Both the position numbers and the translations under genes were made by a program. A DNA stretch of 64,000 nt from Mesodorylaimus sp. YZB2_4 (taxonomy: Eukaryota > Nematoda > Enoplea > Dorylaimida > Dorylaimidae), in contig JASANH010000938.1 of NCBI GenBank assembly GCA_030248295.1, positions 868,001 to 932,000 on the forward strand, read 5' to 3'. Shown here piece by piece: positions 1-64,000 of this stretch. The notes beneath the pieces were generated by a model, which saw only the letters and a list, made by a program, of their open reading frames with translations, was not told where the DNA came from and ran no database searches. Within the stretch, counting starts at the first letter, position 1. Each line of letters opens with the position of its first letter.

Positions 1-1229
1 ATGTCACCAGCAGAAAGCCTGATCTTCCTGAGTTTTCTAAGCCTGGTGGTGGGAAAAATGGTGGTGCATGCTTAGCCATCTCGAAATGATTCACGCGCAC
101 TGCGTTTGTGCCAAGGGATGGAATGGGTGGAGCCAAACTCATACCAGTAAAAAATGACTAAAAATTGCACTGATAGCAAATATACGCGCACTCAGTAGGC
201 ACGCATCACATCGTCATAATAGTCTTGTCGTTTTATTGGCAGACTTCAAAAAAGGCAGGGCAATCCAGAGTTGGTCTTATAGGACTGTGCTCTCATAGGA
301 CAGTTTCGCAAAACTGACGGAGCCGCTGATCTGCAGTTCTGCACTCTTGAAACGGGTCTGCAACAGATGATCTGTTTAGTGTGGCACAAAGAAACTTGCG
401 ATGTTCACATTTCTTCACTACCGTCTTGAATCCGGAGAACAGCACACAGATCTTCTCCTTATTCCAGGAAGTGTCAGCGTAGATTTTCCGCTCGCTTTTG
501 TACGTAATCATAGTCCTCTAGCTAGTATGAGTATACTTCTCTGCTGTCTAATCGATAGCTAAGGGTAGCGGTAGGGCAGACAGCCCATGTCGGGCAGTCT
601 GGGAAACATGCTACAGCATACGACTGCACAGCCCGATTGCACCTGCCCGATGAAGGTCGCTTCCAGCGAGTGCAGAGAAAACTTTGCTTTGAAAAACTGG
701 TTTAAATAAAGAGCTTTAGGCTCCTAAAAAACCCAAATAAAGTAGAAAAGAACCATTTTCTGAGTGCTGAAGGTGCTTTGTTTTTGCGCATGTGCATTGG
801 CTGGCGCTTTCCACTCTCTCCGTCGGCAGATTGTAGACATAATTGAAAACCGAATTTGAACGGCTTATATGCAATGGCTGCAGTGGTCTGCACTTAGAAC
901 ATAAAGGCAATTACACAGGGAGTAGAGAGAAGCTAGTACCAAGTAACGGTAAGGTCACTCAGAACCGTGCTGGGCGACAAGTTATCCCACACAAAATGAA
1001 AGATGGCCGCCCCCTGTTGACATTTTTGGACCCTCGTACCACGTTTAGCAAGTCATTGTAAGACTGTCCAAGCAATTTCTTCCCGCACAGGCTGTAGTTG
1101 CGTACAACTTCGAGTTTCCGAATACATCATGATTGACAATGAGGCATTTCCATGACAAAGGCCAGATATAAATGGAAGTTGACACCTCATCACAAGTCTT
1201 CTGTGCATCCCTGCAGACCATCGTTCTGT
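1..1229. other. No gene recognised
   Basis: I see only short, unconvincing open frames with no recognisable domain, signal peptide or paired splice signals. The right end runs into the 3' end of the minus-strand membrane-protein gene. A gene continuing in from the left of the window cannot be excluded. Confidence 0.5.
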
Positions 1230-1861
1230 TCAGACGGCAGCGACGTCACTCTTCGGTCCGACTTGCACGGTGGGGTCCTCGTCTCCGGGAACGAATACTG
1301 GTGGCATGGTTGCCCCGGGCGGCGCCAGGGGTATGCGATGACTGGTCGGTGGAGGCATCTTCCTCATTTGATACCTGCCAACCAAGACACTGGTAGCCAA
1401 CACAGAGGAAGAGCGACATGCACTTACGGAATGGTTTCCTTTTCTATTTCCCCTTGGTCCACTTTAGGCATCTCGGTCTTGCCTCCCTGTTTGTTCGTTG
1501 TACCACCTGCTCCTCTGATCGACATCTGAAATCAGTGCGCGTATCTCGAAAAGATTCTACTTGCCTGAACCATCCCAAGAGGACCCGGTCGATGTCCGTC
1601 TGGACAAGTCAATGCAAAATCGAGTCAACTTACGTTTTGTTTGCCAGTTTCCACCGGGAGCTTCAGCGATTTGCCTTCCGTTCGTGGAGCTTCCTTGGCT
1701 CCGTCGTCCCCACCGCAGCAAGCGCACGCGGCAAGGACGAGCAACGTAAACAGTAGCGCCATCACGCACAAAGCCAACGTGAATAAACCGAGCACCCACG
1801 CACCCTTTCCAACCACCAGCGCGTCCAACTCCATCGATTCACTCCGATCGATCACAGCCAT
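1230..1861 (-). CDS. Small single-pass membrane protein, unknown function
   Basis: Three exons (1861-1634, 1525-1428, 1374-1230) join in frame to 156 residues ending at a TGA. Introns start GTAAG and end TTTCAG or GGCAG, and the phases (0, then 2) match across the joins. Near the N-terminus is one strong hydrophobic segment (about residues 20-43) followed by a cysteine pair, CACCGGDD. The rest is a polar cytoplasmic-type tail, then a proline-rich stretch (KMPPPTSHRIPLAPPGATMP) and an acidic end. I chose the start at MAVIDRSE because it gives a short N-terminus before the membrane helix; an upstream in-frame start at 1945 is possible. I do not recognise the family. The gene lies about 0.9 kb downstream of the tetraspanin on the same strand, so read-through or joint expression is possible but not shown. 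Confidence 0.6.
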
Positions 1862-2734
1862 TTCCCGATTTCTGATCGCTAGTCGCGAATTCCAAACCGA
1901 ACATTCGACAGCCTCCCTCAACGGACAAATAGCACACCTGGCCAAGAAGGTGCCGAGCCATAATCATATTTGACTGTACACTAAGCAGCAGATGCGCACT
2001 CATGAGTGTACAGACAACAAAAGCGAAATACGATAAAAGTACAGCGCTGTAGATGTCGGTGAAGGATGATAGGGATTAGGATTTCCTGTTTCAGGATGTC
2101 GTTATTTGATTGGGATTGCGGGCAAACTGACGGAGAGTTCCGTAAAACACACCAAAACGATGTAAGATCACATAAGAAGGCATGATCTCGTGATATGATC
2201 AAGAGAGCAAGTCCTGATTGTAAGCCACAACTGATCTGACAGCAGTTACCTTCCAGGATAGCACTGAGAGCATGCATGTGCATCCCGCCATTCAGATCCT
2301 GTAGTTCGTGATTCAGATGCGACTCCGTTTCTGATCGTGGGTTCGGCCACATTACGATGCGTCAGCAGGAGCGGGACGAACATCCCACAGAATGGCCGCC
2401 AAAGAAATCCGAAATGACTAGATAAGCTACACGCTGCAGTTTACTGGTGACACGTCTTACAGTTAGCATAAGGCATCGCGCAGCACAGTGGCAGAAGGCT
2501 CGCCGAATGGTCGAAGCAACCAATTCCCTAATCGACATAGGGCGTTAGCAAAAGTAAATTCTTAATTAATCATGTCTGATAGCTACTAAAACACCTTTAA
2601 CGCAAAGCACAGAGTAATAAAAAAACTGTGATCAAGGTTATCCAAGTTCTAAATTATAGAAATCTTTACAGTGCATCCACTCGTTCATCGGTGGTCATAC
2701 TCGTACTACATCGATAGCTCCATCGCAAATTTGG

Positions 2735-4422
2735 TCAAGCCAAATTGAAATAGGGATTATCGTCTTTCTTGCAAAACACGACGCACGAAGCGAGCATGCC
2801 GAAGAACTGAAACGCAGAGATATTTGGAAAGATGTACGTTGATATGTATATCCCCGGTGTAGGCAGCAACCACTGGCGCCGCGACCCAGACCAGCATATT
2901 TCTATTCCTCTTCTAACTTCACTTATCTCCATAATAGAAGCTAAGTGCCAAATAAAGAGGTGCCCAACCAATCAGCCTGCACGAGCAAGTACTGCGCTAC
3001 TGGACGCGGCCCCCGACTTACCAGGATGACCAAGAATCCGATTGTTCCTCCGGCCAGATATCTCATATTGGTTTGCAGGAATGACTCCACTTGTCGAACG
3101 CATCCCGTTGTGTAGATGTATCCATCCACGTTTTTCCCCATTCGTTCCACATTACCATTTAAGCATTCGGTCGAATTCTTGCAGCACGATAATGGAACCG
3201 AGTGAGTATGGTTCCGACCCCAAGCTGCATGTTCCCACGACGTGTAATTATCGGTGCCGCAGCAGCGCAACTAAACACAGACGTGGATTATTAAAAACAG
3301 AACTGCATCAAGCTTACGATTAGACTTACATGAATCTGAACAAAGTTGACTTGGTTGGTCAAAGTGTCATAGCCAGGTTGTCCATACTCATTGAACGTCG
3401 TATTCGCATCTTTATCGATCATAACATGAATTTGTCGCTTATAGACGAACACCAAAGTAATGGCCGTCACCAAGGCCACGAAAGTGAGGAAGACGAAAAC
3501 AAAGAACTGAAAAATTGCACTTATTCGCGTTGTTTCTTACGATCGAATCAATACACCTTTTTAGCGTCCGTCAAACACTTTGAATTCGAAACTCCCGCTT
3601 AGGCTGCCTATAGCTACATATGAAGGATCAGGCAGATCTGGTCATAAGCAGTCAGGCTACCGTAATCGAGGAAATTCACATTTTTGTTGACATCAAAAAG
3701 GTCTAATTAGCAATTACTTACCGTAAAAGAACACTTTCGACTTCCACCGCACGACGTAATGCAGCCACTCACTCCCGCCACCAAGAAGATGATACCGACG
3801 AAGATCATAACCACGGCCGGCACCCATGTCAAATAAGCCGTCGAGAACGAGCTAATTTGTTTGTAAGTCGCCAAAATATAACCGCCCAAACCCCACACCG
3901 CCACTGTGGCTGCCTAAAATTTAAGTAAAACGTCATTTTAAATCAGTTTATAATTTTATCTACACTTCGTTCACAGCTACAAGTACGAAGGCCACGACGA
4001 AACTCGAGGCTATTTTCAACTACCGAAACGAATGAAACATTCTAGAAAGATTTCGAAAGAATGAGCGCCCAGGCTAAAGAATCATGCCGAAAATAAAGTT
4101 TCACTGATCGTGAGTCAGGCCTACTTTCGTGCTGGTGGGCTAATTTATTCTATAAAGTTCTTCAGATAAACTATTAGGTAGAAAACTAAGAAAATGTTTG
4201 TTTCATTTGGTTTTTATAACTTCCAGGCTCCAGGCGGGAAAATGATTGTCAATTATGTGTTCCTTAGCCCTCGAGTGCGCCTTATGGTGCTTGGCTATGG
4301 ATAAAGTGTGAAATGATGAGGCAACAAATCGCGTCGATCTCACTCAAATATACCACACTTACCAAAAACAGGAAACCCAAAATGAACAATAAAGTCCTCG
4401 ACGAGCAAATAGCTAACTTCAT
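2735..4422 (-). CDS. Tetraspanin
   Basis: Five exons (4422-4363, 3913-3722, 3506-3330, 3270-3022, 2806-2735) join in frame to 249 residues, the normal tetraspanin size. The product shows TM1 at the very start (SRTLLFILGFLFL), a small loop, TM2 (AVVMIFVGIIFLVAGVSGC) with the family's short Cys-containing turn, TM3 (FFVFVFLTFVALVTAITLVF), a large extracellular loop, and TM4 (GGTIGFLVILFFGMLASCVVF). The large loop has the hallmark CCG motif (LRCCGTDNY), a second Cys pair (PLSCCKNS) and a further TGC, as expected for the disulphide-bonded EC2 domain, and several N-glycosylation sequons. Tetraspanins organise membrane protein partners into microdomains. The cytoplasmic tail is short (CKKDDNPYFNLA). 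The subfamily cannot be assigned by eye. Confidence 0.88.
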
Positions 4423-4976
4423 TTTCGCTTTTTACAATTTCAATCGTTTTAATTCAATTTCTCTTTTTAATTGACTAAATTTATCTAAAAAATAAAAATC
4501 ATTAACTTTTCGTAAAAATTAAATAGAAACCGCGCTGCCCTGCATTGCGCACGGCCCATACAGCCCCTGAGCTAATAACATAGCTGGGCAAATATAAACA
4601 TCGCAAAAGTTCAACAAGTTCCCTACGAATACGAGTGACACACCGAAGGAAGATCACGTTGCTGGCTCCGTTCCGCTCGCCCACAAAACAGAACAGAAAA
4701 TATGCGGGGCGGGCACGGAGCACAGTCGACTACAGTAAGATGGGCAACAGCTGACACCAACACCATAAAAGGCAATTGAGGAAATTCAAAATGGGATTTT
4801 TAAAGAATATTTGAATAACAAAACTGATGCAAAACAGAATTGATTCATGCTGAATAAATATACGCAAAAAAGTACTTCCACGATTCACAGGAGTAGAAGC
4901 AGAATATGCACAAGCCAATAGAAAAAGTTTTACTTTCAATTTCAAAAACTAACAAAAATTCGAAAAAGGAGATGAA

Positions 4977-6377
4977 CTAAGACGGAGCTGAAACGGACCT
5001 GGAAAATCGCTTCTGGCCCGTTTCATAGTTTACCATATGTTCACTAATTTTGTTAAAAATTCGATCTATGGATGGTTCTCGAATAAAGTGATCAACGTAT
5101 TTGCCGTCAGGATTGATCACATAGATTACCACGGTGTGATCCACCTGCAAAAAAACATCAGCAGTCTTGACTCACAATCAGAGCCAGTAATGAATGAAGG
5201 CACTCACGATGTAATCTCCATCAGGATCTTTTGGACCAAGGCCAAAGTATACTCGAAACTTTTTGCAAACAGCTTTCACTTGATCGACTGTGCCTCCGAG
5301 ACCCAGCAATTTCGGTGAATATTCTAAAACAAAGAAGGGACAAGTAGATAGAGGTCAACAAAACAAAAAAGCAATTTTCTTCTCGCATTTTCTGCTGTCC
5401 TCATTTCTGATTTTCGAATCCATGACTGTTGTTTCTAATCTACTGGTTTTTCTGTTTTTGTGGAAATTTTGCAAAGCACATGTACCTCTATCTCAATGTA
5501 CTGCAGAAAGAAGTAAAAAACATTCGCCAACTCGGCTACATACATACCTTGGCAATACTTCTTCATTTTGTCTGGGGTATCTCGAACGGGATCCACCGTG
5601 AAGAATAATGGAGTGGCTTTCGGCAATTTCGGATCGTTATCTACAAATTAGTAGATTTTACGATGACAGGACTGAAGTCAAGCATCACTTTAAAGAAGTG
5701 ACCTTCAGAGCTGAAGGATTATCTGTCAGAATATTGAGGGGACTTCTTTCTAGAAGTTTCAACGTGTTCCGAAGCACAGCACTCACCTATTCTCTCAATA
5801 ATCTTGACCAACTTCTCCAATTCTTCCGGACAAATATCAGGACAATGAGTGAATCCAAAGTAAATCAAAACCCATTTTCCCAGGAAATCCTTATCAGTTC
5901 TGACATTGTTGTTAAAATCGACCAACTCCCACGTCCCGCCGATTTGGGGCGTCCCGAATCCAGCTTCTAATCGTTTTCTTTTGGCATCAGCCATTTCTGA
6001 AATAATCAAGATTGCTCTGCGAACGAGTAAGTTGAAGTAAGACACGACACGACACGACGCAACTTACGACTCGAGTAACGTCGAGTCGTAAGTTGAATCT
6101 GTATGAAAAATTCACCAAAGCTCATTACGTTTTCGTGTCCGTTGAATGTACCAATAAACGCCAAATCCCAACGAGAAACCAACTCCCATGCTTAAGAAGA
6201 AGTTTCTCCATGATGACGGCTGAAAAAGGTCAGGTTCTAAGAAAAAACTTGACCAAATCAAAATAAGACAAACGCGCTGCTTACCCCAAACTTTCGTTTC
6301 TGGTCTTTGGGCGATTGAGACTCCGATGCCAAATAACGCTGCCCGATACAAGTTCTTTGTGCAGGAACAGGCCGTAC
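4977..6377 (-). CDS. SCO1: SCO1/SCO2-type mitochondrial copper chaperone (5' end incomplete)
   Basis: Six exons (6377-6285, 6219-6129, 5996-5787, 5640-5548, 5323-5208, 5144-4977) join in frame to 256 residues plus a start that I could not find. The first exon encodes a basic, mitochondrial presequence-like segment, the second a single membrane anchor ([17 protein letters not shown]). The rest is the thioredoxin-like SCO domain: [28 protein letters not shown] with the copper-binding CxxxC pair, [13 protein letters not shown], and the copper-binding histidine in [23 protein letters not shown] proteins deliver copper to the Cu-A site of cytochrome c oxidase subunit II in the inner membrane. The frame hits a stop upstream of 6377 after an acceptor-like TTCAG, so a further 5' coding exon must lie to the right. 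Confidence 0.93.
6060..6095. repeat. Perfect 15-bp inverted repeat in a SCO1 intron
   Basis: Arms at 6060-6074 and 6081-6095 are exact reverse complements (CAACTTACGACTCGA) around a six-base loop. They lie in the roughly 130-base intron between SCO1 exons 2 and 3, next to short tandem CACGA repeats. Function unknown. Confidence 0.8.
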
Positions 6378-7541
6378 CTGAACATAAAAAGCTGGAAGCT
6401 AGAAATTTATTGCGGAAATGAGCTTAGAGAACTGGAGAAAGGGTGGCTAGACCTAGCGAAATGATCAAACAGATACTTTATCGGCTGACTGAGAGCTCCA
6501 TGACCACAAAAACTGGTATGTACTGTATTCTAGAAAGTGTAAGCCGATAATTCCATTTTGTAACTTTAGCACTTTTTTTGAAACGCAACTGACCAAAAAT
6601 GTTGAGAATGGTCAGAAACCCCAGGCTTTTTTGGGACACAGTAAGATTCACTCATACTCCCGACTCCAGCTCTCCTAGTTTAACAATCAAAAAAGAAAAA
6701 CGTATGCGAATGAAATATCTCTTTTTTTTCGTTTAGCCCCTTATGTACTGTAAGTGCATCACACATTTAGGGTTTTCAACACTCACAGCGCCCGAGAGGG
6801 CCCTTGTATAACGCGTCTAAGAATAGTAATTGTGCCCAAAAATTGATCGCGTACACGATTTTCCATGCTCTACATTACGTAGGTGTACCTACAGTACCGA
6901 GCACGAGAGCGCAAACAGCTTTCTAGAGTCTGTCAAAGTCTAGCTAGGTACAGATAGAGACGAGAGCAGCAAGTACACTTCTCAAACAACAAATTCTTAT
7001 TGTTACCAGCAAATAAGTCAGTTGCTTTGATCGAATCGAAAGAGAACAGCGAAATGGAGTTGCAATCGAACGAATCATTATTCGACAAGAAAGTCCTGAA
7101 ACAAATGCAGTTGCCATTATGATACCGCCATAGTACCTACGTGTTTCATATAATGCTATCTAAAATCAGCCTCGACAAGGTGTTCTAAATTCTGAAAATA
7201 TGATAAAGACTCTAGTTTCTAGTGCTCGCAATTTTTCCTCATCACAAAAATGTTACGAGGAAAATTTCTTTTTCCTCCTGAGTTTTGCTCGCCACTGCTT
7301 CCCGCTAATTGCAGACAGTTTTTCTGTAAATATTGGCGGGAAATTTAAGTATTAGCCGAGGCATTGCTGTTCCGATTTGTGTTCCTCACACTATATCCTA
7401 CCACTAATTGTGAATCAAACACCTCGGTATTCTCTCAATATATTCACCGCGATATAAGCTATTTATTCGAAGACCATCAGCTCTACGGTATTGGTCCACA
7501 GTAGCACTGGTGCTGAAATCGGACTGCTGCTGCCATAGGTC
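6378..7541. other. SCO1 upstream region
   Basis: This stretch should hold the missing first coding exon and promoter of SCO1 on the minus strand. I could not fix a start codon with a matching donor. No other gene is visible. Confidence 0.5.
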
Positions 7542-7997
7542 ATGTATGCCCACAGAGCGGCCGCGGTGGTGCAGCGGTTCGGCATTCGTCTCTCCGTATT
7601 GCTTGGGAGCGAGCTGCTGGACTCGTCCCGGGTTCGATCCCCGGTGATGGAGGCGCTTTGCGAACCATAGACCTTCGCTGACCTTGCACGCCAGGCTTAG
7701 GATGACTCATCCGGTACCGTCGAGGTGCTCCGAGTGGAGAGACGGAAGCCAAACGAGTAGGTTCGGTTCACAGCCCACCCACCATCGTCCGTGGAAGTCG
7801 GTGCCCAGTCCAGGCTGCCCTCTCGTGGAGGTGCTCCTAGTAGAGACGCGCACAAGGCCGCTGCCGTGAGAACTGGTCACCTTGCTTATCATATCATAAC
7901 TGCTCGCCGGCTATAGGCAAAACGTGTTGGAAGTCCCGTGGGGAACTGGGGCGGTGGGGCCAAACCCACAAAACTTTAAAAAATGTATGCCCACAGA
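7542..7997 (+). mobile_element. tRNA-derived SINE with target-site duplication
   Basis: A 426-base element (7557-7982) is bounded by an exact 15-base direct repeat, ATGTATGCCCACAGA, at 7542-7556 and 7983-7997. Its left end looks like an RNA polymerase III promoter: an A-box-like TGGTGCAGCGG at 7567-7577 and a canonical B box GGTTCGATCC at 7631-7640, the latter inside a perfect T-arm (CCGGG, loop, CCCGG). The right end is A-rich (CAAAACTTTAAAAA). There is no coding capacity. This is the classic form of a short retroposon mobilised by LINE machinery. The exact duplication suggests a fairly young insertion. The body is not similar to anything I recognise. Confidence 0.85.
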
Positions 7998-8252
7998 AAA
8001 TATGCAAATCTTCCCTTGTATCCCCGGTCAGCGTCCTTTGAAGTCCTTTAGCCCCTGACTTATTTACTTGGGGGTAAATCTGCTGTGAAATATCACAGGC
8101 ACCTACAATAACTTTGTCATAAGATAGCGCCCACATTTTCTCTGTCCTTTCTTATTTTTATTGCTATCACTAACGAAAATGCAGGGGCCAACATAGGCAA
8201 TACACCAGGCCTGTATGAACTCCTGCGAGCCCCTCATTGCATCCCCTGGATA

Positions 8253-8363
8253 GGACCCTGAAATTCTATAGTCCTAAGGGAGGGTTTACAGCATTCATAA
8301 GATAAATGGTAAATTTGACTAATCTCAGGACAGGAGTGCGGGTTCGATTCTCGCTCGGGGTCC
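8253..8363 (+). repeat. tRNA-like sequence (tRNA pseudogene or SINE head)
   Basis: The ends GGACCCT and GGGGTCC can pair as a 7-bp acceptor stem. Just before the 3' end, GCGGG-TTCGATT-CTCGC forms a five-pair T-arm with a B box. The 111-base span is too long for a normal tRNA and I could not fold clear D and anticodon arms, so I read it as a decayed tRNA or a SINE head rather than a working gene. Confidence 0.4.
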
Positions 8364-9067
8364 GCCTGTTAGACATGGGATCCGATTTTGAGGGCTGACA
8401 TTGAGAATGTGGAACGTGCCCAGTGAAATGCTTTCTGTCTTATCAGCAACGATTGGTCCAATGAATAGAATGAATTTTTCAGTTGGCATGGGAGCTTCTA
8501 TCTCATCGTCAGAAGCGAAAGGAACTGAAGCTAGTTCAATGTCATACTTATTTCCACGCTAGGCACATTACCCGAATGCTCGTTTTAGGAACCTGTTAGG
8601 AGGATGAGTTTAGGATGAACAAAGCACATTCACTGTTTTTGCCTGCAAATGTTATTAGGACAAGACTTTCGAGCATTCGACCATTATTTTATGGAACAAA
8701 CCGGGTCCTGATTTGGCATGGACACATATATAGCACTGATATCTGCCGGGCGTCGATTTTTGATGCAAGTGAGTATTCTTTGACCTAATGTTGTTTCCTG
8801 CGTGCCCCATGATCATAGTGCGCCGAAGCGTTTACCAGGAATAAACAGTATCAGTTGTATTTTTTATTTTATTTCTATTTATTGACCTGTTGTTTCAGAT
8901 CCTCATCTTTGACCAAATGTGAGTTCACCGAAGAACCAACCTCTGTGTCCCGCCTGCCACCTCTCATCATTGCATGCGCAATATTTTTATTCGACCGCTC
9001 GTTTGGTGACTTTCCAACAAACTCATACTGACAGTAAGTTTGCCCCAGTAAGTGCGCTCATAGCTTT

Positions 9068-9135
9068 ATGGCTATACTATATGTGATAAATCATTTGTGA
9101 TCATGTGATTTATCACATATATGTATCATAGCCAT
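9068..9135. repeat. Long imperfect hairpin, A+T rich
   Basis: A perfect 15-bp inner stem (9079-9093 with 9106-9120) surrounds a 12-base loop. A second, nearly perfect outer stem (ATGGCTATAC at 9068-9077 with GTATCATAGCCAT at 9123-9135) continues it after small bulges. The total stem of about 25 bp and overall length of 68 are in the size range of an animal microRNA precursor; a small palindromic repeat is the alternative. Confidence 0.6.
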
Positions 9136-10447
9136 GTGTAGCTCTGTAGGTCGCAGCATGCGTAGCTTGAACTTAAAACATGTCACCTCTTTTCTGGCAC
9201 CCAAAACCGGCCTCCACAGTGCTTTTGCCTCTACTGTACGCATCTATGAGCTTTGTTTGTAGCTCGATTCGATTAGGTTGTTTGTTTTTGGACTGCAGTA
9301 TCTCACAAAATCCTAACATCGTACGCGATTGGCAAAAATGCTTTTGATCCTGCTAGGACTTTTTGAAGGATTGGCAGCTGATCACTGCCATCATTAGCAT
9401 TAACAACAGGCTTGAGCGAAAAACAAGCTAGTGATCAACCTCACCCCCAGAAATTAGACTCTCATGGTCACGTATTAAAGTACGATTCCCTCTGACGTGT
9501 GCATACCATATTCGATCAGGGAGCCAGGCCTAATCCACGGTTCTGGGGCCCAACTCAGAGAGCAAATAGGCATGTAAATGGGATGCGAGCCTAGAAGCTC
9601 TAGATTCACGGTCGGCCAGTTCGATTCAGACCACTGTCACAAACTAATTCAAAGAGAGGCCCGATAATTTGAATACGAGCCGTCAAAAAAGCGTGCACTA
9701 AAATGAACTCGGCGCGCAAGCTGGTTCGATGATGTTAGCTCGAAATTTTAATAGGCAGAATGTGCACTGATGCAAATTGTTGCTAGTACACAATAAAAGA
9801 AAAAATTTTTGCATTTGGCAACTTGCGTCATTCAAAAACGAACATATTTCAAAAACTTTGCACTTTATCGAGAAGAGATGGTGCAAGAAAGACCGAAATG
9901 GTGGGTACCTGGGGTCTCCTCGAACCATAGAAGGCTATGCATTGGTCCCCTTGACACCAACGAGCCCGGATTGAGTAAATCTTATTCCCTTTAAAATGGG
10001 CGAGCAGCATCACCAATCCGTCCCATGTAGTTTTCAAGAATTCCCTCACGCAGTTTTTGATAGACTCTGGAAAAAGAACCATGAACGTAGAAGGCAAATT
10101 GGACCTCGTCCGGTCGTTTTCCCTTTTCTCTTTTTCAATAAAGCAGTGCCGGTCGGCCAGCCTTACATGGCCTACTCATCAGCATTCACGACGCGGGCAG
10201 CCCACATTGACTTCCATAATGAATAGGGCAAATAGTTTTTTCCGCTTCTTACACAGATGAGCGCGGGTTTTAGGTTCTCGGCTTTCTTTCTTTACAAGCT
10301 TCGTTTTCAGGCCATCTTAGACGAACTGGGTTCTCATCCAGTCAATCTTTATTGAACGGCTCAACAAACTGGGCCATCTCCCTCGATGTGAGCTAATAAT
10401 CCGGCTCGTCCTTATCAGCCCCATTATCCGAGACAGAATCATTGGCC

Positions 10448-11665
10448 ATGTCTAACCTGTACCACACGGTCGTGGCGCCCCCACTCGAGGCTTGTGCCAG
10501 TCGCGAAGAAGCTGCTCTCGAGTCGATGTCGTTTTGGATAAACGGAATTTTGACCCTGGCCTTGGTCATGCTGGGCATCACTGGTAATTTAATTATGATC
10601 GCTTCTTTGCGATGCAACACGAAACGATGGCTGCCACTTTATTACTACTTTATGACATTCGCCATTTGGAACACGACCCTTTTACTGGCCACTGTGGTCT
10701 TCTATTGCTTATCGGCCTTGCACCTCAGCCAAGACAGATACTACGGAAGTCCCCTTCTGGCCCACCTGAACATCGTTGGATATCCGTTCGCCAACAGCGG
10801 CATGACAGCGTCCGTGTGGCTAGTGCTGTGCTTGACTTTGGAAAGGGCCTTGGTCGTATGCCGACCTTTGGAACGATTTGTGGCCGAGACCAAACGGAGA
10901 GCCAAATTGGTCACGTTGGCCATAAGTATTTTGGCTCCGCTTTACAGCCTACCACTTTTCTTCGAGCTCCGTGTGATAGAAGTAGACGAAAAGGAGAATC
11001 TCACCAATTCCAGTGTCGAGCATTTATACGATGTGGTCAAGACGGGTCTGCGCGATAACGCTACTTATAAAATCCTATATCGCATAGTGTGCAATCTCCT
11101 CTTTTTATCTTTGGTGCCTTTTGTCATCGTGATCGCACTCAGCGTTCGAATCGTGTGCGTGATTCGGAAACGTGCTGAGGGAGGCGATCGATGTCCGGCG
11201 CCTTGTCTTACCGGCTCGCCTCGTTTGAAATCGGAGGCGCTCTTGTCGAATTATAATTCCTGCGCACCACTGATCGTGAGACGTGATGCGAATGGGAATC
11301 GGCAAGGGGACTCGTCTCGAGGGCGGTGTCACATACGCTCCGCCTGCGAACATATCCATCGAACGCACGTGACACTGACCGTGCTGGCTGTCAAGTATGT
11401 CATCTGCTACACATTACCAACTTTACTGAACATTCTCGAATTGCTGGTAGAGCCCAAGTCCCTGCGCGAGATGGGCGTGGGAATACTCGTCGATCTGAGT
11501 GACCTTATGGTGGTGGCCGATGGCGCCTTAAACGCTTTCGTCTATTTTTCATGGCGACGGAAGATCCAGTTGCGCGGGTTGAGTTTTCGAAGTAAAAACA
11601 AAGCTGCTCAAAGGCAGAGAAATAAAAAGACAACATCTCTATGCGATGATGATAACAAAAAATAA
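10448..11665 (+). CDS. FMRFamide-receptor-like class A GPCR (intronless)
   Basis: One uninterrupted frame of 405 residues. Seven hydrophobic segments are visible: TM1 in FWINGILTLALVMLGITGN, TM2 in YYYFMTFAIWNTTLLLATV, TM3 ending LTLERALVVCRP, TM4 in LVTLAISILAPLYSLPLFF, TM5 in LLFLSLVPFVIVIALSVRIV, TM6 in VKYVICYTLPTLLNILELL and TM7 in LMVVADGALNAFVYFSWRRK. The layout and wording (ERxLVVCRPL, LPLFFELRVIEV) resemble FMRFamide and related invertebrate peptide receptors. The DRY motif is ERA and the TM7 NPxxY is NAFVY. I used the ATG at 10448. A basic loop of about 80 residues separates TM5 from TM6. An AATAAA overlaps the stop codon. It has a convergent paralogue at 13344-14630. The ligand is unknown. 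Confidence 0.85.
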   Translation: MSNLYHTVVAPPLEACASREEAALESMSFWINGILTLALVMLGITGNLIMIASLRCNTKRWLPLYYYFMTFAIWNTTLLLATVVFYCLSALHLSQDRYYGSPLLAHLNIVGYPFANSGMTASVWLVLCLTLERALVVCRPLERFVAETKRRAKLVTLAISILAPLYSLPLFFELRVIEVDEKENLTNSSVEHLYDVVKTGLRDNATYKILYRIVCNLLFLSLVPFVIVIALSVRIVCVIRKRAEGGDRCPAPCLTGSPRLKSEALLSNYNSCAPLIVRRDANGNRQGDSSRGRCHIRSACEHIHRTHVTLTVLAVKYVICYTLPTLLNILELLVEPKSLREMGVGILVDLSDLMVVADGALNAFVYFSWRRKIQLRGLSFRSKNKAAQRQRNKKTTSLCDDDNKK

Positions 11666-13343
11666 ATTTTGTATGAGTCATTTTACAGCTGTGCAGTAGT
11701 ATATTTGTGTGTACAGTGCCAGAAAAAGCTCATGTTTTAGTGTCCGAGTTGGCTATAAAGTTCCTGATCTTTTTAAAATATCATTATTCCTTAAAATAAA
11801 CGTAACTTTGGTAAGAGGATAAGCTATGTTTGGGGCAGCGATACACATACGGGTACATGAGGTCCATCCAAACAAAAGAGAAGCTATTTTGGAATATGAG
11901 TAGATAAAAATAGTCCTAGATATGTTCTTCAGATTAAAAATTCCGAATTGTTGATGGATTCGTTGAATACAATGCCGTGGGCAGAATGTTGTAAGCTGGA
12001 CTGTGCGAGAAATCGAGATAATAAATGGTGTCGACCTTTCTGGAGGCTGCTTAGGCCCGAGGACGTTGTCGGAAGTGGTTTATGTATGTGACGAACGTGC
12101 AAACAAGACAACAGGGTAAGGGCATGAAGAATAAAATCAAAGGTCCGTAGGGTGATGTGCAGGAGCCTTCTCATTGGTCACACGCTGATGGCGCCAGATG
12201 CTTACCGAAGAAGCTCCTCAGACCTTGTGCTTTTCTCAAACAGTTGCTTGATACGCACGTTTTTTCCTGATGGAGCAAACATTCTGACTAAACTGATCGG
12301 AAGACTCACGTCATTCGTGCTTGTGATGATAGCCTTGGACAGGCTCCTTGTCATGCACTTAATTGGTTTTTAATATTTCAGGGAACGAGATTGAATCGGC
12401 CTGTAACTCGAGCATGACCTCTGCCCAATCAACTGCCGTAAGCGAGTACCATTCATGGAGGAACTATGCTTGGAAATAGGCAGCACGGCGAAAACTGCAT
12501 TTGTGCTCCTCTGCACCCAGGTGGCAAACGAAGGCGATATGGAGCTCACTTTGCTTGGTGAGCTTGAAAGTGCGCTACAGAGGAAAAATATGCTGGCCGT
12601 CAACGATGCGAAGCGTAAAGGGTTCCAATCAAATGTCAAATGGGGGTCCATTATCGGAATTGTTACGGACCACAAGTAACTCAAATGGGGACATTGCACA
12701 TTCCAATTTTATGCTACTGGTCAATAGCGAATGGCATGTTCATTGTGTCAAAGATGAAACTTGCTTTTATTAGCTTCATTTTCGAGACCCTTTGACCGCG
12801 TTCATTAGCAGCGGGGGCAGTACCAGAATGAAATACATAATACTAAAGGTTGCTTTCTGGCACCTTCGAAGAGTCGAGACTGCAAGCAAGGCCATAAGCA
12901 GACACGGATTGACGTCATGCTCATCTTTGGGAATGGGGTCAGCAAAAGATCAGAAAAACACTACAAAGCAAATATAGGATCAAGTTGGACTCAAGAAACA
13001 AGTCAAATCAAATCTATGTGATTCTTGGTTCATAGGCTTGGCGAAAGGATAAAAGCGTGAAGTAAGGTCAACATGAATACCGTACATGACTACGTACGTA
13101 GTCTGGTATACAATCCGTGTGCAAGCAAGATACATAGGGTCGAATTTCTCATTAGATGGTCTATTTTCATGAGCGAAACTTGTTAGTTCCGCCTAGAGTA
13201 CTCTTCGCAACACATGGCACTCATTTATTACATAGGACTCTCCTCATATAAGCACTGTATGTAACAATGCACTAGTTTCGAAATCAGTTTATCACTTCCG
13301 CAAAGGAAGTCTCCGAGCCACTTCCCGTGTTCTGTAAACTCGT
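11666..13343. other. Intergenic region between convergent GPCR genes
   Basis: Both flanking genes end here. An AATAAA near 11798 may serve the left gene. Frames at 12152-12700 on either strand show no domain I can name and overlap each other; I do not call them. Confidence 0.5.
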
Positions 13344-14630
13344 TCACAAAGTAGAGACCCTTTCTTGCCAGCTGCAGACGGAGCGAGCACTGTTTCTTCG
13401 ACTGTAATCCAATGTACTGAGCCTTCGTTCGCTCAGTGCACTCGGTGACAAGTGAGTTTGCATGCTCTTCCCTCCGCTGGCTGTACCAGGCGGGGGCAAC
13501 TTTGCGAACACGACTGGCGCTTGTTGTTTTCGATAATAATTGGCGATTTTTCGTCTCCAAGAAAAATAAATAAATCCGTTCATAGCACTGTCGACTACCA
13601 CCATGAAATTACTGACGTCGACCAAGAAGGCCATGCCGCACTGCGTCAACGTGTACGGCTCGACGGCTATTTCTAGTATGTTAAGCAAAGTGGGCAAAGT
13701 ATAGCAAAGGACGAACTTTGTGGCCAGCACAGCCAGAGTCAAATGCGTTCTGTGAGTGTTCTGCTTGACAGCTTTCGAATGGCATCGACTCAACGAGGAC
13801 CGTCGGCGATCGTAGTTATAAGTGGCTACGCTGGGGTCGATCAAGTTGTACTCTTGATCGTTTTCGCTAAAGTAGTTGTAGCGGTCTTCATTTGTCAATG
13901 TTCGAACCACGAACACGATACGCATGCTCATGACCACGATGCTCAACAGAGGAACGATGGACAGAAATGCGGCATTGCCAACTATGCGGTAGGCGATTTT
14001 GTAGAGCGGGTGATCACGTAAGCTGGTTTTAGCCACGTCCACTTCTCCCGTCGCCGTCCTGACAACTCGAAGTTCGAAGAATAATGGTATATTGTAGATG
14101 GGGGCCAAGAGACTGATGGCAGCCACGACGAAGCGAGCTCGTCGTTTCGGTGTCGAGGAGATCAGGTGAAGAGGCTTTATCACGGCCAGGTACCTCTCAA
14201 CTGTCAATGACAACACCAGCCAAATGGATGCACTCATTCCACAATTGGCCATGGCGTAACCGGCTAAACTGAGGTAAATGAAGTCGTCGTATCCGCTTAT
14301 GCTTACCTCGCTCTCGTCGGGTCTCAAGGCGGGCATCGAGTAGACGAACACTGTAGACACCAGCAGTGCCGTGTTCCAAATGGCGAATGTCATAAAGTAG
14401 TAGTAAAGAGCCAGCCATTTCTTAGTATTGCAGGCCAAGGAAATGACCATGGCCACATTTCCCACAACGCCGACCACGATCAGACACATAGTTAACACAC
14501 CGTTGATCCAAAATGAGAATGTACGGCCGAACGTGCGTCCATCACTGAGGTTGGCCGCAGACTCATTCGACGTGCTGACCAAGAATATATTGGCCGCAGT
14601 ACAGTTGATATTGAAATGTTTGTCGATCAT
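13344..14630 (-). CDS. FMRFamide-receptor-like class A GPCR (intronless paralogue)
   Basis: One uninterrupted frame of 428 residues starting at the ATG 14630-14628 (MIDKHFNINC). It is clearly related to the plus-strand receptor at 10448: both share FWINGxLT in TM1, YYYFMTFAIWNT in TM2, ER after TM3, HRTHxTL then LPTLLNILE in TM6, and YFSWRRKI after TM7. Here TM3 ends LTVERYLAVIKPL, closer to the usual DRY form, and TM7 reads DSAMNGFIYF in place of NPxxY. The N-terminus has NxS/T glycosylation sequons (NCT, NES, NLS). The tail is Ser/Arg rich. Both genes lack introns while nearly all neighbours have them, which suggests an intronless ancestor and local inverted duplication. The ligand is probably a neuropeptide, by family only. 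Confidence 0.87.
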   Translation of the reverse strand: MIDKHFNINCTAANIFLVSTSNESAANLSDGRTFGRTFSFWINGVLTMCLIVVGVVGNVAMVISLACNTKKWLALYYYFMTFAIWNTALLVSTVFVYSMPALRPDESEVSISGYDDFIYLSLAGYAMANCGMSASIWLVLSLTVERYLAVIKPLHLISSTPKRRARFVVAAISLLAPIYNIPLFFELRVVRTATGEVDVAKTSLRDHPLYKIAYRIVGNAAFLSIVPLLSIVVMSMRIVFVVRTLTNEDRYNYFSENDQEYNLIDPSVATYNYDRRRSSLSRCHSKAVKQNTHRTHLTLAVLATKFVLCYTLPTLLNILEIAVEPYTLTQCGMAFLVDVSNFMVVVDSAMNGFIYFSWRRKIANYYRKQQAPVVFAKLPPPGTASGGKSMQTHLSPSALSERRLSTLDYSRRNSARSVCSWQERVSTL

Positions 14631-17015
14631 GATTCGTGCGGTCGAGCTTGCACTCGAAATCACTGCTCGATATGGACAGTGTGAGCAAGGCAAGCAAGCT
14701 GCGGCGACAGCAAGATCAGATTCAAACCTGTCTACGAATATCTAATAATTAGAATGGCTTCTGTTTGAACCATTCGATGTTGACGAAGGAGGCGAGCAAA
14801 GAGAACTACAAGGTGGCTTGTTGGAAAGAAAGGAGGTGGATAACAGAGTCAGAGCCTTTCTCATATTCAGAGGCCCGCGATAATTGCAATCGGAGAAGGA
14901 AGCGTGAGAACTGTTTCCCCGGCTTTACGCCTGGACTGGCTTAGGCGTAAGACGAGGTTAGCGGAAACGCGTCACCAACGTATCCGATGAACTGAGCGTG
15001 GCCAGTACAGCTTGCCCTTCACTTGCAGGGAATTCAGGACGAAACGAGATCGTCTTCGCATGAAGACAAACAATTAGGAGTGAGCACTTATCCACTTTTT
15101 CTTTCTGGCCGGTGGTCCTGGCTTGTCACTCGATCATTTTATCAGCTTACTGCTGACCGTCCTTCCGACTACCATACACGGTAGCAGACTGGGCACAACT
15201 GGTACAAAAAAGGGGGCTTTTAGGAGGGCATCCATGTTGACGTATTTGACACACGAAGCCTTTTTATTTTAAATTAGAACCCCCGCACTCTCTCCTCCTA
15301 CGGGCGTTGCATAACCAGAGTTTGCGTGTCAGAACCACTCGCTCAGCTGCCCTCGGGCTCTTTCACGTTCGACTTCCGCAAATCGATTCCTCTCTAAAAA
15401 TGTCCACATATTTCAACGTGCACGCTCTCGGTTGGAAGCCACCGTCACCTCCTCAGAACAAACAGAAGGTCGCTTGAACAGTTTTTCAAACGCGTACATA
15501 ATCAGCTCCGCTTCGGCGTTTTCTTCAATGACCGGTTGGGCCCTCCGAGACCCATAAGACTCGTGAAGAACAAACATGGTTGGGGCTAATTATAGTCAAG
15601 CCCGCCCGAGCTCATCAGATTCGACCTGGCTGGCTGGCCGAGTGCAGTTGTCATCTTTCATAACGAATTGATAGATCGAACAATGACAGCATCTGCCCTC
15701 ACTCGCTTCCCGCATATGCCCTGTGCACGACTCTGGTTGTGAGATGAATAGTTTGATCGCACAACCACGAAGTCTCGTTGTCATTGACCAGTCGCATACA
15801 CACGCTATGCACTGATTCTGAAATAATTATTGGCCGCGGAACTTTCGGGTTTCAAACACAGCACCCTTGCTTTGACACCCTGCTTGGCCCTGACGGTTTT
15901 CCTGGCTAAAACCTTGATTTTGTTACCAGCGACCTCAGCGCACCTCGAAGGTTCCTTGTCAACACTGCGAACATGCCTTCACTAAAGGGGTCATGGTCAA
16001 GTAGCTGTGCTGAAATCAGAATGGTAGGCCTGATTAGCTCCCGTTTTAGATGAGTTCAGGCCCCTCTTTAGTTCTCGTTGGTTGCCCCATTCAAGCAGGT
16101 GCCGGGCCGTGCGTGCAAACAGTTTCAAAAAGGTGTTCAATAGTGCGCTAGGACTTCGACTGTGTCCGAATGTCCTTGTACCTCATAAACGAGTCTAATA
16201 TAGTTTTCAAACAAGGCATACGGACAACGCAGTTAGGGCCTTTCTGGCTTGTTAGCTAATTTGGATCTAGGCTTATTTTAGAAGTCGGATCGAAAATAGC
16301 GATATCAGCTGTTGACGCAAAAAACTCTTATGAAGGCTCGTGCGCAAAGGCGAATCAAAGTCTCAGAAACACATGCCTATACTTCAATGTATATCCCTCC
16401 TCACGTCTTCGAACGATAAGAGTTGCCAGAAACAAAGCTAAAAAAGTAAGACGCTTTGGCTCAAGTTTGATTTTTGTTGCGGAACAGAAATAGCTTTGCT
16501 CTTTTCACCCAGATGAGCAACACACTAAGTTGTTGTGGGCAAGAGGCCATGCGAGAGCATACACATAATCAATCTCACTTCGTTTGATGTAAATGAAATC
16601 GGAAATGACAGCGCATTTCGAGATGAGATTTCACCAAAATGCTAGTGAATGCGTGTAAGTGTACGACAAAACGTGAGGAAGTTTATCAAATTTTAGTACT
16701 CTTGTTTGGTCAAATTACTTCATTAGTTTATTGCTTGCTAATGTGTTCTCTGATCACCACAACAAACATGCCCTTTTCTAGAGCTGATTTTGTTACGTTT
16801 GCTGCCACTCATAGTCAGTCAAGCTTTTAAAAAATAATTAAGTCTTGCCTCGTTTTCTGCGACGGCAAGGAAAAATAAAACATTAAAGTTGTGTATTTAC
16901 ACCACATAGACTACTCCAAATAGCATTTCGCAAATCCGGAATGCAACGTCAAGACCATCCTGTCTGACATACGTAATGACACGATATGCATTAGCCAAAC
17001 ACTGATGGAGTGCGA
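14631..17015. other. Intergenic region, no gene recognised
   Basis: Contains the 5' flank of the minus-strand GPCR and the 3' flank of the minus-strand neuropeptide gene. Short open frames (for example 15596-15784 and 16639-16830) have no signal peptide, domain or splice context that supports them. Confidence 0.5.
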
Positions 17016-17434
17016 TTATGCCTCAACTCTGACATAGACACTGGTGGGTGACTTTGACTTGGACAAGTAGCATTGGATGGGGGTGAAATAGCAATTCCTA
17101 TATAACCGGTTCAGCTTCCAAAGCACAGCCTTCTCCGAAACGATGGCGTTTTTCTTGCCCAAATCGAGACTTTGATTCTTTTCCAAAGACGTAAGGGGGT
17201 CGCTGAGTGGCGTTTCTTGGCTGCTGTTTAGATACGTGTCCCTAAAAGAATAATCTGACGGGTCCTGAAAATCACCTGACACAAAACCTGGAATTACCTT
17301 TTCCCTTGAAAGCGAATAAAAGTTCCACTGGTTTTAACTTTATCATTTCGGCGAGGCGTAGTGACTTTTCTGACATGCCGGCAAGAAATGCATGCCAAAA
17401 AACACATCAAAATAACGAACTGTGGACACCGCAT
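17016..17434 (-). CDS. Allatostatin-C (PISCF)-like neuropeptide precursor, copy A
   Basis: Two exons (17434-17298 and 17241-17016), joined across a 56-base intron in matching phase, give a 120-residue precursor. It starts with a signal peptide (MRCPQFVILMCFLACISC) and ends with a single peptide-like segment, LYRNCYFTPIQCYLSKSK. The core CYFTPIQC has the two cysteines six residues apart and the YF-P-I pattern of allatostatin C (CYFNPISC in insects), whose peptides are cyclised by that disulphide and act through somatostatin/opioid-type receptors. The exact cleavage sites are unclear: there is no dibasic pair directly before the core (KLNR), and the precursor runs 17 residues past the second cysteine. 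The start was chosen for the signal peptide. It faces copy B head to head across about 0.9 kb. Confidence 0.8.
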
Positions 17435-18301
17435 CTTGGCTCGCACAATCTTGCGTACCAAGATGTTCACCCGGTAGGCAGGCACCAATTGCGATGGTTC
17501 CCAAACGCTGCAGCTTATAATGAGGCTTGACATTGTGTACAAATTGGGGTCTGCATTCTTCTCCTCAGTCTTATTATGTTAGCTTTCAGGTTCAAGAGCC
17601 AAGAGCCTGGCCTTTCTTGCTAGCGTACAGGAAAGGCGACCTGGAAACTCAGTTACGTCAGGCATTAAAGATCGCTTTCATATTCAGGATCAGAAGAAAA
17701 CAAGCGACGGCCTGACCACACGCTCGATTCTCCATCCACGTACGCAGTCTTGGTCACTGCCGTCACTCTTCCCCCGCCTTTTCGGTCGTGACATCAATAA
17801 AGATCACTTCCTGTTGTAGCCTTCGTTCCGTCGACGCAGCACGTAAAGAAGGGGCCCCCAAAACAATCAGTGCTCAATGATGTTCGAAATCAAGCCTATT
17901 CTTTCTTAGTCAATATGATATCATTCATGAGGTTATCCGCCTCCTCTTGCTGCCTGACACATGATAGGCCAGGCCTGGATTCTTGCGAGTTTCCCTCTGA
18001 TATCCGCTTCTTCTTCTTGTATTGACGCAAGAACCTGGAGATTTCGGTTCTTGAAATACTTGTTCTCGTCCAATCAATCTAATAGTCCTCGAAGGCGCTT
18101 GTGCCAGTACTGTGGAAGAAAGCGAGTCTCTTGCATCCAAGGTTTGTAATTAGGATTCAGTCGGGGTATCACTTTCTTTAAATTGGTCTGTGCACCGCAA
18201 CTATTCTTCTGCAAGGTCACGGAACGAACTGTTTTGATCTCGCCTACTCCTCAGCAAGATCGGTGTAGGATTTTTTACCTAGAGCAGAAGATCGTCTACT
18301 C
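17435..18301. promoter_or_regulatory. Shared upstream region of two divergent neuropeptide genes
   Basis: An 867-base interval separates the start codons of the two allatostatin-C-like genes, which point away from each other. It therefore should contain both promoters and possibly shared control elements. I could not pick out a specific site. Confidence 0.45.
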
Positions 18302-18661
18302 ATGCGACGAAACATATCCGGCATATTGCTTGTTGTTATTCTGTGTGCATGTGCTGCTGAGCATGTAAGCGGTAATGGAAGGAGAAACTTTGCTGCATCG
18401 TTTTGGTCAAGGTGAGTGTCAGGCTGGTTAATTTGGTTTGGAACTACTGTACACGACACTTTCAGATCGATCGCACCATCCAAGCACTTTTATCGAGGCG
18501 TTGCTGTCCAGCTAAAGTCGCACGACGTTTCGAAGAAGAGAACACGATACGGTGTGGTCGAATGGGACAAGCGACTGGCTGCGAAGTTGTCCGAGCGTGG
18601 GCTTTACCGAAATTGCTACTTCTCACCGATACAGTGCTGGCTTAGTGTGAGGGCGCATTGA
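18302..18661 (+). CDS. Allatostatin-C (PISCF)-like neuropeptide precursor, copy B
   Basis: Two exons (18302-18411 and 18466-18661), with a GTGAG donor, a TTTCAG acceptor and matching phase, give 101 residues. A signal peptide (MRRNISGILLVVILCACAA) is followed by a basic propeptide with KKR and DKR sites, then a C-terminal peptide GLYRNCYFSPIQCWL that ends SVRAH before the stop. CYFSPIQC matches the allatostatin-C pattern of two cysteines spaced by six residues. It shares LYRNCYF-PIQC with copy A, so the two are paralogues in inverted, divergent orientation. An AATAAA lies about 20 bases past the stop (near 18680). A C-terminal extension past the second cysteine is unusual compared with the insect peptides, which end one residue after it. 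Confidence 0.83.
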
Positions 18662-19241
18662 ATCGTCTTTGCTTTCATCAATAAAGATTTGCCGGAGCGA
18701 TGTAATGCAGACTGAAGAATCATGCTGGCATAATAAACAGGTTGGACCAGCTAAAGTCATGCTCGCCTTGTCAGGTGATTGCGAATCCAGTCTTTACTTG
18801 GAACATCCATGGTCTGTCCGTCATCGTGGGTGTGTCCTTTCAGGCCATACGTTCAAGTTCAAGGCAATTCAATTTCCTCTAGGTTCATATTGACAGGACT
18901 AATTACAGTACTTATAAATGGTGGGTTTTGTTCTTGGAGCTTTACTGAAGAATGTGCGCGACAGAAGGCACCTACTTGTCACACTTAACGCGCTTGGCAG
19001 CTAATGAAAACCGCTTTCTACTGGCCATTAGTAGCGCAGCAACATTACACCAACACCCACCAAAAATCAGAATAGAGTTAGGAGAGAATACAAAAGCAGG
19101 AACTGCCCGAATACGTTGGTCAGATAGTGTCGCGCAGTAGCTTCCGGACCACAGTATGCTCGGGCTTACTCCGCTTGGCATGGGTAAAATTATTTTTTCT
19201 AGCAATGGACAAATCATATTTTAAACCGACTCTGTTCTAGG
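18662..19241. other. Upstream region of the lectin-mucin receptor
   Basis: Carries the poly(A) signal of the neuropeptide gene near 18680. The signal-peptide exon of the following receptor should lie here or further left; I could not identify it with confidence. Confidence 0.4.
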
Positions 19242-19242
19242 T

Positions 19243-22200
19243 GTGATCCTTAGGTTTCAATTAGCTGTATCAATCTGCCGCGATGCCCAATGGAACAATG
19301 GGCGCTACTGCTCGTTCATCAAACCCGTGACTACGACCAGTTGGCACCAGGCACGCAGCCTGTGCGCGGAAATGGACGCTCGTCTACCCGAGTTTGACAC
19401 CAGCAGTGCTCCAGGGCCTCTGTCAGACTTCCTGTAAGCACTTATTAGGGCGTCGGAAGCAGTTTATAAATGGTGGTTTTCTTTAAGGCCATTCCCATCT
19501 GTTACAGCAGTAGGTTACGTATCAACAAATGCGTCGAAGAATACGTATTACAGCGTGGCCACTGGGCAAGTCATGTCGACCACGTACTGGATGGATCAAT
19601 CGCTTTCAGTACAATCCATCGGAGCAGCTTATTTGGAATCGCAGACCACGGGAGTAAAATCGCAATCCATAAAGCATAGTTGCCCGCTGGTTATGTGCGA
19701 AGAGGAACACAGTGAGTAAAGCATTCGCTCGCTCGCCCAAGTTCAGACGTTCAATAATATTTTAGCGAATGCGACGAAGCTAGCATGCAGCCAAATGAAA
19801 TCATATTTCAAGCCTCTTTTCGGTGGGGCTCTCAAAGCCAATCATTTCGCCACCCCGAACGAGTTCGAAGCCCTGAACATCAGTGCAAGCAGCTCTATTA
19901 GCAGTCTTGGTTATGTATACACAATTGGTGTGCATAATGTCACCGTGCCTATTTACCACTTTCAAGTAGCTCTTAATGGAACTGTCTACGATCTTATCGC
20001 AGTTGGGCAAAAGCAGAAAACTTATTTGCAGCAATCACCGAACGGCGTTGCCTACAGTTTGGTTGGTATCATAGGGTACGCCTTACCTGCTCCGACCAGT
20101 TTCAGCCTGCCTGTTAAATTATACTGGGGCAAAATAAACTCAGCTTTGATCACGACATCCGCAAGTCTGACGATGAGTCCCTCTTTCCACACTACCGTCA
20201 GCTCAAGTCCTAGCACTGCGCCAAGTACAAGCTCGACAAGCCATTTAACGAGTGGATTGTCCTTTACTAGCTCTACCACTTCCAACTTGAGCTCCATTTC
20301 TTCAGTTCCGATTTGGATCACTTCATCAATGCTTTCTACCACCACTCGAATTAGCCCAACCTCTATTATTGCTAAATCTGCTTCAATGCTAAGTTCGACC
20401 AAAGTCACTGAAAGCCTGACTTCGATAGCCTTGACAACCACTAGCATCATCCCAGCGCCTATTGAATCTGCTCCAGCTCCAGCCCCAACGAGCCCGGGTC
20501 AACCACCAGCTCAAGCTCCACCGAACCTGGGTCCACCTCCAGCTCAAGCTCCACCGAATCTGGGTCCACCACCAGCTCAAGCTCCACCGAATCCGGGTCC
20601 ACCTCCAGCTCAAGCTCCACCGAATCTGGGTCCACCACCAGCTCAAGCTCCACCGAATCCGGGTCCACCACCAGCTCAAGCTCCTCCGAATCCGGGTCCA
20701 CCACCAGCTCAAGCTCCACCGAACGGGGGTTCTAACAGGGGGAAGAGGCAAGCAAAGGATGCGTCGACAGATACGCCTTACGACGCCCTCCTGACATTGG
20801 GTCCCAGTTGCGATCATTTGTGCGATCAGGCAGCTTACACTTTGGAGACGACAATTTACTTGCCTCGTGCAACGGATGGAAATGGATATTGCTTGCTGTA
20901 TGACGGTATCTTTCCCCTATATTTCCTTCAGTCCGAAGAGTACCATATACATTGTTTCGGTGTGTATTTAGAAACGACAACATCAACAACAAGTGGCACG
21001 AGCGGATCGGAGACGACTACCTCTAAAATCATTATCACAGCGACAACCATTACCACTAGCACCTCATCAGGTAGCACATCTACGCAGAGCAGTACAGTCA
21101 CCTCCATAAGATCTGATTTACTGTCGATGAGCAGTTCCGCGACTAATGTGAAAGCGAGTACCGCATCGACTAGGCAATCACTGTTCTCAAGCTCATCACT
21201 TGTTGTAGCACCTTTGACCTCCTCGCGTGTTGTCTCATCAAGCTCCTCATCAACTCTTATTGTGTTGCCCGCCTTTTCATCGGCGAAAACACTAACATCA
21301 TCGATCACTCCACCGTCAACATCTGTGGGTCGATCGTCAAGTTCCACGTTCGGAATAGCACCGACTTCTTTCCACACACCTCTGTCGCCAGCGACAACCA
21401 ACCAGTCAGCATCCTACACTTCTGAAGTAGCACCGACTGTGTCCCTCAGTCCGTCCGAAAAGACTACAATCACTGCAAGGATCTCGATGCCGGCTTCTTC
21501 AACCCGCGATACCATAACTTCCGCCACCATCAAAATTAGTCCCATTGGTTCCATGTTCTCTACGCTCTCAGGCATTGCACCTAACCCAGCTAACCTTACG
21601 GTGCCAAACGCAGCAAGTATCCCGTTATCATCTCGAGGCCTTGGTGACCTGGGTTCGGTCGCCTCAGCCTCAACCTCGACCGCTGAAGTCCTACAGGCCA
21701 TGACCGCCTCCACGGCCCCCGAGACGCTCACAAATGAAGCTAGAGCAGACGCAACAGAGCCTGATGTCGAAACGAGCATAGGTACTGCTGATTATTCCTC
21801 AGCTTCTGTGGTTTTCTTTCCACAACCCACTCTTGATTCTGAAACGCAATCCTTGCCAATACCAGCGCCGTCAAGCACAGTAGTTGTCATGGCCCCAGGT
21901 AAGGAGGAATGCGGCAATTTTAGCAGGCATGATATCATATTTGTCGTGCATACACGGGAAATCTGCTGACCTGACGAAGTGATGGCAGGAGCCGTAATAG
22001 GTGGTAACGTACCGACGTGTAATTGCACGATCCTACAAGTAATTGTTGGTATTTTAAAATAGTTGCCTGAACCTTTGTGTCACAAACTCAAACATTTGAG
22101 CATAACAGCATCGAAAAATTTACCTACAGTAGATGTTAACATACGGTACTCTCATGCTTAAAATACAGTGAGTTCATGCTTATCCTGGTTAGCACCAGCC

Positions 22201-23394
22201 CCCCTAGCAGGGAGGAAACTTATTTTTAGACTTTGCTAAACCTACGAAATACGTTCTATCACTCTATAATTCCAGCGATTATTACCCCAGACACCGCGAT
22301 CAAGCAAGCTACGACAACGTATCCACTCACCGAATTCGAGCAGAAGGTTGTGACCACTTTGCAAAATCTTGGTTGCACAGTGCTTATCGGTTTTCTGGTT
22401 GCGACTATTGTGATAATGCTCTTGGCCAGGTATCTCCCGATCCTAGTCTCCTCCACTGTGTGCCAAGTCTTCTATTTTAGAGAATTCTCCGTGGAACGGA
22501 TCTTGCATATGAACCAAGAAATCGCCCTCCTCGCTGCACATATTCTGATATTTCTGTTTCGGGAGTCCGTTTACAACAATGTGAGTTCTGGCTGTTTGTT
22601 TGTGTAGCTGAAAAGGCCGGTACTGTAGTTTTTCAGTCTCTTTGCGTGGCCGTCTCTATTTGTCTGCAGTACTTCTATATCGCCAGATACATGTTCCTGT
22701 TCTTGGAGTCAGTGCAAACTTACGCAATCATGACCAATGTGATCAATCAAGGCGGTTACTTCAGTCTTGCTAGCACTCTATTTCTTGGTTGGGGTATTCC
22801 GGGTGTCATTACTTTGGTAACCGTGGCAATGCGGTACAAAGAGTACCCGTCGCAGTACAGGTGAGGTGGGAGCAGGTTCATCATAGTAGCTTTGTTTTCA
22901 TTTACTCATTTCAGTTGCTGGCTGAATTTGGGCAAAGACGTGTGCATGGGCACATTGATACCGGTCGTGTCCTTCACCATCCTGACCATCATCACGACCG
23001 AAGCTGCAGGAACAAATTATTCTAAAAGATGGCCATTGACAGACTCGAACCAATATTGGGTGGCGACGTAAGTGCTCTGACTTTTTTCCTATTGTTAGCA
23101 ATCGACCGTAAGCTTTTCAGAATCAATCAGAAGTGCATGTTATCACTTCTGGGAGTTTGTTTTTCGGCCTGGGTACTTGGATTCTGGGCCGTCTACCTCT
23201 TAAACATCCCAATGTTTGGTATAGTATTTGGCTTGAACAGCACACTGGGAGCGTTGACGTTCGTGTTCCACGTGTTGGGTAGTAGAAAGGTAAGACTGAA
23301 AGGAAATCTGGTCGATAAATTGAGGGAGTGAAAATTTCAGGGTGTTCTTTATTTGAAAGCGTTGTGGACCAAAGTGAGAAAACGTAAGGCTTAG
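19243..23394 (+). CDS. Lectin-mucin-7TM receptor, adhesion-GPCR-like (5' end incomplete)
   Basis: Eight exons (19243-19433, 19488-19711, 19766-21898, 22276-22580, 22637-22860, 22915-23067, 23121-23289, 23341-23394) keep one frame for about 1150 residues. The head resembles a C-type lectin domain (CRDAQWNNGRYCSF, WHQARSLCAEMDARLPEF, later SCPLVMCEEE). A long Ser/Thr-rich mucin region follows, holding seven 11-residue PPAQAPPN-type repeats, a furin-like RGKR site and a small Cys-containing island. The C-terminal part has seven hydrophobic helices with adhesion-class signatures: LGWGIPGVITL in TM4, CWLNLGKDV before TM5, LLGVCFSAWVLGFWAV in TM6 and GLNSTLGALTFVFH in TM7. I see no GPS motif (Cys/Trp box) before TM1. 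The signal peptide lies in an upstream exon not found; the first exon has no ATG. The tail is only about 20 residues. Confidence 0.75.
20503..20730 (+). repeat. 33-bp coding minisatellite (proline repeat)
   Basis: About seven head-to-tail copies of a 33-base unit encode PPAQAPPN(L/P)GP. Copies differ mainly at the Leu/Pro codon and a CCT/CCA choice. It lies within the mucin stalk and is likely to vary in copy number between individuals. Confidence 0.9.
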
Positions 23395-24064
23395 TGAAAG
23401 AACTGAAGTGGATTCTACAGTGGTACAGAAAAATGATATGTCCATCAAGAACGTGATACTGTATGCATATTTTAATCTGCTTGAGGCTTTTCTATAAATT
23501 TGCAGTATTTTCATTTGAGCTGCATTGGTCAGGACACACCGCTTCTCTCGCGCTCTCGCTGTATGCCCTGGTGTAATAGGCGTGGATACTTTGCACTTGT
23601 GACTAAGGCCATCCACTTGCTTGTCCCAGTATCCCCTAGGATAGGCCAAGGATTTCACTGGTCATCGAACAATCTGTACGTAGCTTCGTTTTTTTTTCAG
23701 AGTACAGTACTGTATTTACGATTAGATGAGTAAAATGGCAGTCATTCGTCCAAAGCACCTGTTCCGGACCCCTCCTCTTTTGCTGATTCAAAATACGGTA
23801 CACATCGTAGATGCCTGCCTCGGCAAAGCATCACTTATTGTTAGCCCGTACAGACAAACATATTGTAGGGCGATAAGGAAGGCGAAGAGAAGTTTTGTTT
23901 TACGTCTTGGCCCTCCTTTATCTATGTTGACACACTGATATAGCAAAACGGTCCCGAGTCGCCCCTGGGCTGAAAAACGGGGGCAATGAAATCTGGTTTA
24001 GTGACTTAAGTATAGTGCGAACAGACGAAGCATTTTTCAATCTCCCTTTGCCTACTCGGCAACC
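23395..24064. other. Intergenic region
   Basis: Lies between two plus-strand genes, with the 3' flank of the receptor and the promoter of the basigin-like gene. No further gene is visible. Confidence 0.5.
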
Positions 24065-25293
24065 ATGTCCACATTTGTAGTTCATTATTATTCAATATCT
24101 TTGCTATTATTACACTTTTGGACGCATCAGACTCAAGTATGGGCTAAAAAACCTTGGATTGAAGTAAGTAACCACAGCATCGAAGTGGGACCAGGACCGA
24201 ATGCTTTACGTTTGAAAGAGGACGAATCGTTCGTCATGAGCTGCATTATTCGCGGAGTGTACTCGCACGATATTGCCACACATGTGGAGTGGACTTACGA
24301 AAATGAGTTGGACGAGGTGTTCAGAGTAGAAACATTGGAAAATGATGACGTCGAATACGATCACGTGACTGGCACCACTACTTACAAATTCGACCATCAT
24401 CCAACATCAGCCGACGCTGGAGTCTACAACTGCACGTTTTTCCGTGGTCCTGAAGTCTTGGCGCGGGGAACAATTCGACTGACTTGCGACCCAGTGCCGA
24501 AAGAAGGAGCACGGTCTTGGCGCGGATTGAAAGAGGACGATCCGATGAGACGCGATTATAAACACGTGCCCAGCTATACCATATACCCAGGCGATGAGCA
24601 AATGCTTGAGTGCCGAGCTACGGCTTATCCCAGACCAAAGTTCAAGTGGTTCCGAGTTAATAAGGGTATTGAAGACGATGATGTAATCGGGACGGCGCCC
24701 AGGATACCCATACCTGATCAATCCATGCTGGGTACGTGTGGTTTGTATGACAAATCTCAACCTGCCCAGCCCCGATTAGGCTAGCTCCCAGAGCTAGCTG
24801 GGTGAGCACTAAGGTGTGTGCCACTTCTCCCTCGCACGTTATGTGGCGAATATGACCACGGATGATGCGCCCTTTGATGATGCTGATGCATGGCTTTTTA
24901 GATTCCAGTAGCTCCGAAGAAATCGAAGAGGAGGACCTGCACGTGATCGCTAAAGGCGATGTTCTATACATAAAGGACGCACGTTTCGAGGAGCGCGGAT
25001 ATTATTGCTGCACAGCCAATAACAGCGACGATTACTCATTAAACCTGTACTTTCTCGTTCGAGTCAAGAACCCATTAGCCGCTTTATGGCCATTGCTAGG
25101 AATCGGCATCATTGCCGCCTCCTTGGCCTTGATAATTGGTATCAACGAGCATTTGCGTCAGAAAGCCGAAGCCAAGGAGCGAAGGCTGGATAGCGAGAAA
25201 AGTGGAGAGCCAGCCAGCAGCATACGCTTAAAGCAAATGAGCAGTCTTGAAGGAGATGTCAAACAGCGACTAAATGCCAAGGGTGCCAACTGA
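24065..25293 (+). CDS. Basigin/neuroplastin-like immunoglobulin membrane protein
   Basis: Two exons (24065-24731 and 24902-25293) join in frame to 352 residues. A signal peptide (SISLLLLHFWTHQTQVWA) precedes two Ig domains: the first with SCIIRGVY, VEWTYEN and DAGVYNCTFF, the second with LECRATAYPRPKFKWFR and the late-strand pattern EERGYYCCTANNS. Then comes a junction very like that of basigin (RVKNPLAALWPLLGIGII), one membrane helix, and a charged tail rich in Lys, Glu and Ser. Basigin and neuroplastin act as chaperones and partners of monocarboxylate transporters and calcium pumps at the cell surface. The usual glutamate in the middle of the membrane helix appears to be missing (LLGIGIIAASLALIIGINE places it at the inner edge). 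An acidic insert (SSSSEEIEEED) lies in the second Ig domain at the exon join. Confidence 0.85.
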
Positions 25294-26397
25294 CTGTGAG
25301 CCGAACGATGGGTCCTGTGATGTGCCTTCGCGCGCTATGCCTGCAATGTGCGTGAGTGCGTGTGAGTGTAAGTAGCATAAGAGTATGACAGCTCTACCAC
25401 AGTGTGTGGCTAGATCGATATCGATCGTTGGTGTACAAGGTCAAATGGTCGATTTTCCTCTGAAGGCAAGCCTAGAAAAACGATTGATCAAGTCCACTAA
25501 GCTCTCCAGCACTTCTACACATCTTTACAAATCATTCTTATCCCCTTCGTGCAATCTACCGCAATCCCTCGTACTCTCCGTAACGACATGCTTTCATAAA
25601 GGACCAACCACAACTCACAAAGCTGATAAGCGTATTCGAGCACCACCAACCCAGATGAGAGAAATTTTGCGAAGTGCTTGTATTCGATTAAGGAAAGGGC
25701 AAAAACGAAAGAAAAAACCTCGATGTGCTTTGTTGGCATCCGTTTGCGTGATGGAGCTGTGACAGGCGGAGCACGAAAGTCATTTATCAACGATATATGT
25801 ACTGCTTCTAAAACTCGACTGCCTCGACGCAACTGTCGTAAATTTCTGTGTCCCCGCAACGCTATTTTCGTAAAGCGATACATAGATTATTCAAGGTCTA
25901 GTTTCAGTCGAGGACTGGGACTGTGAAGTATGTACCAGTTAATTTGATGTGATAAGGGAGATATGGACAATAGTAACGAAAAGGTAAGCATTCTTAAAGT
26001 GCTAGCCCTGAGATTGGAATCGGGCAGGACGAAAAGATTATTTTGGGTCAACAGACTTGCCTAAGGGAATAACAGGAGCATAGAAATGATTTTAGAACGC
26101 CAATCTGGAGAGGAGCCCATTCAAAGAGAAATTAGCACTCGGTTGTTATTGCTCCATAGACGCAAGAATGGAGCGCACAGCTGTTTAGGCTCGGCTGCGA
26201 AGTATCATTCTTCACTGGCAACAGGAGTACTTTCCAAGCTTGGGTCATTAGTCAGCTAGCATGGAAAGCCGCCAAAAGCACGGCCTTTCAGGTCAGACTC
26301 AACGAAGGTGTGAGACGAAGGCAGACTTCAAGGCTGTGTTTACTTGAAGAAGGTTGAAATCTTGGGATGCTTTTAGTGTCATTGCCTCGAGTCTTGT
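25294..26397. other. Intergenic region
   Basis: Holds the 3' flank of the basigin-like gene and the upstream region of the channel gene. Frames at 25385-25926 on both strands overlap each other and show no domain. Confidence 0.5.
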
Positions 26398-28503
26398 ATG
26401 CTACAGAAATCGAGCTATGACGGGCGGGATCTCAGCCCGTCATTCCATCAAGGTTTTCACGCTGTTTCTATGTTTCAGAGACGGCTTCGTATGGCCTCAA
26501 TACCAAGAATTGCACGACGCACTACCAAGCAGAAGATCTATCCGATAGCTGTCAAGGTAGCCACCCAAAGTTACATTCATGGCATCAAAGAAATGTACGA
26601 ATCACATTCAAGACCAGCCCGAATATTTTGGATATCTCTTTTCTTATTCTGTTTGGGGGCAGCAGTGTACGAGATTTATCAAGTATTTCATTTATGGCGC
26701 GATGAGGGAGTGGCAACAAAGATATCAATGGAAACCGTACCTATCATGCAGTTCCCCACCGTCCTCTTCTGTCCAACCAATTGGCTCAATAAGACAAAGG
26801 CGAAAGAGATGAACTTGCATCAGGATGCTCTTAAGTATCTCCTGTCAATTCTGCACCCAGTCAACAATCGAGTACCCGGTGGATATTACTGGCCCAACGC
26901 CGAACACAAGCGACTTCTTGAACAAGCTATGAATGCCACAAACAGCCGAAGCGTGGCTGATTTTATGCTGCAAGTAAGTCTTTCCAGGGCTGACCCATCT
27001 GGCCACTGTGGGTTCAATTGGCATGCACAGCAAGCAATAACGTCTCCTTGAGTATTCCGCGGTATGCTTCTTTTGCTATCCCCCCCCCCCATTTCAGATC
27101 AGTATGGACAAATCCGCAGTAGACTGTTCGTGTTGCGATAGTGAGTCGATCGATGCATACGTGACCAAGTTCGGCGTATGCTTTATCATCGACATGTGTG
27201 TCGTGTAGGCGCAGTGGAAGTAAATGTTGTTAACACGACATAGCAGAATGACGTGGAGGCCGTGCGTCGTGTGGATTAGAAAGGCTGAGAGAGGCACAAC
27301 CTTTCGCTATTGAACCCAAAGTAACAAGTGAACAGCAAACCATAAACAAGGACCTACTGCAATTACATGACAAAGAAAACCGGTGTATTTCCTATCATCA
27401 AAGGGTGAGGTGCATAGGTGGTCTTATTACAAGGGCAAAGGGCAGGTAGTCCGACATTGTCAATAAAGAATAAACTGGAATAAGTGCGCAAGAACTCGCG
27501 AATGTATCTTCGCGACAATGTGCGAGACACCTTTCCAAACTCACAGCGTACCCACTGTCATATTTTCTGTGGACAAACGTCACACATTGTGGAGTGACGA
27601 TGTGAAATCTCCGCACAGTGGATTCATTTCATTGTACGAACATCGAAATTCAATCACTTTCTCCGCCAGTGACATCCTCTTCCTCTCACCCAATGTGCCA
27701 GTCTTGATCCGACTGACGTTGACAATGGTGAAACGCATAAGCACAAGGGTGAAGCCGTGTCACAATACGCCCTATCCCTACGCATCCGTCTTCCGGTGCG
27801 AATTGGAATGCTACGATCGAATCGAGAATCAGCGATGCAAGAACTGCTCCATGTTCGCAATTCTAGAGCACAACCCCAAGTTCGACCCTTGCGGAAAAGA
27901 GCACACTACGCGAGAATGCTCGGCAGTAAAAGAAGAACAAGGCAAGAAGGATTTCTTGGAATGCAAAAAGAAATGTGAACCCCCTTGTTTCGAAAAAATA
28001 TACAATACGGCAACGGCCAGTGCTATGACAACACTAGCGCAGTCGCAAGAAAATTCAACGGCTGATGTCTTAACAGTGAGAAGCCTGCGAATACCACTTT
28101 AATAGTGTGCAGGCCCGCTGGTTTTTCAGGCCATGTTCTTATTTACCTCATTTACGGAAACTCTATTTGAGGACGTCGAGATCTTCAATTTCGACACGTT
28201 CGTCAGTTCATTAGGCGGGCAAGCAGGTGAGAACACCATCCAGGCTCTGACCAACCTACCTTCCGTAACTTTTTTGCAGGTCTGTGGTGCGGTGCAAGCA
28301 TAATATCCTTGTTTCATTTACTAAGTTATTGTTGTTGTCCTTGTTTGCATTCCGTTAAAGATAAAAGGCGAAGGTCCTGGAGCTCAGTTCCAGACCGCGA
28401 GAAAGGCCAAGAAAGCGACGAAGAAGTTGCAGCTGGAGGCCAGATTGAAATCGAGGCACTTGACCATGATGATGACAAAACTAAACGAGTGACTATTATG
28501 TGA
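26398..28503 (+). CDS. DEG/ENaC-family sodium channel subunit
   Basis: Five exons (26398-26973, 27098-27195, 27547-28075, 28130-28226, 28280-28503) close in frame to 507 residues. Family marks are the N-terminal gating HG motif (SYIHGIKEMY), TM1 (IFWISLFLFCLGAAVYEIYQ), FPTVLFCPTNW after it, KFGVCFIID in place of the usual YGNCYTFN, a cysteine-rich extracellular block (CELECYDRIENQRCKNC), and the pore with the selectivity-filter region GLWCGASIISLFHLL. The tail is charged and ends RVTIM. These channels are trimeric, amiloride-sensitive sodium channels gated by peptides, acid or mechanical force. The start is uncertain: the frame could instead begin at an acceptor-like TTTCAG near 26479. The donor of exon 2 (GACAT, then GTGTGT) is chosen on phase and is the weakest join. 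A FMRFamide-gated or ASIC-like role cannot be told from sequence alone. Confidence 0.87.
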
Positions 28504-28661
28504 TGAAATGAAAAGGGACGGATTAGGTGTGGTCAACGGCCGGGTTCTACGGGGGGTATAACATTATTGTGACAGAAGGTTGTCATGAAAAGTAGGAATG
28601 TACATGTTCCCTCTGTTCCACCGGTCATCACATATATGTTGTAGAAGTACATACATAGGTC

Positions 28662-29230
28662 TCAAATGCTATCAGATAAGCATTGAACCTGGACGCCACA
28701 TATCTGAGTCATGTACATGAGATCGCCATCGCTTCTTTTGACGCACCTGTGTAAAGTGCCGTAAGCGGCCCGCTGTTCGCCTGGACCGATCTTGATTTTT
28801 GAGTCCGTCACGCACGCTGTGGCCACGGGAGAGCCATTGTCCAGACAAGAGTATTCCAGGTTATTGACTATCCATGTTTCACGAACCGAATACGACTTTC
28901 TGCCTTGAGTGCACGTGGGACCTAAGCAAACCACGGGGTATACATATAATTCGTAAATTGGAACAACCAATTCAAAGTAAATGAGCAGAATCCAAAGTGG
29001 CATCTGTGATCTTTTTTGGATTCAGCTTGAGCAGCGCCGGAGTGCGGATCAGGGAGCGTCAAAAAGAGATGTTTCTTGTGCTCGAATGACGAGCAAGGTG
29101 CATCATATAATAATCTACTGTACACCAGAACGCACTTTCCTAATAGCATACCTTGTCTTTCAATACCCATCGATAACACCGCATGTAGGAAACCAAACAA
29201 GAAAATGGCCGAGCAAAAGGTAGAATGCAT
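28662..29230 (-). CDS. Small secreted two-module protein, MIG-18/Fn1-like
   Basis: Two exons (29230-29152 and 28921-28662) joined by a phase-1 intron give 112 residues. A signal peptide (MHSTFCSAIFLFGFLHAVLS) is followed by one module pair: CTQGRKSYSVRETWIVNNLE ending in Cys, then ACVTDSKIKIGPGEQ, LHRCVKRSDGDLMY and QICGVQVQC. This is the same plan as the repeated modules of the large minus-strand gene that ends 1.6 kb to the right, and is closest to that gene's last pair (CGEDVQC). It therefore looks like a single-copy relative of the big gene, by duplication of one end or as its ancestor form. The function is unknown; it is probably extracellular. Confidence 0.75.
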
Positions 29231-29688
29231 TCTAGCAACCAGCCGTCCACCCACGACTTCAAAATGAAAAAGAGTGAACGAATTCTTCTAATTTCAAGGT
29301 ATACTTCAATTTGCGTCCCACTTTCTCACTTTCACGTGTCTCGCCTTGCAACGAATGCGACCACTTCTAGGCCAATGGACCACGCCGAAGAAGACAGGTG
29401 GCATCGTGGATGCAAGAAACTGATATTTCTGGCAAAGTAGAGTAAAGCTTTCAGAGCATTTATAAAAAGACTTCACATAGTGAGTGGCCGCACTAACTCT
29501 CAGTGCTCTGCCATATTTTACGGGTTGAATGCATGCATAGACCATGCTACTTACCCTTGCATAGTTACACCAGAGAAATCAATGAGAGTGTAAAGTCTGT
29601 CCGCTGGTGGTATGGCTTTCAGTTACCCAGGGGTAGGCGGCTGACCACAAATCTGTGCTTAGTATCTAGTCTTCATTTTGTACTTTTA

Positions 29689-30744
29689 ATGTCGGCGAAC
29701 GCAAAAAGCAAAGACGACGAGCTCCATCAAGTTAGCGATGAGTCAGAAGTGGAATTCGCTCGGGGCCACTCGAAATTCGCGAACCTTGAAAAAGAATTTC
29801 CGTGCCTCTCGTCGGAATTTTATCATGAGCATGAGGCAGCAAGTGCTTCTAGCAGGTGTCGATCGATCAATCGATCAGTTTTCAAAACGACTAAAGACTT
29901 CAAAAAATCTGAGTCGCCTTCACCGACAAAACTTCTGGACGATCAGAATCGGAGTAGATGGAAGTTGGTTTCTGTCGATTCGTCGTCTTCGATCGCCAGT
30001 TGGAAATCGATAATATCATCTATCAAGAACCGAGCTTTGCCTGTAGCCTCGTCGACACCGCTTGGAAGGACGAAGCAGCTGATCGAAGGCTCAGCTGGTG
30101 CCAGTCTATGCGAAACTGGTCAAACGCGCTTACTTTCAACCTCCTCCCTGAATTCGACGATCGACGATCCAGTTCTGTATTACGGAGCTCCGATGCCAGG
30201 AACATCGATGGAACATCGCGTTGCTATGTTTCGAGACGCGTTAAGTATGGACGACGGTGAGAGTTCACCCAGTGCTCAACGTGTTCAAGAAGCGCCAAAG
30301 AATTCATCCTCGTTCGTCCCAAAGTTAACCTCGACTGCCGACGGGTCTCAGGAATTGTGCCTATCGCCATCAGTATCTCCGATTCTTTGATTCACTGACA
30401 TGTAGTTTGGGTTTTTTGCGGCTTGTAACCGAAACTCTGTAGGGAAAGCAAGCATTTAAGTTTATGTGATCTTTAAAATTTGTTTTGTTTCAGTTATTAG
30501 TCCGAGTAAAAAACGGAATCTGACTCGCGATCTAGACGAGCTCGTTACTGTATTCCAGACAAATCATGCGACAAGTGAACGATACAGGAAAATGCCACAA
30601 AGACTCTTTTTGAAAGCGATAATACTAGAAAGCGCGCGTGTGACAGGCAGTCTAGGCAGAAAGCATCGAATGAGCACGACACAACCAGTCCACCCTCAAC
30701 TCTACTCGTTTCTGCTATACACTCGTTTTGGCTACCAACTTTGA
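29689..30744 (+). CDS. Unrecognised Ser-rich intracellular protein
   Basis: My best model has two exons (29689-30256 and 30494-30744) joined at a GTGAG donor and TTTCAG acceptor with matching phase, giving 272 residues. Without splicing the frame would end at 30390. The product begins MSANAKSKDDELHQ, is rich in Ser, Lys and Glu with many SP/TP sites (SESPSPTK, STPLGR), and has no signal peptide or membrane helix. The second exon has a charged, possibly helical stretch (SPSKKRNLTRDLDELVTVFQ). I do not recognise a family. It sits opposite to and between two minus-strand secreted-protein genes. Confidence 0.5.
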
Positions 30745-30807
30745 TCACTTGTGACTCGATAACCTACAAGACACCATCATTGTCTGACAAGATAAAATGC
30801 ACTACGA

Positions 30808-33800
30808 TTATCCTTTTTGAAGGCCTTCGGGTCCGCATTGAACATCTTCTCCACACTTCTGCAGAGAATATGCAGCACCACTGGCACGAGCCAAGCAGCT
30901 GTGCTGGAATCCGTCCAGAACCCACGTCTCGCCAACTTTGATTTCTTGTCTGGAATCGGTTCTGCACCCAATGACTGACACTGTTCCATCGAAACGGCAA
31001 ACGTATTTGAAGTTATTAGAAATAAATACGCCACCGGGCATGATCGTATGACCGTCTTTGAAACAGTCTTTGCCACCTATCGTGGAAAACATGAGTGGAC
31101 TTTGGGATGGTTCTGGAAGGACGAGTAGTAACTTACCAACTCCGATAGAGCTACCCATTCCAGTTCCCGTACCAGTTCCAGAACCAGCTCCTGTTCCACC
31201 GCCAGCGCCACCGCTGGGCCCTGATTGCGCTCCAGTGGCGCCCATTCCTCCTCCGCTGGCTCCACCCACAACAGCAGCGCTCGGATTCGAGTGCGTACCC
31301 GCCATGCCGTCTGATGGCTGCCCTGCGCTGCTGCCGCTGGTATCAAACGTGCTTGGATCATTGCAGTTGACATTGTCAGTACCGCAAATGGCCATGCGGT
31401 AAAGGAGCCCACCGTCTGGTTTCTTCAGGCATTGATAAAGAACATCAAACCTGACAACGCTCTTGCCAGCCTGGACTTCGCTGCGGTCGGGGAGAACGCA
31501 AGCTAAAAACATAGTGGTGAAGGAATTTGAATGCTCGAAGATCGTATTCGCTCACCATCGATTCTTGTGGAGCCGGAAACGCAAGTATAGCGGAAATATC
31601 CGTCGGTCCACGACTCACCGCTCTTATACTCTTTCTCCTTGTCAGTGCAAGGAGAGCCTGCGAAAAACGTCCGGCGTACAATCTAAACTAGCGCTAAGAC
31701 AACGAAATGAAGTAGGTCCAACTTACCGCCTTGAATTATCCCACTAACGTCGGGTGAGGAACCACTGGTTCCGCTTCCGACTCCAGTCGATCCTCCTCCT
31801 TCAAATCCGCTGCTGGTTTGGCCACCGCCACCTTAAAAGGTACAGATAGCAGTTGCCAGAATTCTGACACTGGTGTGCCCTTACCCATTGAAGAACCCAC
31901 GCTGCTTCCGCTCGGTTGTGGCTGCTGCGGCTGCTGTGGTTGCGTGCCAGAATTCTCTGGATTAATCGAGCCAGAACGATACATGAGGTAGCCGTTTTCT
32001 AGTCGGATGCACTTGTGTACTGAACCGTCTTTGGTTACCGTGCCTCCTGGTGGCAGCTCAGTTCCATCGGGAAGAATGCATGCTGCAGAGCTCATATTAA
32101 TTAAAGGGGCCATAAGAGAGGAAGTGATTCCTCTTACCAATCGCTTCCAGGTTCCCGGAGCTGCACACATAGCGCGTGCGACCAGTTGCGAAGGTAGCAC
32201 CGTTCGTGTATTGTTGGCCCTCATGGACGCAGTAGGTCACTAAAAGACCACAGTGCTTACGGCACTCTGCATGAGTTGCTAGAACAGCTTTGGTAAAATT
32301 TCCTACCAGGAGCTACACCCCCACCAAATTGTTGGTTTCCTGTTTGCGATCCTGGCGCGATAGCTCCCATCGATGGATTAGCGCCACCGCCCATTTGGGC
32401 TCCGCTTGGTTGACTCGGTGCCACGACACCGATCGATGGATTCGCTCCGGTTCCAAGTTGTGCGTTAAATCCGCTGCTATGTCCGAATGAGCCTAAAATG
32501 ACAGGATCCGCATTTGCTCCTTGAAGCAAGGCCTGTCAACTCACCTTCCATTTGGCTACCACCGCCACCACCGACGTTCGAGGACTGGCCACCCATGCCC
32601 GTGCTGCCCCCACCAGTGCCACCACTCCCACCAGCTCCGCCACCCCCTGCGACATTATCGCACACGAACCCAGGAGCACCGCATGTGCCAGCTCCGTACT
32701 CGAGTCCGCCGCCAGCAATTCTGTCGCATTTGTGCAACACGTTGGATTTGACTACCCTTTGGCCAGCAGGCAACTCAGTACCGTCCTTGAGAACACAGGC
32801 TGAAGAGCAGAAGATAGAGAGTGAGTAGACATTGGCATCTTATGCTTACCAATCATGTCGGAGCGCCCATTGGTGCACATGTATCGCACTTCTCTGTCCT
32901 TCCAAGACTCGCCGTTCTGATAGTGTATTCCATTGTCGTAGCAGGTGCCATCTAGTATGCAGCAAATCATGAGACAGGTGTGGTCGGCCCGTAACGAAAG
33001 CATGTCTTACCGGCTCGACCACCCGCCATTCCAGTAGGAGCGCCCCCAGTTGCGACAGCACCTCCGTTAAATCCGCTATCTGCTCCTTGCTGAAACCCCA
33101 TCTGTTGAGTTCCCGCTTGTTGAAAACCCATTGACTGGCCTGATGCTCCTCCAAATTGCATGTTCGAGCCTCTGTCGCCAAACATGGCATCTCGAACTGA
33201 AACCGCAACCAAACTCAAGTAGGTCCCTACTAGCTGCTTGCCCTTACCTAAACGCCTTCTATGAATCGGCTCGAAGCTTGATCCCAAATCCGAGCCGGGA
33301 CCGCATTTAAAACCGGGGCTGTTACAAGGCCCAGCACCGAAAGCGAGTCCTCCATCAGAAGTTCTAATACATTTGTACAAGACGCCGTTTTTGACCACGT
33401 TTTGTCCAGGTGGAATCTCACTTCCATCGTTAAGAACGCAGGCTAAAATGAAAGGATCTCAGACCAAGGAATACGACAACTGACTACTCAGGCTGTCTAC
33501 CAGTCAGTTGTATGCCTCCATTAAGACACACGTAACGGACACTTCGTCCAGTCCAAGTTTCACCGCTGTTATGTTCTCTCCCATCGTCGTAGCACGTTTT
33601 CTCTAAACCAATACCGAATACTTGGTACATCGTCAAAACTGTCAAGTATTGGCTTACCACTTGTCATGCCTCCCACAGAGGACATTCCTGCGCCCCCGCC
33701 ATTGGTTGATGCGCCTGCTCCAGTCATGATCGAACCATGCGCTCCAGTAATCGAGCTACTACCGCTTGTTTGCGACTGAGGTCCCGTGCCTACAACTGCC

Positions 33801-36800
33801 ATGCTCGACGAACTGCCATCACCACATGAGAATCCTGGAGCTCCGCAACGCCCAGCGCCGTACTCGAGTCCCCTGGCCGTCCTGTCGCACTTTTCGAGTA
33901 TTCCATCCTTGATTCTCCGCTGACCTGCTGCGAGGTTCGTGCCGTCGTTGAGAATGCAAGCTGAAAAGAACAAGAAGTGAGCCCTAATGCAAAGTCCGCC
34001 GTGGACTTCTTACCAATCATCACGTTCCTGCCGCTGATACAAGTGTACAGAACTTCCCTTTCGGGCCATCGCTCGCCTTCCTTATGCTGTGTGCCATTGT
34101 GGTAACAGTTCTCATCTGCAAAACCAGTCACAAGGAGTGTCTGCCTACATGATTTATACTGGCGGCGGCTTACTAGGAAGCCCAGACGCAGCGGACGACG
34201 CAGAACCAATGATCTGGGATCCAGATGGCTGTGTGATAACTGCCTCGGCTTTGGTGCCTGTCAAGGATCCTGCCCCGAATGAAAAAGCAGATGTGCATTG
34301 TCTCATTGTAAGGCAGTAACTTGTCATCCCTACCTGATTGGCCACTGCCTCCAACAACGACACCCTCGGCGATGTCGCATTTGAATCCGGTGGCGCCACA
34401 CTTCCCTCTTCCATATTCCAGACCAGTGTCCGTTTTGTCGCATTTTTGGAGATATCCAGCTCTTACTACTCTTTGACCAGCCAACAGTTCGCCGCCTTCT
34501 TGGAGAATGCATGCTAGAATGAACGTGGACTACCGCTTGACACTCTGGCCACATCTCGTGTAGTCGTAGGTACCTACCCGTCATTTCCTTCTTCCCGCTC
34601 TTGCACACATAGCGGACCTCCTTCTCGATCCAAGTCGAGCCGTCTTTATGAGGCTGCCCGTTGTGGTGGCAGGTTAAATCTACGAGAAGGGCCGCTATGA
34701 GAGTGTACCCATTATTGTTCAAAGAATCCTACCAGGTGGTGCAGTGGTCGCTGATCCAGTGTTCAACAACACATTAATTCCAGAATTTCCAGGTGGGGGA
34801 GGCGGAGGAGGTGGAGCTGGGGCTGGAGCTGGAGCTGGAGCTGGTTTGGAGGCTGGCATGTATTCTGTGTCAGAGTCTGCAAATAACGAGTGATGATGTA
34901 ACATTAGCGACCTAAGCTGATAATATTACCAGCTCTTATGACGTATGCGTGCGCCTTTTAGTTACACAAGCCAATTCGTTAAGGTACTCGAACCTCAATG
35001 TACATGGAGTATTTACTTACCAGTGCTCAACTGACTGTCGTCAGTTGTTGCTCCATCTGTTTTATTCTTCACGACTGATCCAGCAATATCGCACCTGAAT
35101 CCTCGGCTACCGCACGCACCAGACACATATTCGAGCCGACCGTCGGGAAATGAGACACACTTATGCAATATGTCACCCCTTGCATACTGTCTTCCGGCTG
35201 CTAACTCTAGGCCAGTGCTTATGATACAAGCTGAAGACGCAAGGACATAAGCACTGGCAATGAGATGAATCAGAAACTTACAAGTGTTTTTTATTTTTCC
35301 ATTTTCGCATGAGTGGCCAAATCGATCTGCCACCCATTTCTCACCGTTTTTATGCACCTTGCCGTTTTCAGTGCACGATGCACCTGCAACTGCTGGGTCG
35401 TCGGCTTGCATATCCGACCTGTCAAAAGCAATTGCTAGCGTCTGTTTTGCTCTTCCTTGGAATTCCATGGTAAGTCCATCGCTGGGTGCACTGTTGCCTG
35501 GAACAAAAAGATGCTTTTAATCCAGCTGCGTCGTTACTGTCGAAGTAACAGGGGCTCTGGGCTAAATGTTCATGCTTGCGTCTGTCTTCGTCTCATCCTT
35601 AGACCCCTCATGCGAGTACCCGTGCTCTTGTCCTGTTCCTTCATGCCACACATCCGCTCACCCAAGTTTCTCGTACCATCGCCAGAGGCCACTTCTGACA
35701 TGTCACACCTGAAGCCGCGACTACCACACGTGCCAGATACGTATTGAAGACCACCATCAGACTTCTTGACGCACTTGTGTAGCACACCAGATTTCACCGC
35801 GTGTTTGCCACCAGATAGTTCTGTGCCATCGTCGAGAATGCAAGCTAAAAACTGGATCGCTGCTTGAGACAGAAACAGGGGCAAGCAGTCTCATACCGAT
35901 GGTTAGAAGGCTTCCATCGTTGCACAAGATTCGAAATCCGTTGCTTATGCCTTTTTCTCCGCTATTGTACCTCTTTCCGTCGTAAATGCAAGGCATACCT
36001 GCAAATTGGGAAGCTTATCAACCGCCTTAATGGACGTGCATGCTGAGTTATACCATTCGCTATGGCGTCGTTGGTTCCAGGAGCTGAGGGTATCTGCCCA
36101 CCCGTTGGAACAGACGATGAACTCCCGCTGTTGATCGTATTGACACCCGAGACTGGTTGTCCGACTGGAGTTGCTCCCAGTGATGGATTGGTATCGCTTT
36201 GAGTAATAGATGGAATGTCAAACTTTGGACCTTCATTGTTTGATTTTTGTGGTTGTACAGATCGCGACGGTGGTGGCGTTGCCATTGTGGCAATAAATAC
36301 ATCGCCTCTTGCTCGTGCGGCAAGCTGCTTCTTGATTTGGTCCAAATTGCCGTCGCAGGAGAGGTTTGTGAAACGACTAATGGACACTTGCCCACCAACG
36401 GGTACTTTCTGCCTTTGCCCGTTTAGGTCATTTATGTAGCACGCTTAAGAGACAGCTGCTGTAGGAGTTGCAGTCGCATACTTGCCACGCCAGTTACCCG
36501 TGATTTCGGCCAACATGTCTGGTCGACAGTACCACTCGAAGTTGCCGATGGTCTCGGTGGCGTTGAGGTGCATCAGAGTGCCGTCAGCCGCCAGACATCT
36601 GGGCTCTGAAATAGTTAATATCTGAAATAGGCAAAATATCCTGTCAACTGTAAACCGCGTCCGTCACCTTTGCCGCCAATAAGATGGCCCTATGAACCAA
36701 GGCAAGGCTCATATGGCAAGGGTGATGCCACGAGGAGAACAGAAAACAGCAGTCTCCATTCTAGCAGCTCCAAAGACTGAAGATCAACCCTCCAAACAGC

Positions 36801-37701
36801 TCACAATGCGAGCCCAGCCTAGAGCCTGCGGGCATGCTTCTGACATGCCGCTGCAGATTACGCAACAAATGCAGTCTTTTAGAGGCAACAAGGCGACGGC
36901 TATCACATATAGGTACTTCTTACTAGACCGTAATCAAATACGCCACGTACGAGCCATACCCACCTTCCAAGAAACGTGCACGTCCGTTCTCTTCCCAGCA
37001 TTTATACCAGAATCCATCGATCAGGCGGGTCTCTCCCGCCGCCAGTTCCACACCCTTGGTCCTCTCGCTCCCAGCGCAGCCTGCAAACGACGTTGCCTGC
37101 AGTACGCCATTCTTACACAGGGCACCCTTGGTCCTGGGCCTGACTGAACTAACGATAAGGCGCAAGATTCTCTCAAGCAAGGCAAGTACCACCCACCGTT
37201 CTCTAACCAAAGGCAGCAGGTACAAGGCCATCTGGATGTATCATGTTCATGTTCATGTTCATGTTTTACCACATAACCAAACGCTTATGCGCACTCGAGG
37301 GGGTATCATTCAAAAGGCACGCCGTGACTGCCATCACAAGTGCTTACCGATAAAAGTGGCCGCGTAATCCTTGCACTGGTACTTGAATATGCTAACTTGG
37401 GTTATACCATCGCCGTGAACACAAATGACGGGCAAGCGGATCTCTGTTGCTGCAACAGTACAGGCTCGTCTTCATCAAACATGTCACATCAGTAAACAGC
37501 ACTCAGATCAGTGACCTATATCTTAGGCACACTGGCCCAGTGCACATGCACTTGGAGCATAAACCATTTCTCTCCTCAGTGACCACCGCATTTCAGGGGT
37601 AAAGTGTAACACACTGTCATACCTTGTCTTACGAGTCTTCGTGCCGTGGTTGGCTTTATGGCCAAACCCAACAAAAACAAGGTCGCGATGAATAATTTCA
37701 T
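30808..37701 (-). CDS. Giant modular secreted protein with about nine MIG-18/Fn1-like pairs
   Basis: About 26 short exons from 37701 to a TAA at 30808. The first five exons (37701-37623, 37449-37348, 37143-36964, 36605-36498, 36443-36054) give a signal peptide (MKLFIATLFLLGLAIKPTTA), an atypical N-terminal region and a long Ser/Pro linker. Then pairs of modules repeat: type B (C-x-x-NG-x-x-HK-x-GE-x-W-x-x-REVRYVC-x-x-G, for example near 35.95, 34.6, 34.1, 33.6, 32.9, 32.2 and 31.6 kb) followed by type A (ACIL-x-DGTEL-x-x-GQ, V-x-x-GVLHKC, GLEYGAG-x-CG-x-x-GF-x-C). Linkers are rich in Gly, Ser, Gln or Pro/Ala. All joins I resolved are phase 1. The type-A copy at 31.9-32.1 kb has lost its last cysteines. 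The last exon holds a variant pair ending CGEDVQC. The modules resemble the MIG-18-type fibronectin-I-like domain; an extracellular-matrix role is inferred. Some middle exon edges are approximate. Confidence 0.75.
37241..37266. repeat. Hexamer microsatellite in an intron
   Basis: Four copies of TCATGT lie in the second intron of the giant secreted-protein gene. It is short and probably without function. Confidence 0.7.
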
Positions 37702-39198
37702 GTTGCCTCACGACAGGCAATATAGAGCAGAGTAGTACAATCGGTCGAGAGGAATGGGGTACAGCTCTCCAAAATAGTTCTTGTCTTCGTCTTTACGATT
37801 TCGATCAAGAGCACCTGGCCTCCCATTGGGCTAGCAATGATTTATGACAATCTTCATAAAATCCTGTTTTTAGAACAGGTTTCTCATATACCTTTAAACA
37901 CGATGAATTTAACTGCAAACAGTCTCTTCATTCAGTGTACGACAAAAAAAGCGTTACTTTCTCCAATTCACCCAAATATGGCCATCAGACGCCAATGCTC
38001 TTGCAAAGGGGTAGGTACCTACGACGATAATTGATGCGATCTGCGCAAGGTCCCACGCCAAGCGAGAATGTACTGGCGTTACAACCTGAAAACTTCTGTT
38101 CACCACGCGATTTTTTAACTCTCCTTAAACGGTGTTTCTTTTTCGTTTGCGACCGATTATATATAAACATCAGAGGGCGTGTGAGTTCTTGGTTCTAATA
38201 AGGCTCCAAAATGTAGTCGCGGATGATTATTTATTTAGAACACGGCTGTTTTGGCAGCCACTGGCGATTAGAGTGTTCGTCTTCTGTGAAGTAGGTTGCG
38301 ACGAAAGTGCATTTATGAAAGACGTCAGAACTGTGCGATTAGGCCGACTAAAGAGGGACTGTGTGATGACTCTTTGCTCTTCGTAACTCGAGCTAATGCA
38401 TGAAGGCAAGGTCAACATTTCAGAGCTATATATTAGACGAAGCACTCTGTGCAGGAGATCCAGGATGGCTAGCCCAATCTAGGCGTGCAAGGCCCCAGGT
38501 TTAACACTGGGTGTGTGAATAATAATAGTCGGGAGCCTGTAAAATTACAGGAGACACCAGAGATGAAATCGAATTGAGTTGAGCCCAAATTGAATTGAAA
38601 GTCAAAGTGTTTTGCAAGGCAGAGAGGCAAATGGTAAAAACAGATCTAACTACTATATTCTTCTAATTGGTGACCTGAATTCCTCAAACAATGTGTACAC
38701 GCTTTGATTGATTCGAGAATGCGGTACTGAGCTGATCGCGACATGCCTCGCCCGCAATATCACGTCAATAAGTGCAATGAGACCACGCAAAGTTGAAACT
38801 GGAAGCAACAATGTTAAAAGAACACGGATACGAGGCGTGGGTCAAACAAATATGCTGAGAATAAGAGTAATGACTTTATTCAAGGCTACACATTCGTACC
38901 CTAAACATGGCCAGGATGAACTGCGCCTTGGAATTTTAATCTTTTCGGTCTCATGCACGCAACACAGCCGGGAGAAGGAGGTGTGGTTTGTCACTTTACG
39001 ACTCGAAAATTCTTTGCCAACCCCAAAATGGGTATGGCCATTGTTTGAAACTAGTCAAATGATATGAGCGCTGGTCGCCCTCGTCACACAGTACAGGCCT
39101 TCAGTGACCTCGCAGAGTATTGTATAAAAGGGAAGACAGAACAGAGAAGAGTCATTCGATTCGATCACAGTCCCTCCCGTCAACGAGTCCCATTCACC
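37702..39198. other. Divergent intergenic region between two related secreted-protein genes
   Basis: Separates the minus-strand giant gene from the plus-strand duplicated gene. It includes a tRNA-like fragment around 38463-38520 (T-arm-like CCCAG, loop, CTGGG) and the TATA box at 39121-39130. Confidence 0.5.
39121..39130 (+). promoter_or_regulatory. TATA box of the secreted duplicated-module gene
   Basis: TGTATAAAAG lies about 75 bases before the start codon at 39199, a suitable distance for a TATA element with a short 5' leader. It is the clearest core promoter element I saw in the window. Confidence 0.65.
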
Positions 39199-40446
39199 AT
39201 GCTTCGCCTGCTCTCTCTGATCTTGTGCATTCTCGCCTGCAATGCCGCTTCGTTGCAAAATGGCCAACAAGCGGCCGACACTAAGAGCAATGGTCAAACT
39301 TTGGACTGGGCAGTCTGCAATGTCAACGGACAACAGTTGAAGCCTGGTCAACGCGCCACGTCGGGCAACTTTGTCTTCGAGTGCCAGCTGAGTGAGAACA
39401 TTGTCAGGACAACCATCGTCGCTTGCCTGGACGACGAAGAACCAAAGCGCGAACACCCCATAGGCGGTCAGTGGGTGGTCGGCGCTCGTCCATTTCGCTT
39501 CGTCTTCGAGTGCGCCAAGAGTGGTACAAGCACAGTAAGAAAAGTGGCTCAGTGCTTCTACGACTCTGACGAGGGCCAGGCCAAGTTGAATCCGGGCTCC
39601 GAACAAAAAGTAGGCAATAATGTGGTTCGATGCTTGCCACGTGGTGACAACGGTGTCCAATTCGATATCACATATGGAAAAGAAACCTCTGTCAACACTG
39701 GAACCAACGCAAACACGAATACGAACGTTGATGCCAACAAGAACGCCAACAGGAACACTAATACCAACGCCAATGCCAACAGCAACACCAGTACCGATAC
39801 GTTTTCTGACACCGCCAACACCACCACCAACTCTGAGGCTTCTTCCAATGCCAGTGCCAACGCTGGCACGTCCACGAACACAAACTCCGACACTGGTTCA
39901 TCCAGCCAAACCAGGGACAACAGCTGGGCTGTGTGCTACGTCGACGGACAGAAACTGACCCCAGGTCAACGCGCTCGGTCCTCCTTTTTCGTCCACGAAT
40001 GTCAACTGGATGGTAGAATTGTGAGGACGCAGATCGTGGGCTGCTTGGACGACAATACCCCCAAGGGCGAACATGCTCACGGAGAGCGTTGGGTGGAAGG
40101 AGAGCGACCATATCGTTACGTGTTTGAGTGCACCAAGACTGGAGAAGTCACCCAAAAGAAAGCCGTCCAATGCTTCTACGACTCCGACGAAGGTCAGGCC
40201 AAGCTGGACGTGGGCACGGAACAACGCGTGGGCAAGTTCCTAGTGAAGTGCAGTCGATTGGGCGCGGGCGGTGTGCAATATTTTGTCAACTATATTCAAA
40301 CCCAAGGCGATGCCAACTCGTCAGCTTCGGCCCCGGGCACCAGTGGTAGTGCTCCCAGCGTTGTTACGGCCAATGCAGGTGCAAGCAGTACCAGCAAGAA
40401 TGAAACCGAGACCTCTCACTCGTCGAATGGTCATATGCGCAAGTAG
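39199..40446 (+). CDS. Intronless secreted protein with a duplicated MIG-18/Fn1-like region
   Basis: One frame; I start at ATG 39199 because it opens a clean signal peptide (MLRLLSLILCILACNAA), giving 415 residues. Two near-identical blocks of about 115 residues follow. Each reads WAVC-x-V-[ND]GQ-x-L-x-PGQRA, then F-x-x-ECQL, IVRT, CLDD, EH, G-x-x-WV-x-G-x-RP, FEC, QCFYDSDEGQAKL, and VG with a closing Cys. They are separated by about 75 residues almost entirely of Asn, Thr, Ser and Ala. The layout is very close to nematode MIG-18-type proteins (three short cysteine sub-modules per block). The gene has a TATA box and no introns, unlike the related minus-strand genes nearby, which fits a strongly expressed secreted or glandular product. 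That role is inference. The C-terminal tail is Ser/Gly/Thr rich. Confidence 0.85.
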   Translation: MLRLLSLILCILACNAASLQNGQQAADTKSNGQTLDWAVCNVNGQQLKPGQRATSGNFVFECQLSENIVRTTIVACLDDEEPKREHPIGGQWVVGARPFRFVFECAKSGTSTVRKVAQCFYDSDEGQAKLNPGSEQKVGNNVVRCLPRGDNGVQFDITYGKETSVNTGTNANTNTNVDANKNANRNTNTNANANSNTSTDTFSDTANTTTNSEASSNASANAGTSTNTNSDTGSSSQTRDNSWAVCYVDGQKLTPGQRARSSFFVHECQLDGRIVRTQIVGCLDDNTPKGEHAHGERWVEGERPYRYVFECTKTGEVTQKKAVQCFYDSDEGQAKLDVGTEQRVGKFLVKCSRLGAGGVQYFVNYIQTQGDANSSASAPGTSGSAPSVVTANAGASSTSKNETETSHSSNGHMRK

Positions 40447-42097
40447 GAAGCGATCTCGATACGAACGGGTAGTTTAGGGACCACGATCACACCTTGATGG
40501 CACTCACTTGGTTCCCGCGGTAGTGCCTGCTGGGCCAATGCGATGGAGTAGTCCATACTCTAGGAATAAACTGATAGCTGCGCACATCGCTGGTGGGGTG
40601 CACAAGGCCCGCCCTAACCGTGTCTATGCAAGCAATGCAGTCAGTCCCAGCAGAATCCTCTCCTAAAGCTTGAAGTGGAACCGACCAACTCAACCAACCT
40701 ACAGTCAAAAGATGACACAAGTGACATGTAGCTGGGTTCCATTTTCCCAGTCTGCGCTTCACAAGGTGCGTCTTCTGACTCGATCCTCGATCCGCAGGCA
40801 CACGAAACAGTACGATGGGAACTCACCCTCGGGCAACATGAGCGCGGATCCGCCCTCTTATTTTCTGCGGCATCGTGGTCGCGCATCACTCACGTGGGAA
40901 CCGAATGACAGTCTCCATGTACATACGTACGAACAGGTTAGCATCTCTTGTGTGTATTTGGAGCAAGCGAGGTCGGCCCAACAAATACAGATTGCCTGAA
41001 CAGGACGAGCCTTGTCGTTGCTGCGGGTGTGAAAGTACGTACTGTCATAGCCTTGCCCTGACTGTAGAGTGCTGCAGAGACGGCAGATCGAAACTCCCGC
41101 TTATATCGCGGTTTGTGTCATTTGCACTTTACAGTGTCTCGTCTGGGAGTGCCTTTACGCTTCTTCCACTTACCTTTTTCCCAGTCATTGTACAGCGTCT
41201 GTACGAGTCCAGCGCACGGGTCATATCAAGCGTGCTGTACGACCTATGTACATCCACGCCAGGTCTTCTTGCTCCAAGTGCAAATCTTGCAAATCCCAGT
41301 CCTGCCGACGAAGACTGGGATTTGCTCTGATGTGGTGGCTCCGAATAAACTTCCTTGTCGTCCTAAGTATAATGGAAGGTGCTAGGAGTTTTGGTTGCAT
41401 CACTTCTGACAAATGCAATTCGCATTGTCCACCCTTTGGACGTCGGCTCACCGTTCAAGCCATGCCTACTGCGATACCTTGCCTCCGGACGATGCATTTC
41501 ATTCTGGTCTCTTGCGGCACCCCTTGTTTAACCAGCTGCTTCCGCAGTGATCAAATCAACCTTCCACGAAATCCATCATATCCACAACCACATCATTGCA
41601 TAAAAAGGTTTTAAAGCAGCACTTTTCAACTTATTAGAACCATAACCAATAAAGCAAAAAAGAAATGCCCTTTTGGCGTCCCATTGCAAAGATGTCACAT
41701 TGGACGACAGTTCACAGCTGACCCCCCAACATTCACAAAAGCATCTCCCTCCGTCACAATTACTGTAACTTCCAAATCGACAAGACGAATCACAGTCCCC
41801 CCTTTCTAGCCGCCAATACTAAAAAAGTCTTACCGGAATGCAGAGAATCAATACGAAACAGAAATCGCAGACCACATCCAGCTGCTATGGTGAAAATAGT
41901 TCTCTGCCTTTTCTTACATTCGAGTCCCTGATTACTTGCTCCTCATTTAAATGCAGCCCACAGCCAGCCAACGTAAAAAAAGAAACCTAAATATAAAATT
42001 TTTTCCTATACAGGGTAAAATAGGAAGTGGTGAACGTGGTAAAATATGAGAAAATATTTTCTGTTCAAATATTTATTGACGATCACGTTTAATAGCG
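40447..42097. other. Intergenic region with one strong hairpin
   Basis: Frames around 40.7-41.6 kb overlap each other in several registers and show no domain. A perfect 13-bp hairpin lies at 41289-41325. An AATAAA for the minus-strand gene lies at 42072-42077 (read on the minus strand). Confidence 0.5.
41289..41325. repeat. Perfect 13-bp hairpin
   Basis: GCAAATCCCAGTC at 41289-41301 and its exact complement GACTGGGATTTGC at 41313-41325 enclose an 11-base loop. No U-run follows and the pairing does not extend, so it is not an obvious terminator or microRNA. Confidence 0.75.
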
Positions 42098-43534
42098 TCA
42101 ATGCCGCATATCTTCGTGCTGTCGCAAATCCACTTTGACCCAATCACCTTTCTCACTCGAATGGCGAACAGCATCGATGACGGCTCTGACGTACTGCGCA
42201 TCTTCGAAGCTGGCCAACGACGCCAGACTTCCACTCTGCCACGAAACGACCCCTCGATCGATACCGAACTGATTTCTCGATTGGATCGCACTGCTATGGC
42301 GCTGTTCCTTTTCGTACGCTGGCAAGACTTCGGCCAATTCACGGAGTAAATTTAGAAATCCACTCACATAGAAATCTGGAACGACCGAACGAAGCGCGAA
42401 AGCATCATTGTGATTGCCGGTCGAATTCTCAGTGCCAGCATCCGAGTCGGAAAACAACAATTCCATGAAATTGGATGTGGTTTGCCGACAATCATTAGCT
42501 GGTTGCCCGGCAGTGGTTCCTTTGGTTTTAGATGCTGCTCTGAAGCTAATGCCGTGGATTTCGTTATCTTGAATTTCCAATTGCCCTTCGGTTCCTGAGA
42601 TCAAAAGGCGCTGACGGAAGTAAGGCCGTGAAGACGACGGCGACGACCCACCGCCAGTAGACGCCGGTCCGACACTAATCGACTCTGATAAAGCATTCAA
42701 AGTAACTGTAGCGACAAAATCGTTGTCAAATTTTAACAGGAATGAAGCAAAATCGTCAGCATTGACACGCCGGAACCCAACGCCTGCGCTGGATAAAGAC
42801 GGCGAATGCTGGTGCTTAGCTTCATTCGAATGCGATTTGTCATTCCCATTCATCCATATAAAATCGGTTTCGTTAATCTCTTTCGAGTAGCCTCTTCCAT
42901 CAGCTGCCGCCAAACCGCTGCACTTGACCATTCCTTGGACACGTGTAGCTCGTTTCTGAGTCAAATAGCTGATAACATCGATGACATGACACCCGACTAA
43001 GTTCAGCACGCCTCCGCCCATTGAATGCTCCCACAGCCAATCAAAGTGATCCGCCATTAACAGTGCGCCCGTTCGGACTGAACATTCGCAAGCGATCGGC
43101 TTGCCGATATAGCCGTTCTTGATCAACTCTCGAGCTCGCCGAAACACGTTCAAGTGTCGTAAGCCGTAGCCAACCAAGGCTAACAGCTGCGGATAATACT
43201 GAGCTGCCTGTACCATCTTCATGGCGTCCGAAGTGTTCAAAGTCACCGGTGCGTCGCACAAAACATGCTTTCCTATTCCCAAAGCTTTGATTGCGATCTT
43301 TGAGTGAATTTGTGGTCGACCAGTGATTATGATCATTTGAACTTCTTTTTTCAACAAAACTTCATCGGGCCGGGAAGCCGAAAATGGGATTTCATGTTCG
43401 GCGGAAGCTTGAATCGTCAAATCAGGTTCGGGTGTCCATAAAGCTCGAACATCGAAACGTAGTTTCTTCAAATATTCCACCAAAAAATGAACCGATTCCG
43501 ATGGGCAGATCAAACCAACTTGACGGTACGGCAT
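42098..43534 (-). CDS. GFOD-like oxidoreductase-fold protein (intronless)
   Basis: One frame of 478 residues from ATG 43534. It has the Gfo/Idh/MocA plan: an N-terminal Rossmann-like region (VGLICPSESVHFLVEYLKKL) and a C-terminal substrate-type domain. It matches the GFOD1/GFOD2 family in detail: RPDEVLLKKEVQMI, IAIKALGIGKHVLCDAPVTL, AQYYPQLLALVGYGLRHL, IKNGYIGKPIACECSVRTG, MGGGVLNLVGCHVIDVISYL and late SFEDAQYVRAVIDAVRHSSE. The family is secreted or cytosolic in vertebrates and its reaction is not settled. The usual glycine-rich NAD loop (GxGxxG) is not obvious at the N-terminus. The middle holds low-complexity Ser-rich inserts. A minus-strand AATAAA lies about 20 bases after the stop. Confidence 0.85.
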   Translation of the reverse strand: MPYRQVGLICPSESVHFLVEYLKKLRFDVRALWTPEPDLTIQASAEHEIPFSASRPDEVLLKKEVQMIIITGRPQIHSKIAIKALGIGKHVLCDAPVTLNTSDAMKMVQAAQYYPQLLALVGYGLRHLNVFRRARELIKNGYIGKPIACECSVRTGALLMADHFDWLWEHSMGGGVLNLVGCHVIDVISYLTQKRATRVQGMVKCSGLAAADGRGYSKEINETDFIWMNGNDKSHSNEAKHQHSPSLSSAGVGFRRVNADDFASFLLKFDNDFVATVTLNALSESISVGPASTGGGSSPSSSRPYFRQRLLISGTEGQLEIQDNEIHGISFRAASKTKGTTAGQPANDCRQTTSNFMELLFSDSDAGTENSTGNHNDAFALRSVVPDFYVSGFLNLLRELAEVLPAYEKEQRHSSAIQSRNQFGIDRGVVSWQSGSLASLASFEDAQYVRAVIDAVRHSSEKGDWVKVDLRQHEDMRH

Positions 43535-45970
43535 TTTTGACAAGCCGAAGACAAAATGCGAACTGACAATAAGATGGAAAGAGGCAAGGCCTCTACTAAC
43601 TGATTTCGGAAAATGGGAACTACGGAGAGCCCGAAAGCCAGTGTCCTCTTTTCATATGTGACCGCTATGGACCACTTGCTGCCAGCTGTGATCAACCTAC
43701 AGTATAGCCATGGACCAAACTGGGGCAGCGCGCACACTGGCTCGTCGGTTCTGAGATAAGCAACATGTGACGCTCAGGCCCCGCGTAATTCAAATTTCCA
43801 TTAAAATACCTGCATTGAGTGAGCCTCCGCCGAGCCGCAATTTTATCGTTGCGTGCTCGTTTGCGACTACTTCATCGTAAAAACAGTCGTTGGCCACACT
43901 TTTCTAATTGAAACAGGACAAACTATTTGCACTCGGTCTATTTCAACTTGACATTTAGTCTTTACTCGAGTCGGCATTCTAATTATATCCCTCTCGAGCT
44001 GATGTTATTTTTGGGCACATATTGGAAGACAGGTCAGACTCGTTGCAAACAATAGCAAGGTCTACGTCAGCTTTCGAAAGGGCATTGTCGCAGAAAGAGC
44101 AAATACACTCTCTCGAACAGCTGAGCAAAAAATGTCAGCCTGGAGCCGTTTTTCGGAATGGAGTCATCTGTTGCTAGGACTCGAAGTTGGGCTGCCTTGC
44201 ACAAGCAAAGACACCTCGAGGCCTGGACCTGGCAAATAATCTTAGCCACTTCCGTCCTCCAAGACGGCCAGGACACCTGCGCTGCTCTCGCCTCCTCTCA
44301 AATGCATTTCAGCATAGGAGCAGTGGTTGGGAGTGGAACATGCCAAAAAAGGCATCGGAAGTGACTGAAAAAGATATGGATTAGCAATTAGTTATCGATT
44401 GGAAGCCAGGCAGGTAAGGCTGGTCATGGGGTGGGAATCAATTTGTGGCCTGTCCCAATTTCGCGTTTAGAAAAACACAGTGCTGACGAAAAGGCATGCT
44501 AGCGTAACCTACGAGTCGACACATTTCATCGGCCCGGTTTTCAATGATGAATAGCCGCTAGATGCATTGATGAGTCTGACTGTGAGTTGACAAAAGTGCC
44601 CGCCTCGTTCAAATTAATGGTCGATGAGTGTCGGGCGAATGAGTAGAATGGGCCTCCTAGGCAACAAGTTTTGCTTCACTTGTGAAAAGATTTCAACCAG
44701 ACGATGTTAGAATGGCCGAAATGTAAGCGAGCTGACGATCTTCTTTGAAATTTTTCTTTTCGCACTTGTTTTCGTTACATTTTGGCGAAATTCGCCCGAC
44801 GAGACTTTTATATTGGCATTGCTGGTACGTACTGTATGCCATATTTGGAAAGCTTACTAGATGGTTATATTACATCTCTTTGTCTGTCTGAAAAAGGAAG
44901 GAATACTGTAGGTTTTTGATTCTTCGGCTGGATGAGCTAGGTAACAAAAACTTTTTGAATTTCCCGCTCAATAGAAACAAGATTAATTGATGTCTGCTGG
45001 TAGCGCCTATCTTGGAGAGATCAAGGCAAATCGACCCGGGGGAGTGAGCGGCGGAAATGTCGATGACGTGTACTGTATATACTTGGTGTGTAGCGTTTTG
45101 AGTCGAACCGGGCGGCTGTCGGAAGGCGCAGCCGATCCTTTGCTGTTAACGTACCCATGGATGGAGAGAGCGTTTAGGCTGTTGGCTATGTCGCGAGCGT
45201 TGTCTGTTCGTCTTCGATCAAAAGACGTGGTTCTTCGCGCCTAGAAAAAGTAATGTTCGGTGGGATCTGGGAGGGCTGGTCTTGGTCCATAGCGCGAAAG
45301 ATTTCTCACTTTAGTTGGCTAATAGGAGGTGTCGTCTGCTCGGCGTTCGTTGTCTGAGCGGACGTAGGATGTTTCTATACATTTGCGTGACGCTATTCTA
45401 GATTCTAAACTTGCTTGTATATTCGCGCTTACTTTACTCTCGACTCCAAAAAAGGCCTTCGTCGTCGTTTATTAGTGCCTCTTTCAATTTACTCTTCATC
45501 GTGTCAACGGTCGAAGCGACTCGTAGTGCGTTGAAGAAAGTGCACTGGTTGCCGCTGGTTTCTGAAACTTATTTCGCTTACTAATTGCACGGGCGACTCG
45601 CGCCGGAATTCTCGGGTTTTCTGATTCTGACCGAGACTTGCTTTGGCTTTAGCGGAAAGCGTCGGGACTGCAAACTAGCCTGACACGTTTATAATCGGCC
45701 GGTTCCCGCTTTTTTCAATTAATTAGGCGAGTCAGTTTCTCGTTTCGATTTCAATTATCTTTCACGTTTCCATCTCTGTTTTGCTTACGTCGACTTTACT
45801 GGGTTTTCGACGTGCAATCAATCTTTGGTTTGTTCATTACTTTATCATTAAATTTCTTCGCGTATATTGTGTTTTTCTTTTTAGAAATTTGCACTTGAGT
45901 GTTGCGCCTGCTATCAGTTTCCTTTCAATATTTTCGGGCGATTCGATTTCGCGACGACCAATATTTGAAG
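43535..45970. other. Intergenic region upstream of the FERM gene
   Basis: Divergent promoter side of the GFOD-like and FERM genes. The open frame at 44987-45244 has no domain and I do not call it. Confidence 0.5.
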
Positions 45971-52434
<6,464 letters not shown>

Positions 52435-54545
52435 AGTTGGGGCGAGCAGGCGCTGTTGCGGAGTCGAGTAAGCTAATCGTAGCTGCATTGAATTTTGGAT
52501 TTTGTGAGAGAAATAAGGCTGCGATTGAAAGCTCATGTACTCAAAGTTTGGACAGTATGTGCTGTATGGAAGCGTGATTGGTTTTTTTTTGCTTACCTTG
52601 CGCTTGCCAAGACGGTCAAGTTTGATAAAGGCTATTTCAGTGATCGTTTCCTAGAAGCAGGCATTTTTTGTTTCGAAGCCAGTACATTTTCGGTGAGAAT
52701 ATTTGTCGTGTAAAACTGAAGCTTTGCATGCACCATTTTGTCAGAACCCGGTTTCAGTTTTGGAGGAACGTTTTTAGAGTAGGTTTTTTTGCCTTGTGAT
52801 TTTGAATTCCCAGTAGAATAGGTATTTTGGAAGTAGTACGAAGTGGGACTAAGTTTTTTTCATTTTGTGAACCCAACCAATTTTGTTGAATTCTGTTTTC
52901 ATTGTCTTTTATCGGCAAGGCATTCCCCGAGAAGAAATGGTGGTCGTAGGTAGGACGGTTATGGATAACGTGTAGAGGACTCCGGGTGGAGGGTGCATAT
53001 GTATTTGTAGCCAAACTACTCTTCTCGTCTAGCCTTTGGATCTTACGTTTACTTAGAATCGCTTTTTCTGCTCGCCCATTTCGCTGTTCACTTTCGTGTA
53101 CCTTAGAATGTAGAGCTTGGGCGGGCTGTGGACAGTGGGACATAGTCTTATGCATACTTGGGTGTTTAGGGTAGGAGGGGGCAGTGGTGGAGAGAAGACC
53201 AGTGGTCGCCAAGCTTCTCGAACAATGTTTATTTTAATTGCCGTTTTGTCAACGTTTCTCGTTTTCTCTGAAAAGTGTGAGTTTAGCGGTTGGATAAGAA
53301 CAAGTGGCTGGCGTAATACTTAATGATATACTTGGTATTGTTGGATGAACTCGTTGGCATTTTGTGCACTGGTCGGTGGGTAATGTGTCGGAGTGATATT
53401 TGATGTGTATCTGGTAAAGTATGGGATTTGGTTGGTGTTGAACGAGGGGGGGCTCATTCACTTGGCTGGAGGCATCTCAAAGAAGGTGGGCTATTCGTCA
53501 ATCGTTGCGTGAGTAACAGGCATTGAAATGCTCATAATCAGAAGAACTGACGGAAAGATGAACGAGTTTGTACACTGCATGCAGAGTGGTCCGGACAGAG
53601 GGTTACCACGATCGGGTTGTGGGTGAGTGTCGATGCGACATGGCCTGATTCACCCTACCAACTACGTGCTAGCTTAAAGCCCGCCCCTTTGTAGACGTGT
53701 TGATCGAAGGGGCAGTGGGTTCACTCCACTCCACTAGATTGGGTATAGAACACGCGGAGGCCCATTCTAACGATTCAGCTTTCACTCGTCCGCGACCATT
53801 GTGAAAAGGACTGGTCATGTTTGCTTTATGGACTTGTTTCCTGTTCAATACCCAAAATGAAGCATTGGTTTGATTGGGCGGGTCGGCGAGGTTCGATGCT
53901 TGGCTAGTGTGCGGAAGTGTTGCCTAGCAGTGGTCGACTGATGGCCGTCGATTGTCCTCATCCAGGCGGGTAATGAACCAGATTCGGCAGGCGGAGGTAG
54001 TTGCCAAGGCCAGGGCGGACACGTGTTGATTTATGCGTGCTTTTAGGGGGCTTTTGTGGAACTGCAGTGCGCGCTGGAAGGACGGGTAAGACTTGCAGGA
54101 GGGGTGACGAGATGAGGGCTGACAATGAGAGGCGGAACTCGCACGAGGCCAGTCGCCTCGCTCCAACCTAGGCCGGGCGGCGACGAGGGAGCTGCGGGGA
54201 AGACCAAGCTAAGTTTACTCAATGGCAGGTTTGTGTGCGCACTTCGTATCTAGACCATCCTCGTCCAATCTAGCTAGTCTAGGCGCCTAGGAACTGTATG
54301 TTCCCCGGGGTGTACCTATACGATTTGTATATGAGTAGAAAAGTAGACTAGACGCGCACCGCCCCGACTAGGCTGGTCTTTATTTCACGTCGACTGGCTG
54401 CCAGTTCCGCGCTCCTGTTTTGGTAATAGTAGATCAGGTAGGTGGACTGTGCGCACATGCCGCCGCAAGGGCCTTTTACGAATGTGTCTTCTTACTGGCA
54501 GGTCCGATGGAAGTGGAAGGAGCATAGATCCATTTCCGTGTAGCC
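52435..54545. other. Intergenic region
   Basis: Between the FERM and glycosyltransferase genes on the plus strand. I see no gene, only short overlapping frames without domains. Confidence 0.5.
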
Positions 54546-57500
54546 ATGTGGTCGCCACTGCGATGGCCCCTATCCAGAGGCCAATGGACGGGCAAATGTA
54601 TAACGTGGAAGGATGTGATCGTGCTGACTGCGTGCGCACACATCGCCCGATACTTGCTGGTCGTGTCTTACTGTTTCCTGTGCCACGTGACATTCTATCG
54701 ATGGTCATCTTGCGCCAATGACCAGCTGCAACCCAAATTATTCCCTCATTCTACTTCGAATATTTTAGCATCAGCCTCTGCGTGCGACGAGGAGCAGGTC
54801 CTGGTTTACGTGCCTAGCCTCTTTTCACATTTTCAACGCCGTCAAATGATCAGAGAGACTTGGGCCAAAAGTGTGCTCACTGGTTCATTCAAGACTAAAG
54901 TTGTGTTTGTGCTCGGCACTGCGGCAGTCGGACAAAGTAAGTCGGAAGGGGTTACACGCTGGACTCGCACACGGGGTGACTTATACTCGAGAAAGAGTGA
55001 CTGACGGGCTGCCTCCTTGCGTGTACGTGAGGATGAGGGCCAATCACCGCGTTGGAACGTGAGAGCTTGAGACAGGTGGCCTCCCGGCCCAGCAATCTTC
55101 AGGCTCATCTCGGCCCCAAGGATCGCACGCCGCGTCGGATTGTCTTGAAATATGATCTGGTCTAAGGGCCTTGTCTGAAAAGATTTTTCTGTCTGAAAGG
55201 CCAATCTATCCATCATTGATTACATTTGATCTGAGGGAGACATCACGAGGCTGCTACAGCTGTGCTTTGCCCCACCCGATATCAAGGTCACCTACACCTT
55301 CCTCGTTAGCGGACCCACGCAATGAGTCAGGGAGAAGGTACGAGGAGGAGGGATACAATTATAATGACAACTTTGTTTACATTTCGAGGCAAACACGGTT
55401 TCTGACTGGACTGCTAGCACGAATGAGACAGCGTCACGCTATGCCAACATTTGGAGTATAGAGACCATCCTAGTCACGACACCAGTATCGATTGCACGGG
55501 TGCTGCTGATTGGTGTCCGAAAGTGGGGTAGCCAAGATGTAGAGGAACTAATAAGGGCGTCAGTGTGGAAGCCACTATGCGGGAGTGGGCCTTCCTATAA
55601 GGTACCCTACTACTCAATAATACGCCTGACAGGAGTGACTGATAAACCTTTTGCACCGTATCAAAACTCAAGGCAGCTAACCAATTTTTTAATCTAGCGC
55701 GTCATTACCGTTGATAGCCCGACCAGCGGGCAGTTCAGTCAACGGGTTTGTCCTGGGTCTTCGCTCAATGTGAAAACGGATGAGACCTGCGTTTGAGTCC
55801 AAACCACTCGCCCAATGCACTGCAGTACAAGGACCTTGAGGCATGTTCTCACGAGTACAAGTCGGCAGACTCAGGAAACAGCTCTCATATCCGGGCCTCG
55901 TAGTGTTGGGGAAGAGCCCCTAAAATATAGCCCTTATATTAGAATAGCTCTCATGGATATCTCAGGATTCTTATATGCAGGATCGACTGTACTCGCTGTG
56001 TCAGTAAGTGGCTGTTACACCCATTGCTGCAGTCGGCTGCTTGGACCCTCCTGTAGGCTCAAAAACTTTAAAATCTCATTTTGTACCCCATGTCTCATGT
56101 AGCGAAAACTATCCTTTGCCACTTTCGCCAGCCTAATCGCGTTGCATTGGCTCCCACCAGTCAGTCCCCACGTGGTCTCGTCGTGGGTGCAATGCGGGAT
56201 AAGGGTTTGTTAAAAAATGATTTGGAACATAAAAGTAGCCAGCAGGGCTTGTCGTGGCGGGTTGTGGTGGGTTGTTGCAGGCCGCATTCTCGTGGTTCAA
56301 ATATTTGGATTACTGGAGAGTACCTAAGCGCAAAGACTCCGCCTGTAAGCACCCGTTTGCCCTGCGACTGTTTGGGATGTGGTCAACATGAGGAGTCATG
56401 CCAAACGTTTTTGCCCGGAGTACCAATTATAAACATGGGCGGTGTTAGTGCTGGAGGTTGACAGCATATCCGAATCAAGGTTTTGCTGTAATACAATAAT
56501 TGTGGCGCGTCACTTGTCAGTCAGGACATCAGGATTGCTTTTTTGTAGTGGTTTGAAGCAAATACTGTATGATATGGGCGGTTCAAACCCGCAGAAAAAT
56601 TGCCAATGTAACGTCCTTTGGACCCCACTAGTTGGTTGAGAGTGTGCCATATAGCGCCACAACTTTGTCGCTTTTCTCCACCCACATAACCACAGAACCA
56701 CATGAAAAAAAACCATTTCGCCAGTTGGACCACTGGTGTGACTTCCACCCCTTGCACGGGTGGGGGAGCCTACACGGGTCTCTGCAGGTACGAATCACTC
56801 ACTGCGCGGTCCCAATACCGAGGCAATAGCAACGTACAAGGTTTACTATGCCGGGTAGCGGACACCTCCACGACAGATCGGTCGAGCACAAATACACGAG
56901 CGGGATATATGCGTAAGGAGAGGAAGCCGAACCTAGTAGCCTAGCACGGCCGTACTAGACGGAATCACCAACGTGAACTGAGGACTTCGAGGCCACACCG
57001 TGTCAGGTGGGCCGATGGCCTAAAACCAGTACGGAGAGATACTGGTTTGATCTGGTTAGATCTGACCCTGTGCCGGGAGGGCTGAACACGAGGAAGTACT
57101 AACACGTGCTGGAAACACACGTGCCATGCGGATGAGGGTGGAGGCACCACTTGCACAGAGAGGTGCGGGTTACACTGGCAAACTGGCTTTCTCGAGTAAG
57201 AATCCAGCTTCCCTTCGATTCTTTTGAAAATTTGCCAGATTGGAGGCGTCGAATAGGACGTAGATCACGTGATCAGTGTCCTGTTCAGCTGGATAGCATG
57301 CCCAAGATCTTGGTTCAAACGACTTGATACCCTTCATCGGCCTGCTGGGTTAGGCATTTGCCTCTCATGCCAAGGAGAGTGTAAATCAGTTGGTGTATAC
57401 CGCGAGGGTGCATACCTCGAGTGCGCACACCAGCGTTTGGTGATACGGTGAACAGAATGTCGTGTCTCGCTCGTTCTGTTTGAAGCAACGGATGGCGGCA

Positions 57501-59148
57501 CGCTAGTGCTTCTTCATATGCACCTGATCGAATTCTGAATGTATTATGGGGAACTCAGAACACTGATTCGGTCCTCGCTCTCAGGTCCACGTCCGACGCC
57601 GTGCCTCCAACCGCCCTCCTCAAATGAATTGCGCCATTTGATGAACGCGCATGAACAGCTTCTTCAAAGTCACCTATCTTTGCAATTCACCCAACAAAAA
57701 ATCGATGATACCCTCAATTTTACGCTCCAAATTCAAAACAGCTGAACGACCATGACCCGCTGAGTGAAATCCTTGGGCCTTAGCCGCAGAATGAGCCTAC
57801 GTAGACTACGACACCTCGTGTATCGTTTATTCGCCAACCATGCGCAGGGGCCGTTTAGGCTCACAGCTTGGAGGGTCCTGACGGAGGTTCTTGTAGGTAC
57901 GGAGGCCCCGAACGGCCAGAATGCAATTCAGACCAGGAACTCAACACCAGTCACCGCCCAATCCCTGCAAACCAAACCAGTCACTCAGCCTCGATCTCTC
58001 TCTCAGCCTCGTGTCCGGCCCTGATCTAGGAGAGGCAGACCAGTTCCCTGAACCTGTGCACTGATAGGTGTAGATAAGGTATCCACGCCTGTTACATGAG
58101 ACTGTCCTACAATCCCTACGACAGCAAATGCTTATGATAAGGACCTGACTTTGAGTCCAGCCTGTTCGCCCCATGGTCTGATTTGTGGGTGGATTTCAAA
58201 CCCACAGCACCTATCTGTCATAATCGCTGTAGGTTTCAAACGGCACTCCTCCGCGTCTTCTCTCCTGCTTGATGGTGATTTTGAATTCGCGTCTTCATGG
58301 ATCTATAAGGTTACTTGACCATCGGGTGAACGGGCTGAGCCCAGGGCAGAGTCCATTCTGGCCACCCATACCCACACGATCAAGTTCAAGCTTTGCTGCG
58401 ATCCAAGCCAGCATGGGCGGACTTACTGGGGCAGACACAGTACCATTTAGAAAACACGGGAAGAACTATGTGTTCTTTTCTGTTTCCAGGTTCCGATCAG
58501 CCGCGTCTCCGAACGGAGCTGTCGCAATTCGATGACGTGATCGTGTTCGATGTGGCCGACCACTACTACAACCTGACTTTGAAAACGCGTGCGATATTTA
58601 ATTGGACACTGCACAACTGCCCCAAAGTGCAGTTCCTTATTCGTGCCGATGCTGACATCGTGCTTAACTCGCGAATGCTTAATCGATTCCTGCATTACCA
58701 CGTGGACAGTGGGGCCAGACTGGACGAGCCGATAGTGTTCGGTCAGTGCCGTCCCTACGATTGCATTACGAGATTGCCTTGGTCCAAATCGTGCCTTCCG
58801 GCCGCCTTCTTCGAGAGTCTGGCCAAACCCCTCTTCTATCCTTCCTATTGCCTCGGATTCAGCAGCATCGTTTCCATCGAGTATGTCCGCCAGGCAGCCC
58901 AGCTGTGGGCCCGTCGGAGGCCGGGCGTCGACTACCTGCCCATGGAGGACCTACACGCCATCGGGTACACGGGCCGGAGTATCGGCGCCTGGAAGGTCGG
59001 ACATAGAAACTTGTTCGTATTCGATAAGTATTTCGACTCGTATTCGTGCCAGAACGGGGCCATCGCCTCGGCAGCCTACGACGACCAAGGGGTCATGAGG
59101 GACAGGTGGACTAGGTATCAGGAACGTTGTGGTGCCTCTCACTCATGA
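54546..59148 (+). CDS. GT31-family beta-1,3-glycosyltransferase
   Basis: Two exons (54546-54936 and 58490-59148) join with matching phase to 349 residues, a usual size for the family. It is a type II membrane protein: short cytoplasmic N-terminus, one signal anchor (VIVLTACAHIARYLLVVSYC), then a luminal catalytic domain. GT31 motifs present: RRQMIRETW, VVFVLGTA, FDVADHYYNLTLKTR, the DxD-type metal site in LIRADADIVLNSRML, FYPSYCLGF and LPMEDLHAIGYTG in place of the usual PxEDVYxG. Such enzymes add galactose or N-acetylglucosamine in beta-1,3 linkage to glycoproteins or glycolipids in the Golgi; donor and acceptor cannot be told here. The single intron of 3.55 kb contains several B-box-like tRNA fragments. 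Confidence 0.9.
54937..58489 (+). other. 3.55-kb intron with decayed tRNA-like fragments
   Basis: No coding exon is needed between the two glycosyltransferase exons, since motifs run directly across the join. B-box-like sequences occur at 55791-55800 (GTTTGAGTCC), 56579-56592 (CGGTTCAAACCCGC region), 57312-57320 (GGTTCAAAC) and 58150-58158. I read these as possible old tRNA-derived SINE heads, each weak on its own. Confidence 0.4.
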
Positions 59149-59613
59149 CCACAACCGTGTATTTATTATTCTATTGATTAGAGAATATTTTAGGCTCAAT
59201 GCCGTCTTGGCTTGGGTGCTTATTTATAATGCAAGCTTTATCGATTGATGCAAGCCTGCAGTTTAATGATCCTCATTGGCCTGTGATCGAATACAGAAAA
59301 TATATTTTCTTAAATAAATAGTATAGGCTCAGACAAAATGATGCAGTTCTTTGAAACACTTCGATTAATAGTGCACGGAATCAAAACAATATCAAAACCC
59401 GAGAAAAAATTTTAAATATACCGCTAAAAATGATGTTCAGGCGCATGGGGTTGTGGTGTGCGCCCACAAAACGTTTTGGCGGGAAGCACACAAAAGCAAA
59501 GGTAGGAAAGAAAAAGTGTTGGTTTTACGTTTTATGAACAAAAGACTTCAAAAAAGGTTCTATCAATTTACTAAATCTTCATTATTTTATTGAATAACAA
59601 GTATTCGCACAAA
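59149..59613. other. Intergenic region before SUMO
   Basis: Holds an AATAAA at about 59314 for the glycosyltransferase gene and the short promoter region of the SUMO gene. No other gene is visible. Confidence 0.5.
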
Positions 59614-60874
59614 ATGGCTGATCGAGAAGACGGAAATTTGAGCGGAACGGAGGACGGATCGAATACGGGAGAGGTAAGTTAAATGATTTTTTGCTCCACT
59701 CGAAAGGTTTTGTGAGTAGCATCTTCATGTTGATAAATAGGCGTCGTGTATTGTATGTACTTTTCATCGAAAAACAACCTCAGAAAAGCCTTAAAGTTTT
59801 GGCGTTTTCACTTCTTTGTCTTTAGCGGCAGCTACGTCTTCTTTCTTTTTCAGATGAGAAGGTCCAGATGCAGATGACAATGACCAGTAGCTGCGTTTTT
59901 TCTCCCACTAAAGAAGCTCCTCTTTCTTTCTCCTCCGAAGTTGCGTCCAAAAGTTTTTTAAAAGGTGGCCCAATAGGTAGTATTGGTACTTAACCCTAAA
60001 CTATTTACGCAATAACTATGTAGGTATCTCTGAAAAATAGGCTGGTTTGATTGCGTTAGATTGCTTTTGCAGGCGTAACATGGTCCGCTAACTTAGGCCT
60101 ACCGTAGTTCTAGTTTCGACGAAAATTTCATTAGTTTGTAGAACACAAGTTAGGAAAATCGGTTGATTTTACTTCCGTAGTGGAAGCAAGAGCAAAAGAA
60201 TTCAGTTCTCTTATCCAAAGCTCATTTTTGCGAGTGCTTACATCAAAACTGAAAATTCGGTTCTTTTTAAAAAACCCTTCTTGTCCTCTGAAATGCCTGT
60301 TTGCTTTTCTTCGCGTACCTTTTAGAGGACATTTCACAGCATAAAAGTACGTAGCGTAGGAACCCAGAAGCTGTTTTAGGTCTGCATATATTTCATTAAT
60401 TTTAGCAAGCGGCTGTCGAAAATGCTAAAGAAATCGACAAGGATGCCTCTGTCGATGAAAAAGGATCTTTCTTCATCATTCGTGTCGTGAGTCAAATGGG
60501 CGATGTCATGAAATTTCGGGTAAAGCGTTCTTCGTTGATTTCGCGCGTTTTGGATGCGTTTTGCGAGCGGAAGGTGAGACTGGTGTAAGATGTAATGTCT
60601 GGTGATCCTACTGTATGTTTTTAGAATCTGCGCCGAAAGGAACTGCGTTTTCGTTACGATGGGCACAGTATCGCCGCAGATGCTACGCCAGATTCGGTAT
60701 GTCGGAAGTACTTATCTTTGATGACTTATACGCAGAGATCTTTTTTAAACAGTTTCTTGAATAGCATCCTATCCGATCCAACTCTAATTCTTTCTCTTTT
60801 TGCAGTTGGACATGGAAGACGGCGACATTATCGAGGCTTTCTCGGAACAAGTTGGCGGTGGAAGCATCATGTAA
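59614..60874 (+). CDS. SUMO: SUMO, small ubiquitin-like modifier
   Basis: Four exons (59614-59673, 60406-60573, 60625-60696, 60806-60874) join in frame to 122 residues. A flexible acidic N-terminus of about 42 residues precedes the ubiquitin-like fold: FFIIRVVSQMGDVMKFRVKR, LISRVLDAFCERKNLRRKEL, RFRYDGHSIAADATPDSLDM and EDGDIIEAFSEQVGG. The precursor ends GGGSIM, so a SUMO protease would remove GSIM or SIM to expose the di-glycine used for conjugation to lysines. The core is more divergent than usual: the common VVGQDGSEVHF is VVSQMGDVMKF. There is no obvious psi-K-x-E site in the tail. It acts in nuclear transport, transcription and genome stability by family. Confidence 0.93.
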
Positions 60875-62375
60875 AGAGTTCTGACCGCATGGCCAGTGAA
60901 AAGATGCTTTGATTTGCTGCTTCGTTTTTCATTGCGACATTGAGTTTACCTTTCGATTGCGGCAAATGACATTTGAGTTATGCTTTTTTTCAGCTTTAGA
61001 ATTTCTCAAGACGGCCATTACTTAGAATAGTCCTTATTTGAACCTGCGTCAGTTGTGCGAGTAGGCACTACAACTGTATCCTTTTGCCAATGTAGGGTTC
61101 CCGTCTGACGGTGAGCACGACGTCAGTGCGGCCCGTCTAACAGTGTCGGATCACGTGCTTAAAAAGCACGATCGTCAGTCTGATGTGACAGTGCGTCATA
61201 ATTCAGGCGGCTTCCCAGTTTTCCGCGTGCGAAGTCAGGAACCGGTAACGGGTACAGTGCACTAGAAACTTCCTGATAAAACGGTGCACTAGTACGGTGG
61301 GCAAAGCGATCACGAAGCATATTCTGCTTCGAAGCCATGAAAACTAATGCATCAGAAGTCTTATCTGTTTGCACCAAAGTCTAAAATAGATTAAATTTCA
61401 TTAAGACTAGGAATGTTCCAGAATGAGACGTGAATGCTTTTATAACTTGGCACTGCGCGAGAATACATGTTGCTAAAGAATGGCTTGTTAATCTTTTTGC
61501 GAAGAATACGTGCCCTCAAAATAATGTGTCTGCGTGCACGTGCTGGCAAGACTCGATTATGACTTTAACCGAGACAAAGTCAACAGAATTAAGATTTGGG
61601 CACGGTCCAACTTGGTATTTTGCAAAGTGTAAAGTGGTTGATTACGGGCATTTTTTCTGAGTCAATAACGTTCGGGTGCCTGGACCCGATCGCACCGTGA
61701 GCTTCATAAACTGGTTGGGTGTGGAGGTGGTGAGGCGACTCTGGTAGCAACGCAGAGGCCTATCGCAAAGTCCGGCATTACTTTTGCCGAGAGTGGGTTG
61801 TGGACTAAAGTCAAGAAGCCCACCAGGCAGTGGCCTGAGAGACGCAATCTTTGGCAAGTTTTCTTTGGTTTTGAAAGTTCCGAGAGAAATCGCCTGGAAA
61901 CTGCGCCTGTGTTGCAGTGGCGTGGTCAATCTCGTAGTGCTCAGCTATGGACAAAGTATGACATGACATCCCTGAAGTGGAGATCGATTCGTGAAAGCCA
62001 AGTCCCTCAGTCACTCACGGCCAAGATGTTCTCAGTGAGAGGTGGACAAGTCTTGCTGAGAGCACTGATCCTGTCTCGTGACTCTGACGACCATACCATG
62101 TGAGGCAGTCACGTGACTCGTAGTCAGTCAGAGGGAACTGCCCGTATGACACTTGTAAGACTCACAAAAATGCACTTGGGCTAAGATTAGCTTCAAATTC
62201 TTTGAAATGTTGCTTGTGTGAATCTGGCTGATCGTGAGATCTGCAATGTGACCTGTCAGGCAAGCATGTGTCAGGTCATGGGGTGCAGGGGGTTGGACTG
62301 AACAGCACACTGATCGTGGCATCTTATATTCAAGTTAATCAGTTCAAGTCACTTTACACTGGCCAATCACAAGTG
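60875..62375. other. Intergenic region
   Basis: No convincing gene. Frames at 61642-62103 on both strands overlap one another without any recognisable domain. GTCAC/GTGAC words and short CAGTCACGTGACTCG-type palindromic sequence occur near 62107-62120. Confidence 0.45.
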
Positions 62376-63095
62376 TCAGTCGAGACTCCACGAGTGACTG
62401 CGTATCGTACACGGTCTTATACCCGGCCACGTGCCCGTCGTAGCACGTCGATGGCCGACCACCAACGGCTTGGCGAATGTGACTCTTCGAAAAAATCTAT
62501 CCGTCGAAGTCTTTTCACCACTCGTACTTTTTTTCATGGCGCTTTTTAAAATTGGGCCAGGATTGCTCGAAATGATTTCATATTTTCGCTTCTCCGAATC
62601 ACGTTCGCCACGTTCGATGTTTGAGATACTGCGAACTGCGAGTGGTGGTCCTTGAGTGCGAGTGACTTTTTCGAATGGAAGAACATCCAAGAAAAATAAA
62701 CTCTTTTCTGGAAGATAATTCTGATTGTAATCGGGTGTACTCGAATCCAAAGTCACTGTCATTCTTGGGACGCTCGACAAAGAGGCTGTGGTTTCTGGGT
62801 TGGAAATTGAACGCTCATATTTGATCCGTTCCATGTTCGTTCGTTCCATCGATCCATGTTCGTTGTTTCTAACCGCATTCTTTTCGTGATTGGAAGAAGT
62901 TGACGAAAGGATTAGCTCCATCAAGAAATCATTTTCCAATAACGCCAGCTCGGCTGAACCTCCATTGAAGAACATATTTACCGTTTCAGGGAGGCGGAGT
63001 ATGTGGCTCTGATCTTTCCCGTCCTCTCTTGCGTTTAAATACGAAGACGGCCTGCTTCTAAACGTCTGGCCACTTCGAGAATGAGCACGTGTCAT
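62376..63095 (-). CDS. Unrecognised protein with PP1-docking-like motifs
   Basis: A single open frame of 239 residues from ATG 63095 (MTRAHSRSGQTFRSRPSSY). No membrane helix or signal peptide. It is rich in Ser, Asn and Arg and looks largely disordered. Near the C-terminus it carries PILKSAMKK and, about 13 residues on, RRVTFAK. These resemble the SILK and RVxF docking motifs that often occur together in protein phosphatase 1 regulators. A DSSTPDYNQNYLPEKSLFF segment in the middle has no family match that I know. The frame may be one exon of a longer gene, as the region on either side is uncertain. Confidence 0.5.
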   Translation of the reverse strand: MTRAHSRSGQTFRSRPSSYLNAREDGKDQSHILRLPETVNMFFNGGSAELALLENDFLMELILSSTSSNHEKNAVRNNEHGSMERTNMERIKYERSISNPETTASLSSVPRMTVTLDSSTPDYNQNYLPEKSLFFLDVLPFEKVTRTQGPPLAVRSISNIERGERDSEKRKYEIISSNPGPILKSAMKKSTSGEKTSTDRFFRRVTFAKPLVVGHRRATTGTWPGIRPCTIRSHSWSLD

Positions 63096-64000
63096 CGCTG
63101 CAAGGAGCGGGATAATGAGTCCTCGCCGCGAACTCACGTCACGACTAGCTCGTGCATGCGCGGCAAACTAGTCATTAGCTCATAATTAGCCATGGAAATT
63201 GCTAGAAATGATCTCAGCCGCCTCTTCGCGTGCGTCGCGGACAAGCAGTGGATTGTGTCCGCCAGCACGTCATGTGTGTTCTAGAGCACTCATTCTCGGA
63301 CAGTGTGTTCCCCTTTCTCGGAACATCGGGGGTTGGTGATAATTGAGACGTGGGTAGGTCCTGACCTATGACGAATGTAAGACCCACTCATTCCAGTTTT
63401 AAAATAGACACTTTCTCGAATCCTCCGGCTTCCTCGATTTAGTTAGTGAATCTAATCTTCCCGTAACTCCATCAAAACATTTTTCTGATTCTGACTCTTC
63501 TAGTTTTATTTCGCAGATAGACAATTTTTGAATTTACCGCGCGCCTACGGGTGCCGTTTTGTTCGGAATAAAGATTTTCAGAAACAAACATTTCGCAAAG
63601 AAGTCTTCCCATGCTTTCAGTGCGCTCTAACGTTTTCTGTGGGTTAAAAACAGTGACAGTGAAGTTCCTTTAAAATCACAGAGTGTAGGCCCACGAAATT
63701 TCAAATTTTATTGGCTGTTGGACAATGCTGCTGCACAGTGCATAGAACCCAGAATCTTCTACGCTTTTTAGAGGATGTGCTAATTTTATGCTTTCAACAT
63801 TCGTGTCTATTAGCTAGCTGCAAGATTTTGTCGTCCTCATTCGTGCATCTGGAAAAGGCTTTCCGAATTTGCGACACCTTGGATATGTTCGTTACGAATA
63901 CGGACCATGCGTCAGTGGTACAGTTTCCAATCCTGTTTAGCAATTTCCGCTGGAAATAATTAAATATAGGACTAATTTCCTGGGCCATAATTCACCATAG
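63096..64000. other. No gene recognised to the window edge
   Basis: May contain the 5' end or promoter of the minus-strand gene. The short frames near 63.7-64.0 kb on both strands have no supporting feature. Confidence 0.45.

Follow-up and report, generated by a model that had tools for sequence, protein, structure and literature searches.

Two short genes stand head to head in a 64,000-nucleotide stretch of DNA of the nematode Mesodorylaimus sp. YZB2_4 (the window, in what follows), and each would end in a two-cysteine peptide that recalls the arthropod neuropeptide allatostatin C (AstC). The locus raises the question whether this is a local pair of paralogues or a sample of something larger, and what such peptides may be for. 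Probably, both genes belong, as divergent members, to a family of secreted peptides that is found at no fewer than 103 places of the genome and is homologous to C. elegans NLP-99 and to arthropod AstC.

Structure of the gene pair

Gene A lies on the minus strand. Its first exon (17298..17434), read directly and also modelled, opens with a signal-peptide-like sequence (MRCPQFVILMCFLACISC...) and is followed by a modelled phase 2 intron of 56 bases (17242..17297, GTAATT...TTTTAG); the second exon (17016..17241, TAA stop included) contains the propeptide and the C-terminal peptide, in which a codon-pattern match places the core CYFTPIQC at 17070..17093. Gene B, on the plus strand, has the same plan, with a signal-peptide-like exon 1 (18302..18411, MRRNISGILLVVILCACAAEHVSG..., likewise read directly and modelled), a modelled phase 2 intron of 54 bases (18412..18465, GTGAGT...TTTCAG), an exon 2 with propeptide, C-terminal peptide and TGA stop (18466..18661), a codon-pattern match to the core CYFSPIQC (18614..18637) and a hexamer AATAAA, similar to a poly(A) signal, at 18680..18685. 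The two start codons are separated by 867 bases (17435..18301), a stretch assigned to neither strand.

The two-exon models give precursors of 120 amino acids for gene A and 101 for gene B, both of which have a hydrophobic stretch at the start and LYRNCYF(T/S)PIQC(Y/W) near the end, with 17 residues after the second cysteine (Cys2) in gene A and 7 in gene B. In all this the preliminary description of the locus was accurate: it had claimed the divergent arrangement with its distance of 867 bases from start codon to start codon, introns of 56 and 54 bases, a common LYRNCYF(T/S)PIQC(Y/W) ending, and a signal peptide in both genes, to which a hydrophobic, signal-like exon 1 corresponds by a hydrophobicity score rather than by SignalP.

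The core codon pattern matches twice in the window and not at all in 100 dinucleotide shuffles. Gene A has its weak points, namely a poor donor (GTAATT), and a sole AATAAA or ATTAAA within 400 bases that lies about 280 bases past the stop. The Pfam scan of the gene B precursor and of the gene A frames gave no match, and neither did Rfam, at gathering scores, or ARAGORN across the window. Judged by these features, the two look like real genes, predicted to encode secreted-type precursors in two exons each.

A large family in the genome

The genome assembly that was searched comprises 145 Mb in 1067 contigs. A codon pattern that stands for C[YF]FxPIxC matches it 87 times, against 4 matches for the reversed pattern. 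The form C[YF]F[ST]PI[QE]C accounts for 80 of these matches, which are spread over 49 contigs and comprise 69 distinct 24-mers. The relaxed pattern CxFxP[ILVFM]QC gives 118 matches, against none when reversed, 38 of them beyond those of the first pattern; among the 32 added matches that were listed, 23 read C[YF]F[ST]P[VL]QC, one reads CRFSPLQC, and 8 are unlike members of the family. At least 103 family-like places on 59 contigs thus encode C[YF]F[ST]P[IVL][QE]C, a count that includes some haplotig copies or remnants, and with such a number the simple pair of paralogues that had been proposed for the window does not hold. Members that lie within 5 kb of each other (12 pairs) are arranged in tandem in 7 cases, divergently in 3 and convergently in 2, and the fetched family loci have a GC content of 45%. 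As for cores of the PISC or PITC type, the C[YF]FxPIxC search gave just CYFRPISC and CFFEPITC, neither with a family-like frame. A viral origin was considered and dropped: in viral contigs, one stretch fits the peptide pattern and none was confirmed as a relative.

Could the true AstC genes be few, and most of these copies be non-functional duplicates or haplotigs of them, whose number the assembly has inflated? Signs of haplotigs are present, as equal-scoring matches on contigs C700 and C752 and near-equal ones on C156 and C748 and on C209 and C929. There is also one inverted partial copy on contig C89 (locus L022), where two members lie within an inverted duplication (L022:1872-2018 and 3904-4055) with arms of 77 and 73 bases, 96-97% identical; it extends over the final part of one family gene and over the gene's neighbour, and the plus-strand copy at this locus belongs to it. 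Against such an explanation stand the 69 different 24-mers among the 80 cores, and the finding that near-identical exon-2 DNA, compared for tails of equal length, occurs in only 2 pairs among 67 members; further evidence on both sides comes from the gene models.

Gene models and selective constraint

Two-exon models were sought for 67 of the 80 PI-type members by a mechanical search that rewards hydrophobic starts and ignores intron phase. The threshold score of 7 or more was reached by 54 of the 67 and, among 1217 decoy frames drawn from the loci of the members, by 141; the intron is in phase 2 in 50 of the 54 passing members, compared with 53 of the 141 passing decoys. Among the 13 members left without a good exon-1 model there are probably both remnants and genes whose first exon was missed. 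Four of the 23 P[VL]-type members lie in the fetched stretches, and none of these reaches 7 (the scores are 5.2, 5.7 and 6.7, and one member is cut by the edge), so that, with the 13, some of the 103 places may hold only remnants. Most modelled members share one anatomy, which consists of a signal-peptide-like exon, a phase 2 intron, and a second exon that encodes a rapidly evolving propeptide and a conserved CX6C peptide.

Across 14 independent pairs of paralogues, the propeptide (34 codons) has a pN/pS of 0.57, the stretch of six residues ahead of the first cysteine (Cys1) one of 0.14, and the core one of 0.02; the last value is biased because the members were selected by their core, a bias of which the flank value is free. 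Asn directly precedes Cys1 in 60 of 67 members, and an aromatic residue is found three positions before Cys1 in 66. The tail after Cys2 has 1 to 27 residues in all 67, which leaves a single peptide near the C terminus. With regard to the possible co-regulation that had been suggested for the window pair, no clear shared promoter element appears upstream of the genes, the most widespread 8-mer being common to at most 8 of the 46 modelled genes. The members without a good model and the P-V-type loci below threshold would suit an origin of most copies as duplicates or haplotigs, but the flank pN/pS of 0.14 and the 54 members with a model oppose it, and we regard that explanation as improbable.

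Relationships inside the family

A tree was built from the 67 exon-2 sequences and includes no arthropod precursors; it has few columns and long branches and is poorly resolved. A single split (96/91) sets 50 rows, most of them of the [FY]INC type, apart from 17 others, among which are both window genes. The path to a gene on contig C21 (locus L009) measures 3.93 from gene A and 4.44 from gene B, while the path from A to B measures 5.59. On this rough tree both genes are therefore nearer to L009 than to each other, and neither a simple pair of paralogues nor a recent local duplication finds support. Genes A and B belong to a divergent minority of the [YF]RNC type, and such members, L009, L010 and L020 among them ([YF]RNC[YF]F[ST]PIQC[WY]), look most like arthropod AstC.

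Homology to allatostatin C and NLP-99

Insect AstC ends in PISCF, with a single Phe after Cys2. This C terminus of AstC sensu stricto is absent from the family, all 67 members reading PI[QE]C plus a tail in a set that was chosen by that pattern. One CX6C loop with x-F-x-P-aliphatic-x is present, as in the broader range of AstC/somatostatin-type precursors. A profile of 22 members, compared by hhalign, matches an AstC peptide of the Manduca type with 96.9% probability and C. elegans NLP-99 with 93%; the controls, somatostatin-14 and a loop-shuffled AstC, gave 1.1% and 0.6%. When flank and loop were shuffled 20000 times with the cysteines kept, the observed score was reached by 4 shuffles for AstC and by 7 for NLP-99. 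The AstC-like CX6C peptide of the preliminary description is upheld by these matches, and the gene anatomy, constraint and homology of the family were established by computation.

An origin by convergence, in which unrelated secreted CX6C peptides have come to resemble AstC, would agree with the alignment of only about 13 residues, with the replacement of Ser by Gln before Cys2, and with the lack of a Pfam match; the tail, longer than in insect AstC, likewise speaks against homology. The profile and shuffle tests oppose convergence, and C. elegans nlp-99 shows the same exon layout, with the signal sequence encoded in exon 1 and the peptide in exon 2 (PMC13082328), so that we consider convergence very improbable, and homology the better reading. 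The peptide of NLP-99 (T05A8.3) is bridged from C9 to C16, and its receptor NPR-16 is Gi/o-coupled, according to the same paper. An NLP-99 homologue has been reported in Steinernema carpocapsae (PMC9881375), and crustaceans commonly express three AstC forms (PMC11959706).

Candidate receptors

A human SSTR2 query has 117 GPCR-like matches in the genome, the best at 126.7 bits, which are candidate receptors; the top frames are C168:37101, C57:114105, C145:64705, C147:70868, C17:825690 and C474:2530. Three somatostatin-receptor-like GPCR frames among these matches lie in a row on contig C18 (77516-88430). The window itself contains two similar, convergent, single-frame genes of rhodopsin-type GPCRs (10400-11665, plus strand; 13344-14741, minus strand), 5.4 and 2.3 kb from gene A, which we take to resemble relatives of FMRFamide receptors. 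A PDB search with the first of them (10445-11662) gave receptors for vasopressin, oxytocin, neurotensin and cholecystokinin as well as adrenergic ones; it was rejected as a linked receptor of the peptides, as no somatostatin receptor is found among its best 30 PDB matches.

Genomic surroundings and phylum

The cuticle-collagen N-terminal domain (PF01484) and the TTR-52 family (PF01060) are specific to nematodes. Above curated cut-offs, they have 133 and 27 matches in the genome, respectively, and none in 14 control genomes, of which the two named ones are prokaryotes. The SL1 leader gave no genome match with up to 2 mismatches allowed; FAR (PF05823) gave none either, nor any in the controls, which leaves that search without a positive control. 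Both results speak against a member of Chromadorea, such as Steinernema or another rhabditid, and suggest, short of proof, a nematode from outside Rhabditida, perhaps one of Dorylaimia or Enoplia. GH12 (PF01670), a weak test for a plant-parasitic dorylaimid, had no genome match, and neither had a CAHS query, a result that is uninformative alone; a tardigrade origin was rejected in view of the collagen and TTR-52 matches. Romanomermis culicivorax differs, with 36% GC and a genome of 323-359 Mb (PMC3890508, PMC10879605). The preliminary description had suggested a duplication in a phylum other than that of the insects and left the phylum open; duplication outside insects is supported, and the phylum is Nematoda. 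In tardigrades, too, AstC is reportedly duplicated, as Koziol's neuropeptide survey of 2018 is said to describe.

Some other features of the window may be mentioned. Downstream of gene B, at about 19225-21969 on the plus strand, there are Ser/Thr-rich frames that by eye resemble a secreted protein of lectin or mucin type; this region contains a 33-base tandem repeat of 7.6 copies (20473-20723), and its long frame has no Pfam match. A frame at 39055-40443 (plus strand) has four stretches that match Fn1_2 (PF23003), and a frame of 273 amino acids at 51613-52434 has a transmembrane-like stretch at its end. GC skew is 0.20 to 0.27 in four successive 2-kb windows between 46001 and 54000, unlike the rest of the window.

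Proposed mechanism and possible functions

A basic residue is found at positions -5 to -7 relative to Cys1 in 62 of 67 members, compared with 26 to 51 members for frames of three residues elsewhere, and 26 of 67 lack a dibasic site in the interval that lies 4 to 29 residues ahead of Cys1. We propose that the precursor would be secreted, that a convertase would cut it at a basic residue in the -5 to -7 interval, and that the two cysteines would close a disulphide ring; some tails may be amidated, 23 of the 67 members ending in Gly, and the peptide would bind a Gi/o-coupled receptor of AstC/somatostatin type, similar to NPR-16. In the [YF]RNC-type minority, the window pair included, endogenous neuroendocrine signalling is the most likely role, and the mostly [FY]INC radiation (50 of 67 tree rows) is likely to depend on the same receptor chemistry.

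Much of the family might, on the other hand, be exported from the worm to act as AstC mimics at host or prey receptors, as doppelganger peptides derived from a recruited and multiplied neurohormone. The high copy number and the clusters, the fast propeptide beside a constrained peptide, and the closeness of the core to that of arthropod AstC are all consistent with export, for which cone-snail venom somatostatin mimics and nematode mimics of plant peptides provide precedents (PMC12962067). The same anatomy also fits endogenous peptides, however, and the core is as an inherited ecdysozoan AstC would predict, so mimicry is not needed; we think export rather unlikely. Equally doubtful is its fuller version, an arsenal of about a hundred variants made from an AstC/NLP-99 neurohormone, most of them aimed at AstC receptors of host or prey (arthropod or other animal), with the window pair among the older endogenous signals.

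The preferred reading, a multiplied family of AstC/NLP-99 homologues, describes a known peptide type in a copy number for which no precedent was found in the literature searched. Genes for AstC and somatostatin have been described as single or present in a few paralogues. A family of about a hundred copies, in which the ring is frozen, the propeptide free to vary and the exon layout common to all, would be the largest of this hormone type, and we know of none that is larger. In the literature searched, with most subscription papers outside it, no listed title or opening of an abstract deals with such an expansion of AstC or NLP-99; nlp-99 itself is named in two papers, and of six core strings only FTPIQC occurs, by chance, in a paper on TRPM. 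It becomes testable whether the receptors have multiplied as well, whether the copies are expressed in separate neurons or in glands, and whether their targets are the worm's own or those of another animal.

Comparison with known systems

Arthropod AstC of the PISCF type shares with the family the core R-[NQ]-CYF-x-PI-x-C, and differs from it in having Ser, not Gln, before Cys2, and a single Phe where the family has its tail of 1 to 27 residues. Cone-snail consomatins, secreted mimics of somatostatin type that derive from an endogenous signal (PMC12962067), are comparable, but they are components of a mollusc venom. NLP-99 differs in its loop, which has E in place of Y/F, L in place of I and S in place of Q, as well as in its tail, and a single gene is described in the available part of PMC13082328, compared with the 103 or more places found here. 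In other respects it is similar, being a nematode peptide with a signal in exon 1 and one bridged peptide in exon 2, closed in a CX6C loop of the form F-S-P-[IL]-x-C (PMC13082328).
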